Below, one piece after another: positions 1-64,000 of a stretch of DNA of 64,000 nucleotides. The notes beneath the pieces are model-generated. The model did not search any database. It had not been told where the DNA came from and saw nothing but the letters and a program-made list of their open reading frames with translations. The stretch's first letter is position 1. Each line of letters starts with the position of its first letter. This DNA is from Thioalkalivibrio sp. AKL19 (GTDB lineage Bacteria; Pseudomonadota; Gammaproteobacteria; Ectothiorhodospirales; Ectothiorhodospiraceae): positions 1 to 64,000 of the forward strand of contig NZ_ATUK01000018.1 of the NCBI RefSeq assembly GCF_000420165.1. The letters run 5' to 3'. The position numbers were made by a program, and so were the translations under genes.

Positions 1-1
1 C

Positions 2-91
2 AAGGTCATCAAGCGTCGGGCCTATGGCTATCGCGACCAGGAATACTTCTTCCTCAAAATCCGCGCAGCCTTCCCCGGTAATGCTCGATGA
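2..91 (+). CDS. ISL3-type transposase, C-terminal end only (cut by window start)
   Basis: The frame from base 2 encodes 29 residues, ending AAFPGNAR before a TGA. The pattern KVIKRRAYGYRD followed by YFFLKIR is the usual C-terminus of DDE transposases of the ISL3/IS204/IS1001 group. The rest of the element lies outside the window, so I cannot tell an intact IS from a remnant. Only about a dozen bases after the stop the sequence becomes a host-type terminator, so the element's right end is very short or truncated. Family assignment is by remembered motif. Confidence 0.7.
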   Translation, partial: KVIKRRAYGYRDQEYFFLKIRAAFPGNAR

Positions 92-102
92 ACCACAAAA
101 AA

Positions 103-123
103 GCCGGGGCGCAAGGCCCCGGC
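103..123 (-). terminator. Rho-independent terminator of the ABM-domain gene
   Basis: GCCGGGGC and GCCCCGGC form a perfect 8-bp stem with a 5-base loop. Read on the minus strand it is followed directly by a run of six T. It sits 44 bases after the minus-strand gene at 167-616 and also separates that gene from the transposase tail. Confidence 0.75.
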
Positions 124-166
124 AATGGGTACAGTCGTTGGAGAGACCACAGTCCTTGGGCGGCCC

Positions 167-616
167 TCAGGCCGCGTGCGATTCCTTCGCCTCGCGGGCG
201 GCCTTCGCCTGTTCCGGATCATAGGCGGCTCCGGACCAGAGCATCTCGTAGGCGATCTCCTCGTTCCCGTTCTCGCACAGTTCCAGAACCTGCTGGAACA
301 GCGGCTGGAAGGTTTCGCTCTGGTGCGAGGCCTCGTGTTCCTCGAAGCTGTTCCAGAACGTGATGATCAGCGCTTCCTTGTCCTTCATCGGGCTCTCGAC
401 CGCCTGGCCGATGGTGGATCCCTCGTTGGAGACGGCCCCGGAGTTCAGCGCCACAAAGCCGCCCACGAACCCGGTATCCGAGTGATAGGTCTTCACGTTC
501 TCGCAGAGGACGGCGACACGCTCCTGCAGGTCGTCGATGGTGTATTCCGGCTTGAGGATCACGCGATTGATGGTGACCACGCCGTCGGCCGGGAAGTTGT
601 TGATCAGTTGGCTCAT
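167..616 (-). CDS. Antibiotic-biosynthesis-monooxygenase (ABM)-like dimeric alpha/beta-barrel protein
   Basis: 149 aa, no signal peptide or membrane segment, so probably cytoplasmic. The central part (about residues 15-115), with ALIITFWNSFEEHEASH and an LCENV motif, resembles the ABM/ferredoxin-like barrel fold. That fold covers small monooxygenases and many stress proteins, so substrate and reaction cannot be read from the sequence. The C-terminus is an Ala/Lys/Glu-rich tail ending in HAA. The start has a strong AGGAGG ribosome site five bases upstream. The gene stands alone, closed by its own terminator, and diverges from the sulfur-type operon at 878. Fold call moderate; function unknown. 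Confidence 0.55.
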   Translation of the reverse strand: MSQLINNFPADGVVTINRVILKPEYTIDDLQERVAVLCENVKTYHSDTGFVGGFVALNSGAVSNEGSTIGQAVESPMKDKEALIITFWNSFEEHEASHQSETFQPLFQQVLELCENGNEEIAYEMLWSGAAYDPEQAKAAREAKESHAA

Positions 617-694
617 GACGTCCTCCTTTTACAGGGGAAGGGTGCCCGGAGGCACAGGGTGCTCATTCAGTTAGTAAGCAACTTCTAATCGAAG

Positions 695-717
695 TTCCCG
701 AGTAACGTACTCGGGAA
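695..717. repeat. Perfect 10-bp palindrome in the divergent promoter gap
   Basis: Arms TTCCCGAGTA and TACTCGGGAA are separated by ACG, with a further partly symmetric CTAA/TTAG outside. It lies between the ABM gene (starting at 616) and the regulator gene (starting at 878). No T-run follows on either strand, so a protein operator is more likely than a terminator. The binding protein is unknown; it differs in sequence from the palindrome at 844-877. Confidence 0.5.
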
Positions 718-843
718 TTAGCGTGCCTGCCAGGATCACCCAAAAACCGGAGGGGCGGACCGATGGCGAACCTCGGGGAAGGGGCGTGGATCCGCGAAGG
801 CCTCGTGCGGCCCCGGGGGTTGCGCGAGCGGTTTCGATCTTAT

Positions 844-877
844 AGCTTACATTCTAACGAATATTGGAATGTAAGCT
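844..877 (+). promoter_or_regulatory. Perfect 11-bp inverted-repeat operator abutting the regulator start codon
   Basis: AGCTTACATTC (844-854) and GAATGTAAGCT (867-877) are exact reverse complements across a 12-bp AT-rich spacer. The right arm ends immediately before the GTG start at 878 and contains the only Shine-Dalgarno-like bases (GGAA); a -10-like TATAGC overlaps the left arm. Such a site is what an autoregulating ArsR/BigR-type dimer would bind, blocking both promoter and translation start. The palindrome is directly visible; its ligand is inferred from position. Confidence 0.75.
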
Positions 878-1552
878 GTGTCCGGACGCGAACTCAAGGA
901 TCTGCTGTACGAGCAAGTGGCCCGTATTGCCCGGGCCGCGGCCAGCCCGAAACGGCTGGAATTGATCGAGGTGCTGGTGCAGGGCGAGAAGAGTGTCGAG
1001 CAGCTGGCGGCGGATGCCGAGATCAGCGTGAAACTCGCCAGTGCCCATCTGAAGGAGTTGCGCCAGGCGCGGCTGGTCGAGGCGCGGCGCGAGGGTCGGC
1101 GCATGTTCTATCGCCTGGTGGACCGGCATGTCGCCGATTTCTGGGTGATGCTCCGCAGTCTGGCGGAAGAACGTCTGCTGGAGCTTCAGGCCGCCACCCG
1201 CGAGATGGCCGAGGGTCCCGGCGAGCTGGCCCCGATGGCCGGGCCGGAGCTTCTCGAGCAAGCCCGCCGCGGAGATCTCATCGTTCTGGATGTCCGTCCG
1301 GGCATGGAATACGCGAACGCCCATCTGCCGTATGCCCGGTCCATCCCCATCAACGAACTGCGCAACCGTCTGGACGAGCTGCCGACGGATCGCCCGGTGG
1401 TGGCGTATTGCCGCGGTCCGTACTGCCTGATGGCCAGCGAGGCCGTCGAGATCCTGGGTACGCACGGCATTCGCGCGACCCGGCTCGAGGATGGCGTGGC
1501 CGAGTGGCGCTATCAGGGCCTGCCCATTACCCAGGACGCGGAATCCAGGTAA
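878..1552 (+). CDS. ArsR/SmtB-type winged-helix regulator fused to a rhodanese domain
   Basis: 224 aa. Residues about 10-95 are an ArsR winged helix (helix-turn-helix around VEQLAADAEISVKLASAHL, wing around RREGRRMFYRL). Residues about 120-215 are a rhodanese domain with active loop YCRGPYC. The only two cysteines of the protein are in that loop; the DNA-binding part has none, unlike BigR/SqrR sensors that use cysteines in the ArsR fold. Persulfide or thiosulfate sensing through the rhodanese loop is therefore likely, but inferred. The GTG start follows a perfect palindrome. It heads an operon with a persulfide-dioxygenase-like enzyme and an MFS carrier. Confidence 0.85.
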   Translation: MSGRELKDLLYEQVARIARAAASPKRLELIEVLVQGEKSVEQLAADAEISVKLASAHLKELRQARLVEARREGRRMFYRLVDRHVADFWVMLRSLAEERLLELQAATREMAEGPGELAPMAGPELLEQARRGDLIVLDVRPGMEYANAHLPYARSIPINELRNRLDELPTDRPVVAYCRGPYCLMASEAVEILGTHGIRATRLEDGVAEWRYQGLPITQDAESR

Positions 1553-1605
1553 CCCAAGTAACCCATGCAGATGCAGAGACCGGAAGTCGGTCCAGGAGGC
1601 GTGTC

Positions 1606-2340
1606 ATGTTTTTTCATCAGTTGCCCACGCGGGAATCGTCGCTGTCCTATCTGTTCGGCTGTGGCTCGCTGGGGAAGGCGATCGCCGTGGATGTCGTGGA
1701 CGGGGACCAGGACTGGTTCCTAGAGCGTGCCCGCGAGGCGGGTGTGGCAATCACCCATGTGATCGACACGCATGTCCATGCCGACCACTATTCTGGCGGC
1801 CGTGACCTGGCAAGGCGGGCCGGCGCCGAGTACTGCCTGCACGCATCGGATCGTTCGGTGGTCGAGTTCGACTTCCACGCGCTGGAGGATGGCGATCGCA
1901 TCGTGGCCGGAAATGTCGAGGCCGAGGTGATCCATACCCCGGGTCATACCGAGGACAGCGTGTGCCTGTTGGTGACGGACAAGCGGCGCGGCGATCAGCC
2001 CTGGTTCGTGCTGACTGGCGATACGCTGTTCATCGGCAGCATCGGGCGCCCCGACCTGGCCGGGCGCGAGCGCGAGATGGCCGGTCGCCTGTTCGACAGC
2101 CTGCATGAACGCCTGCTGGGTCTGCCGGACGAACTGGAGATCTATCCGGGCCATTACGCCGGCAGTGCCTGCGGCGCGGGCCTGTCCGGCAAGCCGTCGT
2201 CCACGCTGGGCTTCGAGAAGCGCTTCAACCCCGGGCTTGCGATCCGTGACCGCGAGGCGTTCGTCGATTTCCTGACCCAGAACATCCCGCCACGCCCGGC
2301 GGGCATGGATGCCTACGTCGCCGCGAATATCGCGGCCTGA
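1606..2340 (+). CDS. Metallo-beta-lactamase-fold hydrolase, persulfide dioxygenase-like (ETHE1/Blh group)
   Basis: 244 aa, cytoplasmic. Metal ligands are visible in order: THVHADH, HTPGHT, LTGDTLFIGSIGRPDL and YPGHYAG. These match the ETHE1/Blh/CstB subgroup, which oxidises glutathione persulfide to sulfite with O2 at a mononuclear iron. ATG at 1606 is chosen because AGGAGG lies six bases upstream; extending the frame further would only overlap the regulator out of frame. Position directly behind an ArsR-rhodanese gene repeats the known bigR-blh arrangement, so a role in sulfide/persulfide detoxification is well supported, though substrate was not tested. Confidence 0.8.
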   Translation: MFFHQLPTRESSLSYLFGCGSLGKAIAVDVVDGDQDWFLERAREAGVAITHVIDTHVHADHYSGGRDLARRAGAEYCLHASDRSVVEFDFHALEDGDRIVAGNVEAEVIHTPGHTEDSVCLLVTDKRRGDQPWFVLTGDTLFIGSIGRPDLAGREREMAGRLFDSLHERLLGLPDELEIYPGHYAGSACGAGLSGKPSSTLGFEKRFNPGLAIRDREAFVDFLTQNIPPRPAGMDAYVAANIAA

Positions 2341-2362
2341 TCCGGAACCAGAGGGATACGTC

Positions 2363-3679
2363 ATGACCGACCATCACAAGGCCGCGGAGGCCTATTCCCA
2401 CCTGACGCACGGGATCCGGGAGAACCTCGGGCAATTCGGCCAGCAACTGATCCAGGTCTTCTTCGTGGGCCTGACGATCGGGATGATGCGCACGGTCGTG
2501 CCGGCGCTGGCGGAGAGCGAGTTCGGCGTGGCCGAGGGCTCGTTCATGTTGCTGACCGCGTTCGTGGTGGCCTTCGGCGTGGTCAAGGGGGCACTCAATT
2601 TTGTTGCCGGGCGCCTGTCCGAGCGGCTGGGCCGCAAGACCGTCCTGATGCTGGGCTGGGTGGCGGCGATCCCGATCCCGTTCATGATCCTCTACGCACC
2701 GTCCTGGAGCTGGATCGTGGCCGCGACCGTGCTGCTGGGCGTGAACCAGGGCCTGGCCTGGTCGATGACCCAGACCGCCAAGATGGACATCACCCGTGCC
2801 GATGAGCGCGGCTTCACCATGGGCATGAACGAGTTCTCCGGCTATGTCGGGGTTGCGGTGGCGGGGATCGTGACCGGCTACATGGCGGCCGCCTTTGGCC
2901 CCCGTGTAGGTCTGCTGATCTTTGGCCTGGTCGTGATCGCGCTGGCGATCATCATGACCGCGGTGTTCGTGCGCGAGACCCTGGACTGGGCCAGGGCCGA
3001 GGGCGCCCGGCATGCGGCCGGTCAGTCCACCGGCCCGGCGCCGCGCTATCCGAAGAACATCGCGGACACGCCCACCACGTGGGAGGTATTCACGCTGATG
3101 TCCTGGCGCGACCGGCGGATGGCCGCGTTCAGCCAGGCCGGGCTGGTCGAGAAGTTCGTGGATGCCCTGGTCTGGGTGTTCTACCCCGTGTTCCTGTACC
3201 AGCAGGGGCTCAGCCTGGCGGCGATTGGCTGGGTGGTCGGGATCTACGGCTTCGTCTGGGGCGGCTCCCAGTTCATGACCGGGCGCCTGTCGGACCACAT
3301 CGGGCGCCGCCAGCCGATCATCTGGGGCATGTGGATCTGTGGTGGCGGGGTGGCCCTGACGCTGCTGGGCGAGGGCGTGCTGTGGTGGTCGTTCGCGGCC
3401 GCCGTGACCGGTCTCGGCATGGCGCTGCTGTACCCGAATCTGAGCGCCGCGGTGGCGGATATCGCCCATCCGAACTGGCGCGGATCGGCCATCGGCACTT
3501 ACCGCTTCTGGCGTGATCTCGGATACGGTGTTGGTGCGCTCGGGCTGGGCATCGTGGCTCACCTGGGCGGATCGGTGATCTGGGGATTCTGGTTCGTGGT
3601 GATCGCGATGTTCCTCTCCGGTGGGCTGGTCTGGTGGTGGGGCGAGGAGACCCATCCGCGCCTGAACCCGGACGACTGA
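2363..3679 (+). CDS. Major facilitator superfamily (MFS) transporter
   Basis: 438 aa inner-membrane protein with about 12 hydrophobic segments and the MFS loop signature GRLSERLGRK between TM2 and TM3, repeated as GRLSDHIGRRQ in the second half. A central cytoplasmic loop runs near residues 205-245. ATG 2363 has GAGGG seven bases upstream and lies 22 bases after the dioxygenase stop, so it is cotranscribed. By context it probably moves a sulfur compound or a toxic product of sulfur metabolism; substrate and direction cannot be told from sequence. Confidence 0.8.
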   Translation: MTDHHKAAEAYSHLTHGIRENLGQFGQQLIQVFFVGLTIGMMRTVVPALAESEFGVAEGSFMLLTAFVVAFGVVKGALNFVAGRLSERLGRKTVLMLGWVAAIPIPFMILYAPSWSWIVAATVLLGVNQGLAWSMTQTAKMDITRADERGFTMGMNEFSGYVGVAVAGIVTGYMAAAFGPRVGLLIFGLVVIALAIIMTAVFVRETLDWARAEGARHAAGQSTGPAPRYPKNIADTPTTWEVFTLMSWRDRRMAAFSQAGLVEKFVDALVWVFYPVFLYQQGLSLAAIGWVVGIYGFVWGGSQFMTGRLSDHIGRRQPIIWGMWICGGGVALTLLGEGVLWWSFAAAVTGLGMALLYPNLSAAVADIAHPNWRGSAIGTYRFWRDLGYGVGALGLGIVAHLGGSVIWGFWFVVIAMFLSGGLVWWWGEETHPRLNPDD

Positions 3680-3717
3680 ACGGCCACTGACGGGGGTGGG
3701 GAGGGCCGCGAGGCGCG

Positions 3718-4194
3718 CTACCAGCGCGCCTTGTCCCACATCTCCGGGTTGGCCCAGAAGCGGGCGTTGAGCCAGTCGGGCGTCAGCTTGTAGTCGTACA
3801 GACTGGTGCGATAGACGGCGTGGTCCGGTGCGGCCGTCTCGGCCTCCGGGTCGTGGCGAAAGCCCAGGGCCAGGAAGTCGTTCAGGCCCCAGCGTTCGTC
3901 GTCGCGCCGGTGCAGGATCAAGACCTCGTCGGCCCAGCGATCGCGCAAGCCGCCCAGCAGTTGCTGCCCCGTCGCGGTGTCCAGCGCGCTCAGCGTATCC
4001 GGGAGCACGACCAGCGGCACGCGTGGCCCGGGCGGCTGGCGGAGAAATGCTTCCACCGTTTCGGTTTCGGCACCCGGAGGCGGTTCGGTGTTTGCGCCGT
4101 CGGTCACCAGCACGATGGCGCGCCCGTCGCGCAGGCGCCTTGGCAGGTGGCGGCGCAGGACCTCGATGTCGATCAAATGATCCTCCTTCGGCAT
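3718..4194 (-). CDS. Uncharacterised protein, 158 aa
   Basis: Soluble protein with alternating beta/alpha character: AIVLVTDGAN near residue 27, VPLVVLPDTL near residue 60, DEVLILHRRDDERW near residue 90, and an aromatic C-terminus ending NPEMWDKARW. It resembles short conserved gammaproteobacterial proteins (possibly DUF6231, from memory and unverified). The first AAs read as a Rossmann-like strand but no nucleotide motif is present. It converges on the MFS gene with a 38-base gap and is divergent from the cNMP-binding gene at 4281. No function assigned. Confidence 0.55.
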   Translation of the reverse strand: MPKEDHLIDIEVLRRHLPRRLRDGRAIVLVTDGANTEPPPGAETETVEAFLRQPPGPRVPLVVLPDTLSALDTATGQQLLGGLRDRWADEVLILHRRDDERWGLNDFLALGFRHDPEAETAAPDHAVYRTSLYDYKLTPDWLNARFWANPEMWDKARW

Positions 4195-4280
4195 GTTCGT
4201 GACCCCGCTTCGGGGCTTCGTTCGTTATACTCTAAAGCCTCTCACAGCCCATTGCGGACCCGTCAGAAGGAACCCTCTCC

Positions 4281-4763
4281 ATGTCCAAGGAACTGCTGAC
4301 CGAATTCCTCTCCAAGCACCCGATCTCCGCGTCACTGACGCCGGCCGAGGTCGAGGTCCTGCTCGAGTACCTGGAGGTGGTGGAGACCCACCACAAGCAG
4401 GTGATCGCCGATATTGGCGAGGTCGGGGAGTCGCTGTTCTTCGTGGTCAGCGGGACCGCCGCGCTTTATCACGACGACGGCAGCCAGGAGATCGAGGTCG
4501 GTCGCATGCAGACCGGCGAACTGGCGGGTTCCATGTCGTTCTTCGACCGTGTGCCGCGGGGCGTGCGCATGCGCGCCCTGAGCGACAACACTCGTCTGCT
4601 GCGGCTGTCGCGCTCGATGTACGACCGCCTGCGCGTCGAGCAGCCGTACATCGCGGTGAATCTGCTCGAGTTCGCCATCATCAGTCTGGATCACCTGATC
4701 CGCCGGGTCTCCGAGGACGTGGCCACCTACGCCCACTATCTCTACTCCCCGGGCAAGAAGTAA
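4281..4763 (+). CDS. Cyclic-nucleotide-binding-domain protein without DNA-binding domain
   Basis: 160 aa. Residues about 15-130 form a single CRP-like beta-roll (SLFFVVSGTAALY, TGELAGSMSFFDRVPRGVRMRA). The phosphate-binding cassette is atypical: MSFFDRVPRGVRM replaces the usual GE(L/I)AL...R(S/T)A, so cAMP binding is doubtful. A C-terminal helix follows, but there is no winged helix, so it is not a classical transcription factor. A -10-like TATACT at 4226-4231 lies upstream. Probably a small sensor or protein-interaction module; partner unknown. Confidence 0.7.
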   Translation: MSKELLTEFLSKHPISASLTPAEVEVLLEYLEVVETHHKQVIADIGEVGESLFFVVSGTAALYHDDGSQEIEVGRMQTGELAGSMSFFDRVPRGVRMRALSDNTRLLRLSRSMYDRLRVEQPYIAVNLLEFAIISLDHLIRRVSEDVATYAHYLYSPGKK

Positions 4764-4787
4764 ACCCGACCGCGGGCGGAGACCGCC

Positions 4788-5579
4788 GTGCTCGCCACCC
4801 TGCAAACGATCGCCGAGCACCTCCTGCTGCCGCCCGGGCTGGGTATCGCGCTGACCCTGGTCGGTGTAGCCTTCTGGCGCGCCGACTGGCGCGGCGGGCG
4901 CCCGCTACTCGCCGCAGGCCTGCTGGCGCTGGTACTGCCGAGCCTGAACGTCGTGGCACAGCCGCTGGCCCACAGCATGGAGCACGACCTGCGCGACACG
5001 GTGATCGCGGTGGGCCGGGCCGATGCCATCGTGGTGCTGGGCGGGGGACGCTGGCCCGGACGCGGGGAGGACGGCGGACGCGATGCCCTGAACCCGTGGA
5101 CCCATGAGCGTCTGCGCCATGCCGCCCGGCTGCACCGCGATACCGGCCTGCCGATCCTGGTCTCGGGCGGGCGTCCGGGGGCACTACCCGGCCGGCGTTC
5201 CGAGGCCGAGTTGATGGCGGCGTCGTTGCAGACGGATCTGGGGGTGCCGGTGCGCTGGCTGGAGAGCACGTCGCGCAATACCTGCGAAAACGCCGCCCAC
5301 ACCCGTCAGCGGCTTCAGCACAGTGACGTGCAGCGGGTGCTGGTGGTGACCCAGGCGCTGCATCTGCCGCGGGCGCTGGCCTGCTTCGAGCGTGCGGGGC
5401 TGGCCGCCGATCCGGCCCCGGCGGGTTTTCGCGGCCCCACCGGCGACCCGCGCCGGGTCGAGGATTTCCTGCCGCGCCTGGAGGCCCTGGAGGTCTCCCG
5501 CTTTGCCCTGCGCGAGTGGCTTGCCCGGCTCGCGCGCCCGCTGCGCGATCGCCTGCCGGAGCGGGGCGACCCGGTCTGA
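4788..5579 (+). CDS. DUF218/YdcF-ElyC-SanA-like envelope protein
   Basis: 263 aa. Two N-terminal hydrophobic segments (about residues 10-28 and 38-56) anchor a DUF218 domain. Its hallmarks are DAIVVLGGG (near 80), PILVSGGRP (near 123), ESTSRNTCENA (near 160) and RVLVVTQALHLPRA (near 183). E. coli members ElyC and SanA act in envelope/peptidoglycan precursor homeostasis, but the biochemical activity is not settled. GTG start 24 bases after the cNMP gene; its TGA overlaps the next ATG (TGATG), so translation of the following gene is coupled. Confidence 0.8.
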   Translation: MLATLQTIAEHLLLPPGLGIALTLVGVAFWRADWRGGRPLLAAGLLALVLPSLNVVAQPLAHSMEHDLRDTVIAVGRADAIVVLGGGRWPGRGEDGGRDALNPWTHERLRHAARLHRDTGLPILVSGGRPGALPGRRSEAELMAASLQTDLGVPVRWLESTSRNTCENAAHTRQRLQHSDVQRVLVVTQALHLPRALACFERAGLAADPAPAGFRGPTGDPRRVEDFLPRLEALEVSRFALREWLARLARPLRDRLPERGDPV

Positions 5580-7654
5580 TGGACGCGCTGCGCGGGGCAC
5601 CGGGTGGGGTTTCCGCGGCGGCCGGCCTGGTGCTCTTCCTGCTGGCGGGGGCCGTCATGGCATCGGAACCCGCGAATGCATCCGGCGGTATCCAGCTCGA
5701 TCTTCAGATTGAATCCCTGTTGCGCGAGGACCTCGAGGCTCGCGGTCTGAGCACGCAGGTGCAGTGGACCCCCGCCGGTTTGTCGCTGGAGATGCGCGCG
5801 GAGCGCGTGCAATTCCCCGAGCCACTGGGGACGCTGAGGCAGCTCCGTGTGGAATGCGGTGACCTGCGGATTGGTCGTGCCGAGATTCGCTGCGATGCGG
5901 CGCGACTGTGGGGGGATGCGGGGGATCTGCACCTGCACGGGGCCCGGGTGGGCCTGCGCTGGGGACGCGAGGCGGGCGAGTTTGCGCTGGCGGGCGCGTG
6001 GCCGGGCTGGTACGGGGCGAGCGGAGACTTTCGCGTACATCGGGACTCCGCTCGGGGCTGGGATGTGCGGGCCGATCTGGAGGGCATCGACCTTGCGGCC
6101 CTGGCCGCGTCCCCGCGCCTGCCGCTGGAGCTGCCCGTACAGCTGGGTGATGGCGCGGCGGATCTCGCGCTGCGCTGGCGCCAGCACGGGCACTCGATGG
6201 CCACGCTGGTGGTTCACGATCTGGCCTTCAGCGACGATCTCGGGCTCCAGGCGGGCGAGGAGCTGGATGGGCAACTCCGGGTCTCGGGGGATGCGGGGGG
6301 CTGGGACGTGGATGCGGCCGTAACCAAGGGTGTCGTGTTCGTCGATCCGTGGTTCGTGGATCTGGATGCCGAAGGACCGGTGAAGCTGGAGGCCCTGGGG
6401 GTCGTGGCGGATGGGGACGGCATGGCGCTACGGGCGCGCTCGTTGGCGATGGAGTATGGCGAGGCTGCGTCGCTGACCGGACAGGGCCTCGCGTTTTCGC
6501 CCGAGCGCGGTCTCGACGGACGATTCCGGGGCGAGGTCGCCGCGCTGGGCGTGATCTACGACAGCTTGCTGTCCCCCTGGCTGGTGGGGACCGCCCTGGG
6601 GGAACTGGACGCGGCGGGCCGCTTGGGCGGCGAGATCGAGCTGGAGGCCTCAGCGCCGCGTTACGCCCGCGTTGCATGGTCCGGGGTGGAGGCCCAGGAT
6701 CGGCGCGGACGCTTCGGTGTGAGCGGTGCCCGGGGCGAGCTGGACTGGTCGGATACGGTGCCCGGTGGACCGGGTCGGGTCGGGTTCGAGGGCGCCCACC
6801 TGTACGGACTGCCGTTCGATGCCTTCACCGCCCGCGTGCGCACCCGGCCGCAGGGGCTGGAGCTGCTGGAGGCGACCGAGATCCCGATCCTCGACGGGGG
6901 GCTGCGGGTCCAGGCCTTCAGCGTGCAGCAGACGGATACGGGGCCGGATGTGCAGTTCCAGGGCGGGATCCGCGCGATCAGCCTGGAGGCGCTGACCGGG
7001 GTGCTGGGCTGGCCCCGTTTCTCCGGGCAGGTCGCCGGGATGATCCCGCGGGTGCGCCTGGAGGACGGTGATCTGAACGTGGACGGGCGCTTGCTGGTCC
7101 AGGTGTTCGATGGCGAGGTGGTGCTGCGCGATGTCTATATTCACGATCTGTTCGGGTATGCGCCCGAGCTGGGGCTGTCGACGCAGATCCAGCGCCTGGA
7201 CCTGGAGCTGGTCACGCGGGCGTTCGACTTCGGGCGCATTCAGGGCCGGTTGTCGGGACATGTGAACGATCTGGTCATGGTGGACTGGTCGCCGGTGCAC
7301 ATGGATCTGGAGCTGATGACACCAATGGACGATCCGGGGCGTCGCCGGATCAGCCAGCGGGCGGTGGAAAACATCACCGAGCTGGGTGGCGGGCTCCAGG
7401 CGGCGGCTTCGTCGATCTTCCTGCGTTTTTTCGAAAACTTCAGCTATCGCCGCCTGGGCTTCCGCTGCGAGCTGCGCGGGGACGTATGCACCGCCTCGGG
7501 TGTCGCGGATCGCCCGGATGGCGGGTTCGTGCTGGTGCAGGGGGGCGGTTTGCCGCAGATCCAGGTGATCGGCTACAACCGCCGGGTGGACTGGCCGGAA
7601 CTGATCGACCGCCTGGCGACCATCCAGGCGGGCGACGGCCCGGTAGTACAGTAA
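5579..7654 (+). CDS. ydbH: YdbH-like intermembrane (AsmA-like family) protein
   Basis: 691 aa. ATG 5579 overlaps the upstream stop and gives a hydrophobic N-terminal segment (about residues 10-30) followed by a long beta-rich body. The C-terminal 130 residues (LMTPMDDPGRRRISQRAV, then ITELGGG, then LGFRCELRGDVC and VQGGGLPQIQVIGYNRRVDWP) are typical of YdbH. YdbH, with TamB and YhdP, is thought to form a hydrophobic groove moving phospholipids from inner to outer membrane. It is shorter than E. coli YdbH (about 880 aa). The next gene encodes the expected partner lipoprotein. Confidence 0.75.
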   Translation: MDALRGAPGGVSAAAGLVLFLLAGAVMASEPANASGGIQLDLQIESLLREDLEARGLSTQVQWTPAGLSLEMRAERVQFPEPLGTLRQLRVECGDLRIGRAEIRCDAARLWGDAGDLHLHGARVGLRWGREAGEFALAGAWPGWYGASGDFRVHRDSARGWDVRADLEGIDLAALAASPRLPLELPVQLGDGAADLALRWRQHGHSMATLVVHDLAFSDDLGLQAGEELDGQLRVSGDAGGWDVDAAVTKGVVFVDPWFVDLDAEGPVKLEALGVVADGDGMALRARSLAMEYGEAASLTGQGLAFSPERGLDGRFRGEVAALGVIYDSLLSPWLVGTALGELDAAGRLGGEIELEASAPRYARVAWSGVEAQDRRGRFGVSGARGELDWSDTVPGGPGRVGFEGAHLYGLPFDAFTARVRTRPQGLELLEATEIPILDGGLRVQAFSVQQTDTGPDVQFQGGIRAISLEALTGVLGWPRFSGQVAGMIPRVRLEDGDLNVDGRLLVQVFDGEVVLRDVYIHDLFGYAPELGLSTQIQRLDLELVTRAFDFGRIQGRLSGHVNDLVMVDWSPVHMDLELMTPMDDPGRRRISQRAVENITELGGGLQAAASSIFLRFFENFSYRRLGFRCELRGDVCTASGVADRPDGGFVLVQGGGLPQIQVIGYNRRVDWPELIDRLATIQAGDGPVVQ

Positions 7655-7742
7655 TTCCTGGGCCGCGTTTGGTTGCCATTCAGGCGGATGGTGTAGATTG
7701 GGCACACGCGGGGTTCACCCGCCCGAACAAGGGAAGACAGGC

Positions 7743-8378
7743 ATGAAGGCTTTGTGGAGTGTTCCGGGACTGGCGCTGCTGTTCACGCTGCTTGCGGGTT
7801 GCGTGACCATCAATATCTATTTCCCGACCGCTGCGGCGGAAGAGGCGGCCCGCGCCATCGTGCGCGACGCGCTGCAGGTGCCGGACGGCGAGGTTGTACC
7901 CGAGCCCGAGTCCGAGTCGGGAGCGCTGCTGCCGGCGGAACAGCCAGTGCACGCGGGTGGGGTGGGCGCCACGCCGGTATTGGCGTGGGTGCTGGAACGC
8001 CTGGTCAGCCCGGCCGCGGCGCAAAGCCCGGACCTGCAGATCGAGACCCCCGCGATCAACCGCATCCGGGCGTCGATGCGCGAGCGGTCGCCGCAGCTGG
8101 CCCCCCACTTCCGTAGCGGGGCGATTGGCTTCGGCAGCAATGCCGACGTGGTGATCCGCGACCTGTCCGAGGTCCCGCTGCGGGATCGCAGCACGGTACA
8201 GCGCCTGGTCAGCGAGGAGAACTCGGACCGCGATTCGCTCTACCGCGAGATCGCCCGCGCCAACGACCGCCCGGACTGGGAACGCCAGATCCGCGAGACC
8301 TTCGCCCGCGTTTGGGTGGAGGAGGCCCCCTCGGGTTACTGGTACCAGGACCGCAACGGCCAGTGGCAGCAGAAGTAG
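7743..8378 (+). CDS. DUF1318 (YdbL-like) lipoprotein with YnbE-like N-terminus
   Basis: 211 aa. A lipoprotein signal ends LLAGC, with Cys20 lipidated, followed at once by VTINIYFP, which resembles the short beta-strand of YnbE. The last 110 residues (IRASMRERSPQL, VQRLVSEENSDRDSLYREIA, SGYWYQDRNGQWQQK) are DUF1318 as in YdbL. In E. coli, ydbH-ynbE-ydbL are three genes in one operon; here the small lipoprotein and the YdbL part appear as one polypeptide, joined by a Glu/Pro-rich linker (residues about 48-75). TTGCCA (7673) and TAGATT (7694) upstream may be a weak promoter. Confidence 0.75.
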   Translation: MKALWSVPGLALLFTLLAGCVTINIYFPTAAAEEAARAIVRDALQVPDGEVVPEPESESGALLPAEQPVHAGGVGATPVLAWVLERLVSPAAAQSPDLQIETPAINRIRASMRERSPQLAPHFRSGAIGFGSNADVVIRDLSEVPLRDRSTVQRLVSEENSDRDSLYREIARANDRPDWERQIRETFARVWVEEAPSGYWYQDRNGQWQQK

Positions 8379-8416
8379 GGCCACGTGACGGGAACCCCCA
8401 ACCGCGGGAGTGACGG

Positions 8417-9784
8417 GTGGCGAGTGTAGCCTGGGCCGAGCGCCTGGACGCCCGGCGTCGCCAGCTGACCGAACTGGTCAATGACACGGACCTGTCGGCG
8501 CTGCCGCGCTGGAAGGCCGTTCCGCTCGGGGTGGTGCGCGGTCTTTTCGCTCTGGTGCGAGAGGTCTCCGACGGGCAGCTGACCCTGCGCGCGATGAGCC
8601 TGGTCTATACCACGCTGCTGTCAATGGTGCCGTTGGTGGCGTTGTCGTTTTCGGTACTCAAGGCCTTTGGTGCGCATAACGCGGTGGAGCCGTTCCTGCT
8701 GGGCGTGCTCGAGCCCCTGGGCGAGCAGGGGGTGGAGATAGCCCACAACGTGCTCGAGTTTGTCGACAACATGCGCGTGGGCGTACTCGGATTCGTGGGT
8801 CTGCTGTTCCTGATCTATACGGTCATCGCGCTGGTGCAGAAGATCGAGCTGGCCTTCAACACCATCTGGCGGGTGGAGAACAGCCGCAGCCTGGCGCAAC
8901 GTTTCTCCAACTACCTCTCGGTCATCCTGATCGGTCCGGTGCTGGTGGTCTCGGCGCTGGGGATTACCGCGACGGTGATGTCATCCGCGGCCATGCAGGC
9001 AATTGCCGGGGTCCAGCCCTTGGGCATGCTGATCACCGAGATCTCGCGGCTGGTGCCGTATTTCCTGATCATTGCCGCGTTTGCCTTCATCTACGTGTTT
9101 GTGCCGAACACCCGGGTGAAGGTGATTCCGGCGCTGATCGGGGCCGTGGTGGCGGGGTTGCTGTGGCAGAGCGTGGGCTGGGTGTTCGCCAACATGGTGG
9201 CGGGTTCCACCCGCTATGCGGCGATCTACTCCAGCTTCGCAATCATGATCATGCTGCTGATCTGGATCTACCTCGCCTGGCTGATCCTGTTGATCGGGGC
9301 GAACGTCGCCTTCTTCGTGCAGCACCCGGAATACATGAACGTGCGCGGCATCCGTCCGCGCCTGTCCGGTGCGGCCCGCGAGCGCATGGGCCTGCACCTG
9401 ATGCAGCAGGTCGGGCAGCGTTTCCATGACGGCCATCCGGCGCCAACGCTGGACGAGGTCGCTGGCGCGCTGGCGGTTCCGGGCAACGCCCTGGGCGATG
9501 CGGCGCGGCGGCTGGAAGAGGCGGGGCTGCTGCTGAGGGCGGGCGAAGACCGCCAGCTACTGGTCCCGGCCCGGGACCTCGACGCCATTCGCGTGGACGC
9601 GATCCTGGAGGCCTTGCGCGAGGACACCGACGATCACGCCATCCGCCGCCTGCGCGGCAGCGCTGCGGTGGAGACGACCCTGAAGGAAGTCGATTCGGCC
9701 CGTCGCGAGCGGCTGGACGGGCGCACGCTGCGCGACCTGCTGAATATCGACGGTGAGCCCGGGGCGGTGACCGACCCGGCCTGA
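8417..9784 (+). CDS. YihY/BrkB family inner-membrane protein with C-terminal winged-helix-like extension
   Basis: 455 aa. Residues about 25-310 hold six or so membrane segments of the YihY/BrkB (UPF0761) family, with QLTLRAMSLVYTTLLSMVPL and the conserved YAAIYSSFAIMIMLLIWIYL. Residues 320-455 are soluble; PTLDEVAGALAVP...LGDAARRLEEAGLLL looks like a winged helix, as in longer members of the family. The family was once called ribonuclease BN in error; the function is unclear (membrane or osmotic roles proposed). GTG start with GGGAG six bases upstream. It converges on the SRPBCC gene. Confidence 0.85.
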   Translation: MASVAWAERLDARRRQLTELVNDTDLSALPRWKAVPLGVVRGLFALVREVSDGQLTLRAMSLVYTTLLSMVPLVALSFSVLKAFGAHNAVEPFLLGVLEPLGEQGVEIAHNVLEFVDNMRVGVLGFVGLLFLIYTVIALVQKIELAFNTIWRVENSRSLAQRFSNYLSVILIGPVLVVSALGITATVMSSAAMQAIAGVQPLGMLITEISRLVPYFLIIAAFAFIYVFVPNTRVKVIPALIGAVVAGLLWQSVGWVFANMVAGSTRYAAIYSSFAIMIMLLIWIYLAWLILLIGANVAFFVQHPEYMNVRGIRPRLSGAARERMGLHLMQQVGQRFHDGHPAPTLDEVAGALAVPGNALGDAARRLEEAGLLLRAGEDRQLLVPARDLDAIRVDAILEALREDTDDHAIRRLRGSAAVETTLKEVDSARRERLDGRTLRDLLNIDGEPGAVTDPA

Positions 9785-9791
9785 CGGGGTG

Positions 9792-10223
9792 TCAGGGGCG
9801 GGCTGCCTCGGCGTCCAGCCGCTGCTGCGCGCGGGCCATCAGTTGTCCCGATATCCGCTCCACCAGGGACTGGGCCGCGCGCCGCACCGCAGCGTCGAGG
9901 AACGGGTTCAGCTTGTACTCCAGCTCGAATTCCACCCGGGTGTGGCCCTCGCCGTCGGGGCTCAACCGATAGCTTCCGCGGTTATGAACGCCGCGGATCG
10001 AGCGCCAGGCGAAGTGCTCGGGGGCGATGGCGCTGCAGACCTCGACGTCGAAGTCCATGCGCATCCCGGCGGCGCGCACGGTCCAGCGATAGCAATCGTT
10101 CCCGAGACACTCGATGTGCTCCACGTGGTCGCACAGGTCCACGAAATTGGGGACATGGCTCAGCAACTCGAAGACCCGGTCCGGTTCGGCGCGCAGGCAG
10201 GTGGCGTGGCTGATGGTTCGCAT
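9792..10223 (-). CDS. SRPBCC protein, RatA/COQ10-like
   Basis: 143 aa, START/SRPBCC helix-grip fold. The N-terminus (ADRVFELLSHVPNFVDLCDHV-like pattern), the central WRSIRGVHNRGSYRL and the C-terminal amphipathic helix match the RatA/COQ10 group. Bacterial relatives are coenzyme Q-binding chaperones or, in E. coli, RatA, reported to block ribosome subunit joining. Cys31, Cys39 and Cys44 are unusual but not a known motif. The usual partner RatB and the smpB gene are not adjacent. Seven bases separate its stop from that of the YihY gene, with no clear terminator. Confidence 0.75.
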   Translation of the reverse strand: MRTISHATCLRAEPDRVFELLSHVPNFVDLCDHVEHIECLGNDCYRWTVRAAGMRMDFDVEVCSAIAPEHFAWRSIRGVHNRGSYRLSPDGEGHTRVEFELEYKLNPFLDAAVRRAAQSLVERISGQLMARAQQRLDAEAARP

Positions 10224-10417
10224 GGCGGATCGTCTTCGCTGGCAGATGGTGACGGGGCGTACATCTCTTCCTGAGAGCCTCGCGTTTTTCCGGGGTTCCG
10301 TGCAAGGGTGATGCAGGTTGTCCGGGGGGCGGGCGTCCTCCGTCGGTCCGGGCGTGCATATTGGGCGGCGTTTCCCCTACGATGGCGGGATACTCTGGCG
10401 ACCCCCGGAACCCCCGC

Positions 10418-10876
10418 ATGTCCACCGCGCAAAAAGACCCCGAGTCCGACTTCCTGCGACGATTCGAGGCCGGTTCCACCGGTATTCTCCACTGGGAGCA
10501 GCTGGACGAGTTGTGGCAGCGCCTGCGCGAGCGCGCGGACGCCGGCTGGTTTGTCTACGCGGTGGGAGACGCCGTTCCGGAGGATCCGGCGCCGGAGGAG
10601 ACCTTCCTGCGTTTTGTCGACGAGGTCGATGCCCTGTTGCGGCGCGACCACGACGAGGACTACTGCGGGATCGTCTATGTCGACGACCGCGAACACCCGG
10701 AGTTCGTGAAGATATTCGACCCCAACAACCTCGGCTCGAGTTGCGGCTCCTCCGGGCTGCGCGTGCTGCCGGGATGGGTCGTGTCGCGGGTCCCGCCGGT
10801 GGACCTGGAAGTTGCCGTGCCGCCCACCGGTAGCCGCCGGCGCTGGTGGCAGCGGCTGTTCGGATCGACGCAATGA
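10418..10876 (+). CDS. Uncharacterised protein, 152 aa
   Basis: Soluble, acidic, alpha/beta protein. A central IVYVDDREHPEFVKIFDPNNLG and a short cysteine motif SSCGSSG (residues about 109-115) are distinctive; the C-terminus is RRRWWQRLFGSTQ, which could touch the membrane. I do not recognise a family with certainty. ATG 10418 is used because earlier in-frame codons lack homology-like composition. Its TGA overlaps the ATG of the RND adaptor (ATGA), so it is translated with the efflux genes. Confidence 0.6.
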   Translation: MSTAQKDPESDFLRRFEAGSTGILHWEQLDELWQRLRERADAGWFVYAVGDAVPEDPAPEETFLRFVDEVDALLRRDHDEDYCGIVYVDDREHPEFVKIFDPNNLGSSCGSSGLRVLPGWVVSRVPPVDLEVAVPPTGSRRRWWQRLFGSTQ

Positions 10877-12009
10877 GCCGATCGCTGTGGTCGCGCCTGC
10901 GCGGCCAGGCCCGATTGCTGGTCGCACTCGGGGTGGTGGTGCTGGTCGTGGCCTGGATTGCGTCCGGGATGTTCGGGCGCGAGGCGGACGAACCCCGCGA
11001 GGCCGCGGAGCCGAGGCCGATGACCGTGGCAGTCACCGAGCTGGAGGCCGAACCGGTGGAGCGGCTGCTGGTGCTCCAGGGCCGAGTGGAACCGGACCTG
11101 CGGGTGATGGTCCGGGCCGAGACCGCCGGCCAGGTGGCGGAATGGACCGTGGCGCGGGGCGCGACGGTCGCGGCGGAGGACTTGCTGGCACAGTTGCGCA
11201 TGGACGACCGTGAGGCGCGTCGGCGCCAGGCGATCGCCCGCCTGCGGGGGGCGGAGAGCGAATACGAGGCGGCGCAGCGCCTGCATGACCAGGGGCATGT
11301 GTCGCGCACACAGCTGGAGGCGCGCGAGGCCGAGCGCGAGGCCGCCCGGGCGGAACTGCAGGCGATCGAGCTGGATATCCGCAATACCCGAATCACGGCC
11401 CCGGTCGCGGGTGTCGTCAATCAGCGCCTGGCCGATCGTGGCGAGTTCGTCGGCCGGGGGGATCCGGTGGCCGAGGTGGTGGACAACGATCCGCTGCTGG
11501 CGGTGGTGCATGTGGCCCAGCACCAGATCGGCCGGGTCGAGACGGGGCAGCGGGCGCGCATCCGGTTTCTCGACGGGCGCCGCGCCGAGGGCGAGGTGCG
11601 GTTTGTTGCACGGGTGGCCGAGCCGGGGACGCAGACATTCCGGGTCGAGATCGCCGTGCCGAACCCGGAGGCGGCGCTGCCCTCCGGGATCAGCGCGGGG
11701 GTGGAGATCCCGACCGCGACGGTGCTGGCGCACAAGCTTTCGCCGGCGTGGATGGGGCTGGATGACGAGGGCCGGGTGGGCGCCAAGACGGTCGACGACG
11801 ATGACCGGGTGGTGTTTCACGGGGTGGAGGTGATCCGGGCCGCGGCCGACGGCGTTTGGGTAACCGGTCTGCCGGAGCACGTCCGCGTGATCACCATCGG
11901 TCAGGGGTTCGTGACCGCCGGGGAACGGGTGCAGACGCAGCCGGTGGACCGGGAGGCCGAGGCCCCGGGCGCGACGGCGCCGGATACGGTGGACGGGGCA
12001 TTGCCGTGA
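10873..12009 (+). CDS. RND efflux periplasmic adaptor (membrane fusion protein)
   Basis: 378 aa. One N-terminal membrane anchor (about residues 13-33) without a lipobox, then the adaptor layout: half lipoyl motif (LQGRVEPDLRVMVRAETAG), an alpha-hairpin coiled coil (residues about 105-160, rich in Glu/Arg/Ala), second lipoyl half (DIRNTRITAPVAGVVNQRL) and beta-barrel domains. It would bridge the pump encoded next to an outer-membrane channel. No TolC-type gene lies nearby, so the channel must be encoded elsewhere. Start overlaps the upstream stop; its own stop overlaps the pump's GTG. Confidence 0.9.
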   Translation: MSRSLWSRLRGQARLLVALGVVVLVVAWIASGMFGREADEPREAAEPRPMTVAVTELEAEPVERLLVLQGRVEPDLRVMVRAETAGQVAEWTVARGATVAAEDLLAQLRMDDREARRRQAIARLRGAESEYEAAQRLHDQGHVSRTQLEAREAEREAARAELQAIELDIRNTRITAPVAGVVNQRLADRGEFVGRGDPVAEVVDNDPLLAVVHVAQHQIGRVETGQRARIRFLDGRRAEGEVRFVARVAEPGTQTFRVEIAVPNPEAALPSGISAGVEIPTATVLAHKLSPAWMGLDDEGRVGAKTVDDDDRVVFHGVEVIRAAADGVWVTGLPEHVRVITIGQGFVTAGERVQTQPVDREAEAPGATAPDTVDGALP

Positions 12010-15000
12010 AATCCCTGATCGCCTGGGCCGTTGCGCACGCCCGGACGGTGCTGCTTTTTTTGCTGCTGATTCTGGCGCTGGGCGCGACGGCCTACAGCAT
12101 CGTACCCAAGGAGGCGGCGCCTGAGATCGACGTTCCCATCTTCTTTGTCTCGGTGCCGTATCCCGGTGTCAGCCCGGAGGATGCCGAGCGGCTGATGCTG
12201 CGGCCGCTGGAGCGCGAGCTGCAGTCCCTGCCCGGGGTAGACGAGATGCACTCCTGGGCGGGCGAGGGCTTCGCCCTGGTGCGGCTGGACTTCGAACCGG
12301 GCTGGGACAACCGTCGCGCGCTCTCGGATCTGCGCGAGGAAGTCGACCAGGTGCGCCCTGAGCTGCCGGCGGGCGTGGAGGAACCCAGCGTCTCCGAGGT
12401 CGATCTGTCGCTGTTTCCGGTACTGACGCTGAACCTCTCGGGCCCCCTGGACGAGCGCACGCTGGTGCGCCTGGCGCGCGACCTGCGCGATCGGGTCGAG
12501 GCGATCCCCGGAGTGCTGGAGGCCGATGTCGGCGGCGACCGCGAGGAGCAGATGGAGGTCCTGGTCGACCCGCTGGTGCTGGAGACCTTCGAGCTGTCGT
12601 TCAACGAACTGACCCGGGCGATCGAGCGCAACAACCGGCTGGTGGCCGCCGGTGCGCTGGATACCGGGGCGGGCCGCATCCCGCTGCGCGTGCCGGGCAC
12701 CATCGACGATGTCAACGATGTGCTGGACACCGCGATCCGTGTGGAGGGCGATGCGGTGGTCCGGGTGCGCGATGTCGCCGAGGTGCGCCAGAGCTACCGC
12801 GACCCGGAGGGGTTCACCCGGATCGATGGCCAGCCTTCGGTGTCACTGGAGATCCGCAAGGCCTCCGAGGCCAATATCCTGGAGGTGGTCGCGGCCGCCC
12901 GTGCGACCATCGACGCGGCGCGCGACGACTGGCCGGACTCGGTAGAGGTGACCTACCTCCAGGACATGGCGCGGGATGTCGGCGACCTGCTGGGGGATCT
13001 GGAGAACAGCGTGATTACGGCCATGCTGATCGTGGCGCTGGTGATTCTGACCATGATGGGGGCGCGGGCGGCGCTGCTGGTGGGGCTGGCGATCCCGGGT
13101 GCCTTCCTCGGCGGCATCCTGGCGATCTACCTGATGGGCTTCACGCTGAATGTGGTGGTGCTGTTCGGCCTGATCCTCGTGGTCGGGATGCTGGTGGATG
13201 GCGCGGTCGTGGTGGTGGAGCTGGCGGATCGCTATGTGGCCGAGGGTATGGCGCGGGCGGATGCATTCCGTGCCGCCGCCCAGCGCATGGCCTGGCCGAT
13301 CACCACGGCCATCGGCACGACGCTGGCGGTGTTCGCGCCCATGTTGTTCTGGCCCGGGATGGTGGGCGAGTTCATCGTCTACCTGCCGGCCACGGTGATC
13401 GTGACCCTTGTGGCCTCGCTGGCGATGGCCCTGGTCTTTATCCCCGCGCTCGGATCGGTGATCGGTCAGACGCGGCCGATCAATGCCGCCCAGACAGGCT
13501 ACGTACGCGCGGCGGAGGAGGGACGCTACGACGAACTGCAGGGCATCACGCGGGCCTATATTCGCCTGCTGCAGCCACTGGTTCGCAGTCCCGGGTGGAC
13601 GCTTCTCGCGACCCTGGCGGTGGTGCTGGTCGCCTACGCGCTGTACGCCAGCCAGGGGCGGGGTGTCGAGTTCTTCCCGCAGGTGGAACCGGACTTCGTG
13701 CAGGTCCAGGTGCAGGCGCGTGGCGACCTCTCCGTCTGGGAGGCGGATGCCCTGGTGCGGCAGGTGGAGGGCCGGCTGCGGGGCGTGCCCGAGATCCGGC
13801 ACGTCTATGCGCGGACCATCGGCACTCAGCTGGGGCGCCTGCAGGGCGACTACGCCGAGGACGTGATCGGGCTGATCCAGCTGGAACTCGTCAACTGGCG
13901 CCAGCGGCCGCCGGCCCGGGAGATCATCGAGGACCTGCGCCGGCGCACCGGGGATCTTCCGGGGCTGCGCCTGCAATTCCGCGCCCAGGAACGCGGCCCC
14001 AGTGAGGGACGCCCGATCGTGGTCGAGGCGTCCAGCGCCGATCCCGAGCGCATCGCACCGGTGATCCGGCAGCTGCGCGCCGAGATGGACCAACTCGGCG
14101 GGTTCGAGGATGTGACCGACGACCTCCCCCTGCCGGGGGTGGAGCTGGAGGTGCGTTTCGACCGGGAACAGGCCGCCCGTTTCGGGGTGGATGTCCCGTT
14201 GCTGGGCGACGGGGTGCAGCTGATCACCAGCGGCATCCTGCTGGGTACCTATCGCCCGGACTACAGCGACGAGGAGGTCGATATCCGCCTGCGCCTGCCG
14301 GCGGAGCAGCGGCATCTGCAGCAACTGGCCGGCCTGAACCTGCCCGGGGCCGCGGGCCTGGTGCCGCTGGCGCATTTCGCGGAACTGGTGCCGGTGCCGG
14401 CGACTGGCCTGATCAAGCGTCGGGATGGCGACCGCGCCTATACCCTGGAGGCGGACGCTGCCCCGGGCTATCTGGTGGACGAGCGCCAGCGCTCGCTCGA
14501 AGGCCGGATGGCCGGCATGGAGCTTGACCCCCAGGTGCAGCTGCGCTTTCGCGGCCAGGCCGAGGAGCAGGCCGAGGCGACACGCTTCCTGCTGGGGGCG
14601 TTCGGGCTGTCGCTGTTCCTGATGCTGGCGATGATGGTGACCCAGTTCAATCGCTTCTCCCAGGCCCTGCTGGTGCTCTCGGCGATCGTGTTTTCCACCG
14701 CCGGAGTACTGCTCGCGCTGCTGGTGCGCGGCGAGCCCTTCGGCATCGTGATGAGCGGGATTGGCGTGCTGGCCCTGGCCGGCATCGTGGTCAACAACAA
14801 CATCGTGCTGATCGATACCTACAACGAGCAGCGCGGGCGCGGGCTGGATGCGATGGAGGCCGCCCTGCGCGCGGCGTCGCAGCGCATGCGGCCGGTGCTG
14901 CTGACGGCGATCACCACCATCCTCGGGTTGTTGCCGATGGTCCTGGCGTGGACCGTGGATTTCGCCGGGCGCGACTTCTATGTGGGGGCACCGGTGACCG

Positions 15001-15164
15001 GGTTCTGGGTCCAGCTGGCGACCGCGATTGCCGGCGGCCTGCTGTTCGCGACCCCGCTGACGCTGCTGTTCACGCCGGCGGCGCTGGTGCTGCTGGATCG
15101 CTGGGGTCTGGATCGACCGCCGGTGGCCGCCAAACGGGCGGCTAGCGGCTCGCCAACCGCTTGA
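12006..15164 (+). CDS. RND-family efflux pump inner-membrane subunit (AcrB type)
   Basis: 1052 aa, close to AcrB length. TM1 near residues 14-32, first large periplasmic loop to about 325, TM2-6 with the conserved LVDGAVVVVE (proton relay Asp), second loop about 550-860, then TM8-12 with GIVVNNNIVLIDTYNEQRGRGLDA. GTG start overlaps the adaptor stop. A tripartite proton-driven exporter is certain; substrate (drug, metal, lipid) is not readable. Its last 23 bases overlap the 3' end of the convergent DUF1841 gene. Confidence 0.92.
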   Translation: MKSLIAWAVAHARTVLLFLLLILALGATAYSIVPKEAAPEIDVPIFFVSVPYPGVSPEDAERLMLRPLERELQSLPGVDEMHSWAGEGFALVRLDFEPGWDNRRALSDLREEVDQVRPELPAGVEEPSVSEVDLSLFPVLTLNLSGPLDERTLVRLARDLRDRVEAIPGVLEADVGGDREEQMEVLVDPLVLETFELSFNELTRAIERNNRLVAAGALDTGAGRIPLRVPGTIDDVNDVLDTAIRVEGDAVVRVRDVAEVRQSYRDPEGFTRIDGQPSVSLEIRKASEANILEVVAAARATIDAARDDWPDSVEVTYLQDMARDVGDLLGDLENSVITAMLIVALVILTMMGARAALLVGLAIPGAFLGGILAIYLMGFTLNVVVLFGLILVVGMLVDGAVVVVELADRYVAEGMARADAFRAAAQRMAWPITTAIGTTLAVFAPMLFWPGMVGEFIVYLPATVIVTLVASLAMALVFIPALGSVIGQTRPINAAQTGYVRAAEEGRYDELQGITRAYIRLLQPLVRSPGWTLLATLAVVLVAYALYASQGRGVEFFPQVEPDFVQVQVQARGDLSVWEADALVRQVEGRLRGVPEIRHVYARTIGTQLGRLQGDYAEDVIGLIQLELVNWRQRPPAREIIEDLRRRTGDLPGLRLQFRAQERGPSEGRPIVVEASSADPERIAPVIRQLRAEMDQLGGFEDVTDDLPLPGVELEVRFDREQAARFGVDVPLLGDGVQLITSGILLGTYRPDYSDEEVDIRLRLPAEQRHLQQLAGLNLPGAAGLVPLAHFAELVPVPATGLIKRRDGDRAYTLEADAAPGYLVDERQRSLEGRMAGMELDPQVQLRFRGQAEEQAEATRFLLGAFGLSLFLMLAMMVTQFNRFSQALLVLSAIVFSTAGVLLALLVRGEPFGIVMSGIGVLALAGIVVNNNIVLIDTYNEQRGRGLDAMEAALRAASQRMRPVLLTAITTILGLLPMVLAWTVDFAGRDFYVGAPVTGFWVQLATAIAGGLLFATPLTLLFTPAALVLLDRWGLDRPPVAAKRAASGSPTA

Positions 15165-15567
15165 GACACTCGAGGTAGGCGTTCTCGTCCGGCGCGGCGT
15201 TGCTGCGCTGGGCCTCCCACAGGGTCTGGCCGAGGCATTCCATCATCCGGTGCTCGGCGTCCATGACGCCGAAGCGCCCACAAAGGCCCTGATGCAGCTG
15301 TCGGATCCCGGCCGGGCGGTCGGTGCGGGCCTGGTCGCGCAGGCTCAGGTGCATCGCCATGTGCAGGAACGGGTTGGAGGTGCCGAGCTCCGGCGGGAAC
15401 TCGCCGGTCAGCGCGGTCTCGCGGTCCTTCAGGTAGTCGTGGTACTCGGGGTGTTCCGAGATCACGTCCACCAGTTGCTGTTCCAGATCGGTCAGGGCCT
15501 CGCCGGCCTGCGCCTTTTGCCACGCGTCGACGAACTGGGTGCGGATCTGGTCGCGGTTACCGTACAT
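15142..15567 (-). CDS. DUF1841 family protein
   Basis: 141 aa soluble helical protein starting MYGNRDQIRTQFVDAWQKA. The motif NPFLHMAMHLSLRDQ with Met/His clusters, then RPAGIRQLH and the C-terminal AYLECLKRLASR, is the DUF1841 pattern. In many gammaproteobacteria and betaproteobacteria it sits next to nth, as here; the role is unknown. The start is set at 15567 where a methionine begins the conserved N-terminus; the frame further upstream would run into nth. It overlaps the RND pump gene tail to tail by 23 bases. Confidence 0.8.
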   Translation of the reverse strand: MYGNRDQIRTQFVDAWQKAQAGEALTDLEQQLVDVISEHPEYHDYLKDRETALTGEFPPELGTSNPFLHMAMHLSLRDQARTDRPAGIRQLHQGLCGRFGVMDAEHRMMECLGQTLWEAQRSNAAPDENAYLECLKRLASR

Positions 15568-15596
15568 GGGATGTTCCTTGAAGGGGACAGGTTCGT

Positions 15597-16244
15597 TCAG
15601 GCGCCGGCGGGCGGTGGTGTCTTTGCCTTGTATTCGCACAGGTCCGCGATCGGGCAGCGCCAGCACTCCGGCTTGCGTGCCTTGCAGACGTAGCGCCCGT
15701 GCAGGATCAGCCAGTGATGGGCGTCCTGCAAGTAGGCCTTCGGGGTCAGGCGCATCAGGCGCTTCTCCACCTCCAGCACTGTCTTGCCCGGGGCCAGGCC
15801 GGTACGGTTGGCGACCCGGAAGATGTGGGTGTCGACCGCGATGGTGGGGACGCCGAAGGCGGTGTTGAGGATGACGTTCGCGGTCTTGCGCCCGACCCCG
15901 GGCAGGGCCTCCAGCGATTCGCGGTCGCGCGGAACTTCGCCGCCGTGGCGTTCGACCAGCATGCGGCAGGTCTTCATTACGTTCTCGGCCTTGGCGTTGT
16001 ACAGGCCGATGGTCTTGATGTGTTCCTTGAGGCCGTCCAGGCCCAGCTCGAGGATCGCCTCGGGGGTGTTCGCCACCGGGTACAGGCGGCGCGTGGCCTT
16101 GTTGACGCCGACATCCGTGGCCTGGGCCGACAGGATCACCGCGATCAGAAGCTCGAACGGTGTTTCGTACTCGAGTTCGGTGGTGGGCGCGGGGTTGGCC
16201 GCCTTCAGGCGCTCGAAGATGGCTTCACGCTTCGCGGCGTTCAT
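15597..16244 (-). CDS. nth: Endonuclease III
   Basis: 215 aa (E. coli 211). DNA glycosylase/AP lyase removing oxidised pyrimidines. Helix-hairpin-helix LEALPGVGRKTANVI contains the catalytic Lys; the Asp lies in VDTHIFRV; the [4Fe-4S] loop is CKARKPECWRCPIADLC, with the canonical C-x6-C-x2-C-x5-C spacing. Start at 16244 (MNAAKREAIFERL) matches the family; a methionine seven codons earlier is also possible. The Rnf operon lies 0.6 kb upstream on the same strand, as in several gammaproteobacteria. Confidence 0.93.
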   Translation of the reverse strand: MNAAKREAIFERLKAANPAPTTELEYETPFELLIAVILSAQATDVGVNKATRRLYPVANTPEAILELGLDGLKEHIKTIGLYNAKAENVMKTCRMLVERHGGEVPRDRESLEALPGVGRKTANVILNTAFGVPTIAVDTHIFRVANRTGLAPGKTVLEVEKRLMRLTPKAYLQDAHHWLILHGRYVCKARKPECWRCPIADLCEYKAKTPPPAGA

Positions 16245-16265
16245 GAATGCGGGGGCTCCAAACAA

Positions 16266-16290
16266 ACCGGCCCCGCGTCGCGGGGCCGGT
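16266..16290 (-). terminator. Strong GC hairpin after the 145-aa unknown gene
   Basis: ACCGGCCCCGCG and CGCGGGGCCGGT are exact reverse complements around a single T, so in practice a 10-11 bp stem. On the minus strand it is followed by TTTGTTTGG, a modest T-tract. It lies between the unknown gene at 16311 and nth. Confidence 0.6.
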
Positions 16291-16310
16291 AACTCGCGTA
16301 ATGGCGTTGC

Positions 16311-16748
16311 TCAGACGTGGCGGAAGAGGCCGACATCCGGCGCGGCGTCGCGCGGATTGGACTCGGCTTCCTTCTCCAGGTCCTTGATTAGCTTGGCGTG
16401 CTTCTCTTCCAGGTCGTGCATCGCCTTCTCGTCCAGCTTCGGGAAGATGACGTCACGGATGAACGAGCCCAGCTCGTCCAGGCAGCTCGGCCAGTACTTG
16501 TCGTTCAGGTGGAACGAGTGATGGGCATGGGTGCCCATCGGGTAGCTGTCGAACTTGCGGATCATGGTGTAGGACAGGTCGCTGTCCTTCTCGACGAAGT
16601 CCTTGGCCCAGTCGTACCACCACTTGTAGTACTTCTCCTGCAGGTCGTCGTTGAACCCGTGGTTCTCGAAAAAGGCGGCGATGGTGCCGCGCGGGGCGAG
16701 GCCGTAGCGCGTGCCGCGCTTGCCAGCAAACGGGAAATGTCCAGCCAT
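16311..16748 (-). CDS. Uncharacterised aromatic-rich protein, 145 aa
   Basis: Small soluble protein with many aromatic and His residues (EKYYKWWYDWAKDF, MGTHAHHSFHLNDKYW) and a charged helical C-terminus ending PDVGLFRHV. No cysteine pair, signal peptide or membrane segment beyond one Cys in WPSCLDE. I do not recognise the family. The ATG at 16748 is preceded by GGAG seven bases upstream. It follows the rnfE gene by 108 bases on the same strand and is closed by a GC hairpin. Function unknown. Confidence 0.6.
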   Translation of the reverse strand: MAGHFPFAGKRGTRYGLAPRGTIAAFFENHGFNDDLQEKYYKWWYDWAKDFVEKDSDLSYTMIRKFDSYPMGTHAHHSFHLNDKYWPSCLDELGSFIRDVIFPKLDEKAMHDLEEKHAKLIKDLEKEAESNPRDAAPDVGLFRHV

Positions 16749-16856
16749 GCCTATCTCCTGGGACGTTTGAGTGTCCGGGGCGTGTGGCCCCGGTAGAACG
16801 AATTCGTGGCGCCGGAAGTTTACCGGCTGACGGCCAGGAATCAAGGCCGGAGCCGA

Positions 16857-17558
16857 TCAGGCGTTGTCGGGGCTCGCCTCGGTTGCGGTCGCGGTCTCGT
16901 CGCCGGTAGGGCTCGGTTCCGCTTCGAACTGGCTGTCGATCCAGTTCTTGGCGGCGATCAGCAGGCCCATGGCCATGAAGGCGCCGGGGGGCAGCAGGGC
17001 CAGCAGGAAGCCGTGCTCGGACGGGTAGAGCTGCAGGGTCATGCCGTGGCCCCAGTCGCCGAACAGGAGGTGGGCGTTGGCCATCAGGGTGCCCTGGCCG
17101 AGGACCTCGCGCAGGGCACCCAGGGCAATCAGCACGCCGGTGAAGCCCAGCCCCATCATCAGCCCGTCCAGCGCCGCGCGCGGGACCGAGTTGCGCGAGG
17201 CGAAGGCCTCGGCGCGGCCGATGATCGCGCAGTTGGTCACGATCAGCGGGATGAAGATGCCGAGGATCAGGTACAGCCCGTGAAACCAGGCGTTCATCGC
17301 CAGTTCGATGGCGGTGACGATGGAGGCGATGATTAGCACGTACACCGGGATGCGGATCTCCGGGCGCGCGTGGTCGCGGATCAGCGAGACCAGCACGTTC
17401 GACAGCAGCAGGGTGAGGGTGGTCGCGATGCCGAGGCCAATCGCGTTGACCATGGTCCCGGAGATTGCCAGTAGCGGGCACAGGCCCAGCAATTGCACCA
17501 GCCCGGGGTTGTTGTGCCACAGGCCGTCGCGAATGATGTCGGTCAGGGTCGGATTCAT
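16857..17558 (-). CDS. rsxE: Rnf/Rsx electron transport complex subunit E
   Basis: 233 aa with six membrane segments. Family pattern: [24 protein letters not shown] and [21 protein letters not shown]; each conserved Cys is thought to hold the intramembrane iron-sulfur site shared with RnfA. The tail after residue 205 is acidic and unconserved. Last gene of rsxABCDGE; start overlaps the rsxG stop by four bases. The complex couples ferredoxin/NADH electron transfer to ion movement and, in E. coli, reduces SoxR. Confidence 0.93.
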
Positions 17559-18250
17559 CGGTTTGCCTCGTCGTCCCCGTTGGCTTCGGACTGAGGGAGC
17601 GGTGCTGCCACGGAACCGGTGTCGTCGGGCCGGGTGGACAGCAGTTCCTCGCGGTGTTCGTCGAAGTATTCCAGGGTGCGGTAAACGGCGCGAACCACCG
17701 CGCGCGGGGTGATGGTGGCCCCGGTGAACTGGTCGAAGGCGCCGCCGTCCTTGCGTACCCGCCAGTCCTCGGCCGGTGGATTCCCCAGCGAGCGGCCGTC
17801 GAAGTCGTGGATCCAGTCCGATCGCTCGGCCTCGATCGCGTCACCCAGCCCCGGCGTCTCGCGATGCGCGGAGACGCGCACGCCCTGGAGCTCGCCGCGG
17901 CGATCCACGCCGATCAGCAGGTGAATGTCGCCACTGTAGCCGTCCGGAGCGACCGCGGAAAAGACGATGCCGACCACCTCGTCGTCGGCATCGCGGGCGA
18001 ACCAGGCGGGCAGGTGGTCCCCGCCGAGCAGTTCGTGGCCCAGCTTGACGGTGTCATGGACCGGGTCGTTGCGGTAATCGAGATCGCCGGTCAGCTCCGC
18101 AATGCGGTTGCGGTTGACCGCCATGCGGTTGTCCTCGATACGCGCCTCGGTGGCGTCCTGCACCAGGGCGACGACACCGGCGCCGACCGCGGCAAAGCCG
18201 GCGAGCAGGGCCGTGGCCACCAGGATGTCGCGGGGTTTCAGGTCAAGCAT
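17555..18250 (-). CDS. rsxG: Rnf/Rsx electron transport complex subunit G
   Basis: 231 aa. One N-terminal membrane helix (about residues 10-32), then a periplasmic FMN-binding domain. The flavinylation motif is [11 protein letters not shown], where the Thr before the PRAV stretch carries covalent FMN; the upstream ETPGLGDAI motif is also conserved. The C-terminal 30 residues are a variable acidic tail. Overlaps rsxD and rsxE by a few bases each, so translation is coupled. Confidence 0.92.
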
Positions 18251-19304
18251 GACCGTCCCCCGGGGGTGGCCCGCGCCGCGAGCGCCCGAAGATGCGCGGT
18301 CGCGTCAGGTGGTCCAGGGTCGGGGCGACCATGTTCATCAACAGCACGGCGAAGGCGACCGCGTCCGGGTAGCCGCCCCAGGTGCGGATGACGAAGATCA
18401 GCACGCCAATGCCGGCCCCGTAGAGGATGCGGCCCAGCGGGGTGGTGGAGGCGGAGACCGGATCGGTCGCGATGAAGAAGGCCCCGATGATCACGGCCCC
18501 ACTGAAGACGTGGAACGCGGGCGACGCGAAGGAGTCCGGGTCGAGCATCCAGAAGAAGCCGGCCGGGATCGCCACGCCGAGGATGACCGCCACCGGGATA
18601 TGCCAGTGGATGATGCGCCGGAACAGCAGGTACAGCCCGCCGAGCAGGAAGAAGTTGCCGATCCATTCCCAGCTGGTCTCGCTGAAGCTGCCGAACAGCG
18701 GGCTCACGGTGATCTCGCTGACCGTGCGCCCGGAAGCCAGGCCCTCACGCATGGCATCCAGTGGCGTGGCACGGGTGATTGCGTCCCACTCGTGGGTCCC
18801 CGGGAGGCTGCCGGTGAGGACCGCCTGCAGCGTCTGGCCCAGGCCCAGCGACATGTCGGCCAGGGTGTCCGGTGCCGGCCACAGGGCCATTTCCCGCGGG
18901 AACGAGACCAGCACGACCACATAGCCGACCATGGCGGGATTGAACGGGTTGTAGCCCAGGCCGCCATAGAGGTGCTTGGCCACGATGATGGCGAAGGCGA
19001 TACCGATCAGGGTGACCCAGACGGGCGTGAGGGGCGGGACGGCCAGGGCAAACAACCAGCCGGTGACGATGGCCGAGTTGTCGCCCAGGGTGGCCATGAC
19101 CGGGCGCTTGCGGGCAGCGACGATCGCCGCCTCGAAGGCCACGGCAAACAGGACCGCCAGGACCACGTTGACCAGCACGCCCCAACCGAAGAACCAGGCC
19201 ATCGCCAGGGTGCCCGGCACCAGCGCCATCAGGACCTGCTGCATCACCCCGCCCACCGAGTGGGACGGAATCATGTGCGGCGAGGATTCGGTGCGAAAGC
19301 GCAT
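18243..19304 (-). CDS. rsxD: Rnf/Rsx electron transport complex subunit D
   Basis: 353 aa with about nine membrane segments. The covalent FMN attachment is in ITRATPLDAMREG (Thr in the ATPLD motif). HMIPSHSVGGVMQQVLMALVPGTLA at the N-terminus and FFIATDPVSASTTPLGRILYG near residue 275 are typical. Start abuts the rsxC stop. Part of the membrane electron path from the RsxB/RsxC iron-sulfur proteins to RsxG. Confidence 0.93.
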   Translation of the reverse strand: MRFRTESSPHMIPSHSVGGVMQQVLMALVPGTLAMAWFFGWGVLVNVVLAVLFAVAFEAAIVAARKRPVMATLGDNSAIVTGWLFALAVPPLTPVWVTLIGIAFAIIVAKHLYGGLGYNPFNPAMVGYVVVLVSFPREMALWPAPDTLADMSLGLGQTLQAVLTGSLPGTHEWDAITRATPLDAMREGLASGRTVSEITVSPLFGSFSETSWEWIGNFFLLGGLYLLFRRIIHWHIPVAVILGVAIPAGFFWMLDPDSFASPAFHVFSGAVIIGAFFIATDPVSASTTPLGRILYGAGIGVLIFVIRTWGGYPDAVAFAVLLMNMVAPTLDHLTRPRIFGRSRRGPPPGDGHA

Positions 19305-20953
19305 CAGCGGTGGCCCGTGTCCGTGGGATCGGATTCGCCGGACTCGGCGGTGGTCCCGGTGCCATCCGGGGCCGTGGCGGCCTTCTCGGTGTTGTTATCC
19401 TCGTTGGTCCCGCCGGCCTTTGCGGCCTTGCGCGCGCGGGCGCGCTCGAGCGCGGCCTGGATGGCGGCCTGTTTGTCGCTGTCGCCGCCTTCCTCGCCTT
19501 CCTTCTTCTTGACCGCAGCCTTCTTCTTGGCCAGGCGCTCGGCCTTCTCGCGTTCCTCGCGCTCGATGCGTTCCTGGCGGAACTCGTAGCGTTCGCGCGC
19601 GATGTCCGACTTCTGGCGCTCCTTCTCCCGCGCCCAGATCTCGTTCTTGGCGTAGCGGTAGTACTGCACCAGCGGGATGTTGCTGGGGCAGACATGGGCG
19701 CAGCAGCCGCACTCGATGCAGTCGAACAGGCCGTAGTCCTGGATCGCATCGAAATCCTTGGCCTTCGCCTGCCAGTAGAGCTGCTGTGGCAGCAGCTGGG
19801 CGGGACAGACGGCCGCGCACTCACCGCAGCGGATGCAGGGCATGACCGGGCCCGGGGGTGGGGTGTCCTGCGGCCGGGTGGCGAGCAGGCAATTGGTGCC
19901 CTTGATCACCGGGATGGCGTCATCGTGGACCGCGAAGCCCATCATCGGGCCGCCCATCACCAGCCGGTCCACGCCCTTGGCATAGCCGCCGGTGGCGGCG
20001 ATCACGTCGGCGAACGGGGTGCCGAGCAACGCCTCGACGTTGCGCGGGTGCCGCACGCCCGGCCCGGTGACGGTGACGATGCGCGACAGCAGGGGGCGCC
20101 CCTGGATGACGGCATCGCAGACCGCCTTGAAGGTGCCGGGGTTGTTGCAGACCATGCCGATGTCCGCCGGCAGACCGCCGCTCGGCACTTCCTGGCCGGT
20201 CAGGACCTTGATTAGCTGGCGCTCGCCGCCGGTGGGATACAGCGCCGGGACCGAGACGAGCTGGATCAGCTCGCGCAACTCTCCGGGGAGGGTTTCGGTG
20301 AGCGCCCGCATGGCCTCCGGCATGTTGTCCTCGACCGCGAACAGGACACGGTCCACGCCGAGCAGGTGGGCGACGATGCGGATTCCCTCGAACACCGCCT
20401 CCGGGGCCGTGCGCAGCAGCATGTCGTCGGCGCTGATGTACGGCTCGCACTCCGCCCCGTTCACGATCAGCGTGTGGATGCGCTGCCCCGCCCGCGGGTT
20501 CAGCTTGACCGCGGTGGGGAAGGCGGCCCCGCCCAGCCCGACGATACCGGCGTCACGGATGCGCTGGCGCAGCTTGCGCGGGTCGCGGGTATCCCAGTCC
20601 AGCCAGGGCTCCATGCGGGTGTCGCCCCAGGCGTCGCGGCCGTCGGTCTGGATCACCATGCAGGGTGCGCTGAGCCCGGAGGGGTGGGGCACGGCATGCG
20701 GGGCGATCTCGATCACCTCGCCGGAACTGGGCGCGTGCACGTGGGCCGCGATGTAGCCCTTCGACTGGCCGATACGCTGGCCCTTGGTGACGTGGTCGCC
20801 GACCGTCACGCAGGGTTCCGCGGCCTCGCCGATGTGCTGGCCCAGCGGGACAATCAGCTGCGACGGCACGCCCATCACCAGCACCGGATCGCGGGTGCTG
20901 GCTTCGGTCTCGTCGGCCAGTTTCAGGCCCCCGTGGAAACGATGCAGCTGCAT
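19304..20953 (-). CDS. rsxC: Rnf/Rsx electron transport complex subunit C
   Basis: 549 aa soluble peripheral subunit. N-terminal barrel-sandwich region (HVHAPSSGEV), Rossmann-like NADH/FMN domain (GLGGAAFPTAVKL, LIVNGAECEPY), SLBB domain, and two [4Fe-4S] ferredoxin motifs CIRCGECAAVCP and CIECGCCAHVCP near residues 370-420. After residue 440 comes a coiled-coil, Lys/Glu/Ala-rich tail and a Thr/Asp-rich end, shorter than the repeat tail of E. coli RsxC. Thirty-one bases separate it from rsxB. Confidence 0.93.
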   Translation of the reverse strand: MQLHRFHGGLKLADETEASTRDPVLVMGVPSQLIVPLGQHIGEAAEPCVTVGDHVTKGQRIGQSKGYIAAHVHAPSSGEVIEIAPHAVPHPSGLSAPCMVIQTDGRDAWGDTRMEPWLDWDTRDPRKLRQRIRDAGIVGLGGAAFPTAVKLNPRAGQRIHTLIVNGAECEPYISADDMLLRTAPEAVFEGIRIVAHLLGVDRVLFAVEDNMPEAMRALTETLPGELRELIQLVSVPALYPTGGERQLIKVLTGQEVPSGGLPADIGMVCNNPGTFKAVCDAVIQGRPLLSRIVTVTGPGVRHPRNVEALLGTPFADVIAATGGYAKGVDRLVMGGPMMGFAVHDDAIPVIKGTNCLLATRPQDTPPPGPVMPCIRCGECAAVCPAQLLPQQLYWQAKAKDFDAIQDYGLFDCIECGCCAHVCPSNIPLVQYYRYAKNEIWAREKERQKSDIARERYEFRQERIEREEREKAERLAKKKAAVKKKEGEEGGDSDKQAAIQAALERARARKAAKAGGTNEDNNTEKAATAPDGTGTTAESGESDPTDTGHR

Positions 20954-20984
20954 AAGCGTATTCTAACGGTTTGCGGGCTCCGGC

Positions 20985-21566
20985 TTAGCCGGATCGCGAA
21001 CCGTCCGCGATGGCGTGGATGGGCCGCTCGATGGGCGAGGGTTCCGGCTCCGACCAGCGCCATTCGGTGATGTCGGTGCCGACCGGGACCATGGTGATGC
21101 AGTCCACCGGGCAGGGCTCGATGCACAGCTCGCAGCCGGTGCATTCCTCCTCGATCACGGTATGCATCTGCTTGGCGGCCCCGAGGATCGCGTCGACCGG
21201 GCAGGCCTGGATGCACAGGGTGCAGCCGATGCAGATGTTCTCGTCGATGATGGCGACGGCCTTCTCCTGCTCTTCCTCCTCCAGTGGGGTGGGTTCGCGG
21301 TCGAGCAGGTCCGCAAGGGCCTGGACGGTGGCCTGGCCGCCGGGCGGGCAGCGGTTGATGTCCGCCTCGCCGGCGGCGATGGCCTCGGCGTACGGGCGGC
21401 AGCCGGGGTAGGAGCACTGGCCGCACTGGGTCTGCGGCAGCAGGGCGTCGATCTGATCCACGACCGGGTCGGACTCCACCCGGAAACGCTGGGCGGCGAA
21501 GCCCAGGATCACCCCGAAGGCGGCCGCCAGGCCACCGATCGCGAGGATGGCGTAGAGCACGCTCAC
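20985..21566 (-). CDS. rsxB: Rnf/Rsx electron transport complex subunit B
   Basis: 193 aa. N-terminal membrane anchor (residues 1-22), a four-Cys [4Fe-4S] domain (CGQCSYPGC then NRCPPGG), and two ferredoxin clusters [12 protein letters not shown] and [12 protein letters not shown]. RsxB receives electrons and passes them through its iron-sulfur chain. Start overlaps the rsxA stop by four bases. The C-terminal 30 residues are Glu/Pro-rich and variable. Confidence 0.93.
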
Positions 21567-22141
21567 AGCCGCACCAGCCCGGAGAAGCCCATGAACGCCA
21601 GGGACATCAGCCCGGCGGTGACCATGGCGATCGCGCTACCGCGGAACATCACCGGCACGTCGGCCACGGCGATGCGCTCGCGGATGGCGGAGAACAGGAT
21701 CAGCACCAGCGAGAAGCCCACGGCGGCGCCGAAGCCGTACAGGGCGGACTCGACGAAGTTGTGCGCCTCCTGGACGTTCAGCAGGGCCACGCCCAGTACC
21801 GCGCAGTTGGTGGTGATCAGTGGCAGGAAGATCCCCAGCACGTTGTAGAGCAGCGGCGAGGTCTTGCGCACGACCAGTTCGGTGAACTGCACCACGGCGG
21901 CGATCACCAGGATGAAGGCGATGGTACGCAGGTACTCGAGCCCGAGCGGGATCAGCAGGTGTTCGTTGATCACATAGGAGCTGACCGCGGACAACGTGAG
22001 CACGAAGGTCGTGGCCAGGCCCATGCCGGTGGCCGTCTCGACCTTGCGCGAGACCCCCATGAACGGGCACAGGCCCAGAAACTTCACCAGTACGAAGTTG
22101 TTCACGAGGATCGTACTGATGAGGATCAGGACGTATTCCAC
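21563..22141 (-). CDS. rsxA: Rnf/Rsx electron transport complex subunit A
   Basis: 192 aa, six membrane segments. Contains [21 protein letters not shown] near the N-terminus and [20 protein letters not shown] at mid-protein, the paired half-motifs whose Cys residues match those of RsxE. First gene of rsxABCDGE, so the operon promoter should lie in 22142-22283; that gap holds a weak CCCGC/GCGGG hairpin (about 22240-22262) probably ending mtnC transcripts, and no convincing -35/-10. Confidence 0.93.
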
Positions 22142-22283
22142 GAAAAATCCGAGTCGTCAGGTCAACAACACAGTATCGGCGACGGGCCGTGCCCGCTCAA
22201 CCCTGCCCATTACGGGGCGATTGCCCTGTCCGGACGTAAATCCCCGCCCTGGAGCGGGATGAGGGCCGGGTCGTCGAAACAGC

Positions 22284-22991
22284 TTACCGGTCGCCGGCGC
22301 CGTCGGGGATGAGCGAGGTCAAGGACCGGACCGGATGGTCATCCCCGGCCTGCGGATCCGCCGCCGGGCGTGCGGTCAGCAGCCAGGCCTGGTGGGCGGC
22401 ATCCAGCTCGTCGCCGCGGGTGGACAGTACCAGAACGGCCTCCGGCGTCAGGCCGATCTCCGCCGCCAGGCGGCGGTAGCTGCCGGCATCGCGGCGCCCG
22501 CCGATGCGGGTGTCGAACCATCCGGCAAGGCGTTGCTCGACCTCCGGATGCGGGCCGTGGCGCAGCCAGTCGCGCTGCACCGGTGCCGGGGTTGCCCCGA
22601 AGCTGTACAGGGCGACGCCGGACTGGTGCAGCCGGTCCAGTGCGGCTGCCGTGGTGTCGTCGAGTTCGGGCTGCAGGGCCCCGGCTTCCAGTGCGTCGGC
22701 CCAGACCATCCCCTGGAGCTGGCGCACCGGCGTGATGTCCTGGCCGCCGCGGATCCAGGCGTGGATCTGGGCGAGCAGCCCGTCGACGTCCAGTTCGCGT
22801 CCGGAATAGGCCAGGATGTCCGTCAGGGTGCGCTGCACGGCGGTGGTTTCGGCGTGGCGTTCGAGGAAGTCCGGCAGCGCCTCCAGCGCATGGGGCTCCA
22901 GTGTCTCGCGCAGCACGCCGGAGGGGACGAGGATGCCCTCGAAGGCCAGGATGACGGCCTGCGGGGCGGGGTGTGCGTCGCCGCGGTTCAT
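22284..22991 (-). CDS. MtnC-like HAD-fold protein lacking catalytic residues (probable pseudoenzyme)
   Basis: 235 aa, full length for enolase-phosphatase E1 (MtnC) of the methionine salvage pathway. Fold landmarks are kept: VILAFEGI at the N-terminus, YSFGATPAP near residue 125, GRRDAGSYRRLAAEIGL, and VLSTRGDELDAAHQAW. Key residues are replaced: nucleophile Asp of the usual D-I-E-G-T is Ala (AFEGI), the motif-III Lys is Arg (GRRDAGSY), and the Asp of the usual LSD is Thr (VLST). Phosphatase activity is therefore unlikely. Start overlaps the mtnB stop (ATGA), so it is still translated as part of the operon. Confidence 0.75.
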   Translation of the reverse strand: MNRGDAHPAPQAVILAFEGILVPSGVLRETLEPHALEALPDFLERHAETTAVQRTLTDILAYSGRELDVDGLLAQIHAWIRGGQDITPVRQLQGMVWADALEAGALQPELDDTTAAALDRLHQSGVALYSFGATPAPVQRDWLRHGPHPEVEQRLAGWFDTRIGGRRDAGSYRRLAAEIGLTPEAVLVLSTRGDELDAAHQAWLLTARPAADPQAGDDHPVRSLTSLIPDGAGDR

Positions 22992-23608
22992 TGGGGCAGC
23001 TGGCGCGCCAGCGACTCGCATTCGAACATGAACTCGAAGGCCTCGGTGCGCTGCATGGCCCGTTCGACGGTCTGGCCCCAAGTGTAGAGACCGTGGCCGC
23101 TGATCAGGTAGCCGGCAAGCGCCGGATCGCGGTCCATGGCGGCATCGACCCGGGCGGCCAGCTGCTGCATGTCCGGGTGGTTGGCGAAGACCGGGACCTG
23201 GATGCCGCGCGTGGGGTGCTCGCAACCCGGGAGTTCGCGCAGGGCCTCGTAGTCGCGCAGCAGCAGGGAGCCCCCGACCTGACGCGACAGCACCGTGCCG
23301 TGGATGCTGTGGGTGTGGAGCACGGCCCCGAGATCGGCGTCGCGGCGGTACATGATGATGTGCAGGAAGGTCTCGGGGCCGGGCTCGCCGCTACCGGAGA
23401 CCAGGTGCCCTTCGAGATCGACGACCATGAAGTCGTGCGCGTCCAGAAGGTCCTTGCTGCGGCCCGGTGCGGTAATGGCGATGTGCTGGTCATCCAGGCG
23501 CGCGGAGAAGTGCCCGGTGCGCGCGGGGAGCCAGCCGCGGTCCGCGAGCTCGCGTCCGGCGTCGGCCAGCAGGCGGACCTGCGCTTTGAATTCGGGGCTT
23601 TGTTCCAT
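22988..23608 (-). CDS. mtnB: Methylthioribulose-1-phosphate dehydratase
   Basis: 206 aa, class II aldolase/adducin fold. Dehydrates 5-methylthioribulose 1-phosphate in methionine salvage. Zinc ligands are visible in HTHSIHGTVLSR and SGHGLYTWG; substrate-binding TGHFSARL and DYEALRELPGCEHPTRG are as in the family. Start at 23608 (MEQSPEF) gives the usual length. It is followed by the MtnC-like gene and preceded, 101 bases upstream, by metG on the same strand, a sensible methionine-related grouping. No mtnA or mtnD in the window. Confidence 0.88.
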   Translation of the reverse strand: MEQSPEFKAQVRLLADAGRELADRGWLPARTGHFSARLDDQHIAITAPGRSKDLLDAHDFMVVDLEGHLVSGSGEPGPETFLHIIMYRRDADLGAVLHTHSIHGTVLSRQVGGSLLLRDYEALRELPGCEHPTRGIQVPVFANHPDMQQLAARVDAAMDRDPALAGYLISGHGLYTWGQTVERAMQRTEAFEFMFECESLARQLPQ

Positions 23609-23709
23609 GCGTCCGGGTGTCGACAAAAGAGCGGCAGCTTACGCGAGGCTCGGGTGCAAATCCATGGGCCGTCGCGGTTCGGCGCGAAACACGCGATCGG
23701 GAGCGGGCA

Positions 23710-25749
23710 TTACTTGACGCGCATGCCGGGGCGGGCGCCGTCGTCCGGGTTCAGGATGTAGAGCTCCGAACCGCCCGGCCCGGCGGCCAGCACCATGCCT
23801 TCGGAGACGCCGAAGCGCATCTTGCGCGGGGCCAGGTTGGCGACCATCACGGTGTGTCGGCCGATGAGGTCGTCGGGGGCGTAGGCGGACTTGATGCCGG
23901 CGAAGACCTGGCGCGTGTCGCTGCCGATGTCCAGGGTCAGCTTCAGCAGCTTGTCGGCGCCCTCGACGTGCTCGGCGTTGGCGATGCGCGCGATGCGCAG
24001 GTCCACCTGGGCGAAGGTGTCGAAGTCGATGGTCGCGGCGATCGGGTCCACGTTCGCCTCGGGGGTGGCGTTGCCGGGGGCGCTGGATGCCTCGGTGGCG
24101 GCCAGCGTGGCCTTCGAGGCCTCCAGCAGCTTGTCGATGGTCTCCGGCTCGATGCGGGTCATCAGCGGCTTGAACTTCTGGATGGAACGCCCGACCAGCG
24201 GCTCGCGGCTCGCCCAGCGGGTGTCCTCCAGGTTCAGGAACGCGGCGGCGTCGGCGGCCAGTTTCGGCAGCACCGGGGCGAGATAGACGATCAGGATGCG
24301 GAACAGGTCCAGGCCCTGGGTGTTGATCGCCTGGACCTCGGCCTCGCGCCCTTCCTGTTTCGCCAGGACCCAGGGCTGGGCCTCGTCGATGTACTGGTTG
24401 GCCTGGTCGGCCAGGGCCATGATGCGGCGCATGGCCTGGGCGAACTCGCGCTTCTCGAAGGCCTGGGCGATCGCCTCGCCCTCGGCGACGAAGGCCTCGT
24501 GCAGGTCGGGGCGCGGGAGTTCTGCGGCCAGTTCGCCTTCGAAACGCTTGTTGATGAATCCGGCGCAGCGACTGGCGATGTTGACCACCTTGCCGACCAG
24601 GTCCGAGTTCACCCGTTGTACGAAGTCGTCGAAATTCAGGTCCAGGTCGTCGACGCTGTCGCCCAGTTTGGCGGCCAGGTAGTAACGCAGAGACTCCGGG
24701 TTCAGGTGGTCCAGGTAATCGCGGGCGCGGATGAAGGTCCCGCGCGACTTCGACATCTTCTGACCATTGACGGTCAGGAAGCCGTGGCAGAACACCGCCG
24801 AGGGGGTGCGATAGCCCGCACCGTGCAGCATGGCCGGCCAGAACAGGGTGTGGAAGTAGGCGATGTCCTTGCCGATGAAGTGATACAGCTCGGCATCGGA
24901 GTCCGCGCCCCACCAGGCGTCGAAGTCCAGGCCCTGCTGCGCGGCGTAGGCGCGAAAGCTCGCCATATAGCCGATCGGCGCGTCGAGCCAGACGTAGAAG
25001 TACTTGCCCGGCGCATCGGGGATCTCGAAGCCGAAGTAGGGTTTGTCGCGGGAGATGTCCCAGTCGCTGAGACCGGTGTCGAACCACTCGTCCAGCTTGT
25101 TGCGGATCGCGTCCTGCAGGCGCCCGGAACGGGTCCATTCGCGCAGGAAGGCCTCGAAGTCCCCGAGCTTGAAGAAGTAGTGCTCGGAGGCGCGGGACTC
25201 GGGCCGCGCGCCGCTGATCGCGGAGACCGGATCCTTCAGGTCCAGTGGGCTGTAGGTGGCGCCGCAGGCCTCGCAGGAGTCGCCGTACTGTTCTTGCGCC
25301 CCGCACTTGGGGCAGGTGCCCTTGATGAAACGATCCGGCAGGAACATCCCGGCCTCGGGGTCATAGGCCTGATCGATCGTGCGGGTCTCGATGTGTCCGG
25401 CGTCGCGCAGCGCGGTGTAGATCTGCCCGGCCAGCTCGCGGTTCTCGTCCGAATGGGTCGAGTGGTAGTGGTCGAACCCGATCAGGAACTCGCCGAAGTC
25501 GGCCTCGTGCTCCTGGCGCACACGTGCGATCAGCTCCTCCGGCTCGATGCCCTCGGCGCGTGCCTTGAGCATGATCGGGGTGCCGTGGGCGTCGTCCGCG
25601 CAGACATAGATCACCTCGTGACCGCGCGAACGCTGGAACCGCACCCAGATATCGGTCTGGATGTATTCCACCAGATGGCCCAGGTGGATCGGGCCGTTGG
25701 CGTAGGGCAGGGCGCTGGTGACGAGGATCTTGCGCGGGGTATCGGTCAT
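23710..25749 (-). CDS. metG: Methionine--tRNA ligase
   Basis: 679 aa, full length. Class I signature [12 protein letters not shown] near residue 14, zinc-binding knuckle [18 protein letters not shown] near 145-162, KMSKS loop ([13 protein letters not shown]) near 335, anticodon-binding helices, and a C-terminal EMAP/Arc1p-like tRNA-binding domain from about residue 575 ending GMRVK. Start at 25749 ([14 protein letters not shown]) fits the family; upstream in-frame codons are low-complexity and belong to the intergenic region. Confidence 0.96.
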
Positions 25750-25846
25750 TGCTTGGCTCGTTTGGGTGGCACCGGGCGCGGGTGCAGGGGCGCTATTGTC
25801 GGGTTTGGCTCGAGGGTTGTCGAGGCGTACAGCGGGCCTCGGCGTG

Positions 25847-26060
25847 TTGTCCACAGAACCTGTGGATAACTCTGTGGGAAACCCGGTGGAATCCGTCGCC
25901 AGGCCTTGCCACACAAGGGCTCGTGACAGATTGGTTAAAAATCGACCAACATTCGAAATAGCAATAATAACAATCGGATATAAAACTATTGTGCAGCGGT
26001 TTGGATGCTTGTGCGCCTATCTCGGGCCGTTTCCTCCATCGGCACGCCCTTTGTGCATAA
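25847..26060. promoter_or_regulatory. Cluster of three DnaA-box-like sites around an AT-rich segment
   Basis: TTGTCCACA at 25847-25855 (one mismatch) and TGTGGATAA at 25861-25869 (perfect TTATNCACA complement) face each other as a near palindrome; TGTGCATAA at 26052-26060 is a third consensus match. Between them, 25920-26000 is strikingly AT-rich for this genome and contains a triplet-like AATAGCAATAATAACAAT stretch. The whole 469-bp gap (25750-26218) is otherwise non-coding and divergent. DnaA regulation or a DnaA-titration/replication site are possible; the box matches are certain, the function is not. Confidence 0.5.
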
Positions 26061-26150
26061 AAACGGCGCCAGGGGGTTGACACTCGCCTGGTATCCGCCC
26101 GGTCGGGAGGCATCGACAGGTCCGGAAAGGACTGGCGGCGCGTGGTGCCA

Positions 26151-26179
26151 TTGGCGTGGTCCGCCGGGGCCAGTAGAAT
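26151..26179 (+). promoter_or_regulatory. Putative sigma-70 promoter of apbC
   Basis: TTGGCG at 26151-26156 and TAGAAT at 26174-26179 are separated by 17 bases, a good sigma-70 arrangement about 40 bases before the apbC start. Motif match only. Confidence 0.4.
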
Positions 26180-26218
26180 CGCGCGGTCACCCCCCAATTG
26201 CTGGATGGAACGAACACC

Positions 26219-27310
26219 ATGGCCGAACTCTCGCGCGAGCAGATCGAAAACGCCCTGAAGACCGTTCAGGACAAGTACCTGGAGCAGGACTTGGTGGCCG
26301 CCGGCGCGGTCAAGAACATCCAGGTGGAAGGCGCCCGCGCCTCCATCGCGATCGAGATGGGGTATTCCGCGAACGGCTATCACGATGAACTGCGCGCCGC
26401 GATCCAGGGTGCGCTGGCCGCGGTGCCCGGGCTCGAATCCTCCGAAGTCACGATCGGCACCAAGGTCACCACCCATGCGGTGCAGAAAAGCCTGAAGCCG
26501 ATGGCCGGGATCAAGAACATCATTGCCGTCGCCTCCGGCAAGGGCGGGGTGGGCAAGTCCACCACCGCAGTCAACCTGGCGCTGGGCCTGGCGGCCGAGG
26601 GCGCCCAGGTCGGTATCCTGGACGCGGATATCTACGGCCCCAGCCAGCCGCGCATGCTGGGCATCAAGGGCAATCCGGAGTCCAAGGATGGCAAGAGCAT
26701 GGAGCCGCTGGAACGTCACGGCGTGCAGGCCATGTCGATCGGCTTCCTGATCGAGGAGGACACGCCGATGATCTGGCGTGGCCCGATGGTCACCCAGGCG
26801 CTGGAGCAACTCCTGAACGAGACCAACTGGAAGGAGCTTGATTACCTGATCATCGACCTGCCGCCGGGGACCGGCGATATCCAGCTGACCCTGTCGCAGA
26901 AGATTCCCGTGTCCGGCGCGGTCATCGTGACCACGCCGCAGGACATCGCGCTGCTGGACGCGCGCAAGGGCCTGCGCATGTTCGAGAAGGTCGAGGTGCC
27001 GGTGCTCGGGATCATCGAGAACATGAGCATCCACATCTGCTCGAAGTGCGGGAACGAGGAATACATCTTTGGCCAGGGCGGTGCGGAGAACATGGCGGAA
27101 GAATACGGCGTGGACATGCTGGGTGCCCTGCCGCTGGATATCCGCATCCGCGAACAGGCCGACGGTGGCGAGCCGACCGTGATCGCCGATCCCGACGGCC
27201 GCATCACCGAGATCTACCGCGAGATTGCGCGGCGTACTGGGGCCAAGCTGGCGGAGCAGTCCAAGGACTACAGCAGCAAGTTCCCCAACATCGTGATCCA
27301 GGACAGCTGA
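26219..27310 (+). CDS. apbC: Iron-sulfur cluster carrier Mrp/ApbC (NBP35-type P-loop ATPase)
   Basis: 363 aa. N-terminal DUF59/MIP18-like domain (residues about 5-90), then a deviant Walker [18 protein letters not shown], Walker B region [11 protein letters not shown], and the CxxC cluster-binding motif in HICSKCG near residue 272. Binds and transfers [4Fe-4S] clusters to apoproteins in the cytoplasm. ATG 26219 is preferred; an in-frame methionine seven codons earlier exists. Genes metG and apbC are divergent here, a common neighbourhood. Confidence 0.92.
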
Positions 27311-27336
27311 TCCATGGGGCACCAGGGACAGGGCCA

Positions 27337-27903
27337 ATGAGCATCAAGTCGGACCGCTGGATCCGGGAGATGGCCGAGACGAAGGGCATGATCGAGCCCT
27401 TCGAGCCTGGCCAGATCCGCTATCGCGACGACCAGCGCATCGTGTCCTATGGCACGTCCAGCTACGGCTACGACGTGCGCTGCTCGGATCACTTCAAGAT
27501 CTTCACCAACATCAATTCCAGCATCGTCGACCCCAAGGGGTTCGACGAGGGCAGCTTTGTGGATGTGCAGTCCGAAGTCTGCATCATCCCGCCGAACTCC
27601 TTTGCCCTGGCGCACACGGTGGAGTACTTCCGCATCCCGCGCGACGTGCTGACCATTTGCCTCGGCAAGTCCACCTACGCGCGCTGCGGCATCATCGTCA
27701 ACGTGACCCCGCTGGAGCCCGAGTGGGAGGGCCACGTGACCCTGGAGTTCTCCAACACCACGCCACTGCCGGCCAAGATCTACGCCAACGAGGGCGTCGC
27801 GCAGATGCTGTTCCTGCAGTCCGACGAGGTCTGCGAGACCTCCTACAAGGACCGTGGCGGCAAGTACCAGGGCCAGCGCGGCGTCACACTGCCCCGCACC
27901 TGA
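27337..27903 (+). CDS. dcd: dCTP deaminase
   Basis: 188 aa homotrimeric enzyme making dUTP from dCTP for thymidylate synthesis. Conserved stretches: [39 protein letters not shown] (substrate loop with catalytic Glu), [18 protein letters not shown] and the C-terminal [13 protein letters not shown] that closes over the nucleotide. Lies 26 bases after apbC, a frequent pairing in gammaproteobacteria. Confidence 0.95.
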
Positions 27904-27928
27904 TCGTTCCCCGGGAGGAGGCCCCGCC

Positions 27929-28834
27929 ATGCGCATCGTGATCGCGCTGGGCGGAAACGCCCTGCTGCAACGCGGCGAGACCCTGTCGGCCGAGGTCCAG
28001 CAACGCAACGCACGACAGGCGGCCGCGGCCATCGCGGCCGTGGCCCGCGAGCACGAGGTGGTTGTCACCCACGGGAATGGCCCCCAGGTGGGTCTGCTCG
28101 CCAACCAGGCGGAATGCGATCGCATCGCCTGGCCGCTGGACGTGGTGGGCGCCGAGAGTCACGGCATGATCGGATATGTCCTCGCGCGCGAGCTGCACAA
28201 CGCGCTGGGGCACGACCGGGTGGCGAGCCTGCTGACCCAGACCGAGGTCGACCCGAACGATCCCGCCTTCGGCCATCCGGAGAAATTCATCGGCCCGACC
28301 TGGGACGAGGCCCGTGCCCGGGCGCTGGCCGACGAGCGCGGCTGGGAGGTCGCGCCGGATGGCGAGGGCTGGCGGCGCGTGGTCGCCTCGCCGGAGCCGC
28401 AGCGCCTGCTGGGCATGGACGCCGTGCGCAGTCTCGTGGATGGCGGAGCGGTCGCGATCTGCGCCGGGGGCGGGGGTGTGCCGGTCGCGCGCGACGCGGG
28501 CGGGCGCCTCCAGGGCATCGAGGCCGTGGTCGACAAGGACCTGACGGCCGCCCGCCTGGCCGCGCATGTGGAGGCCGACTGGCTGCTGATGCTGACCGAT
28601 GTCGACGGGGTCTACATGGACTGGGGCACGCCGGAGGCCCGGCGCCTCAAGGCGCTCCTGGTCACGGCGGTGGACCCGGCGGCATACCCGGCCGGCTCCA
28701 TGGGACCGAAGATGGAGGCCGCGCGCCGCGCGGCGGGCGAAGGGATCCGGGTCGGGATCGGTGCGCTGGGTGATGCCACCGCCATCCTCGGCGGGCAGGC
28801 CGGGACCCGGGTCCTGCCGGTGGGGGCGGCCTGA
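27929..28834 (+). CDS. arcC: Carbamate kinase
   Basis: 301 aa, amino acid kinase fold. RIVIALGGNALLQRGE at the N-terminus, VVVTHGNGPQVGLL, AVICAGGGGVPV-like loop (AICAGGGGVPVARD), LTDVDGVYMDWG and GSMGPKMEAA are family motifs. Interconverts carbamoyl phosphate + ADP and carbamate + ATP. GGGAGGAG lies eight bases before the ATG. It stands without arcA/arcB (arginine deiminase pathway), so its physiological source of carbamoyl phosphate here is open. Probably cotranscribed with apbC-dcd (25-base gap). Confidence 0.9.
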   Translation: MRIVIALGGNALLQRGETLSAEVQQRNARQAAAAIAAVAREHEVVVTHGNGPQVGLLANQAECDRIAWPLDVVGAESHGMIGYVLARELHNALGHDRVASLLTQTEVDPNDPAFGHPEKFIGPTWDEARARALADERGWEVAPDGEGWRRVVASPEPQRLLGMDAVRSLVDGGAVAICAGGGGVPVARDAGGRLQGIEAVVDKDLTAARLAAHVEADWLLMLTDVDGVYMDWGTPEARRLKALLVTAVDPAAYPAGSMGPKMEAARRAAGEGIRVGIGALGDATAILGGQAGTRVLPVGAA

Positions 28835-28844
28835 AGCCCGCCCC

Positions 28845-28873
28845 GCGCGCGCCGGCGCTTGCGCCGCCGGTGC
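28845..28873 (+). terminator. GC-rich hairpin after arcC
   Basis: GCGCGCCGGCG can pair with CGCCGGTGCGC (one G-U pair) across a short loop just after the carbamate kinase stop. No clear T-run follows, so it may act as a weak or Rho-assisted terminator. Confidence 0.4.
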
Positions 28874-28917
28874 GCAGGCTGCAGGCTTTCACTGTCTATG
28901 GACCAAGAGTGACGACG

Positions 28918-29139
28918 ATGCGAGAGATTCAGCGAGCCGCCCCCCTGGTGATCGGCCTGACGGCCGTCGGCCTGCTGGCGCTGGGCTGTGGCAACGGTGG
29001 CCCCGAGGAGCAGTCGACCGGGCCCGCCCAGGGCCTGGAACAGGGCGGCATCACACCGCAGGACATGTCCAGCGACGAGGCACGACGGCCGCAGCAAGGC
29101 GGCATGCCCGCCGCGGACGTGAAGCGCGCGACGGACTGA
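28918..29139 (+). CDS. Small lipoprotein, 73 aa
   Basis: Signal peptide with lipobox LALGC (Cys24 lipidated), then a 49-residue Gln/Gly/Pro-rich, probably disordered tail (EEQSTGPAQGLEQGGITPQD). Residue +2 is Gly, consistent with outer-membrane sorting. Clear start after a GACGACG context but no strong ribosome site. No family recognised. Convergent with the DUF2058 gene. Confidence 0.6.
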   Translation: MREIQRAAPLVIGLTAVGLLALGCGNGGPEEQSTGPAQGLEQGGITPQDMSSDEARRPQQGGMPAADVKRATD

Positions 29140-29175
29140 CAACCGCCGCGGTGTTCCGGTCCGCCGGGACCGACT

Positions 29176-29745
29176 TCACCACATGAGGTCGTCGGGTACC
29201 ACGTAGTCCTTGTACGGATCGTCCGGGTCGGGATCCGACGTGGCGTCGTCCTCGGCCGGGATCACCAGTGGCCACTCGGGATCGCGCTCGCGGATGCGGT
29301 CCGCGGTCTCCCGCGGGATGACCCGGAACCCCTTCTCCGGCCGGATATCCAGACCGGCAATCGCGGCGCGGCCATCGGCCAGGCGCTTTTGCAGGTCGGC
29401 CGTCACCGGGAGGTGGCGGATTTGCCCGCCCTGCTGGAAGTGATAATCCAGCGCGGCATCGCCGGTGGGAATCGGCGCCAGGTGAGTGCTGACCAGTTCG
29501 CGGATCTGGGCGTGGCGGGCCCGGCGCTCGGCCCGCTCCTGCTGCTCGCGGTTCTTCTGCCGCGAACGCTCGGCCTGCTCGGCTTTGCGCGCTTCGGCCA
29601 CGCCCGGCTCGGGACCGCTGCCGCGGTCCTTCTTCTTTTTCGCGTTGCCCTTCTGGGCCTTGTGCTTTTGCGACTTGGCCTTGCGAACCTGTTTTTCGTC
29701 CACCAGCCCCGTCTTCAGGAGCTGGCTGCGCAGATCATCCGACAT
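29176..29745 (-). CDS. DUF2058 (YaiL-like) family protein
   Basis: 189 aa. N-terminal SDDLRSQLLKTGLVDEKQ, then a very basic Lys/Arg/Gln coiled-coil stretch (residues about 20-80) and a conserved C-terminal domain (YHFQQGGQIRHLPVT, GFRVIPRETADRIRERDP). This is the DUF2058/YaiL architecture; a nucleic-acid-linked role is suspected for the basic part but unproven. The last 20 residues are Asp-rich. Confidence 0.85.
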   Translation of the reverse strand: MSDDLRSQLLKTGLVDEKQVRKAKSQKHKAQKGNAKKKKDRGSGPEPGVAEARKAEQAERSRQKNREQQERAERRARHAQIRELVSTHLAPIPTGDAALDYHFQQGGQIRHLPVTADLQKRLADGRAAIAGLDIRPEKGFRVIPRETADRIRERDPEWPLVIPAEDDATSDPDPDDPYKDYVVPDDLMW

Positions 29746-29816
29746 GAATCCTGCCGTGTTCGGTCAATGTGCGGGGAGGATATCCGGAATAAGGGCTCGC
29801 GTGTAGCAGGGCCCCC

Positions 29817-30299
29817 TCAGGCGGAGGTGAACTCGCGCAACCCGTCGCGGATCTCGGTGTCTGGAAGGTCGGGGAACAGGCTGCGTAGCCGGCGTTCGGG
29901 GTCGATCACGGCAGCCCCGTCCACCTGACCGTGCAGGTGGCTGGCGTGTGTGTGCAGTTGGAGCGCCGCCAGGCGCTCGCTTTGCAACTCCAGTCCCAGC
30001 ATCGCGCGGTAAAGCGGGTTTCGGTCGGGGGTGTAGAGGCGCCGGCGCAGCGCGCGGATGCGCGCGGTCCTGGATGTATTCCAGTGGTGGGCTGTCTGTC
30101 GCAGTGCGTGCCATTGCGACGCGCCCAGCGGGTGTGGATACCACAGGGCGAACGAAACCAGCATCACGTCCACGTCGAAGCCGTCCTGCCAGTGCATCAG
30201 GCGTTCGCGGGCGGCGGGATTGGCCCACAGCGCGCCGGCGAATGCCCAGAAGGCGTCGAAGTCCGTGGCCGGCTCCGGGGTGTCCCCGGCTTCAGGCAC
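29817..30299 (-). CDS. TIGR02444 family protein
   Basis: 160 aa soluble helical protein with DFDAFWAFAGALWANPAARERLM and the distinctive VDVMLVSFALWYP. This matches TIGR02444, a small gammaproteobacterial family without known function. Its first codons overlap the stop of the fnr gene by eight bases, so the two are translated together. Confidence 0.8.
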   Translation of the reverse strand: MPEAGDTPEPATDFDAFWAFAGALWANPAARERLMHWQDGFDVDVMLVSFALWYPHPLGASQWHALRQTAHHWNTSRTARIRALRRRLYTPDRNPLYRAMLGLELQSERLAALQLHTHASHLHGQVDGAAVIDPERRLRSLFPDLPDTEIRDGLREFTSA

Positions 30300-31023
30300 T
30301 GCTCGCGGCGGAGGTGAAACTGACCCCGGCGGTGTTGCGCAGGGTGTCGGGCTCGAGGATCTCGAGATCGCGGGTGTGGAGGCTGATCACGCCCTGATTG
30401 CGCAGCTGGGTGAACAGGCGACTGATGGTCTCCTGGGTCAGACCCAGGTGGTTGGCGATGTCGGCCCGTGACATCGGAAGGTAGAAGCGTTCGGGGGAGA
30501 GACCACGCGCGCGATGGCGTTCCGACAGTGTGATCAGGAAGGTCGCCAGGCGCTGTTCCGCCGTGCGCTGGGCGAGCAGGGCGTGCAGGCTGTCGTCCTG
30601 CGCCAGCTCCTGGCTCATCACGCTCATCATGTGCTGGCGGAACGTCGGCAGGCGGCCGGCGAGGTCATCCACATGCCCGTAGGGCACGGCACAAACGCTG
30701 GTGGATTCCAGGGCGATGGCGCTGACCGGGTGCTTGCCGGAGTGGATCGCGTCCAGCCCCAGGAGGTCGCCCGCCAAGGCAAAGCCCGTGATCTGTTCGG
30801 TGCCGTCGTCGGAGATCAGTACCGTCTTCAGCGCGCCGGTGCGGACTGCGTACAGGGCGAGGAACTGGCTCCCCATGGTGAACAGGGCCGCACCCTTGGC
30901 GATCGGCCGGCGCTGCTGGACGATCTCGTCGAGCTGCCAGAGTTCGTCCTGGGGCAGGCCCACGGGCAGACAGAGCTGGCGCAGGGTGCAGTGCTGGCAT
31001 GCTTGGGTGGGTCGTAGCGTCAT
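30292..31023 (-). CDS. fnr: FNR/ANR-type oxygen-sensing transcription regulator
   Basis: 243 aa. N-terminal cysteines Cys9, Cys12, Cys18 (ACQHCTLRQLC) plus Cys111 (TSVCAVP) match the four ligands of FNR's oxygen-labile [4Fe-4S] cluster. A cNMP-type beta-roll follows, then a dimer helix and winged helix whose recognition segment QETISRLF carries the Glu-Ser-Arg residues that read TTGAT half-sites. A perfect such box sits before the cytochrome c peroxidase gene at 45154. Start 31023 fits the family. Divergent from the CFA synthase gene. Confidence 0.92.
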   Translation of the reverse strand: MTLRPTQACQHCTLRQLCLPVGLPQDELWQLDEIVQQRRPIAKGAALFTMGSQFLALYAVRTGALKTVLISDDGTEQITGFALAGDLLGLDAIHSGKHPVSAIALESTSVCAVPYGHVDDLAGRLPTFRQHMMSVMSQELAQDDSLHALLAQRTAEQRLATFLITLSERHRARGLSPERFYLPMSRADIANHLGLTQETISRLFTQLRNQGVISLHTRDLEILEPDTLRNTAGVSFTSAASSA

Positions 31024-31187
31024 GGGTGCAGGGTAGCCGTTTTCTCGAGGTTGGGGAAAGGGATTTCGGGGGTCTGCCATCCGCGTCGGGAATACGGTAC
31101 TGTCCCTTTGGGTAGAAGGTTTTTCGTGGGTGCGCAATCGCCGCCGCCGGGGTGGTTGACCCGGGCAACGCCACATCCCTGGCCAAG

Positions 31188-31217
31188 TGGACAACCCCAA
31201 CACCCGCTTTTTAGACT
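31188..31217 (+). promoter_or_regulatory. Possible promoter of the CFA synthase gene
   Basis: TGGACA (31188-31193) and TAGACT (31212-31217) with an 18-base spacer lie in the fnr-cfa gap (31024-31305), about 90 bases before the start codon. Weak match; motif only. Confidence 0.3.
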
Positions 31218-31305
31218 AATTCTACATCGGGAAGAACGAATTTCAGGCCGGGATTGCATCAGAAAGCTGCGAGACCCGACCACCAGTACAGGGACAGGGG
31301 TAGAG

Positions 31306-32544
31306 ATGGTCGAGCGATTACTCGAGCAGTACATCCGGTATGGAACGTTCGTGCTGCGGCACCCGGATGGGCGAGAGCAGCGTTTTGGGCAGGGCGCGCC
31401 GGAGATCACGATGCAACTGCACGACTCCAGTGCCCTGCGCAAGATCGGACGCGACCCCGGATACCAGCTGGGCGAGACCTACATGGATGGCCTCTGGGCA
31501 CCTGGGCCGGAGGGCCTGCAGGTGTTCCTCGACGTGGCCATGCGCAATTTCGCGCCGATGTTCAAGCAGCGGGTCAACCCGGCCGTGCGGATGCTGCGTG
31601 CCCTGATCGAACAGGGCAACAAGGTCGCGCGCTCCTACCAGAACATCGCCCATCACTACGACGTCGACGAGTGGCTGTACCGCCAGTTCCTGGACGAGGG
31701 CATGTTCTACAGCTGTGCGTACTTCGAGCGCCCGGACATGACGCTGGAAGAAGCGCAGCAGGCCAAGTGCGCGATGCTGCGCAAGAAGCTCCTGCTGGAA
31801 CCCGGCATGCGCGTACTGGACATCGGCTGCGGCTGGGGCGGTCTGGCCTTTCATCTCGCGGAGCACGCCGGCGTGCAGGTGGACGGCGTGACGCTGTCGA
31901 AGGAGCAGCTGCGCGTGGCCCGGGACGAGGCCAGACGCCGGGGACTGGGGGACCGGGTGCGATTCCTCTACCAGGACTATCGCGAGCACGACGACCAGTA
32001 CGACCGGATCGTCAGCGTTGGCATGTTCGAGCATGTCGGTACGCCGAACTACGGCACGTTTTTCCAGCGGGTGCACGACCTGCTGAAGCCGGACGGTATC
32101 GCGGTGCTGCATACCATCGGCCGCCAGGAAGCGCCGGGCACATCCAACCCCTGGCTGAACAAGTACATCTTCCCGGGCGGTTACACGCCGGCCTTGTCCG
32201 AGGTGATGAGCGCGCTGGAGCCCACTCCTCTGTACACCACCGATATCGAGTTCTGGCGGCTGCACTATGCCGAGACCCTGGCCGAGTGGTATCGACGCTT
32301 CCAGAAGATTCGTTCCGAGGCGGTGGAACGCTTCGACGAGCGCTTCTGCCGCATGTGGGAGTTCTACCTGGCCAGTTGCGAGGGCACCTTCCGCTGGTGG
32401 GACCAGGTGGTCTTCCACGTGCAGATGGCCAAGCAGCAGGACGCGGTGCCGCTGACCCGCGACTACCTTTATCGTGACGATGCCCCCGAAGTGATCTCCA
32501 CCCCGCCCGGCGATGCCCGGGCAGAGCGCAGCGACGCCGCCTGA
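31306..32544 (+). CDS. cfa: Cyclopropane-fatty-acyl-phospholipid synthase family methyltransferase
   Basis: 412 aa. N-terminal lipid-binding domain (residues 1-120) and C-terminal SAM-dependent methyltransferase with VLDIGCGWGGLAFHLAEHAG as motif I, VGMFEHVGTPNYGTFF as the catalytic stretch and FPGGYTPALSEV. Transfers a methylene from SAM to unsaturated membrane acyl chains. AGGGG lies five bases before ATG 31306; upstream in-frame codons carry no conserved sequence. Position opposite fnr suggests oxygen-linked membrane adaptation, which is inference. Confidence 0.9.
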   Translation: MVERLLEQYIRYGTFVLRHPDGREQRFGQGAPEITMQLHDSSALRKIGRDPGYQLGETYMDGLWAPGPEGLQVFLDVAMRNFAPMFKQRVNPAVRMLRALIEQGNKVARSYQNIAHHYDVDEWLYRQFLDEGMFYSCAYFERPDMTLEEAQQAKCAMLRKKLLLEPGMRVLDIGCGWGGLAFHLAEHAGVQVDGVTLSKEQLRVARDEARRRGLGDRVRFLYQDYREHDDQYDRIVSVGMFEHVGTPNYGTFFQRVHDLLKPDGIAVLHTIGRQEAPGTSNPWLNKYIFPGGYTPALSEVMSALEPTPLYTTDIEFWRLHYAETLAEWYRRFQKIRSEAVERFDERFCRMWEFYLASCEGTFRWWDQVVFHVQMAKQQDAVPLTRDYLYRDDAPEVISTPPGDARAERSDAA

Positions 32545-32676
32545 GGGCGTACCAGGCGCGCGCGGACCGCTCGCGAAAATACCGCCCGCCGCGCGCGAAC
32601 CGAACACGGTTTCCCTACACTAATGGGCACGTTGCCGCCATGCCGGTGGTAACCATCCATTCCGGAGCAGGGGCGC

Positions 32677-34578
32677 GTGTTCGGTCGCTTTCGTAAACGC
32701 AGGGAGGCACAGGGCCAGGAAGGCCCGCAGGCCGTCGGTCCGTCGCAGGAAAACGTCCTGATCGAGGCGGCTGGCCGCAGCCGCATTACCGAGGTGGCGG
32801 CCACCGCGCGGCGGGTCCCCTGGTCGCTGAACTTCCTGCAGCTGCTGTGGGCGGCGGGGCCGGTCACGTTCCTGGCAATGCAGGGCGGGTACTTCCTCGG
32901 GTTTGGGCATGCCGCCCCGGCGCAGAACTTCATCTTCTTTGCCGTCTATACCCTGCTGTTCGGGGTGATCGGCCTGGTCGCGCGCTTCGTGGCGGATGCC
33001 ACGCGCGGCAAGCGCCAGGAACAGTCGCGTGACCAGCTGCGCAACACCATCGACCTGCTGCCGGACCTGCTGTTCGTGACCCGCGACCTGGCAATGGGCG
33101 AGCTGGCTCCGGACATGCGCCGGCGCAAAGCCGCCGAGGTGCTGTTGCACGAGGTGGATATCTCGCCCGAGGGCGTCGCCGTCGCGGTGCGCGAGATGAC
33201 CGGGGACACCAGCCTGGCGACCGCGGCGGAGCAAATCGAGATCTACCGCCGCCTGGGGCTGCGCTCGCGCGTGGGTGATCTGGTGGATGCGACCGAGGAC
33301 GCCCGGTTGGCCGCCCTGGAGAAGTTGCACCACGAGGCCCCGGAGGTCGCCGACCTGTTGCGGGATCGCCTGCGCGGCGTGGCGCCCACCCAGGAGGATG
33401 GCGTGCGGCGCGTGGACCAGTTCCTTGACCGGTTGTTCTCGGCCGCCGACGCCGACGATCTGGCACGCTGCACCCTCGACGACGTGCAGGCGATCTTCGT
33501 GCTCGCCTTCGAGCTGGTGAACGGGCGCCAGATCAAGCGCCTCAGCTTCGAGTGGTCTGGTGGCTGGCAACTCGGGGCCGCGCTCGACCGGCTGGAATCC
33601 CAGGGCAACCGCTTTCGTGTGGCCCAGGCGGGCGTGGTCAGCCGTCTGCGTTCGCTCGGCATTCTGCTTTCCCAGAGCGAGGCCTCGGGGCTAAACCCGC
33701 AGGCCCTGCGTGAGCCGGTCGCCAGCCTGGGCCGCCAGGTTCTGGACGCGCTGCGTGAACTGGAAGACCGGGAACCGCCGGAAAACTCCCCCGATGGACA
33801 GCTCCTGGGCCTTGCGCTGCGCCGGGTCGAGGATCTGCGGGAAGCCCGCGACCAGCTCATGCAGGCGCAGAGCCGTTACGCCAATGCGGTGGAACGCTGG
33901 GAGGCGCTGCGTCTGGCCCAGGTGGAGAAGCGGGGCGAGAAGCGCTGGTTCAAGCGGAGTGTGCGTGGCATCCGCGTCAGCGAAGAGCTGATCGAGCTGA
34001 CCGACGACCAGAAACTCAAGCTGGCCAATAATTTCTGCAACTTCCTCAAGGAACTGAAGATCCAGCGCGAGGGCGACCTGTTCTACTTTGGTGGTTCGGC
34101 ACTGGACGCCGAGACGGCGAAGCGCATCGGCATCCAGCTGGCCCTGATCATGGAGCCACTGGTGGACCTCACCAATCCGAGCATCCAGCGCGCGATCTAT
34201 GCCAACCCGGCCGCCTATCTGGGCGGGCTCTACGTGGGGATGAGCGCGGATGCGAAGGCGGGTCTGGGATCGGCGATGGTGCGCAAGGTGCGGCAGGACC
34301 TCGGGCGCATGGCCGAATGGCTAGCGCTGCGGCTCACGCGTATCTACCACCTGCCGCTGAGTGATTCGATGCGCGATTTCCTGGTCGATCACTACGGTGC
34401 CAACCGCGAGCGCCTGGAGATGCTGGCGACACATGCCGGAGACGAGTCGCACCCGGTGGCGTTGCGTGCCGAACGCTCCCCCGAGTTCGACGCCATGCTG
34501 CAGGACAAGACCTGGGGCCTGCTGCTCAAGCGTGGGGCTCGCTACCTGTACGCCGAAGAACGTCGCCGTCGCCGATAG
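32677..34578 (+). CDS. Unrecognised 633-aa membrane-anchored protein
   Basis: GTG start. N-terminus basic (FGRFRKRREAQG), two membrane segments at about residues 50-70 and 82-104, then a long soluble region of about 525 aa. It is helical and charged, with probable coiled coil near residues 385-430 and a second globular part including KLKLANNFCNFLKELKIQREGDLFYFGGSALDAE and LGGLYVGMSADAKAGLGSAM. No catalytic motif is evident to me. It stands alone between the CFA synthase and the cobalamin riboswitch. TACACT at 32616 may be a -10. Real by length, composition and start; function unknown. Confidence 0.7.
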   Translation: MFGRFRKRREAQGQEGPQAVGPSQENVLIEAAGRSRITEVAATARRVPWSLNFLQLLWAAGPVTFLAMQGGYFLGFGHAAPAQNFIFFAVYTLLFGVIGLVARFVADATRGKRQEQSRDQLRNTIDLLPDLLFVTRDLAMGELAPDMRRRKAAEVLLHEVDISPEGVAVAVREMTGDTSLATAAEQIEIYRRLGLRSRVGDLVDATEDARLAALEKLHHEAPEVADLLRDRLRGVAPTQEDGVRRVDQFLDRLFSAADADDLARCTLDDVQAIFVLAFELVNGRQIKRLSFEWSGGWQLGAALDRLESQGNRFRVAQAGVVSRLRSLGILLSQSEASGLNPQALREPVASLGRQVLDALRELEDREPPENSPDGQLLGLALRRVEDLREARDQLMQAQSRYANAVERWEALRLAQVEKRGEKRWFKRSVRGIRVSEELIELTDDQKLKLANNFCNFLKELKIQREGDLFYFGGSALDAETAKRIGIQLALIMEPLVDLTNPSIQRAIYANPAAYLGGLYVGMSADAKAGLGSAMVRKVRQDLGRMAEWLALRLTRIYHLPLSDSMRDFLVDHYGANRERLEMLATHAGDESHPVALRAERSPEFDAMLQDKTWGLLLKRGARYLYAEERRRRR

Positions 34579-34678
34579 GGGCGCGTAGGCGGGCATAACG
34601 GCGGCGGCAGGATCGCCCGCGCATGGCGGGCCCGGCTGGTAATTTTGCGCCCAATTGTGTAGGGTTCGCTGCGTTCCT

Positions 34679-34889
34679 CGGTGCCCGGCCAGGCCTGGCT
34701 TGGCGGGTTAAACGGGAAGATCGGTGAGCCTCCAGCGGCTGCAAGGCCCGGAGACGAATCCGACGCTGCCCCCGCAACGGTGATCGAGCGAGAGACCGTC
34801 CGTCGGTTTCTGATGGTCGCGGCCAGTGCCACTGAACATGATGTTCGGGAAGGCGCCGCACCGGACGCTCGTCAGCCCGGAGACCGGCC
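34679..34889 (+). ncRNA. Cobalamin riboswitch
   Basis: Conserved blocks in order: GGTGCC start, GGGAA followed by GGTG, AATCC then CGCTGCCCCCGCAACGGTGA, GCCAGTGCCACTGAA, GGGAAGGCG, and the terminal B12 box CAGCCCGGAGACCGGCC at 34873-34889. The 3' leader to the btuB start (34890-35047) includes a GGCG-GCT-CGCC mini-hairpin next to the GGGAG ribosome site, suggesting translational control. It should repress btuB and the corrinoid genes behind it when adenosyl- or other cobalamins are plentiful. Confidence 0.95.
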
Positions 34890-35047
34890 AGGGAATGATC
34901 GCGCGGCATGCGGCGGGCATGCGAGGCGGATGATCGTGCCGGGCCGTTCGCCGGTCCTGGCCGATCCCCCTCGTGTCTGTCTCCCCCTGTCTGCGCGATC
35001 CCGACGAATCAACGGCGTGCGGGCGGCTCGCCGGGAGACTCTACACA

Positions 35048-36913
35048 ATGAAACGCACAGCACTTTCCGCGGCCATCCTGCTGGCCACCAGTCCCGCCCT
35101 GGCGGACACACCGAATACCGACGATGCCCAGACGCTGGAGACCGTCCAGGTCACCGCCTCGCGCATCGCCCAGACGGTGGACGAGACGCTCGCTTCGGTG
35201 ACCATCATCGACCGCGAAGAGATCGAGCGCCTGCAACCCCAGCAGTTCACCGATCTTCTGGAGGCGCGCGCGGGGATCGAAACCTCCCAGAATAGCGCCT
35301 TCGGCAAGTCCACTTCTGTGTATACGCGTGGCACGAGTTCCGACCATACGCTGCTGTTGATCGACAGCGTGCGCATGGGTTCCGCGACGACGGGCGGCGC
35401 AAGCTGGCAGTTCCTGCCTCCGGAAGAGATCGAGCGGGTGGAGATCGTGCGCGGTCCGCGCACCAGCATCTATGGTTCGGACGCGATTGGTGGGGTCGTG
35501 CAGGTCTTCACCCGGGAAGGCCGCAAGGGCCCGCCAAAGGTCAATGCGTTTGTTGGTGGTGGCAGCTTCAATACCTGGGAAACGGGGGTGGGGGTCGCTG
35601 GCGGTACCGACAACACGAACTACAGCCTTTCGGTCAGCCATTTCGAGACCGACGGTATCAACGTCCAGGACGGAGTGGGCGATGAAGACCGCGATGGCTA
35701 TGACAACACCTCGCTTGCCACCAAGGTCTCGCACCGGCTCGATAATGGAGTCGAGGTTTTCGGTAATGTGCTGTACTCAGAGGGTAGGTCCGAATTCGAT
35801 GGCACCGAAGATGAAACCGATTTTCGGCATGCCGCCCTTCGTGCTGGCTTGCGAGTGGCTGTAACCCCCCTTTGGGATACCGAACTCAGTGTTAGTCACA
35901 GTCGCGATGAGAACGATAATTTCAACGATGGTGTCTTTTCGTCGCGCTTCAATACGAAACGCGACGGCGTGGATTGGCGAAACGATTTCGAGATAACGGA
36001 CCGTGTTTACTTGATTGCCGGGCTTGATGCGTATGAAGACCAGGTGGATAGCACCGCCGATCACGTTGAAGATTCGCGCTACAACGTCGGTGCTTATTCC
36101 GTCGTCCAGGTTGACCTGGGTCGGCATGATCTGGAGGGCAGTCTGCGCTTTGATGACAATGAGCAGTTCGGTGACAAAGTCACCGGGCAGGTGGCTTGGG
36201 GGTTGCAGGTAACGGAACCCCTGAGATTGCGCGCTTCCTATGGTACCGCCTTCAAGGCTCCAACTTTCAATGATCTCTATTTCCCAGAGTCGTCGTCTCC
36301 GTATGGGACATATCGAGGGAACCCGGGGCTAAATGCAGAAGAATCTGAAACGGTCGAGATTGGAATGCGTTACAGCATCAACGAGTCGTATCTCGACTTA
36401 AGCGTGTTTGAAACTCACGTTGATGGTCTTATCCAATACCAATGCGTTACCAATTGTAATGACCTCAACCCCGCTACGGATGTGAACGAGCCTCGAAATG
36501 TTAACGAGGCGCGGATTCGTGGGTTGGAGATCGAGGGCGGACACGATATCGGCGCATGGAGCTCTCGTGCTGCTCTGACGATACTGGATACAGAGAACCG
36601 AGACACTGGTAATGAATTGTCTCGCCGCTCTCCTCTGACTGTCCGCTTCGATCTGGACCGTCAGTTCCAGCGCATTTCCCTCGGAGGGTCAGTAATTGCG
36701 AAAAGTCGGGCAAAGGAAGATCTGTTTGGTGGGGATCAGGCACGTTTATCCGGCTATGGGCTGTTGAACCTTCGAGCGAGCTATCAGATTCATCCGGAAT
36801 GGCAGCTTCAGGCTTCGGTCCAGAACGTGTTCGACAAGGACTACGAGACGGCGGGCGGCTACAACCAGCCGGGGCGTGCCGCGTTCGTGAAACTGCGTTA
36901 TCAGCAGAGGTGA
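35048..36913 (+). CDS. btuB: TonB-dependent vitamin B12 receptor BtuB
   Basis: 621 aa. Signal peptide ending SPALA, TonB box region ETVQVTASR, plug domain (YTRGTSSDHTLLLIDSVRMG, VEIVRGPRTSIYGSDAIGGV) and a 22-strand barrel ending in aromatic-rich QPGRAAFVKLRYQQR. Outer-membrane uptake of cobalamin. The region 35,800-36,750, coding external loops and strands, is visibly AT-richer and uses less biased codons than neighbours; it includes a CVTNC loop. Directly under the cobalamin riboswitch. The next gene follows after three bases. Confidence 0.93.
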   Translation: MKRTALSAAILLATSPALADTPNTDDAQTLETVQVTASRIAQTVDETLASVTIIDREEIERLQPQQFTDLLEARAGIETSQNSAFGKSTSVYTRGTSSDHTLLLIDSVRMGSATTGGASWQFLPPEEIERVEIVRGPRTSIYGSDAIGGVVQVFTREGRKGPPKVNAFVGGGSFNTWETGVGVAGGTDNTNYSLSVSHFETDGINVQDGVGDEDRDGYDNTSLATKVSHRLDNGVEVFGNVLYSEGRSEFDGTEDETDFRHAALRAGLRVAVTPLWDTELSVSHSRDENDNFNDGVFSSRFNTKRDGVDWRNDFEITDRVYLIAGLDAYEDQVDSTADHVEDSRYNVGAYSVVQVDLGRHDLEGSLRFDDNEQFGDKVTGQVAWGLQVTEPLRLRASYGTAFKAPTFNDLYFPESSSPYGTYRGNPGLNAEESETVEIGMRYSINESYLDLSVFETHVDGLIQYQCVTNCNDLNPATDVNEPRNVNEARIRGLEIEGGHDIGAWSSRAALTILDTENRDTGNELSRRSPLTVRFDLDRQFQRISLGGSVIAKSRAKEDLFGGDQARLSGYGLLNLRASYQIHPEWQLQASVQNVFDKDYETAGGYNQPGRAAFVKLRYQQR

Positions 36914-36916
36914 TCC

Positions 36917-37471
36917 ATGGGTAATCGACTGTCGAAGATTGCGACCCGCACGGGTGACGAAGGCCGAACCGGCCTTGGTGACGGCTCGCGGGTGGACAAG
37001 GACTCGCATCGCGTCGAGGCCTTCGGTGATGTGGATGAACTGAACAGCGTCGTGGGTCGCCTTTTGATCCACGACCTGCCCGAGGAGGTTCGTCGGAGCT
37101 TGGCCCTGGTGCAGCACGAGCTGTTCGATCTGGGTGCAGAGCTGGCGGTGCCGGGTCATCAGGCCTTGCCCGATGCCTCGGTCGAACGACTGGACGTCGA
37201 GCTGGAGTCCTTCAATGCGGATCTGCCGGCCCTGAAGGAGTTCATCCTGCCGGGCGGTGGGCCCGCCGCGGCGGATTGCCATATCGCGCGTACCGTGTGT
37301 CGGCGCGCCGAGCGGCGGCTGGTGGCGCTCAATCACCACGAGGCATTGCGCCCCGGTTCGCTGGCCTACATCAATCGGCTCTCGGATCTGCTGTTCATCC
37401 TCTGTCGCGTGCTGGCGCGCCACGAGAACGGGCAAGAGGTTCTCTGGCAGCCGGCGAACCAACGCGGCTGA
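36917..37471 (+). CDS. pduO: Corrinoid adenosyltransferase, PduO type
   Basis: 184 aa. ATP-binding N-terminus IATRTGDEGRTGLGDGSR, then VDELNSVVGRL and the helical-bundle motif ARTVCRRAERR...INRLSDLLFILCRVLAR. Converts cob(I)alamin and ATP to adenosylcobalamin in the cytoplasm. It belongs to a different, unrelated fold from the CobO-type enzyme encoded 6 kb downstream in the same cluster. ATG is three bases after the btuB stop. Confidence 0.92.
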   Translation: MGNRLSKIATRTGDEGRTGLGDGSRVDKDSHRVEAFGDVDELNSVVGRLLIHDLPEEVRRSLALVQHELFDLGAELAVPGHQALPDASVERLDVELESFNADLPALKEFILPGGGPAAADCHIARTVCRRAERRLVALNHHEALRPGSLAYINRLSDLLFILCRVLARHENGQEVLWQPANQRG

Positions 37472-37506
37472 GACGTTCTCGGTCCCGAGCCAGCAGCCCG
37501 CGTAGC

Positions 37507-37565
37507 CGGGTGCCGTGTCGACGGCACCCGCACTTGTTGCCGAATGGCCCGATGCCGGGCCATTC
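37507..37565 (+). repeat. Two consecutive perfect 10-bp stem-loops between pduO and the cobN-like gene
   Basis: First hairpin: CGGGTGCCGT / ACGGCACCCG with loop GTCG (37507-37530). Second: GAATGGCCCG / CGGGCCATTC with loop ATGC (37542-37565). They sit in the 136-bp gap inside the corrinoid operon. Neither is followed by a T-run of terminator quality. They could be partial terminators, mRNA-stabilising structures or an attenuator setting the pduO:cobN ratio. Confidence 0.6.
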
Positions 37566-37607
37566 CGGCGAACTCACGGCTTGATCTCGTATTCGGAGAG
37601 TTCCTGC

Positions 37608-40600
37608 ATGCCGTTTCTTCTTCCTGTCGTTTTGCTTCTTCTCGCGGTCTTTCCTGCGGGAGCCCTGGCGGCCGATGACCCGAAGATCGTTGGGGTGGTG
37701 TCGGATCGCTCCGCGGCGGAGGTGACAGCCGGGGCGCACCGGTTCCTCGAGTCCCATCCGCACGCCGAGATTATCCTGCGCACGCCCGAGCAGCTGGCGG
37801 ACAAGTCCGATGGTTCGCTGACGGCATTGTGGCGCGATGCCGATGCTGTGCTGGTCGCGGCAGTGTTCGGTGACGAGGCAGGGCGGCTGGAACGCCTGCT
37901 GCGGGCCGAACCACCCGCCGACGGGGTGCCGATCCTGGCGATCAACAGCGAACGCCGCCTGACGGTGTTGTCGCGCATCGGCGGCGACGCCGTGCTGGAA
38001 GGGCTGGATGACGATGCCCGTACGGAGCTGGCCGAGAACCCCGAACCCGGCGAGGACCCGCGCGATCATCTGACAAAGCAACAGGAGCGCTTTCCCGAGC
38101 AGGCGGACTGGCTAAAGGGCCGTGCGTTGTATCAGGGGCGCACGCCGGAGAACATGGAGGGCCTGATGCGCTGGCTGGCCGCGCACGGCGGCCACGCGAT
38201 CGACGTGCCCGATCCGGACCCGCGCGAGACCATCCGTTATTACCGTCATGGCGGTTCCAGTCCCGATCCGGACGCTCTCGACCTGGAGGCGGGTCCGGCC
38301 GTGGCGCTGCTGGATCTGGATACCGGTGACCGGCCGGGCGACCGCGCCCTGCTGGATGCGGCCTGTGAGGCCCTAGAGAACCGAGATATCCAGTGTTTTG
38401 TGGTGCTCGCGCGCTGGGGCGGGGCGAGCCGCGAAGCGGTCGAGACCCTCGCGGATGCGACCGGACCGGCGAATCTGGCGGGGGTTGTCAGCCTGCAGGA
38501 CTTCGTGGTCGGCGGGGGTGGCAACCGCGAGGCGGTGGCCGAGGCCTTCGGCGAGCTGGATGTCCCGGTGATCAAGGGCATCCGACTGGCGGCCGTGAGC
38601 GCGACCCAGTGGCGGCTGTCGCACGAAGGCATCCCCTGGGACAAGGTGCACTACCACGTGGCCATGCCGGAGTTGCAGGGCATGAGCCAGCCGATGGTGC
38701 TGGCAGCCGCGGGCACCCCGGAACAGGACGAACGCACGGGCGTGCGCCTGACACTGACCGAGCCGGTCGGCGAGCGTGTCGAGGCCCTGGCCGACCGGGT
38801 CGCTCGCTGGCAGCGTCTGCGCAGCCTCGACAACGCGGACAAGCGGGTGGCGGTCGTCTACTACAACCATCCGCCGGGTCGCCAGAACATCGGCGCCGAC
38901 AAGCTGGACGTGCCCGAGTCGTTGCTGGAGATCCTGCAGAACCTGGAGGCGGCCGGCTATGACCTGGGGGGCACAGTGCCGGAGGATGCCGAAGCCCTGC
39001 TGGACATGATCCAGGACCGGGCGGTGAACCTTCCGGAGCAGGCGGACGCGCTGGACGCGATCGCCGGCCGGGTGCCCTCGCTCGATCGCGAGCAGTACCA
39101 GGCCTATTTCGACACCCTGCCGGAGTCGATCCGGGCCGAGTTGGTGGATGGCCCGATCGGCTATCTGCAGGCGCGCCTGGGGGCAGCCAAGGCCGCCGAC
39201 AAGGTCGAGCTCGCTCAAGCCGCGCTGGAAAGCGGCGTTGGCGATCTGCGCCACATGCTCGAGAGCTATCCGCACGCGGCCCAGGACCGGGCACTGGACC
39301 TGCTGGCCCAGTACGAGGAGGCCTGGGAGGCCACGCTGGCGGGGGAAGACGCGCATGCTACGACCGAGCAACTGCGCAAGGCGCTGGTGCGTACGGGCAT
39401 CCCGGGCCTGACCGGCTGGGGCGAGCCGCCGGGCGAGGCGATGACCCGCGACGGCGAGATGCTGTTCCCCGGGATCGAGTTCGGCAACGTGTTCATCGGG
39501 CCGCAGCCGACGCGTGGCTGGGAGGTCAGCGAGCGCCTGCTGCACGCGAATACCACCTTCCCCCCGACCCACCAGTATGTCGGCTTCTACCACTGGATCC
39601 GCGACCACTTCGAGGCGGATGCACTGGTCTATGTCGGCCGCCACTCGACCCGCGAATTTCTGCCGCGCCGGCGCGCGGGGCTGGCGCCGGATGACTACCC
39701 CGAGATCCTCGGGGGCGCCCTGCCAATCATCTATCCCTACATCGTCGATGGCGTGGGCGAGGGCATCCAGGCCAAGCGCCGCGCCATGGGCGTGATGATC
39801 AGCCACCTCACCCCGCCACTGGCGGCCACGGAGCTGTACGACAGCCTGCTGGAGCTGCGTCAGCTGGTGGAGACCTACGAGGCCGCCGCGCAGCCGGATG
39901 CCGCGACGCGCTCGCGAGCCGTCCAGACCCTGCGCGAACGCATCGAGGACCTCGGCCTGACCGAGACCATCGAGCGCGAGCTGGCCCGGGGCCATCACCA
40001 CGATCACGGGCATCACCATGATGACCACGGCGATCACCACGAGGGCCACCACGACGCGTCCGACTCCGGGGATGGGGAAGGGCATGCGGACGAACACGGC
40101 GATGAGCATCGCGATGCGGACCATCACCGCGAACACGGGGAAGAAGAACACGAACACGCTCATGAGCATGACCACGCGGACGAGCATGCGCACGAGGGTC
40201 TTGACGAACACACAACGACTCCGCTGGCCGAGATGGACGAGGAGTTGCTGGTCCACGAGATCGGTCACTATCTGACCGACATGCAGGAAGACCAGATGCC
40301 GCTGGGGCTGCATGTGTTCGGGCGTGACTGGAGGGACGAGGCCGTGGACACGATGCTCGAGTCGATGGCGGGTGACGACGCGTTCGGCGGCGACTGGGAC
40401 GCCAAGCTGCGTGGATCCCCGGCCAGCGAGCGCGCGCATCTGCTGGCGGCGCTGGAAGGCCGTTTCGTGCCGCCCGGGCAGGGAAATGACCCGATCCGCA
40501 CTCCGGAGGTATTGCCGACCGGGCGCAACTTCCATGCGCTGGCGGCGGATCTGGTGCCCACACGCATCGCCTGGGGCATTGGCCAGGAACTGGCCGCGGA

Positions 40601-42158
40601 TGCCCGCGCGCACGGCGATCCCGAGGCGGATGGCAGCGAGGCGATCATCCTCTGGGCATCGGATACCGTGCGCGACGAGGGCGTGATGATTGCCTTCGGC
40701 ATGGACATGCTGGGCATCCGCCCGGCCTGGAACAGCCGCGGGATCGTCCAGGGACTGGAGCGCATGGACCTCGACGAGGCCGGGCGCGATCGCCGTCGCG
40801 ATGCCCTGTTCACCACCTCCGGTCTGTTCCGCGACCTCTACGAGGATCAGCTGGTGTGGCTGGATCGCGCCGCCCGCCTCGCGCTGGACGGCTCGTCCGA
40901 GATCATTCTTGAGGAGCACCCCGAGCTGGAAGAGGCACTGGACGCGGCCCTGGCCCCGCTGGGGCCGGACCTGCGCGATCCGGGCGCCGAGCCGCTGGCG
41001 CGCAACGACGTGGCCGCCCAGTGGGTGGAAGACACCCAGGCCCTGCGCGGCGCAGGCCTCAATGGCGTCGAAGCGGGTCAGCAGGCCGCGCTGCGTGTGT
41101 TCGGTACCGCCCCCGGGGCCTATGGGGCCGGGGTCAATCGTCTCGCGGACCGTTCCGGTGCCTGGGAGGACCGCGCCGAACTGGGGGCGGCCTACCTCCG
41201 CCGAATGGGTCATGCCTATGGCGCGGATGAGTCCGGTGGCTCCGCACACGAGGCGTTCGAGGCCCGTCTGGGCCAGGTCGGGCGCACCTACCTTGGGCGC
41301 GCCTCGCACCTCTACGGCCTGCTGGACAACGACGACGGTTTCGATTTCCAGGGCGGGCTGTCCACCGCGGTCGAGAGCATCCGCGGCGCGGTGCCGGACA
41401 ACCGCGTGCTGCAGCACGCCGATCCGGACGACCCGCGGGTGGAGACCCTCGGCCGCGCGCTGATGCGCGAGCTGCAGGGGCAGAACCTGAACCCGCAGTG
41501 GATCGAGCCGCTGATGGATCACGGCTATGCCGGGGCGCGCACGATGGCGCGGGATTTCGTCGACAACCTTTGGGGCTGGCAGGTCACCAACCCGGAGATC
41601 ATCCGCTCCTGGGTCTGGGACGAGGTGCACGACGTGTATCTGCAGGACCGCCACGGGCTGGGCCTGGACGCGTTCCTGGCCGACGGCCACAACGTGCACG
41701 TGAAGACCCATCTGCAGGCCGTTCATCTGGTCGCGGCGAACCACGGATTCTGGGACGCCGATCCCGAGGTGCTGGATGCCCTGTCCAAGCGCTTCGCGGA
41801 ACTGGTCGTCGAGCATGGCCTGCCGGGCAGCGGCCATACGCGCCCGGACCATCCCATGCTGGACGAGGTGGCCGAGCGCCTGGACGACGCTGACCTGCGC
41901 GAGGCCTTCGAGGCGGTGCGGGCGGCCGCGCAGATCGACCGGGCGGAGCCCGAGGCCGACCCCAGTCGCGCCACCGAGATCCAGCCGCTGGAAGACCCTA
42001 CCGCGCAGGAGGTGCAGGAGATCCCCGAGCCGGCCGAGGCCGACGGCGGCCAGGAGACCGGCGACGAGGCGGCGGGCATGCCCTGGCTCCCCTGGCTGGT
42101 TGCCGCTGCGCTGTTCCTGCTGCTGCTCGGCGGCATCGCCACGGGCCGGCGGCGTTAA
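37608..42158 (+). CDS. Exported, membrane-anchored CobN-like chelatase with His/Asp/Glu-rich insert
   Basis: 1516 aa, longer than typical CobN (about 1,250-1,300). Signal peptide at residues 1-22 (LLPVVLLLLAVFPAGALAA) and a C-terminal membrane helix (LPWLVAAALFLLLLGGIATG) before RRR, so the enzyme body lies in the periplasm. CobN-family stretches include PVIKGIRLAAVSATQWR, KRVAVVYYNHPPGRQNIGADKLD, GPQPTRGWE, LVYVGRHSTREFLPRR and YPYIVDGVGEGIQAKRRA. Residues about 794-865 are a metal-binding-like insert dominated by His, Asp, Glu. Not a cytoplasmic CobNST subunit; resembles HmuS-type chelatases. Likely handles cobalt or corrinoid/tetrapyrrole metal outside the cytoplasm; the direction of reaction is unknown. 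Confidence 0.85.
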   Translation: MPFLLPVVLLLLAVFPAGALAADDPKIVGVVSDRSAAEVTAGAHRFLESHPHAEIILRTPEQLADKSDGSLTALWRDADAVLVAAVFGDEAGRLERLLRAEPPADGVPILAINSERRLTVLSRIGGDAVLEGLDDDARTELAENPEPGEDPRDHLTKQQERFPEQADWLKGRALYQGRTPENMEGLMRWLAAHGGHAIDVPDPDPRETIRYYRHGGSSPDPDALDLEAGPAVALLDLDTGDRPGDRALLDAACEALENRDIQCFVVLARWGGASREAVETLADATGPANLAGVVSLQDFVVGGGGNREAVAEAFGELDVPVIKGIRLAAVSATQWRLSHEGIPWDKVHYHVAMPELQGMSQPMVLAAAGTPEQDERTGVRLTLTEPVGERVEALADRVARWQRLRSLDNADKRVAVVYYNHPPGRQNIGADKLDVPESLLEILQNLEAAGYDLGGTVPEDAEALLDMIQDRAVNLPEQADALDAIAGRVPSLDREQYQAYFDTLPESIRAELVDGPIGYLQARLGAAKAADKVELAQAALESGVGDLRHMLESYPHAAQDRALDLLAQYEEAWEATLAGEDAHATTEQLRKALVRTGIPGLTGWGEPPGEAMTRDGEMLFPGIEFGNVFIGPQPTRGWEVSERLLHANTTFPPTHQYVGFYHWIRDHFEADALVYVGRHSTREFLPRRRAGLAPDDYPEILGGALPIIYPYIVDGVGEGIQAKRRAMGVMISHLTPPLAATELYDSLLELRQLVETYEAAAQPDAATRSRAVQTLRERIEDLGLTETIERELARGHHHDHGHHHDDHGDHHEGHHDASDSGDGEGHADEHGDEHRDADHHREHGEEEHEHAHEHDHADEHAHEGLDEHTTTPLAEMDEELLVHEIGHYLTDMQEDQMPLGLHVFGRDWRDEAVDTMLESMAGDDAFGGDWDAKLRGSPASERAHLLAALEGRFVPPGQGNDPIRTPEVLPTGRNFHALAADLVPTRIAWGIGQELAADARAHGDPEADGSEAIILWASDTVRDEGVMIAFGMDMLGIRPAWNSRGIVQGLERMDLDEAGRDRRRDALFTTSGLFRDLYEDQLVWLDRAARLALDGSSEIILEEHPELEEALDAALAPLGPDLRDPGAEPLARNDVAAQWVEDTQALRGAGLNGVEAGQQAALRVFGTAPGAYGAGVNRLADRSGAWEDRAELGAAYLRRMGHAYGADESGGSAHEAFEARLGQVGRTYLGRASHLYGLLDNDDGFDFQGGLSTAVESIRGAVPDNRVLQHADPDDPRVETLGRALMRELQGQNLNPQWIEPLMDHGYAGARTMARDFVDNLWGWQVTNPEIIRSWVWDEVHDVYLQDRHGLGLDAFLADGHNVHVKTHLQAVHLVAANHGFWDADPEVLDALSKRFAELVVEHGLPGSGHTRPDHPMLDEVAERLDDADLREAFEAVRAAAQIDRAEPEADPSRATEIQPLEDPTAQEVQEIPEPAEADGGQETGDEAAGMPWLPWLVAAALFLLLLGGIATGRRR

Positions 42159-42192
42159 CGGCTGGGGGCGGGAAATCCCCGGGCCCTGTACT

Positions 42193-42263
42193 TGTAGGAG
42201 CCGAGCCCTCTCGGCGATTGCGGCATCGGCCACGCCCCATCGGCCAGAGGCTGGCCTCCTACA
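42193..42263. repeat. REP/BIME-like inverted element
   Basis: TGTAGGAG (42193-42200) and CTCCTACA (42256-42263) bracket a GC-rich imperfectly palindromic core containing CCGAGCCCTCTCGG and GGCCAGAGGCTGGCC. GTAG-starting palindromes of this kind are typical REP elements mobilised by RAYT transposases. It lies in the 150-bp gap between the CobN-like gene and the ExbB-like gene, inside the operon. I saw no second copy in this window. Confidence 0.6.
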
Positions 42264-42308
42264 GAAGGCCGTACGAATGGCTGAACAAAGGTTAGTGAGG
42301 TAAACCGA

Positions 42309-42752
42309 ATGTCTTTCTCGATCACGATGGAGCTGATGGACACCGTGGTGCGCTGGCTGCTGGAGCCGGTAATCGTCGGCCTGCTGGTGCTGGTCGCGGT
42401 GGCCGTCTGGGAGCTCGGGCTGGCCCTGGGTGAACGCTCCGGTGGGGTACGCCGCTTGGAATTGAGCGGCGATGTCGAACGCCTCGCCTACCGTGCCCGG
42501 CGGCGCATCGACCGCGCCGATCTGCTGGCGCGCATCGGACCGATGCTCGGGCTGATGGGTACGCTGATCCCGCTGGGTCCGGGGCTGGCCGCGATGGGTC
42601 GGGGCGAACTGGAAATCCTCGCCCAGGCCGTTACGGTGGCGTTCAATACCACGGTTCTGGGGCTGCTGGTCGGCATTCTCGGCTTCCTGCTCGGGCGCCT
42701 GCGTCGCCGCTGGTATGACGCGGCGATGGAGCGTATGGAGGCGGCGGCATGA
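42309..42752 (+). CDS. MotA/TolQ/ExbB-like proton-channel protein
   Basis: 147 aa, three hydrophobic segments (about residues 18-36, 72-95 and 108-130). The last two, with LLARIGPMLGLMGTLIPLGPGLAAM and AQAVTVAFNTTVLGLLVGILGFLLGRLRRR, match the ExbB/TolQ channel core. GAGG lies eight bases upstream. It is immediately followed (ATGA overlap) by a DUF2149 gene, the arrangement seen behind HmuS-type chelatases. Presumably uses proton flow to drive the CobN-like protein or an envelope partner; inferred from context. Confidence 0.82.
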   Translation: MSFSITMELMDTVVRWLLEPVIVGLLVLVAVAVWELGLALGERSGGVRRLELSGDVERLAYRARRRIDRADLLARIGPMLGLMGTLIPLGPGLAAMGRGELEILAQAVTVAFNTTVLGLLVGILGFLLGRLRRRWYDAAMERMEAAA

Positions 42753-43039
42753 GGGTCCCGCACTACCGCGCCTCGCGCTTCGACGCGCCCGACGAGGAGC
42801 CGATGGGCCCCTTGGCCAATCTGGCCGACATCATGCTGGTGTTCGCCGTCGGCCTGATGGTGGTGATGGCCGCATCGGGCAGCGGGCTGGAACCGGCCAG
42901 TGGCGGTGCCGAGATCGAACCCGGGCGCGAGATCCCGGATCCTCCCGCCGGCGCCGGCGAGGCTGGCTCGGGTTTTGAATCCATGGGGCAGGTCTACCGC
43001 GACCCGGAGACCGGCCGGATGATCCTGATCGGCGAATAG
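42749..43039 (+). CDS. DUF2149 family protein (ExbD-like position)
   Basis: 96 aa with one membrane helix (about residues 27-47: LADIMLVFAVGLMVVMAASG) preceded by a short cytoplasmic stretch, and a periplasmic tail ending GQVYRDPETGRMILI. This N-in single-span topology is like ExbD/TolR, including an Asp (LADIM) at the start of the helix where ExbD carries its essential Asp. DUF2149 proteins accompany ExbB-like and CobN-like proteins. Together the pair could form a small energising complex. Confidence 0.8.
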   Translation: MRVPHYRASRFDAPDEEPMGPLANLADIMLVFAVGLMVVMAASGSGLEPASGGAEIEPGREIPDPPAGAGEAGSGFESMGQVYRDPETGRMILIGE

Positions 43040-43098
43040 CCATTCCCGGGGCCGTCCGAACCCCCGTATGACGCAACGATGCAAGGAGTAACAAGAAC

Positions 43099-43713
43099 AT
43101 GAGCGACGACACCGAAGCGGCTCGCGCCGAACGCCACGCTCAGCGCATGGCGCGCAAGAAGGAGATCGTGGACCGCAAGATCGCCGAGGCCCAGGAGGAG
43201 AAGGGCGTGTTCCTGATCCTGACCGGCAACGGCAAGGGCAAGAGCTCCTCCGGCTTCGGCATGGTGGCCCGGGCCCTGGGGCACGGCATGCACGTGGGCA
43301 TCGTCCAGTTCATCAAGGGGCAGTTCGCCACCGGCGAGGAGGCCTTCTTCCGCGGTCAGGACAACGTGCAGTACCACGTGATGGGCGAGGGTTACACCTG
43401 GGAGACCCAGGACCGCGAGAAGGATGTCGAGGCCGCCCGCGATGCCTGGGCGCATGCCCGCGACATGCTGCGCGATCCGAACGTCGACCTGGTACTGCTC
43501 GACGAGCTGCACATCGCGCTGAAATACCAGTACCTGGACGTGGCGGAGGTCCTCGATGACCTTGCCAACCGCCCGCCGATGCAGCACGTCATCACCACCG
43601 GCCGCGCCGCGCCCAAGGCCCTGATCGAGGCGGCCGATACCGTCAGCGAGATCGGCGTGGTCAAGCACGCCTTCCAGGCCGGCATCAAGGCACAGAAGGG
43701 CATCGAGCTGTGA
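43099..43713 (+). CDS. cobO: Corrinoid adenosyltransferase, CobO/BtuR type
   Basis: 204 aa. P-loop LTGNGKGKSSSGFGMVARALGHG, substrate region VQFIKGQFATGEE, and LLDELHIALKYQYL with the Walker-B-like Asp-Glu. Adenosylates cob(I)yrinic acid diamide or cobalamin. The N-terminal 30 residues are a charged helix as in BtuR. AAGGAG lies ten bases before the ATG. It is a second, non-homologous adenosyltransferase in the cluster (PduO at 36917). Its stop overlaps the cobB GTG. Confidence 0.94.
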   Translation: MSDDTEAARAERHAQRMARKKEIVDRKIAEAQEEKGVFLILTGNGKGKSSSGFGMVARALGHGMHVGIVQFIKGQFATGEEAFFRGQDNVQYHVMGEGYTWETQDREKDVEAARDAWAHARDMLRDPNVDLVLLDELHIALKYQYLDVAEVLDDLANRPPMQHVITTGRAAPKALIEAADTVSEIGVVKHAFQAGIKAQKGIEL

Positions 43714-45002
43714 GTGCGAGCTGCCCCGCCGCGTTCGTGGCGGCCCCGGCCTCGGGCCAGGGCAAGACCACGATCACCGCCGCCATCGCCCGTTACCATC
43801 GCAACCAGGGCCGGCGCGTGCGCGTATTCAAGACCGGCCCCGACTTCCTCGACCCAATGATTTTGGAGCAGGCCTCCGGCCATCCGGTGGATCCGCTGCA
43901 CCTGTGGATGGTCGGCGAAGCCGCCTGCAAGGCGAAGCTGTACGAGGCCGCCCAGGAGTCGGATCTCATCCTGGTCGAGGGCTCGATGGGTCTGTTCGAT
44001 GGCGATCCGTCCGGAGCGGATCTGGCCGTCCGCTTTGGCCTGCCGGTGCTAGCCCTGATCGACGCCGGGGGCATGGCGCAGACCTTTGGAGCGATTGTGC
44101 ACGGGCTGGCGACCTACCGCGCGGACTTGTCCCTTACGGGAGTCATCGCCAACCGCACCGGTAGCGCGCGTCATGGCCAGATGCTGGCCGAGAGCATGCC
44201 CGCGGGCGTGCACTTCTACGGCGCCGTCCCCCGCAACGAAGAACTCAGCGTGCCGGATCGCCACCTGGGCCTGGTCCAGGCCGGCGAGATCGACGATCTC
44301 GATGCCCGGCTGCAAGCGGCGGCGACCGCGATCGAAGAGGCCGGCGTCACGGAGCTTCCAGCACCGGTCACGTTCGAGCCCGAGCCGATGCCGGAGATCG
44401 CGCGCGAGCTCGAGGGCGTTCGGGTCGGTATCGCGCGGGATGCCGCGTTTGCGTTTACGTATCCCGGCAACCTGGATCTGCTGCGCGCGTTGGGGGCCCA
44501 ATTGGCGTTCTTTTCTCCGGTTGCAGGGGATCGTCTTCCAGACGTCGATGCGGTTTGGTTGCCCGGTGGATACCCGGAACTGCACCTGGACACCCTGGCG
44601 GCCAATACCGGGCTCAAGGAAGACCTCGCCAAGCATCAGGCGGCGGGGCGACCGTTGCTCGCCGAGTGTGGCGGTTTTCTCTATCTGCTGGATGAACTGA
44701 CGAACCGGGACGGTCACAGCGCGCCCATGGCCGGTCTGATTCCGGGGCAGGCCCGGTTGGAATCGAAGTTACAGGGGCTGGGGCTGCAGAGCGCCCCGTT
44801 TCCCGAGGGTGAGCTTCGTGGCCACACCTTCCACCACACCCATGCGGATGTGGAGTGGGAGCCGATTGCCCATTGTCGGCGTGCCCGAGACGGGGGAACG
44901 GCCGCCGAGGCCATCTACCGAGAGGGGCGCCTGACGGCGGGTTATCTGCACGCGTACTTTCCCTCCAATCCCGATGCCGTGGCGGGTCTATTTCGGGGCT
45001 GA
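43710..45002 (+). CDS. cobB: Cobyrinate a,c-diamide synthase
   Basis: 430 aa. N-terminal dethiobiotin-synthetase-like ATPase (VAAPASGQGKTTITAAIARY, LVEGSMGLFDG) and C-terminal glutamine amidotransferase domain with LPGGYPELH and catalytic Cys in LAECGGFLYL, His in LHAYFPSNP. Amidates the a and c side chains of cobyrinate. GTG start overlapping cobO. Its presence implies corrinoid ring processing rather than only uptake of complete B12; the rest of the cob genes are not in the window. Confidence 0.93.
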   Translation: MSASCPAAFVAAPASGQGKTTITAAIARYHRNQGRRVRVFKTGPDFLDPMILEQASGHPVDPLHLWMVGEAACKAKLYEAAQESDLILVEGSMGLFDGDPSGADLAVRFGLPVLALIDAGGMAQTFGAIVHGLATYRADLSLTGVIANRTGSARHGQMLAESMPAGVHFYGAVPRNEELSVPDRHLGLVQAGEIDDLDARLQAAATAIEEAGVTELPAPVTFEPEPMPEIARELEGVRVGIARDAAFAFTYPGNLDLLRALGAQLAFFSPVAGDRLPDVDAVWLPGGYPELHLDTLAANTGLKEDLAKHQAAGRPLLAECGGFLYLLDELTNRDGHSAPMAGLIPGQARLESKLQGLGLQSAPFPEGELRGHTFHHTHADVEWEPIAHCRRARDGGTAAEAIYREGRLTAGYLHAYFPSNPDAVAGLFRG

Positions 45003-45018
45003 ACACGCTTCCTTCGTG

Positions 45019-45040
45019 TCCGTTGATCTGGATCAACGGA
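45019..45040 (+). promoter_or_regulatory. FNR/ANR binding site upstream of cytochrome c peroxidase
   Basis: TTGATCTGGATCAA at 45023-45036 is a perfect TTGAT-N4-ATCAA box, inside a longer palindrome TCCGTTGAT/ATCAACGGA. It lies 114 bases before the peroxidase ATG. The fnr product of this window has the matching recognition residues. Low-oxygen activation of the peroxidase is the standard expectation. As RNA the palindrome could also help end cobB transcripts, though no T-run follows. Confidence 0.85.
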
Positions 45041-45153
45041 ACGTTCGATTTTGATCGCGTCCGGTTTCCCGCGTGGGTAGGGTGGGTTTCAGGCGATCTG
45101 GACTGAGTCTAGATCGGTCCGAGCCGACACTCATTCCCCAAGGGAGACCTGCC

Positions 45154-46158
45154 ATGAAGACACTTTCCGGATTCCGCGTGACGGCACTGGCCGCCTGTGC
45201 GGCACTTGCGTTCGGGGCCTCGGCGCCAGCGCTGGCCGATACGGACTACTCGCAATATCGCGACGTGTTCGAGCCGTTGCCGGCGCTGCCGCCGATCCCG
45301 GCGGACAACTCGATGACGAAAGAAAAGATCGAGCTGGGCAAGATGCTGTTCTTCGAGCCACGCATCTCCAGCTCGGGCGTGATCTCCTGCGCGACCTGCC
45401 ACAATCCGGCGCTGGGCTGGGCGGACCGCATCCCGCGCGCGGTGGGGCATGATGGTCAGGTCGGCGAGCGCAACACCCCGACGGTGCTGAACTCCGGCTT
45501 CTTCACGGCGCAGTTCTGGGATGGCCGCGAGGACGACCTGGAAGGCCAGGCGCTGGGTCCGATCCAGGACGCGATCGAGATGGCGATGCCGCTGGAGGAC
45601 GCAATCGAGCGTCTGGAAGAGTTCAACGAGTATCAGGAGAAGTTCGAGGCGGCCTACCCCGACTATGACGGCGACAACGTGATCAACACCGATCACGTGG
45701 CCAAGGCCCTGGCCACCTTCCAGCGCACGCTGAACACCCCGAACTCGCCGCTGGATCGCTGGCTGGTCGGGGACGAGGGCGCGATGAGCGAGCAGCAGAT
45801 GCGCGGGATGAAGCTGTTTGCAGACAACGGCTGCGTGGCCTGCCACGCGGGCCCGGCGCTGACCGACAGCAACTTCCATCGGATCCAGGTGCCGGGCTCG
45901 GAAGACGAGGGCCGTTACCTGGTGACCGGGGAGGAGAGTGATCGCTTTGCCTTCAAGACCCCGACCCTGCGCAATGTGGCCCTGACCTACCCCTACATGA
46001 ACAACGGCGAGACCGCGACGCTGGACGAGGCGATCCGCATCATGGGGCAGGAGATGCTGGGTATGGAGTTCAGCGACGAGGAAGTCGCGGACCTCGAGGC
46101 CTTCATGCATGCGTTGACCGGTGACATGCCGCAGTTCGAGATTCCGGCACTGCCGTAA
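45154..46158 (+). CDS. ccpA: Di-haem cytochrome c peroxidase
   Basis: 334 aa, exported (signal peptide cleaved after ALA near residue 28). Two c-type haem motifs: Cys79-Ala-Thr-Cys-His83 and Cys227-Val-Ala-Cys-His231. Conserved FFEPRISSSGVISC, RNTPTVLNSGFF, FWDGREDDLEGQALGP and FKTPTLRNVALTYPYMNNG with the haem-ligand Met. Reduces H2O2 with electrons from cytochrome c in the periplasm. AGGGAG seven bases before the ATG; perfect FNR box upstream; strong terminator downstream. Confidence 0.94.
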   Translation: MKTLSGFRVTALAACAALAFGASAPALADTDYSQYRDVFEPLPALPPIPADNSMTKEKIELGKMLFFEPRISSSGVISCATCHNPALGWADRIPRAVGHDGQVGERNTPTVLNSGFFTAQFWDGREDDLEGQALGPIQDAIEMAMPLEDAIERLEEFNEYQEKFEAAYPDYDGDNVINTDHVAKALATFQRTLNTPNSPLDRWLVGDEGAMSEQQMRGMKLFADNGCVACHAGPALTDSNFHRIQVPGSEDEGRYLVTGEESDRFAFKTPTLRNVALTYPYMNNGETATLDEAIRIMGQEMLGMEFSDEEVADLEAFMHALTGDMPQFEIPALP

Positions 46159-46183
46159 GCGAGCGGTCGCCACTGGCGATGAC

Positions 46184-46216
46184 AAGCCCCCTCCGGGTCC
46201 GGCGGGGGCTTTTTTG
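46184..46216. terminator. Rho-independent terminator of ccpA, probably shared with the DUF4399 gene
   Basis: AAGCCCCC and GGGGGCTT form the stem around a CCGG-containing loop, followed by six T on the plus strand. The adjacent minus-strand gene ends at 46223; on that strand the arm is followed by TTGTCATC, so termination there is weaker. Confidence 0.8.
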
Positions 46217-46222
46217 TGTCGC

Positions 46223-46675
46223 CTATTCGACGGTGATGGTGATCTTGTCGGAGGTCACCGGCGGGTCGAAGCTGAGGTGGCGGTAGTCCATGAAGAGCAA
46301 TTGCAGGGTGTGGGTGCCCGGCTCCAGTTCGATTTCGCCTTCTGTCTGTCCGCCTCCGAAGTGTCGCTTGTGGTCGGAGAAGGGGAGCGACGTATCCAGA
46401 TCGACTTCGTCCAGCGGTTTGTTGACCAGCAGGTGGTGATGCCCGGTGTTGTCAGCCTCGACACCGGCTGGTGCGATGCCCATGCCGCGAAGGCCCATCT
46501 GAATGCGCACGGGACTCTCGACGGTGTCGCCATCCTGTGGGCTGATGAAATACACCTTGGTCTCATCGGGGGCCGAAACGCGTTCCATGCTGGCGACATT
46601 GCCGACGGCCAGGGTGAACCCTCCAGTGACCAGGGCGACGGTTGCGAGGCGGGTGAACGAAACGGTTGTCATCAC
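46223..46675 (-). CDS. DUF4399 periplasmic protein
   Basis: 150 aa. Signal peptide (residues 1-23, TLAVGNVA) then a beta-sandwich: [22 protein letters not shown], the metal-binding-like [45 protein letters not shown]. This is the DUF4399 pattern; the clustered His may bind a metal, but the role is unknown. Starts at the first of two adjacent methionines. Divergent from gltX with a 140-base gap. Confidence 0.82.
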
Positions 46676-46815
46676 GACTCCTTCGGGCGGTGGATGCCCG
46701 TGCGGTTGCCTGTCTCGAGTATAGCCGGCGGAAACGGGACCACCGGGTCATCGGGGCGCATCGTTCTGCTACCCTAGGCGCCCCTTTTTTGCTCACCGGT
46801 ATCGAGTCCACACGC

Positions 46816-48222
46816 ATGACGTTCAAAACCCGTTTTGCCCCCAGTCCCACCGGTTATCTGCACATCGGTGGTGCCCGTACCGCACTGTTCTCCTGGCTGT
46901 ACGCCCGCCACCACGGTGGCGAGTTCGTGCTCCGCATCGAGGACACCGATCTCGAGCGCAGCACGGCCGAGTCGGTGAACGCCATCCTCGAGGGCATGAA
47001 CTGGCTGGGGCTGACCTACGATCACGGGCCGTTCTATCAGACGGAACGTTTTGACCGGTACAAGGAAGTGATCGATCAGCTGATGGCTGCCGGCCACGCC
47101 TATCGCTGCTACTGCACGAAGGAAGAGCTGGACGCGATGCGCGAGGAGCAAAAGGCGCGCAAGGAAAAGCCGCGCTATGACGGTCGCTGCCGCGCCCGCA
47201 CCGAGCCGCGCGAAGGCGTGGAGCCGGTCATCCGCTTCCGCACCCCGGACGAGGGCGTGACGGTCGTCGACGACATGGTGCGCGGCAAGGTCGCCTTCCA
47301 GAACAGCGAACTGGACGATCTCATCATCGCCCGCTCCGATGGCTCGCCGACCTACAACCTGACCGTGGTCGTCGACGACATGGACATGGGTATCACCCAC
47401 GTGGTCCGCGGTGACGATCACCTGAACAACACCCCACGCCAGATCAACATCCTCAAGGCGCTGGGCGTGGAGCCGCCGCGCTATGGCCACCTGCCGATGA
47501 TCATGGGCCCGGACGGTGCCAAGCTGTCCAAGCGCCATGGCGCGGTGTCGGTCATGCAGTACCGCGAAGAGGGCTACCTGCCGGAGGCGTTGCTGAACTA
47601 TCTGGTGCGCCTGGGTTGGGCCCACGGTGACCAGGAGATCTTCTCGGTGGACGAACTGGTGCGCCTGTTCGATATCGAGGACGTCAATCAATCCGCCTCC
47701 GCGATCAACCCCGACAAGCTCCTGTGGCTGAACCAGCACTACATCAAGACGCTGGACCCGGACCACGTGGCGCTGGAGTTCGGCTGGCACCTGGGGCAGC
47801 TGGGGATCGATCCGAGCCACGGGCCGGCGATGCGCGATGTCGTCATTGCCCAGCGCGAGCGTGCCCGCACGCTGCGCGAGATGGCCGAGAACAGCGTGTA
47901 TTTCTATCGCGAGTTCGAGGACTACGACGAGAAGGCGGCGCGCAAGCAGCTGACCGCCGAGGCCAGGCCCGTCCTGCAGACCCTGCACGACGGATTCAGC
48001 GCCCTGGGCGCCTGGGAGAAGGAGCCACTGCACGAGGTGGTGGTGCATACCGGCGAGCGGCTGGATCTGAAGCTGGGCAAGGTGGCGCAGCCCCTGCGAG
48101 TGGCCCTGACCGGGGGTACGGTGTCCCCGCCAATCGATGATACGTTGGTGCTGATCGGGCGCGAGCGCGCACTGGCCCGGATCGACCGCGCGTTGGAGAA
48201 AATTTCCGCCGAGGCGGGTTGA
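46816..48222 (+). CDS. gltX: Glutamate--tRNA ligase
   Basis: 468 aa, non-discriminating-type length. HIGH-like [17 protein letters not shown] at the start, KLSKR loop ([13 protein letters not shown]) near residue 235, and a complete anticodon-binding helical C-terminus. In place of the E. coli zinc Cys set there is [17 protein letters not shown]...GRCR, retaining several Cys. ATG 46816 fits the conserved N-terminus. Its cognate tRNA-Glu lies 390 bases downstream on the same strand. Confidence 0.96.
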
Positions 48223-48247
48223 CACATTTCGGGGTGCTGGCTACAGT
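48219..48247 (+). promoter_or_regulatory. Sigma-70 promoter for tRNA-Ala
   Basis: Perfect -35 TTGACA (48219-48224), 17-base spacer and -10 TACAGT (48242-48247). The -35 overlaps the gltX stop codon. A GCGCTCGCC discriminator, as in stringently controlled stable-RNA promoters, follows before the tRNA at 48265. Confidence 0.85.
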
Positions 48248-48264
48248 ACGCGCTCGCCTGACAC

Positions 48265-48340
48265 GGGGCCATAGCTCAGCTGGGAGAGCGCCTGCATGGC
48301 ATGCAGGAGGTCGGCGGTTCGATCCCGCCTGGCTCCACCA
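48265..48340 (+). tRNA. tRNA-Ala (anticodon GGC)
   Basis: 76 nt cloverleaf with 3' CCA encoded. Acceptor GGGGCCA/TGGCTCC, D-arm GCTC..GAGC, anticodon stem CCTGC/GCAGG with loop ATGGCAT giving GGC at 48298-48300, T-arm GGCGG TTCGATC CCGCC. Confidence 0.97.
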
Positions 48341-48364
48341 TTCAGGGGTACTGCGAGTTCATTA

Positions 48365-48589
48365 ATGCATCGTTTTGGAGTCATATCGCTCTACGTTGGA
48401 TTGGTGCTGGCAGTGGTCGGATTGATCGGCGGTTTCGGGCTGATGCTCACCGGGGAACAGACCTGGTCGAAGCCCCTCATTGCGCTGGTGCCGATCGGGT
48501 TTTTGCTGGTATTCAACGGGCTGGTGACGACGCTTCTGCATCGCGCACCAGGTAGCGAGGAAGACCGGCCCAAGGGCCCACCCGAGTAA
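48365..48589 (+). CDS. Small two-helix membrane protein, 74 aa
   Basis: Two predicted membrane segments (about residues 7-29 and 37-57) in MHRFGVISLYVGLVLAVVGL onwards, then a charged tail (SEEDRPKGPPE). Sits between tRNA-Ala and tRNA-Glu and could be read from the tRNA promoter. No ribosome site of note; TAATGCATCG precedes the start. No family recognised; gene reality rests on composition and topology. Confidence 0.5.
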   Translation: MHRFGVISLYVGLVLAVVGLIGGFGLMLTGEQTWSKPLIALVPIGFLLVFNGLVTTLLHRAPGSEEDRPKGPPE

Positions 48590-48613
48590 GAAGAAAGAAG
48601 ACGTTGCCTCTAC

Positions 48614-48689
48614 GTCCCCATCGTCTAGAGGCCTAGGACACCGCCCTTTCACGGCGGCGACCGGGGTTCGAATCCCCGTGGGGACGCCA
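48614..48689 (+). tRNA. tRNA-Glu (anticodon TTC)
   Basis: 76 nt with CCA encoded. Acceptor GTCCCCA/TGGGGAC, anticodon stem CCGCC/GGCGG with loop CTTTCAC giving TTC at 48648-48650, T-arm CCGGGG TTCGAAT CCCCG-type. Lies on the same strand as gltX, whose product charges it. Confidence 0.97.
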
Positions 48690-48696
48690 TATCCCG

Positions 48697-48728
48697 AAAA
48701 GGCCCGAACCGCAAGGTTCGGGCCTTTT
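48697..48728 (+). terminator. Terminator after tRNA-Glu
   Basis: AAAAGGCCCGAACC and GGTTCGGGCCTTTT are perfect complements around GCAA, followed by CTTTTG. It should end the tRNA-Ala/tRNA-Glu transcription unit and, being symmetric with A/T flanks, could work in both directions. Confidence 0.88.
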
Positions 48729-48763
48729 CTTTTGTGGTGCAGGCAACCCCGGCAAACAACGTA

Positions 48764-48931
48764 TTGGAAAGCCCTGGCGGAAGAGTGTCCGGCAGCCGGC
48801 CGGTACGCGCGGCCTCGAGGGCGTAACGCGTGAGCTCCTCGAGAAACAGCGGGACGCCCTCGCCACGTTCGATCAGCTGGTCGCGCGGGCCACTGGAAAG
48901 GCGCCCATTCGGGTCCATGCGGTCCACCAGG
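48764..48931 (-). pseudogene. 168-bp duplicated fragment of the SARP/AfsR-like regulator gene
   Basis: Compared by eye with 50699-50866 it differs at only about 8 of 168 positions (around 95% identity) without indels. In the minus frame it still encodes the ATPase-domain stretch DQLIERGEGVPLFLEELTRY, then PDTLPPGLSN, but has no start, Walker motifs or stop of its own. The flanks share nothing with the parent gene. It lies between the tRNA-Glu terminator and the 3' end of the parent, in the same orientation. A recent partial duplication or a remnant of a lost paralogue. Confidence 0.8.
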
Positions 48932-49029
48932 ATGAAACGGCTCCCGAGTGCTGCTGCCCGCGCTGGTGGAAAAGTCTGGGGCGGCAGGTTCGTGGCGGTC
49001 GCCGGGCGCTTGCCCCGGCAGGGTGGATG

Positions 49030-52000
49030 TCAGGCGAGACGCGGGTCGCGCTGGCGGGGTTCGTCGGGGTGCGAGCGGGGGATGATGCAGTGGTTGATCC
49101 GCAGGAGTTCGCGTTCGGCCCAGGTTTGCACCTGGGAGTCGGTGGCGAATCGGGCGTAATCGAGCAGGGTCTGGCGTTCGATATTGGGGTTGCCCTGTTC
49201 GTGGGCGATCCGGCGGGCGCGCTCCAGTTCCTTCCAGCCCTCTTCGTCTTGCGCGTCGCTGTTGGCCAGCAGCGCGACCGCGCGCAGTCGCCGGATTGCG
49301 GGTTCGAAAGCGAGATCTCCGCGTTTTCGACAGCCGGAGAGGGCCTCGTCCGCGACTGCCAGACACTGCTCCGGGGCGGTGTCACTGGTCTGCAGGGCAT
49401 CCAGCAGGACCAGCTGGAAGATGGTGTTGACGCCATCCATGATGTGGCGCATCGCCTCCACCTGCTGTTCGATGGCCTCGTGCGCGTCGGCTTGCCCCTG
49501 CCGGGCCAGGGCCCAGCTCTCGAGGGTGATGCCCGCCGCGCGCCACAGCGGGTAGTCGTACTCCCGGGCGATGGAGAGCGCGCGGCGCGCGGCGGGCAGG
49601 GCCGACTCCGGGTCCGCGCAGTAGAAGCCGAGGACCGAGCGGAAGGTATGCACGAAGGCCTCGGTGGGCCGGTGGCCAAGCTGGTCCGCCTGCTTGCAGG
49701 CGGCATCCATCTCGGTCCAGGCGCGGGCGTGATTGCCCAGATGGAGCAGGGTCCAGGCCATGAAACCACGGGCGCTGATCGCGGGGTTTTCGGTGTGGCG
49801 CGCCACCAGGGTGGCGTGATCCTCGTCGCGGTAGAGCTCGACCGCCTGCGTCTGGTGTTCCAGGGCTTCGGCGAAACGCCCGGTCCAGAAGTGGGTGTTG
49901 CCCTGCACATAATGCGCCGCGATCTTCAGCAGACGGTCGCCGGAGCGTTCGGCCAGCTGTTCCATCTCGGCGGCGAGGCGATGTGCCTCCTGGAATCCGT
50001 GCCAGGAGCCGGCGCCATGCCACAGGCCCCAGAGGACACGGAAGTACTGGACCGGGTCCTGTTCCGGGGCGGTCAGGCGCATGGCGCGCTCGAAGATGTC
50101 GTTGACCATGCGGGACCCGTAGCCCAGCAGGGCCAGGTTGGAGGCCCCCAGGCCGCCCAGGGCGCGGAGGGTGTCCTGTTCGTAGCCCCCCTTCTTGCCC
50201 TTTTCCTGCGCCTCCGGATGGCGCTCCAGGCAGCCGAGGGCATCCTCGAAATACTGCGAGGCCTCCGGGAGGATGCCGCGCGCAAAGGCAGCCTCGCCCG
50301 CCCGCAGCCAGGCGGCCACCGCCTCCGAGTAGCGACCGGCGTGGTAGAGGTGATCGGCGATGCGGCCCCAGTCCGCGGTCTGCATGCCGTTTTCGCCGTC
50401 TTCCTGCATCAGGTCGGCCAGCTGGCCGTGCAGACGGGTGCGGTCGCTCAGCAGCATCGATTCGTAGGCCGCCTGGCGGAACAGGACGTGGCGGAAGCGA
50501 TAGCGCACACCATCTACCATGCCGGCGGGTTCGATGAAGCCCTTCCCGGTCAGGCGCGTCAGCTGGCGACGGATCGTATCGGCCGGCTGGCCGCGCAGGC
50601 GGCTGAGGATTCGGGTATCGAAGTCGCGGCCGATTACGGCTGCCGAATGTGCCAGTTCGCGGGCGCTGCCCAGTTGTTCCAGACGGGCGACGAGAAGATT
50701 GGAAAGCCCCGGCGGAAGGGTGTCCGGCAGGCGGCCGGTACGCGCGGCCTCGAGGGCATAACGTGTGAGCTCCTCGAGAAACAGCGGGACGCCCTCGCCA
50801 CGTTCGATCAGCTGGTCGCGCAGGCCACTGGAAAGGCGGCCATTCGGGTCCAGGCGGTCCACCAGGTCGTGTGCGGCGGCATCGTCCAGCCCGTGGAGGC
50901 GGATGTGCTCCAGCGACAGGTCGCGCCAGGAGGAGCGAAAGCTCATGCGCGCCGTCAGGATGGCCATGATCGGCTGGCGATGCAGGCGCTGGTACAGCCG
51001 TCGCAGGAACTCCGAGGTGCCGGAGTCCATCCAGTGCAGGTCGTCGCAGATCAGCAGGGTCGGGCCATGGGCGGCACGGCGGTGGACCAGTTCGACCAGC
51101 GTGTCGATGATGCGGTCGCGGTCCAGCCCCTCGTGGGCAAGGCTTTCGGGACCGTCGGCGTCCGGGTGGGTCAGCCAGTGGGCGAGGCGTGGCGCGAGCT
51201 CGGCGGCTGTCCCCGCATGCTTGAGGGCGCCTTCCAGATGCCGCTGGCGGGCCTCGCGCAGGCTATCGTTTCCCATCCAGGTGGCGAAGGCCTGGCGTAC
51301 GGGCGCCAGGAGCTGCCGGGTACGATCCTCGCGGCACTTGAGCAGGTAGCGCGAGCGAGCCTGCCCGCGGACTTGCTGGTCGAGACCGCGGGCAAGCCGG
51401 CTCTTGCCCAGCCCGGCCTCGCCCTGGACCAGCACGAAGCGGAGCTCGCCGCTCTCCAGGACCTGGTCCCAGTGCCCGCGAAGCTGCTGCAGTTCCGGAC
51501 TGCGCCCGGTCAGGGGCGTCAGGCCGCGCAGGCTCTGTGCATCCACCCGGTCCAGCGGACCGGGGTCGCTGGTGACGCGGTAGGCACCGGTGCCGTCCTC
51601 TGCCTCGCGGAAGGTGAAGTACCCCGAGACGCGAGCGTAGGTCGGTTCGCTGACTCGCAGGGTGCCGGGATCGGCATGCTGGGCGCAGTCGTGGACGCGA
51701 GCGGTGAGCTGGCCGGTCGGATCGGGCAGGTCGGGGTCGACACCGGTGACAATCAGGTCGGTATCCACGGCCAGGCGCAGTTGACAGTCGGCGGGAGCGG
51801 TCTCCAGGGCTTGCCAGGCGGCATGCACGGCGTCGACGGTCGCCTCCTCGCGCCCGGCCGGGTAGCCGAAATAGGCCAGCAGCCCGTGTCCCGGGGAGGG
51901 CACGACATGGCCGTGATGGCTCAGCAGGACGAAGTCGACATGCTCCAGGGCGCGGTTGACCTGCTGCTGCTGGACCTCGATGTCGGCGCTCGCATCGGGC

Positions 52001-52905
52001 TGGACATGGCAGGCCACGACCGTGACGCGGCGGCGTTCGGGGCGCAGGATGGCCGGTTCGGGCTCCTCGGTGTTGACGTGCTGGCTGCTGGCCTCGGCGC
52101 GTTCGGCGCCGAGGATTTCCTCGCGCGTGCGCGCCAGGAGCTCGCCGGGCGCCTTGCCGGCCTCGGCCTCGAGATGGCAATAGTGATCGAGCGCGCGCTT
52201 CGGGTGGCCGCTGGCTGCGAGGGCCTTCATCAGGAGATGGTGCAGGGTCTCGTCGTGTGGCTCCATTGCCAGCAGGCGGTGGAGCTCGGCGAGCAGCGGC
52301 TCGCCCTCGTTGGGCTTGGCCAGCTCGACAAGGTTGTGGGTGATGAAGACGAGAAGATTTTGCCAGTGATGGTCGCGCTGGGCCTGGGCCCAGGCGGACA
52401 GTTCCGGGAGATCCTGCAGGGCGCGCAGGCCCTCGAGGAAGTGCCCGCGGTAGTCGCAGACGATCGACAGGTTCGGATGTGCGGCGGTGGCTGCGCGGCT
52501 TTCGGCGGTGCGTCGCTCGGCGCGGGCACGCTCGGCAGGCGGGGTGGTCGTCTCGCGGCCCTCGGCGGCGCGGCGTTCGGCGCGCGCACGATGCAGGGTG
52601 AGGAAGTCGATGGACGATCCCGGTTGTGGCTGGAAGCGGACATAGCGGGGCGTGGCGTCGAGCAGCGGGGGATCGCTGTCCGGAAGCTGGCGGCGCAGCT
52701 GGAACAGGCCCTGGCGCAGGTTGACCCGGGCGCTGTCGGAGTCGAGGTCTGGCCAGAACAGGCGTGCCAGCTCCTCGCGCGGGATGCGCCGGGGACTCTC
52801 GGCCGCCACATAGGTCAGGAGCAGACCCAGCTTGGTCCCGGACAGGGCGGGTATGTCACGGTCCTGCACGCGTACGCCGACGGTGCCGAAGGTCGTGATT
52901 TCCAT
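49030..52905 (-). CDS. Giant SARP/AfsR-like transcriptional regulator (DNA-binding, BTAD, cyclase-like, AAA ATPase, TPR)
   Basis: 1291 aa from ATG 52905 (a TTG 22 codons earlier is also possible; neither has a good ribosome site). Order: OmpR-like DNA-binding domain (MEITTFGTVGVRVQDRDI) to about residue 95; Arg/Glu-rich linker with two copies of RARAERR-AE; BTAD helices about 145-260; nucleotide-cyclase-homology-like region about 300-460; STAND-type ATPase with Walker A GEAGLGKSR near 498 and Walker B LLICDDLHWMD near 620; winged helix; then TPR-like helices to the end. Such signal-integrating regulators are rare in gammaproteobacteria. Ligand and targets unknown; upstream gap 52972-53055 shows no clear promoter. 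Confidence 0.85.
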   Translation of the reverse strand: MEITTFGTVGVRVQDRDIPALSGTKLGLLLTYVAAESPRRIPREELARLFWPDLDSDSARVNLRQGLFQLRRQLPDSDPPLLDATPRYVRFQPQPGSSIDFLTLHRARAERRAAEGRETTTPPAERARAERRTAESRAATAAHPNLSIVCDYRGHFLEGLRALQDLPELSAWAQAQRDHHWQNLLVFITHNLVELAKPNEGEPLLAELHRLLAMEPHDETLHHLLMKALAASGHPKRALDHYCHLEAEAGKAPGELLARTREEILGAERAEASSQHVNTEEPEPAILRPERRRVTVVACHVQPDASADIEVQQQQVNRALEHVDFVLLSHHGHVVPSPGHGLLAYFGYPAGREEATVDAVHAAWQALETAPADCQLRLAVDTDLIVTGVDPDLPDPTGQLTARVHDCAQHADPGTLRVSEPTYARVSGYFTFREAEDGTGAYRVTSDPGPLDRVDAQSLRGLTPLTGRSPELQQLRGHWDQVLESGELRFVLVQGEAGLGKSRLARGLDQQVRGQARSRYLLKCREDRTRQLLAPVRQAFATWMGNDSLREARQRHLEGALKHAGTAAELAPRLAHWLTHPDADGPESLAHEGLDRDRIIDTLVELVHRRAAHGPTLLICDDLHWMDSGTSEFLRRLYQRLHRQPIMAILTARMSFRSSWRDLSLEHIRLHGLDDAAAHDLVDRLDPNGRLSSGLRDQLIERGEGVPLFLEELTRYALEAARTGRLPDTLPPGLSNLLVARLEQLGSARELAHSAAVIGRDFDTRILSRLRGQPADTIRRQLTRLTGKGFIEPAGMVDGVRYRFRHVLFRQAAYESMLLSDRTRLHGQLADLMQEDGENGMQTADWGRIADHLYHAGRYSEAVAAWLRAGEAAFARGILPEASQYFEDALGCLERHPEAQEKGKKGGYEQDTLRALGGLGASNLALLGYGSRMVNDIFERAMRLTAPEQDPVQYFRVLWGLWHGAGSWHGFQEAHRLAAEMEQLAERSGDRLLKIAAHYVQGNTHFWTGRFAEALEHQTQAVELYRDEDHATLVARHTENPAISARGFMAWTLLHLGNHARAWTEMDAACKQADQLGHRPTEAFVHTFRSVLGFYCADPESALPAARRALSIAREYDYPLWRAAGITLESWALARQGQADAHEAIEQQVEAMRHIMDGVNTIFQLVLLDALQTSDTAPEQCLAVADEALSGCRKRGDLAFEPAIRRLRAVALLANSDAQDEEGWKELERARRIAHEQGNPNIERQTLLDYARFATDSQVQTWAERELLRINHCIIPRSHPDEPRQRDPRLA

Positions 52906-53055
52906 ATGCGCCAAAGCGGTCTCCGTCTTTCTCGGCAGTCGTTGGCTGCCATTCGTGTGCCGGTCAAACAACCTGGCTACCGTACCCTCCGGCGTGATTC
53001 CGGCGCGGGGTTCGTGTCCGCCTGACTGGATTGTACCGGCATTCTGCCGTACGGG

Positions 53056-53547
53056 TCAGTCAATGCGGATGGTGGTGTAGCCCTGGTTCTCGTAGCCCAT
53101 GATCGACAGGAACGTGTTGCCCACCAGTTCAATCCCGGGCAGCAGGTCATCCTGTGCGAGGTCGAAGCGCCGGGTCGCGATGTGGCAGGCCTCCATGTGG
53201 ATGCCGTCCAGCGCCTGCAGGCCCTCCAGACGTTCGTGGACGTGGCGTACGGCGGACACGTCTTCGATGTCGAGGTGATCGGTCGAGCGGGCGATCAGCG
53301 CGGCCGCGCCGCCACGGAAGGCGAAGACCATCTGCGGCTCCAGGCCCTGGCGCTGCATGTCTTCATAGGTCTCGCGGATCACGCTCAGGCGGGCGATCAG
53401 GCGCTCCGGTTCGGCGATGGTGATGTCCCAGAGGATGCGCCCGGTGTCCATGCCGGCAATGGCGCGCTGGTCGCCGGGCTTGTCGGCGAGCGCCAGGCTG
53501 GGGAGCAATAGGGCGCACAGCAGGAAGGAAGCAAGAAGGCGTTGCAT
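53056..53547 (-). CDS. Periplasmic DsrE/F-like protein
   Basis: 163 aa. Signal peptide LLASFLLCALLLPSLALA, then a DsrE-type alpha/beta domain: ILWDITIAEPERLIARLSVI, MVFAFRGGAAALI, GIHMEACHIATRRFDLAQDDLLPGIELVGN. One conserved-looking Cys in EACHIA could be a sulfur-carrier site, as in exported DsrE-like proteins of sulfur oxidisers. AAAGGGACG precedes the ATG at 53547. Single gene; no catalytic partner is next to it. Confidence 0.72.
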   Translation of the reverse strand: MQRLLASFLLCALLLPSLALADKPGDQRAIAGMDTGRILWDITIAEPERLIARLSVIRETYEDMQRQGLEPQMVFAFRGGAAALIARSTDHLDIEDVSAVRHVHERLEGLQALDGIHMEACHIATRRFDLAQDDLLPGIELVGNTFLSIMGYENQGYTTIRID

Positions 53548-53641
53548 GGCGTTCGTCCCTTTTTGGCGGAAATCCTGCCTTGAGAGTAGCAGGCTCGCTG
53601 GCGCTGTGTGCACACGAGTCCGGGGTCCAGCCCGTGGCGGG

Positions 53642-53677
53642 GGAGGCCGGACCCGGGGACGGCGGGTTCCGGCCTCC
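53642..53677 (-). terminator. GC hairpin after the photolyase operon
   Basis: GGAGGCCGGACCC pairs with GGGTTCCGGCCTCC (one bulge) just beyond the stop of the 87-aa gene at 53689. No T-run, so a weak or Rho-assisted terminator. Confidence 0.45.
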
Positions 53678-53688
53678 GCAAGCGCCGC

Positions 53689-53952
53689 TTAGTGACCGTG
53701 GTGGCCGTGATGCAGGTATTCCACCCCGTCGAGGCTCTGGATCTCGATCTCGCGCACCGGGATGAAGCGTGCCGATCCCGGGCTCACGATCTCCTCGGTG
53801 ACGCGGATGCGGTAGGGGGCCTCGTGGTTCAGCAGCTGGCCGACAAAGCGTTGCCCTTCGTGGGTCACGCGTACCGGCGTGGTGTCGTCGTAGCGGCTGA
53901 AGTTGTAGCTCACGTCCTTGGGGTATTTCAGGTTCTGTTCGGAAAAGGTCAT
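53689..53952 (-). CDS. Small uncharacterised protein with His-rich C-terminus, 87 aa
   Basis: Starts MTFSEQNLKYPKDVSYNFSR and continues as a compact beta-rich domain (TPVRVTHEGQRFVGQLLN, RIRVTEEIVSPGSARFIPVR) ending YLHHGHHGH. No cysteines, signal peptide or membrane segment. The start lies 17 bases after the photolyase stop, so it is the last gene of that operon. The terminal His cluster could bind metal. I do not recognise the family. Confidence 0.65.
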   Translation of the reverse strand: MTFSEQNLKYPKDVSYNFSRYDDTTPVRVTHEGQRFVGQLLNHEAPYRIRVTEEIVSPGSARFIPVREIEIQSLDGVEYLHHGHHGH

Positions 53953-53969
53953 GGTTGGGCCCGTTGCAG

Positions 53970-55376
53970 TCAGTGGTCTTTTACGGCCTGGAAGGCCTCG
54001 AGTGCGGCCTGGCGGCTGGCTTTCAGGTCCACGATCGGGTCCGGATAGCCGCGGGCGCCGCCGGCACCTGGCGCGTGAATATACCGCGTTTCGACGTCCT
54101 GGAGCACGGGGACGAAGCGACGCACAAAGGTCCCGTCCGGATCGTGGCGTTCGCCCTGGGTTCGCGGATTGAAGACGCGGAAATAGGGCGCCGCGTCGGC
54201 ACCGCAGCCGCCGGCCCACTGCCAGCCGAGGGTGTTGGCGGCGAGGTCGGCGTCCACCAGGGTATCCCAGAACCAGCGGGCCCCGTGCCGCCAGTGCAGG
54301 CGCAGGTTCTTGGTCAGGAAGGATCCGACCACCATGCGCAGGCGGTTGTGCATCCAGCCGGTTTCCCATAACTGGCGCATCGCCGCGTCGACGATCGGGA
54401 GCCCGGTCTCGCCGTGCTGCCAGGCCTGCAGGTCGCGTCGGGCCTCGCGCCAGGGGAAGGCCTCGAAGCGCGGGTTCAGCGGTTGTTCCGGGGTGTGCGG
54501 GAAGTGGTAGAGCACGTGATGGGCGAACTCGCGCCAGCCGAGTTCGCGGACGAAGGCCTCGGGGCCGCCGCTGTCCGGGTGCAGGCCGGCCTGGCGCAGC
54601 GCGCGCAGGATCTGGTGCGGTGATATCTCGCCGAAGTGCAGGTGCGGCGACAGGCGCGAGGTGCCGTCGTGGTCCGGACGGTCGCGCTCCACGCCGTAGT
54701 GGCGCACCGCGCCGTCGAGGAAATGTTCCAGCCGTTCGAGGGCCGCTCGCTCGCCGGGCGTCCATGCGGCGCGCAGGCCGGCGGCCCAGTCGATGGCGGG
54801 CAGGAGTTGGAGGTGTTCGGGCTGCAGGCGGTCGGGCCAGGTGCCGGGTGGCGCGAGGGTAGCGGGCGCGGGCAGCGGGTCGCGGTCGATGCCGCGCTTG
54901 AGGCAGGCCTTCCAGAACGGGCTGAAGACCCTGTAGGGCCGACCCTGGCCGGTCTCGACGTCCCAGGGCTCGATCAGCAGGTGGGCATTGAAGCTGTGCA
55001 CCTCGAGTCCATCGGCGCGCAGCCCGGCCTTGATTTCCGGGTCGCGCAGGACGAAGGCGGGGTCGTACAGGCGGTTCCAGTAGACGGCGGTGGCACCGGT
55101 TTCGCGCACGAGGCTTCGCAGGGTCTCGAGGCTGGGGCCGGCGCGCAGGGTCAGGCGGGAGCCCAGCGCGCGCAGGTCACGCTCCAGAGCCTGGAGGCTG
55201 TGGTGCAACCACCAGTTGGAGGCGGCGCCCGACTGCCATGGGGCCTCTTCCTCCGGGGCATGGATGAAAACCGGGATGACCGGGCCCCCGCGTTCGCAGG
55301 CGGCGTGCAACGCGGGCTGGTCGGCCAGGCGCAGGTCGCGACGCAGCCAGACGAGGGTGGGGCCAGGATCCGGCAT
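53970..55376 (-). CDS. phrB: Class I deoxyribodipyrimidine photolyase / cryptochrome
   Basis: 468 aa. N-terminal antenna-binding Rossmann domain (LVWLRRDLRLADQPALHAA) and C-terminal FAD-binding helical domain with TSRLSPHLHFGEISP, ELGWREFAHHVLYHFP, GETGLPIVDAAMRQLWETGWMHNR and DADLAANTLGWQWAGGCG. Uses blue light to split cyclobutane pyrimidine dimers. TGATG overlap with the upstream FeS-type photolyase gene couples their translation. Confidence 0.94.
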   Translation of the reverse strand: MPDPGPTLVWLRRDLRLADQPALHAACERGGPVIPVFIHAPEEEAPWQSGAASNWWLHHSLQALERDLRALGSRLTLRAGPSLETLRSLVRETGATAVYWNRLYDPAFVLRDPEIKAGLRADGLEVHSFNAHLLIEPWDVETGQGRPYRVFSPFWKACLKRGIDRDPLPAPATLAPPGTWPDRLQPEHLQLLPAIDWAAGLRAAWTPGERAALERLEHFLDGAVRHYGVERDRPDHDGTSRLSPHLHFGEISPHQILRALRQAGLHPDSGGPEAFVRELGWREFAHHVLYHFPHTPEQPLNPRFEAFPWREARRDLQAWQHGETGLPIVDAAMRQLWETGWMHNRLRMVVGSFLTKNLRLHWRHGARWFWDTLVDADLAANTLGWQWAGGCGADAAPYFRVFNPRTQGERHDPDGTFVRRFVPVLQDVETRYIHAPGAGGARGYPDPIVDLKASRQAALEAFQAVKDH

Positions 55377-56944
55377 CAGATGCGGCCTCCCTGCGCGAGT
55401 GCATTGCGGATGTGGCCGGCCCGGTCGCGGATGGCCTGCAGGCGTTCGGGATCCATCTTTTCGACGTGCTTCCATTGCAGTGCGGTGCGCGGATGACGGG
55501 CGAAACGGTCGCGGTGGCGGTCGAGGAAGTCCCAGTACAGCGTGGTGAAGGGGCAGGCGTTCTCGCCCACGGCCTCGGCGGCGTCGAACGGGCACTGCCG
55601 GCAGTAGTTGCTCATGCGCTGGATGTAGCGCCCGGTCGCAACGTAGGGCTTGGAGGCGATGCGCCCGTCGTCCGCGTACTGTGACATGCCGATCACGTTG
55701 GGGAGCTCCACCCACTCCACGGCATCGACATAGATGCCCAGGTACCAGGCGTGGATCTCGGCGGGGTGCACGCCCAGGAGCTGGGCGAACAGCCCGGTGA
55801 CCATGAGGCGCTGGATATGGTGTGCGTACCCGAGTTTCAGCGTCTGATCCACCGTCTGGTGGAGGCAGTGCATGGAGGTGTCGGCGTCCCAGTAGAGGGC
55901 CGGCAGCGGCTGGTCTGCCGCCAGGGCGTTCCACTCGTGCCAGGACTGGCCAAAGTGGAAGTACAGCCCGCGCACATACTCGCGCCAGCCGAGGATCTGG
56001 CGGATGAAGCCCTCCACGGAGGGGAGCGGCGCGTGGCCGTCGCGCCAGGTCTGCTCGGCCGCGTCAATCACGCTGCGCGGGTCGATCAGGTGCAGGTTCA
56101 GCGCGGCGGACAGGCGGGCGTGGTAGAGCCAGGGACGGTCGGTCCACATCGCGTCCTGACAGGTGCCGAACGCGGGCAGGCGGTGCTGGATAAAGTCGTC
56201 GAGGGCCTGCTGCGCCTGTTCCGGGGTGACCGGCCAGTCGAAGTCATCGGCGTGACCCGGAAGGTCCGGGAGGTGCCGGGTGATGTCCTCCAGGCACTCG
56301 CGGGTGAGCGCGTCGGGCGGGAAACCCACGGGCTGGGGCAGGGGGCCCGGGCCATCCCGTCCGAAGTGTCCGCGGTTATCGGCGTCGAAATTCCACTGGC
56401 CGCCCGCCGGCTCGTGGCCGTTCATCAGCACGGCCAGGGCCGCGCGCTGTTCCCGGTAGAAGTACTCCATGCGCAGCTGCTTGCGCCCTTTGGCCCAGGT
56501 CCGAAAGGCCTCCAGCGGGACCAGGAAGTGCGGGTCGTCCAGTATCTCCAGCGGGATGCCCCGGTCGGCACAGGCTCGTTCCAGCTGGAGGAGGACGCGG
56601 TGTTCCCCCGGCTGCAGGACCCGGACCTGCCGCGGCCGGAGCTGGTCGAGATCCGCAAGCAGGGCGTTGCCCAGGGTCTGTCGGCTGTGTTCGCCCAGAC
56701 GGCGGTAGGAAACGGTCAGGCCCTCGTCGCGGCGCTGCGCGGCGAAGTGGCGCATCGCTGACAGGAACAGAAGGGTGCGGGCAACGTGTGACGGCACGTG
56801 CCGGGATTCTTCGGTGACCTCGGCCATCCAGAGACAATCCTGCTCGGGGTCCAGATGCTGCAGGCCCGGGTGGTCCGGAGCGAGCTGGTCGCCGAGCACG
56901 ACCAGGAGGGTGCGCACGGTCGCGGGCGAGGTGGACGGGGCCAC
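55376..56944 (-). CDS. FeS-type bacterial photolyase/cryptochrome (FeS-BCP; (6-4) photolyase group)
   Basis: 522 aa. N-terminal domain VVLGDQLAPDHPGLQHLDPEQD, C-terminal FAD domain with FIRQILGWREYVRGLYFHF and GYAHHIQRLMVTGLFAQLLGV. The four [4Fe-4S] cysteines expected for this class are visible: MHCLHQ, YCRQCPFD and ENACPF. Prokaryotic (6-4) photolyases such as Agrobacterium PhrB belong here. Begins 24 bases after the MerR regulator stop. Two different photolyases in one operon would cover both main UV lesions. Confidence 0.92.
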   Translation of the reverse strand: MAPSTSPATVRTLLVVLGDQLAPDHPGLQHLDPEQDCLWMAEVTEESRHVPSHVARTLLFLSAMRHFAAQRRDEGLTVSYRRLGEHSRQTLGNALLADLDQLRPRQVRVLQPGEHRVLLQLERACADRGIPLEILDDPHFLVPLEAFRTWAKGRKQLRMEYFYREQRAALAVLMNGHEPAGGQWNFDADNRGHFGRDGPGPLPQPVGFPPDALTRECLEDITRHLPDLPGHADDFDWPVTPEQAQQALDDFIQHRLPAFGTCQDAMWTDRPWLYHARLSAALNLHLIDPRSVIDAAEQTWRDGHAPLPSVEGFIRQILGWREYVRGLYFHFGQSWHEWNALAADQPLPALYWDADTSMHCLHQTVDQTLKLGYAHHIQRLMVTGLFAQLLGVHPAEIHAWYLGIYVDAVEWVELPNVIGMSQYADDGRIASKPYVATGRYIQRMSNYCRQCPFDAAEAVGENACPFTTLYWDFLDRHRDRFARHPRTALQWKHVEKMDPERLQAIRDRAGHIRNALAQGGRI

Positions 56945-56968
56945 GGAGCCGGGAAACGGTGGGGACGG

Positions 56969-57961
56969 CTACTGGGGCAGGTGCCGCGAGAGCCGCGCCG
57001 CGGCTTCCAGGGGCGGCCCGGGCAGGACCTCGATCTCGCGGCCGTGTTCGCACTTCGAAAGCTCCAGGGCCGCCGAGCCCGCAAGGTAGCAGGGCGGACC
57101 GGCCTGCTTGAGGATGGCCTCCACCCGGGGGAGCTCGGGGCTGCGCATCAGTTGCGAGGAGCCATGGATGATCAGCGCCGGGGCGTTGAGGCGGCGCATC
57201 AGGGTCTCCAGGCCCTCGGGGCTGGTGGCGTCGAACAGGGGCAGGGTCTTCAGGCCGCGGCGGGCGCAGGCGAGCTGCAGCAACATGCCGCCGACCTGCT
57301 GGTGACCGCCGCCCAGCACCAGGCAGGGGTAGGCGGGGTCATCGCAGGCCCGGGTCGCGGTGCGCAACTGATCGGCGAAGGCCGCGGTGGCCCAGGCCGC
57401 GAAGATGGCCAGGCGGACTTCGCCTTCGGCGTCGTGCCGGGACTCCTCGCGCAGGCGGCGGTAGACCTCGAGGAAGGCGCTTTCGTGGACGCCATCCCAG
57501 CCGTGGCGCATGACCTGCCGGGCGTAGGTGCGATCCAGTTCACCGACGTCCAGATCCGTGACCGAGTCGTACAGGGCCTCGGCGAGAGGGTCCATGGTGT
57601 GGGGGGCGATCCCGGGGCTGGCACTCGTGCGCCGTTGAGGCCGCCTGGTGTTCTCCGGGGTCGTCCCGGTCTTGCTCGGCTCGGACCGGGCGGGTGCCGA
57701 CGCGGGTTCGTCATCCAGGACCCGATGGACCTGGGACACCGGTATGCCCTGTTCCAGCAGCTCCATGATCCGCTTGATCCGCGCGATGTCACCAAGGCTG
57801 TAGAGCCGGTGACCCTTGGGTGTGCGCATCGGGCGAATCAGCCCGTAGCGGCGCTCCCAGGCACGTAGCGTCACGTCGTTGATGCCCGTCTCCGCGCATA
57901 CGTGCCGGATCGGGTACAGGCCTTCTTCGTCGTGGGGTTCGATGTGCGTCGCGCTCGCCAT
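56969..57961 (-). CDS. MerR-type regulator with cobalamin-binding-like C-terminus (CarH/LitR group)
   Basis: 330 aa from ATG 57961 (an ATG six codons upstream lies inside the operator). Residues about 15-85: MerR DNA-binding domain (YPIRHVCAETGINDVTLRAWERRYGL). Then a variable Pro/Ser-rich linker, a helical bundle (about 125-215) and a flavodoxin-like domain (CLVLGGGHQQVGGMLLQLACARRG). CarH-type light sensors bind B12 with a helix-bundle W-x9-EH motif and an E/D-x-H-x2-G loop. Here the first is not seen and the second is altered to HQQVG, so light sensing by B12 is uncertain. Heads the photolyase operon, a usual place for this family. Confidence 0.82.
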   Translation of the reverse strand: MASATHIEPHDEEGLYPIRHVCAETGINDVTLRAWERRYGLIRPMRTPKGHRLYSLGDIARIKRIMELLEQGIPVSQVHRVLDDEPASAPARSEPSKTGTTPENTRRPQRRTSASPGIAPHTMDPLAEALYDSVTDLDVGELDRTYARQVMRHGWDGVHESAFLEVYRRLREESRHDAEGEVRLAIFAAWATAAFADQLRTATRACDDPAYPCLVLGGGHQQVGGMLLQLACARRGLKTLPLFDATSPEGLETLMRRLNAPALIIHGSSQLMRSPELPRVEAILKQAGPPCYLAGSAALELSKCEHGREIEVLPGPPLEAAARLSRHLPQ

Positions 57962-57968
57962 GAATAAA

Positions 57969-58008
57969 TTGTACGACATTTATACAGCGCATGTACAAGC
58001 GGTGAAAT
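57969..58008. promoter_or_regulatory. Divergent promoter with TGTAC-type operator repeats
   Basis: TTGTAC (57969-57974), TATACA (57981-57986) and GTACAA (57993-57998) repeat the TGTA-A pattern bound by CarH/LitR-like MerR proteins. On the minus strand -35 TTTCAC and -10 TATAAA are 17 bases apart and are covered by these repeats, with the start codon so close that the merR transcript may be nearly leaderless. A weaker plus-strand -10-like TGAAAT points to the gene at 58109. Confidence 0.7.
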
Positions 58009-58108
58009 ATGTGCTGCGATCCGCGTGGCCCCGGGAATGGGAATGAACCTTCCCGGTCTGCGCGTCCCAAAGGGTAGCAACCTTTTTTCGTTGTTGCTGG
58101 AGGATCGC

Positions 58109-59998
58109 ATGTTTGCACCGCTCGGAAATCGCTGGTCCGGACTCCTCGCCCCGCTGCTGCTGGCGGCGCTGGCCGCACCCGGCAGCGTCCAGGCCAATCC
58201 GGAGATGGCCGACAGCATTTCGCCCTATCTGCGCCTGCACGTGGAGGATCCGGTTCAGTGGCGTGCCTGGGATCCGGCCCTCCTCGAGAAGGCGAAGGAG
58301 GAGCAGCGGCCGCTGTTGATCTCCAGTGGCTATTACTCCTGTTACTACTGCCATGTGATGCAGGAGGAGAGCTTCAAGGACGAAGGTATCGCCGAGCGCC
58401 TGAACGAGAATTTCATCCCGGTGAAGGTGGATCGCGAGGTCAACGGGGCACTGGACAGCTACCTGCTGGAGTTCCAGCGCGCCACCGCCGGCAGCGCGGG
58501 CTGGCCGCTCAACGTGGTGGTCACGCCCCGCGGGCACGCGCTGACCGGCGTGGTGTACGCCCCGCGCGATCAGTTCGCCGAATTCCTCGATGGCATTACC
58601 CAGCGTCTGGAGGCGGACTACGACCGGCTGGTGGATCTCGCTCGGCGCGGTAGCGAGGAGTTGACCCAGCAGTTGCGCGAGGGCGAGGAGCCAATGTCGG
58701 AAAGCCGTGCCGGCCGCCTGCCGCAGGTATTGTGGAACCGGCTGGAACGCGAGGCGGACGATCTGCAGGGCGGCTTTGGCAGCTCTACCAAGTTCCCGCA
58801 TTCGCCGTATCTGTACGCAATGCTGGAGGCCGAACAGGCCGGTACGGCCCCCGGGTGGGTTGCGGAATTCCTGGAGATCACCCTGGACGAGATGGCCCAC
58901 TCCGGCCTGCGCGATGTGCTGGGGGGCGGTTTCTTCCGCTATTCCGAGTCGCCGGACTGGAACGAACCGCACTTCGAGGTGATGCTGGAGGATCAGGCCC
59001 AACTGGCGCTGGTGTACCTGCGTGCCGGCGACCATTTCGGCCGCGACGACTGGGTCGAGCTGGGACTGGAGAATCTCGATTTCGTCAAGCGCGACATGGC
59101 TCTGCGCGAGGACGAGACCGGAGACCGGGCGGAGACCGCCGAGGACGGGTTCCGCGGGTTCGCGTCGAGCCTGTCGGCGGTCGACGACGAGGGGCGCGAG
59201 GGCGGTGCCTACCTCTGGCCCGAGGCGGATCTCGAGTCCGCGCTGGCGGACCACGAGCATCCGGGGCTGGTGCGCGCCTGGTTCGGCATGGAGGGCAGTT
59301 CGGTGTTCGATCTCGGCTACCTGCCACGGCGTGGCGCGGGGGTCGAGGCCCTGGCAGAGCGCTTTGACCTGGACGAGGAGGCGGTGCGCGAACAGGTGGC
59401 CGCCGGGCGCGAGGCGCTGATCCGGGCCCGCGAGGCGCGCGGCCTGCCGCGCGACGAGAAGGTCCTGACCGGGGCGCACGGTCTGCTGCTCTCCGCCCTG
59501 GCGGAGGGCGCGCAGCATGATGAGCGCTTCCTGGAGGCCGGTGCGGCGGTGTATGCCTGGCTGCTGGAGGTTGCTTCCGATGCGGATGAACTGCCCGCGC
59601 TGATGGGCCTGCCCGCCGCGCAGGCGGGGGCCGCCACGTTGAACGATTACGCCTTTGTTGCGCGCGGACTGCGCGACTGGAAGGCCGCCACGGGCGAGGG
59701 CGAGCAGGCCCCGGCGCTCGCATTGCTGGAAGCGGCCTGGGAGCGCTTCCGCGACGACGACGGCTTTCGCTCGGAGCCGGAGCCGCCGCTGCCGGGGATG
59801 ATCTCACAGCGCTTCCATCCGGCGGTGCACCGGCCGTCGCCGACAACCCTGATTTTCCGTCTCAGCGAGGCGTGGGCCGGGGACAGCGAGGCGGTGGATG
59901 CGGCGTTCGGGGAGTACGACTTGCGCCCGGGGCGTGCCATCGAAACCGATCCCGAACACCACGCCCGCCTGGTCCTCTGGCTGCAGGAGCGCGATTAG
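58109..59998 (+). CDS. Exported DUF255 (YyaL/SSP411-like) thioredoxin-domain protein
   Basis: 629 aa. Signal peptide to about residue 29 (LLAPLLLAALAAPGSVQA). Then a thioredoxin-like DUF255 domain: SPYLRLHVEDPVQWRAW, active site SGYYSCYYCHVMQEESF, NENFIPVKVDREVNG. The usual family site is C-H-W-C; here it is C-Y-Y-C. The C-terminal two-thirds are the alpha/alpha-barrel (N-acylglucosamine epimerase-like) part, with GGFGSSTKFPH and VLGGGFFRYS. Substrate unknown. GGAGGA precedes ATG 58109. Divergent from the MerR/photolyase operon, sharing its operator. Confidence 0.85.
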   Translation: MFAPLGNRWSGLLAPLLLAALAAPGSVQANPEMADSISPYLRLHVEDPVQWRAWDPALLEKAKEEQRPLLISSGYYSCYYCHVMQEESFKDEGIAERLNENFIPVKVDREVNGALDSYLLEFQRATAGSAGWPLNVVVTPRGHALTGVVYAPRDQFAEFLDGITQRLEADYDRLVDLARRGSEELTQQLREGEEPMSESRAGRLPQVLWNRLEREADDLQGGFGSSTKFPHSPYLYAMLEAEQAGTAPGWVAEFLEITLDEMAHSGLRDVLGGGFFRYSESPDWNEPHFEVMLEDQAQLALVYLRAGDHFGRDDWVELGLENLDFVKRDMALREDETGDRAETAEDGFRGFASSLSAVDDEGREGGAYLWPEADLESALADHEHPGLVRAWFGMEGSSVFDLGYLPRRGAGVEALAERFDLDEEAVREQVAAGREALIRAREARGLPRDEKVLTGAHGLLLSALAEGAQHDERFLEAGAAVYAWLLEVASDADELPALMGLPAAQAGAATLNDYAFVARGLRDWKAATGEGEQAPALALLEAAWERFRDDDGFRSEPEPPLPGMISQRFHPAVHRPSPTTLIFRLSEAWAGDSEAVDAAFGEYDLRPGRAIETDPEHHARLVLWLQERD

Positions 59999-60394
59999 GG
60001 AAACCCCGATTCATGTACCCAATGGCGTGGGTAGCCGAGGTTTTCCGAGACTCGGCGTCTAACGCAGCGGGTGGTGGTCGACCCGCTGCGTGCCGCAGGA
60101 TTGTGGGCAATGGGGCGCTCACCCTTCGAAGCCTCGTTCGCCCGTCGTTGCTGAAAACGGGCTGGCGGATTGCGTTGCGGCCCGCCTTCGCAGCTCGGCT
60201 ACACTGCACTCAGCGGGCCTGGTCAGCACGCCAGGGCGACTCGAGGGCGAATGTGGGCATGAATCCGGCTTTTCATCTGGAGCGGGGCCCCGGTTGGAGC
60301 GGCACTCCGGTCGGCAGGATTTCCGGGCCGTGCGTGTCCCCTTGCGCCGGCGCGGCCTGTCCCGGCTGCTGGCAACCGTTTACAGGCTGAATCC
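59999..60394. other. 395-bp intergenic region with one palindrome, no gene recognised
   Basis: Contains ACGCAGCGGGT/ACCCGCTGCGT (60062-60072 and 60081-60091), a perfect 11-bp stem with an 8-base loop, which may end the DUF255 transcript. TACACT near 60199 could be a -10 for the DUF3422 gene. Short open frames here are Arg-rich and lack ribosome sites. Confidence 0.6.
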
Positions 60395-61735
60395 GTGATG
60401 AAAGAGAGTCCGTCCCTGCCCCCGAGCCACCCCCTGCGGGAGGCGATCCACGACGAGGTCCACGCGCGCTTCTACGAGCCGCTGGACGCGCCTGCCAGGG
60501 CTTCATGGCTGGCCTTGTTGTCGCCCCGTGACTCCATCGGCCGCGAACGCGAGCTGGTGGCTTCGCTCTGCCATCGCTTTGGAAGCGAGGAACCGCTCCC
60601 GGAGAAAAATTTCGTTGCCTGTGATCTCGGGACGTTCCGCATGCGCTGGGAACGCCACAACGAGTTCTCCACGTGGTCATTCTTCGTGACCGGGGAAACG
60701 GTCAGCGATCCGTTCGCCGATCCGGCGATCAACCGGGTACCGGCGGACTGGCTGGCCGAGCTGCCGGGTAGCACGATCGCCGCGATCCATCTGGCGCTGG
60801 AGTCGCGGGACATGCCGGAACGGACCGTCGAGGAGCTGGAGGCTGTATTCGCCCCGCATGCCTTCGTCGGCAACGGCGTGGCCGGCGGTGACGGCCTGGT
60901 GTGGACGGATTTCCGGGTCCACGAAGACGGCTTCTCCCGCTTCCTGGTGCGCGATATCGACCTCACCCGGCGTGAGGCCGGGCGAATTGCCCAGCGCCTG
61001 TTCGAGCTGGAGACCTACCGCTTGCTGGCCCTGCTGGCGCTCCCGCTGGTCCGTGAGCTGATGCCGGAACTCGACGAGCTCGAGAGTCGCCTGAACGATA
61101 TCAACGACGAGATGGCGGGCATCACCGAGCAGTTCGCCGCGTCCGAGCGCGAGGAGCATTTGCTGGCCGTACTCTCCGACCTTGCATCCGATGTCGAGCG
61201 CTTGAGCAGCTATGCCGGCAGCCGTTTCCATGCCTCCCGCGCCTATGCCTCGCTGGTCAACAAGGGTGCCGAGGAGTTGAGGACGGTGCGCATGCCGGGG
61301 CTGCAGACGCTGTGCGAGTACCTCGGCTGGCGCATGGATCCGGCCATGGGTACCTGTGCGTCGCAGGCGGAACGGCTGGAGGTGCTGTCGATGCGCGTCC
61401 ATCGCACTGGAGCGTTGTTGCGCACCCGGGTGGATGTGACGCTGGAACGGCAGAACCGCGATCTGCTGGGCTCGATGAACCGGCGCGCCGATCTGCAGTT
61501 GCGCCTGCAGCGCACGGTGGAAGGGCTTTCGGTGGTGGTGATCAGCTACTACCTGACCAGCCTGGTGGCCTACCTGCTACGTGGACTGGACGAGGTCGTC
61601 GCGGTGCAGGTACCGGTGAACCTGGCCATCGGGGTGGCGGTGCCGGTCGTGGTCGCGGGGGTGTGGTTCTCCCTGAGGTCGATGCGCACGCGCATCGAGC
61701 GCAAGGTCAGGCGCGGGGCTGACAGTGGGGGCTGA
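60395..61735 (+). CDS. DUF3422 family membrane protein
   Basis: 446 aa. Long soluble N-terminal region (HPLREAIHDEVHARFYEPLDAP, RWERHNEFSTWSFFV, RVHEDGFSRFLVRDIDLTRREAGRIAQRLFELETYR) and a coiled helical section, then two C-terminal membrane helices (VVVISYYLTSLVAYLLRG and LAIGVAVPVVVAGVWFSL). The layout is that of DUF3422; a CorA-like topology is suggestive but no transport motif (GMN) is present. Function unknown. Confidence 0.88.
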   Translation: MMKESPSLPPSHPLREAIHDEVHARFYEPLDAPARASWLALLSPRDSIGRERELVASLCHRFGSEEPLPEKNFVACDLGTFRMRWERHNEFSTWSFFVTGETVSDPFADPAINRVPADWLAELPGSTIAAIHLALESRDMPERTVEELEAVFAPHAFVGNGVAGGDGLVWTDFRVHEDGFSRFLVRDIDLTRREAGRIAQRLFELETYRLLALLALPLVRELMPELDELESRLNDINDEMAGITEQFAASEREEHLLAVLSDLASDVERLSSYAGSRFHASRAYASLVNKGAEELRTVRMPGLQTLCEYLGWRMDPAMGTCASQAERLEVLSMRVHRTGALLRTRVDVTLERQNRDLLGSMNRRADLQLRLQRTVEGLSVVVISYYLTSLVAYLLRGLDEVVAVQVPVNLAIGVAVPVVVAGVWFSLRSMRTRIERKVRRGADSGG

Positions 61736-61765
61736 CACCCGGTGCCCGGGGGCGGCGCGAGGCCT

Positions 61766-62578
61766 TCAGGCATCGGTGCGGCTGCTGGCTTCCTTTTCCG
61801 CTTTGTGCAGGCGCTGGAGCATGGCCTTGAGGACCTTCGGGTTGCCGGCGACGACGTCGCCACGGCGCATCACGTCCGGGTTGCCCTGCCAGTCGCTGAC
61901 CACGCCGCCGGCTTCCTGTACCAGCAGCAGGCCCGCGGCCATGTCCCAGGGCTGCAGGCCCATCTCCCAGAAGCCGTCAAAGCGCCCGCAGGCGACCCAG
62001 GCCAGGTCCAGTGCGGCCGAGCCGGGGCGGCGTACCCCGGCGGTGCCGGGTACCAGGTGGCGCAGGCTGCTCAGGTAGCGCTCCAGGTCCTGGCCCTCGC
62101 GGAACGGGATGCCGGTGCCCAGCAGGGCGCCGTTGAGGTCCTTGCGTTCGGTAACGCGGATGCGGCGGCTATTGAGGAAGGCGCCGGCGCCGCGCGTGGC
62201 GGTAAACAGCTCTTCCTTCAGCGGGTCGTAGACCACTGCCTGCTCCAGCCGGCCCTTGTGTTTCAGGGCGATGGAGATGCCGTACTGCGGGATTTCGCGC
62301 AGATAGTTGGTGGTGCCGTCCAGCGGGTCGATGATCCACACAAAGTCGGCGTCGCTGCCGCTTTGCTCGCCGCCTTCCTCGGCCATGATCGAGTGGTCGG
62401 GATAGGCGCGGCGCAGGGTCTGCACGATGGCCTGTTCGGCGGACAGGTCGACGTCCGACACCCAGTCGTTGCGGGCCTTCTCGCGGGTGTTCATGCGATC
62501 CGGCCGTCCCCAGGCGCGGGTGGTGATGCGTCCGGCCTCGCGGGCCGCCGATACCGCCGTGTTCAGCATGGGGTGCAT
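61766..62578 (-). CDS. suhB: Inositol-1-monophosphatase SuhB
   Basis: 270 aa. Metal-binding motifs MAEEGGEQSG and WIIDPLDGTTNYLREIPQ, and the C-terminal LQPWDMAAGLLLVQEAGG. Dephosphorylates inositol monophosphate and, in E. coli, joins rRNA transcription antitermination complexes. Start at 62578 (MHPMLNTAVSAAREAG) matches the family. Divergent from trmJ, the usual SuhB neighbour in gammaproteobacteria. Confidence 0.94.
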   Translation of the reverse strand: MHPMLNTAVSAAREAGRITTRAWGRPDRMNTREKARNDWVSDVDLSAEQAIVQTLRRAYPDHSIMAEEGGEQSGSDADFVWIIDPLDGTTNYLREIPQYGISIALKHKGRLEQAVVYDPLKEELFTATRGAGAFLNSRRIRVTERKDLNGALLGTGIPFREGQDLERYLSSLRHLVPGTAGVRRPGSAALDLAWVACGRFDGFWEMGLQPWDMAAGLLLVQEAGGVVSDWQGNPDVMRRGDVVAGNPKVLKAMLQRLHKAEKEASSRTDA

Positions 62579-62725
62579 GGGGTCTCCTGGTGTTCTGCGG
62601 GGTGTCCGGCGGGCCTCTCTGGCAAGCCGCGGGAAGGCCGCGAACAATACACAAGCGGCTCTTTTTTGGGAAGTCGCGGGTGCCCGTGTGTACAATCCGT
62701 GGCCTTTGACGAGGGGGCTCCACGA

Positions 62726-63472
62726 ATGGAAGAACGCCTGGGCCGGGCGCGGGTCGTGCTGGTGGGTACGACGCATCCGGGCAATATCGGTTCGGCCGCG
62801 CGCGCGATGAAGGCCATGGGGATCGCCGATCTGGTGCTGGTGGCGCCGGAGAAATTCCCGCATGCCGACGCGACGGCGCTGGCCTCGGGGGCGGATGACC
62901 TGCTGGCCCGGGCGCGGGTGGTGGAGGATCTGGCCACCGCCGTTGCCGACTGCGTGTGGGTGGTGGGCACCAGCGCGCGGCTGCGCACCCACTCGGTGCC
63001 GGTCCTGGGGCCCGACGTCGCGGCCGGGCAGGTACTCGCGCATGCATCCGCGGGGCCGGTGGCCCTGGTCTTCGGCCGCGAGCACAGTGGCCTGACCAAC
63101 ACCGAGCTGGATCACTGCAATGCCTTCGTGCAGATCCCGACGGTACCGGATTTCAGTTCCCTGAATCTGGCCGGCAGCGTCCAGGTGATGACCTACGCGC
63201 TGCGCATGGCCGCGCTGGGTGGTCCGGAAGACATCGCGTCCCCCGCCGCGAGCGCGGAGGAGGCCGAGCGCGACCCGCTGGCGACCCAGGCGGAGATGGA
63301 AGGCTTGTTCCGGCATTTCGAACAGGCCCTGACCACCATCGAGGTCCTCGACCCGGACAATCCTCGCAACCTGATGCGGCGGTTGCGGCATCTTTACCTG
63401 CGCGCCGGGCTGAGCGCCAGCGAGGTGCGCATGCTGCGCGGTATATTGACGCACACCGAAAGGGGCCGCTGA
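62726..63472 (+). CDS. trmJ: tRNA (cytidine/uridine-2'-O-)-methyltransferase TrmJ
   Basis: 248 aa SPOUT enzyme. VLVGTTHPGNIGSAARAMKAMG, ALVFGREHSGLTNTELDHC and the knot motif IPTVPDFSSLNLAGSVQVMTYALRM are diagnostic; a C-terminal helical extension follows. Methylates position 32 of tRNAs using SAM. TACAAT at 62691-62696 is a good -10, but the -35 is unclear. The suhB-trmJ-cysE order is typical of gammaproteobacterial iron-sulfur (isc) neighbourhoods, suggesting iscR may follow beyond the window. Confidence 0.94.
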   Translation: MEERLGRARVVLVGTTHPGNIGSAARAMKAMGIADLVLVAPEKFPHADATALASGADDLLARARVVEDLATAVADCVWVVGTSARLRTHSVPVLGPDVAAGQVLAHASAGPVALVFGREHSGLTNTELDHCNAFVQIPTVPDFSSLNLAGSVQVMTYALRMAALGGPEDIASPAASAEEAERDPLATQAEMEGLFRHFEQALTTIEVLDPDNPRNLMRRLRHLYLRAGLSASEVRMLRGILTHTERGR

Positions 63473-63529
63473 GGCCGCGTGCGCACTGCGTGATAACCTA
63501 GTGGAGTACTCAGGATTTGAGGCCGGTTG

Positions 63530-64000
63530 ATGTTTGACAGGATGCGCGAGGACATTCGCTGCGTGTTTGACCGTGACCCGGCGGCACGCAACGCCTTCGA
63601 GGTGCTGACCGCGTACCCCGGGCTGCATGCACTGTGGTATCACCGACTCGCGCACTGGCTGTGGAATCACAAGATGCGCTGGCTGGGGCGGGTAGTCGGC
63701 AACTTCAGCCGCTGGGTGACCGGGATCGAGATCCATCCGGGGGCGACCCTTGGCCGGCGGTTTTTTATCGACCACGGCATGGGCGTCGTGATCGGCGAGA
63801 CCGCCGAGGTCGGCGACGACTGCACCATCTACCACCAGGTGACCTTGGGCGGCACGACCTGGGAGGGTGGCAAGCGCCACCCGACGCTCGGCAACGAGGT
63901 GGTGATCGGTGCGGGCGCCAAGCTGCTCGGCCCCATCCACGTCGGAAACCATGCGCGCATCGGCTCCAACGCGGTCGTGCTGAAGGACGTGCCGGCGGAT
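63530..64000 (+). CDS. cysE: Serine O-acetyltransferase, N-terminal part (cut by window end)
   Basis: 157 codons visible, open at the window end. [20 protein letters not shown], then [11 protein letters not shown] and hexapeptide repeats with the catalytic region [40 protein letters not shown] and [11 protein letters not shown]. Acetylates serine for cysteine synthesis. The short N-terminus (no 80-residue E. coli-type extension) is like the SAT isoforms found before iscR/iscS. ATG 63530 lies 57 bases after trmJ. Confidence 0.92.

Follow-up and report, generated by a model that had tools for sequence, protein, structure and literature searches.

In this work, we analyzed a stretch of 64,000 nucleotides from Thioalkalivibrio sp. 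AKL19 (the window), which carries a cobalamin-riboswitch operon encoding a CobN-like protein, an ExbB-like protein and a DUF2149 protein. The reading that we prefer, and to which we give close to an even chance, is that this operon serves vitamin B12 formation through the insertion of cobalt in the periplasm, where a metal-free corrin, either scavenged or exported, would receive its metal ahead of CobB and CobO. The genes, the topology features of their products, the protein group to which the CobN-like protein belongs, the riboswitch and the co-occurrences in other genomes were observed.

Layout of the operon and its relatives

The B12-riboswitch operon proposed at this locus is real: Rfam, ORF and Pfam/NCBIfam matches gave the gene order btuB-pduO-cobN-exbB-DUF2149-cobO-cobB, all on the forward strand. 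The leader contains a cobalamin riboswitch (RF00174, 34662..34906; 84.9 bits, E 1.7e-19, full-length model), which scores above the covariance-model gathering score of 31.5 bits and begins 17 bases earlier than position 34679, where the original prediction had placed the start. It is followed by a BtuB-like TonB-dependent outer-membrane receptor with plug and barrel domains (35048..36913), whose best match is the B12 receptor TIGR01779 (532 bits, below the curated cut-off of 599.7), and by a PduO-type cob(I)alamin adenosyltransferase (36917..37471; PF01923; TIGR00636 197 bits, above cut-off). Next come the CobN-like protein of 1516 aa, predicted to be periplasmic (37608..42158), an ExbB/TolQ-like proton-channel subunit (42309..42752; PF01618 41.1 bits, cut-off 22.9) and a DUF2149 single-span protein (42749..43039; PF09919 36.7 bits, cut-off 27.1, with a best stretch of 22 residues). 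The operon ends with a CobO/BtuR corrinoid adenosyltransferase (43099..43713; TIGR00708 227 bits) and a CobB cobyrinate/hydrogenobyrinate a,c-diamide synthase (43710..45002; NF002204 414 bits), both above cut-off. The placement of the CobN/ExbB/DUF2149 trio between BtuB and CobO/CobB under the riboswitch thus matches the profile-based gene calls. The ExbB-like and DUF2149 genes do lie next to cobN, but they do not follow it directly, as a 150-base gap separates cobN from exbB; a hairpin in this gap did not rise above shuffled sequences.

In the tree, the CobN-like protein of the window belongs to a group with strong support (SH-aLRT 100) that is separate from canonical CobN as well as from the other proteins linked to DUF2149. 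The same operon was found in 14 of 30 Thioalkalivibrio genomes, and relatives occur in many other genera. Rfam detected a B12 riboswitch in 18/18 group loci scanned versus 0/7 sister loci; counts made with a B12-box pattern are lower bounds, since of the 18 loci with an Rfam match this pattern missed 11. BtuB was present in 47/56 loci and CobO and CobB in 45/56 each, with CobQ and BtuFCD also among the neighbors, which supports the proposed link of the trio to the B12 riboswitch, BtuB, CobO and CobB. Halomonas-type loci have the order BtuB-CobN-ExbB-DUF2149-BtuFCD, and in the Campylobacterota the riboswitch leads the trio by itself, the surrounding 10 kb or so containing no labelled cob gene.

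The CobN-like protein and its partners

The CobN-like protein exceeds the PF02514 cut-off (801 bits) and stays below every NCBIfam CobN equivalog cut-off matched. With its start taken as the ATG at 37608 (the frame being open from 37515), it begins with a hydrophobic N-terminus (37608..37673), read by eye as a probable signal peptide, MPFLLPVVLLLLAVFPAGALA, with a putative cleavage site before ADD, and ends with one hydrophobic segment (42081..42155) followed by RRR, a predicted membrane anchor; both calls rely on hydropathy and not on a dedicated predictor. All 84 group rows having an N-terminus show the N-terminal hydrophobic stretch (12-residue mean of at least 1.74), whereas none of five canonical CobN rows exceeds 0.80, and the anchor is present in 56/56 loci with ExbB and absent in 22/22 without it. 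The signal peptide and the C-terminal anchor of the original prediction are thereby borne out, and a periplasmic site of the protein, as judged from its N-terminus, is probable.

The claim that no cytoplasmic ATPase partner is involved is supported as far as CobT and ChlD-like subunits are concerned. CobT above cut-off was found by profile search in 0/48 genomes (a CobT-like match in genome G143 reached 288 bits against a cut-off of 759), and no ChlD-like subunit was detected in 25 trio genomes, where the best score was 47 bits; three relatives that have CobN/BchH-type proteins of another kind reach 460-473 bits. The homologues are not mostly accompanied by CobT, nor do they mostly lack a signal-like N-terminus. 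Furthermore, the CobN-like protein was the sole PF02514 protein in 25/25 trio genomes tested (counting G333, whose pieces sit on two contigs), and it is the only one in the window genome too. A CbiX search of 12 ring-making module genomes returned three weak matches only (20.7-21.2 bits, frames of about 385 aa), which we take to be ferrochelatase, and a CbiX-family protein at 96-99 bits was found in G072, G140 and G202, which have the trio and no CbiC. The group thus shares with the CobNST and CobN-ChlID cobaltochelatases the PF02514 fold, the active-site His and the late-cobalt neighbors CobB and CobO (plus CobG in ring makers), but differs from them in being predicted as secreted and mostly anchored, in its ExbB/DUF2149 motor, in its mostly salvage operons, and in having neither CobT over cut-off, nor a ChlD-like subunit, nor a nearby CobW. 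A similar arrangement exists on plasmid pSZ77 of Geobacter (Trichlorobacter) lovleyi, where a CobN-like protein lacking CobS/CobT has TonB receptors, ExbB and DUF2149 as neighbors. For it, the authors of PMC3403914 proposed a separate function of unknown nature within cobalamin metabolism; this protein, however, groups with the sister DUF2149-linked proteins, on a long branch.

The trio had been likened to the HmuS-type module of haem-uptake operons. HmuS, described in passages of PMC12583661 as a demonstrated haem dechelatase, is the best PDB match of the CobN-like protein, and the hmu operon of Bacteroidota, which carries the same trio (PMC10434189), has a TonB receptor besides its ExbB-like and DUF2149 genes; the two proteins also have in common the PF02514 fold, a membrane segment at either end and a periplasmic site. 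Membership was nevertheless rejected on the second motif. In HmuS this is LSLDHxxEFMGG with His1209 and Glu1212, whereas the aligned LLDNDDGFDFQGG of the window protein (residues 1238-1250; 41319..41357) has Asp1243 and Asp1246 at these positions, and Asp/Asp occurs in 84/84 rows covering the site. In place of Bacteroides HmuS, our tree included class rows with the HmuS-type His, which fall in the sister group. As a mark of CobN-type function the second motif was dropped too, because its residues vary among canonical CobN (Asp in two of five rows) and the same Asp is shared by 5/7 sister proteins without assigned function, so that it does not identify a cobalt inserter.

The superfamily active-site residue His679, within the motif GRHSTREFLP (residues 677-686; 39636..39665), corresponds to His538 of HmuS, although the surroundings are GRHST as opposed to HFG(T/A)HG; it is kept in 89/89 rows, with a GRHST-type pattern in 88/88 group loci, and the group has many further invariant positions. 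No invariant His or Met was found at the expected place of the HmuS haem ligands Met79 and His254 (head/neck), though the sequence alignments begin at HmuS residue 284. Likewise, no counterpart of the methionine-rich insertion of HmuS was seen by eye in the group alignment; the same inter-motif stretch holds the His/Asp/Glu-rich insert of the window protein (about residues 794-865; 39987..40202), a correspondence that is not residue by residue. This block, correctly noted in the window protein, is not general, being found in 19 of the 88 group loci and beyond the genus Thioalkalivibrio, and was rejected as a defining metal store. Besides, the hmu operon stands in a haem context, whereas the window operon has B12 genes and a B12 riboswitch. 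In B. fragilis, CobN-like proteins of the HmuS/hmu kind go by the name BtuS, for which Rodionov 2003 is reportedly the source. Hmu-like operons of Bacteroidota with a cobalamin riboswitch, guessed to be cobalamin-related, were mentioned in PMC10100974 (in part), and we liken them to the present ones by description only.

The tie of the CobN-like protein to the ExbB-like/DUF2149 pair is supported by linkage across loci. The ExbB-like protein is predicted as a three-helix structure (pLDDT 91.8), for which the best 19 Foldseek matches all come from ExbB complexes (probability 0.97-1.00), at E values of 0.013 and up and none at 0.001 or better. The DUF2149 protein, whose gene in the window genome was missed by the six-frame genome search, gave a poor model (pLDDT 65), and has an invariant Asp27 within its helix that is ExbD-like by place; its profile found nothing significant in the PDB, with 8qyd_F ('Membrane protein', presumably ZorB) at E 1.5 over the Asp-bearing helix. 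The proposed proton-driven operation agrees with the linkage of the motor genes in most lineages, but it cannot be obligatory: in Marinobacter, 22/22 full-length loci have no motor and a CobN without anchor, and the B12-type ExbB is missing from 21/21 genomes, which rules out an obligatory motor and makes it, and therefore the proton-motive force, dispensable. Marinobacter has thus lost the anchor along with the motor.

Salvage genomes, ring-making genomes and the proposed step

Precorrin-8X methylmutase (CbiC) was missing in 46 of the 50 module genomes searched, which were drawn from 78 named loci and include no Thioalkalivibrio, and the usual setting of the module is corrinoid uptake. The retention of CobB while CbiC is missing fits the import of un-amidated corrins; for gut genomes, salvage of cobyrinic acid has been deduced (PMC6593275). 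Within Thioalkalivibrio, 5/14 genomes with the trio have no CbiC, although in one of these, G375, the contig breaks off shortly after CbiD and the lack of CbiC may be an assembly gap. A module devoted only to de novo synthesis was rejected on both counts. In the window genome, of which 0.82 of 2.88 Mb was read, no cob or btuFCD gene was seen outside the operon, barring general ABC and CobW-family matches; ring synthesis has apparently disappeared from this genome, while the second half of the pathway was retained.

CbiC is present in 16 module genomes, whose ring clusters belong to the late-cobalt type that depends on oxygen (CobG labelled in 15/16) and in which no second CobN-family protein was seen. 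An ABC-2 exporter pair lies between CbiD and CobG/CobH in 16/16 of these ring clusters, whereas its permease occurs in 0/43 control CbiC clusters, seven of them CobG+. CobW was found in 5/7 CobG+ controls versus 0/18 ring loci of module genomes, and the cobalt importer CbtA in 13/43 controls versus 0/18. The tie to the ABC-2 exporter comes from four lineages at most, and the exporter may have been passed along together with the ring cluster.

What these observations lead us to infer about the reaction and the way it runs, about the substrate, about export and about energy coupling is as follows. The substrate would be a corrin without metal, with hydrogenobyrinic acid as the most likely candidate; it would enter through BtuB, coming from neighbors, or, in ring-making genomes, would be delivered to the periplasm by the dedicated ABC-2 exporter; production of cobalt-free corrinoids by some purple sulfur bacteria is described in part of PMC6771967. 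The secreted, mostly anchored CobN-like protein would then put Co(II) into the corrin in the periplasm, with the ExbB-like/DUF2149 motor on the same membrane providing proton-motive force in place of the CobST or ChlID ATPase in most lineages, a motor that can be lost. The cobalt corrin would be imported to the cytoplasm, BtuFCD being found in many of the operons, and there CobB would amidate it, CobO and PduO would adenosylate it, and CobQ, CbiB and others would finish the cofactor. It is tempting to go further and to suggest, more tentatively and at clearly less than an even chance, a third B12 route, in which the ring is made without metal inside the cytoplasm, exported by the ABC-2 system, supplied with cobalt by a (mostly proton-driven) periplasmic CobN, re-imported and processed from CobB onwards, without CobST, ChlID or CobW.

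Alternative readings and implications

The original prediction left insertion, removal and corrinoid remodelling side by side; of these, insertion is best supported. Removal would make the protein an HmuS-like dechelatase or metal exchanger, freeing imported corrinoids or porphyrins of cobalt or of a wrong metal so that the bare ring or the metal could be used. The shared trio, the demonstrated activity of HmuS and its rank as best PDB match all speak for such a role, yet we consider it unlikely: the HmuS His/Glu pair is replaced by Asp/Asp throughout, a B12 riboswitch precedes every group locus scanned, it would not be explained why ring makers of the late-cobalt type show no other CobN-family protein, and cobalt removal is chemically unlikely because, as stated in a part of PMC6771967, cobalt does not leave an intact corrin without destruction of the ring. 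We also doubt that the protein is a non-catalytic carrier handing corrinoids from BtuB to BtuF or an inner-membrane importer, with the motor driving release. The Halomonas-type gene order mirrors this substrate route, and a further site for a tetrapyrrole lies where the head of HmuS meets its neck (PMC12583661); however, a mere carrier would account neither for the universal chelatase His and the many invariant residues, nor for the lack of another CobN candidate in ring makers, the retention of CobB and the exporter.

Import of cobalt itself appears very improbable. It is suggested by analogy with PA1922-PA1925 of Pseudomonas aeruginosa (TonB receptor, CobN-like, ExbD, DUF2149), placed in the Zur regulon by part of PMC9431628 and likened here by gene description, not by sequence, and by the His-rich insert of some members; that gene set differs in its zinc regulation, most members have no such insert, and riboswitch control and the neighbors BtuB, BtuFCD, CobB and CobQ argue against it. 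That the protein is an ordinary cytoplasmic CobN with a misread signal peptide is scarcely credible: a public Marinobacter record does label a group member 'cobaltochelatase subunit CobN', but the N-terminal hydropathy, the anchor wherever ExbB is present and the lack of CobT over cut-off or a ChlD-like partner all oppose it.

Some observations weigh against cobalt insertion as well, namely the removal direction in which HmuS, the best PDB match, works; the Campylobacterota trio without cob genes nearby; the CbiX-family protein in G072, G140 and G202; the lineage-limited ABC-2 exporter; the second-motif Asp, which is not diagnostic; the motor-less Marinobacter; and the late salvage genes of the window genome, which did not turn up in the 0.82 of 2.88 Mb read.

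If true, cobalt insertion by this module would name the missing cobaltochelatase of late-cobalt B12 makers without a CobT or ChlD-like partner, would shift one step of B12 synthesis outside the cytoplasm and would give a reason for CobB in genomes unable to build the ring. The 'cobaltochelatase subunit CobN' label could meanwhile make salvagers pass as producers in genome surveys. A single chassis, a secreted CobN-fold protein with ExbB/DUF2149, would serve haem, perhaps zinc, and B12. Metal-free corrins would become a possible traded vitamin precursor and, should the third route exist, its two halves would be separable, so that hydrogenobyrinic acid could pass between ring makers and salvagers by cross-feeding.

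The operon and its CobN-like protein

In the window, a cobalamin riboswitch (34662-34906, + strand) forms the leader of an operon in which btuB, pduO, the gene for a CobN-like protein, an ExbB-like gene, a DUF2149 gene, cobO and cobB follow on the same strand. Signal peptides and anchors were called from hydropathy; by this measure, the CobN-like protein begins with a hydrophobic stretch, which reads as a predicted signal peptide, and carries one hydrophobic segment at its C-terminus. A profile search of the genome (2.88 Mb, 99.9% complete) returned no second PF02514 protein. The nearest named relatives belong to Thioalkalivibrio, and the gene was found in 14 of the 30 genomes of this genus among the 58 searched. 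The operon also encodes two unrelated adenosyltransferases, of the PduO type (36917-37471) and the CobO type (43099-43713). Between cobN and exbB lies a 150-base gap (42159-42308) with an imperfect inverted repeat, whose folding was not above that of shuffles; the two genes overlap or are at most 25 bases apart in 9/10 class loci outside the genus. In Thioalkalivibrio relatives, our own pattern (not Rfam) marked a second B12 box near the operon (L085:19141(-), L099:14644(-) and L132:20977(-)), which in L085 is upstream of a Porin_O_P-type gene, perhaps a candidate B12-controlled porin.

The locus sample comprised 88 loci chosen by likeness to the window's protein, and counts therefore describe the group and not a random sample. 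Of these, 78 are named loci that ranked best among 306 confirmed relatives; the other 10, similar in kind, came from searching the class for DUF2149, which matched in 20 of 369 genomes (the 3.6-kb fragment L066, an eleventh, was dropped). In a tree of 56 proteins, built by a quick method with a long-branch warning and with Bacteroides HmuS outside it, the 40 rows resembling the window's protein formed one group (SH-aLRT 100), beside seven other DUF2149-linked proteins (sister proteins) and apart from five canonical cobaltochelatase CobN rows; four rows were unlabelled, two falling with the sister group and two on the canonical side. All 84 group rows having an N-terminus start with a hydrophobic segment (12-residue mean of at least 1.74), and this mean does not exceed 0.80 in any of the five canonical rows. 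The superfamily active-site His was present in 89/89 rows.

In the available excerpts of the literature, HmuS is a demonstrated dechelatase whose hmu operon has ExbB-like and DUF2149 genes (PMC12583661, PMC10434189); hmu-like operons with a cobalamin riboswitch were noticed in Bacteroidota, with a guessed link to cobalamin (PMC10100974); Geobacter lovleyi was noted to have a CobN next to TonB genes but without CobST (PMC3403914); and the name BtuS, used for Bacteroides fragilis CobN-like proteins, is traced to Rodionov 2003 (via PMC6460266). Whereas HmuS carries His1209 and Glu1212 (PMC12583661), these positions are Asp/Asp in 84/84 group rows covering the site, which excludes the HmuS signature for the group. 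Asp/Asp gives no pointer to canonical CobN, because the five canonical rows vary there (Asp in two). Of the seven sister rows, five have Asp and two His at the first position, the HmuS-type His belonging to L059 and L060. The sister loci (L054-L056 and L058-L061) encode secreted CobN-like proteins with ExbB, and a TonB receptor is labelled nearby in 6/7.

Riboswitch control and the ExbB-like motor

Rfam placed a cobalamin riboswitch upstream of cobN, on its strand, in 18/18 group loci scanned (18 of the 88), 11 of which our own B12-box pattern had missed, and in 0/7 sister loci. In Arcobacter-type loci, the riboswitch stands directly before cobN though no cob gene is labelled within about 10 kb. 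Four Campylobacterota loci (L141, L144, L145 and L148) have the trio of cobN, ExbB-like and DUF2149 genes alone behind a cobalamin riboswitch, again lacking labelled cob genes within about 10 kb.

A full-length CobN frame was present in 78 of the 88 group loci. ExbB was found in 56 of these 78, and the C-terminal anchor, as called from hydropathy, in 56/56 of them; both were absent in the remaining 22, all Marinobacter, and a whole-genome search detected B12-type ExbB in 0/21 Marinobacter genomes (best match 33 bits versus 181-235 in 5/5 positives). Anchor and motor thus occur together, and the rest of CobN, with its signal-like N-terminus and its place in the operon, persists without them. 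Structure prediction gives the ExbB-like protein three helices, and its best structural matches are ExbB (E 0.013). The structure model of DUF2149 was poor; its helix holds an invariant Asp, which we take to be at the position of the essential Asp in ExbD.

Salvage genomes and ring makers

Neighbours were counted in the 56 of 78 loci in which cobN is flanked on each side by at least 7.5 kb, using phmmer labels from either strand with a minimum of 60 bits: BtuB occurred in 47, CobB and CobO in 45 each, BtuF in 35, CobQ in 34 and CbiB in 32. The Halomonas-type order, BtuB-CobN-ExbB-DUF2149-BtuF-BtuC-BtuD-CobB-CobO-CobQ, follows the path of the substrate from outside to inside. BtuFCD was next to the operon in 0/10 Thioalkalivibrio loci, and the 0.82 of 2.88 Mb read from the window's genome yielded none of the later salvage genes. 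Precorrin-8X methylmutase (CbiC) was not found in 46 of the 50 module genomes searched (out of 78, the others being 11 Thioalkalivibrio and 17 mostly metagenome-assembly fragments), which probably leaves these 46 unable to make the ring by either of the known routes. CobB without ring synthesis would mean an imported corrin with its a and c carboxylates still free; an earlier study inferred salvage of such cobyrinic acid in gut genomes (PMC6593275, in excerpt). Among the matches listed, an additional PF02514 protein occurs in at least four of the 50 genomes searched (G408, G409, G411 and G443); the two that were placed (L200 and L201) fall in the sister group, and their N-termini are hydrophobic. 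In genome G143, directly after the trio, a CbiZ-family protein (L062:5847-7064; PF01955, 172 bits) with a signal-like N-terminus hints that corrinoid amide hydrolysis may also be periplasmic. The same genome has the sole CobT-like match in trio genomes (L107:8297-10045; 288 bits against a cut-off of 759), adjoining genes that by eye resemble sulfonate catabolism.

CbiC was found in 16 module genomes, namely nine Thioalkalivibrio, G089, G121, G236, Halospina, Halovibrio and two Vreelandella utahensis, and in 0/16 genus members lacking the module (several incomplete). Their ring cluster is of the oxygen-dependent type: CobG is labelled in 15/16 (in G377 it scored 271 bits, the cut-off being 234.8), and CbiD stands at a position often held by CobF in canonical clusters. 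Twelve ring makers were searched for CobT, ChlD-like subunits and CbiX: no CobT exceeded the cut-off, no ChlD-like subunit was found, and CbiX gave three weak matches only. Among the matches listed (for G405, three of four), the 16 genomes showed no PF02514 protein besides the module CobN.

In 16/16 ring makers, the stretch from CbiD to CobG or CobH contains an ABC-2 exporter pair. The 43 controls, picked by CbiC place and not by a search specific to the group CobN, comprised 36 places from the class sample (CbiC in 41 of 369 genomes, the other five, three with the module, having already been read), G106, G322, G399 and four annotated plasmid clusters; 9/43 stretches were shorter than 14 kb, 23 had CbiX and seven CobG. 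The exporter permease was found in 0/43, and two controls (L211 and L235) gave a match to an unrelated ABC ATPase. Fisher values were 9e-15 against all controls, 4e-6 against those with CobG and 0.003 when four lineages were counted instead of 16 genomes, the small values being unsafe because of kinship and whole-cluster transfer. CobW occurred in 5/7 CobG-positive controls (6/43 overall) and CbtA in 13/43 controls, versus 0/18 ring loci of module genomes for each; across 95 module and sister loci, CobW was seen in one and CbtA in none. In the window, the site directly after cobB (45154-46675), where relatives have the ring-synthesis cluster, holds a gene for a MauG/MbnH-like di-haem protein and, on the opposite strand, a DUF4399 gene.

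A putative periplasmic chelatase

Removal of cobalt is described as destroying the corrin, and cobalt-free corrinoids as a product of some purple sulfur bacteria when these grow without cobalt (PMC6771967, in excerpt); for these two reasons, the group CobN is more likely a putative chelatase than a dechelatase. That salvage genomes have CobB suggests an insertion of cobalt ahead of amidation, whereas in the canonical order the chelatase substrate is the a,c-diamide (PMC7689651, in excerpt). The open-licence papers surveyed gave no account of periplasmic cobalt insertion, of the salvage operons of this group or of the exporter. In ring makers, the ABC-2 exporter would be a route by which the metal-free ring reaches the periplasm. 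The window's genome looks like that of a former maker turned scavenger, since the MauG-like gene that follows its cobB lies beyond the ring cluster in G377. The module would serve makers and scavengers of the corrin ring alike.
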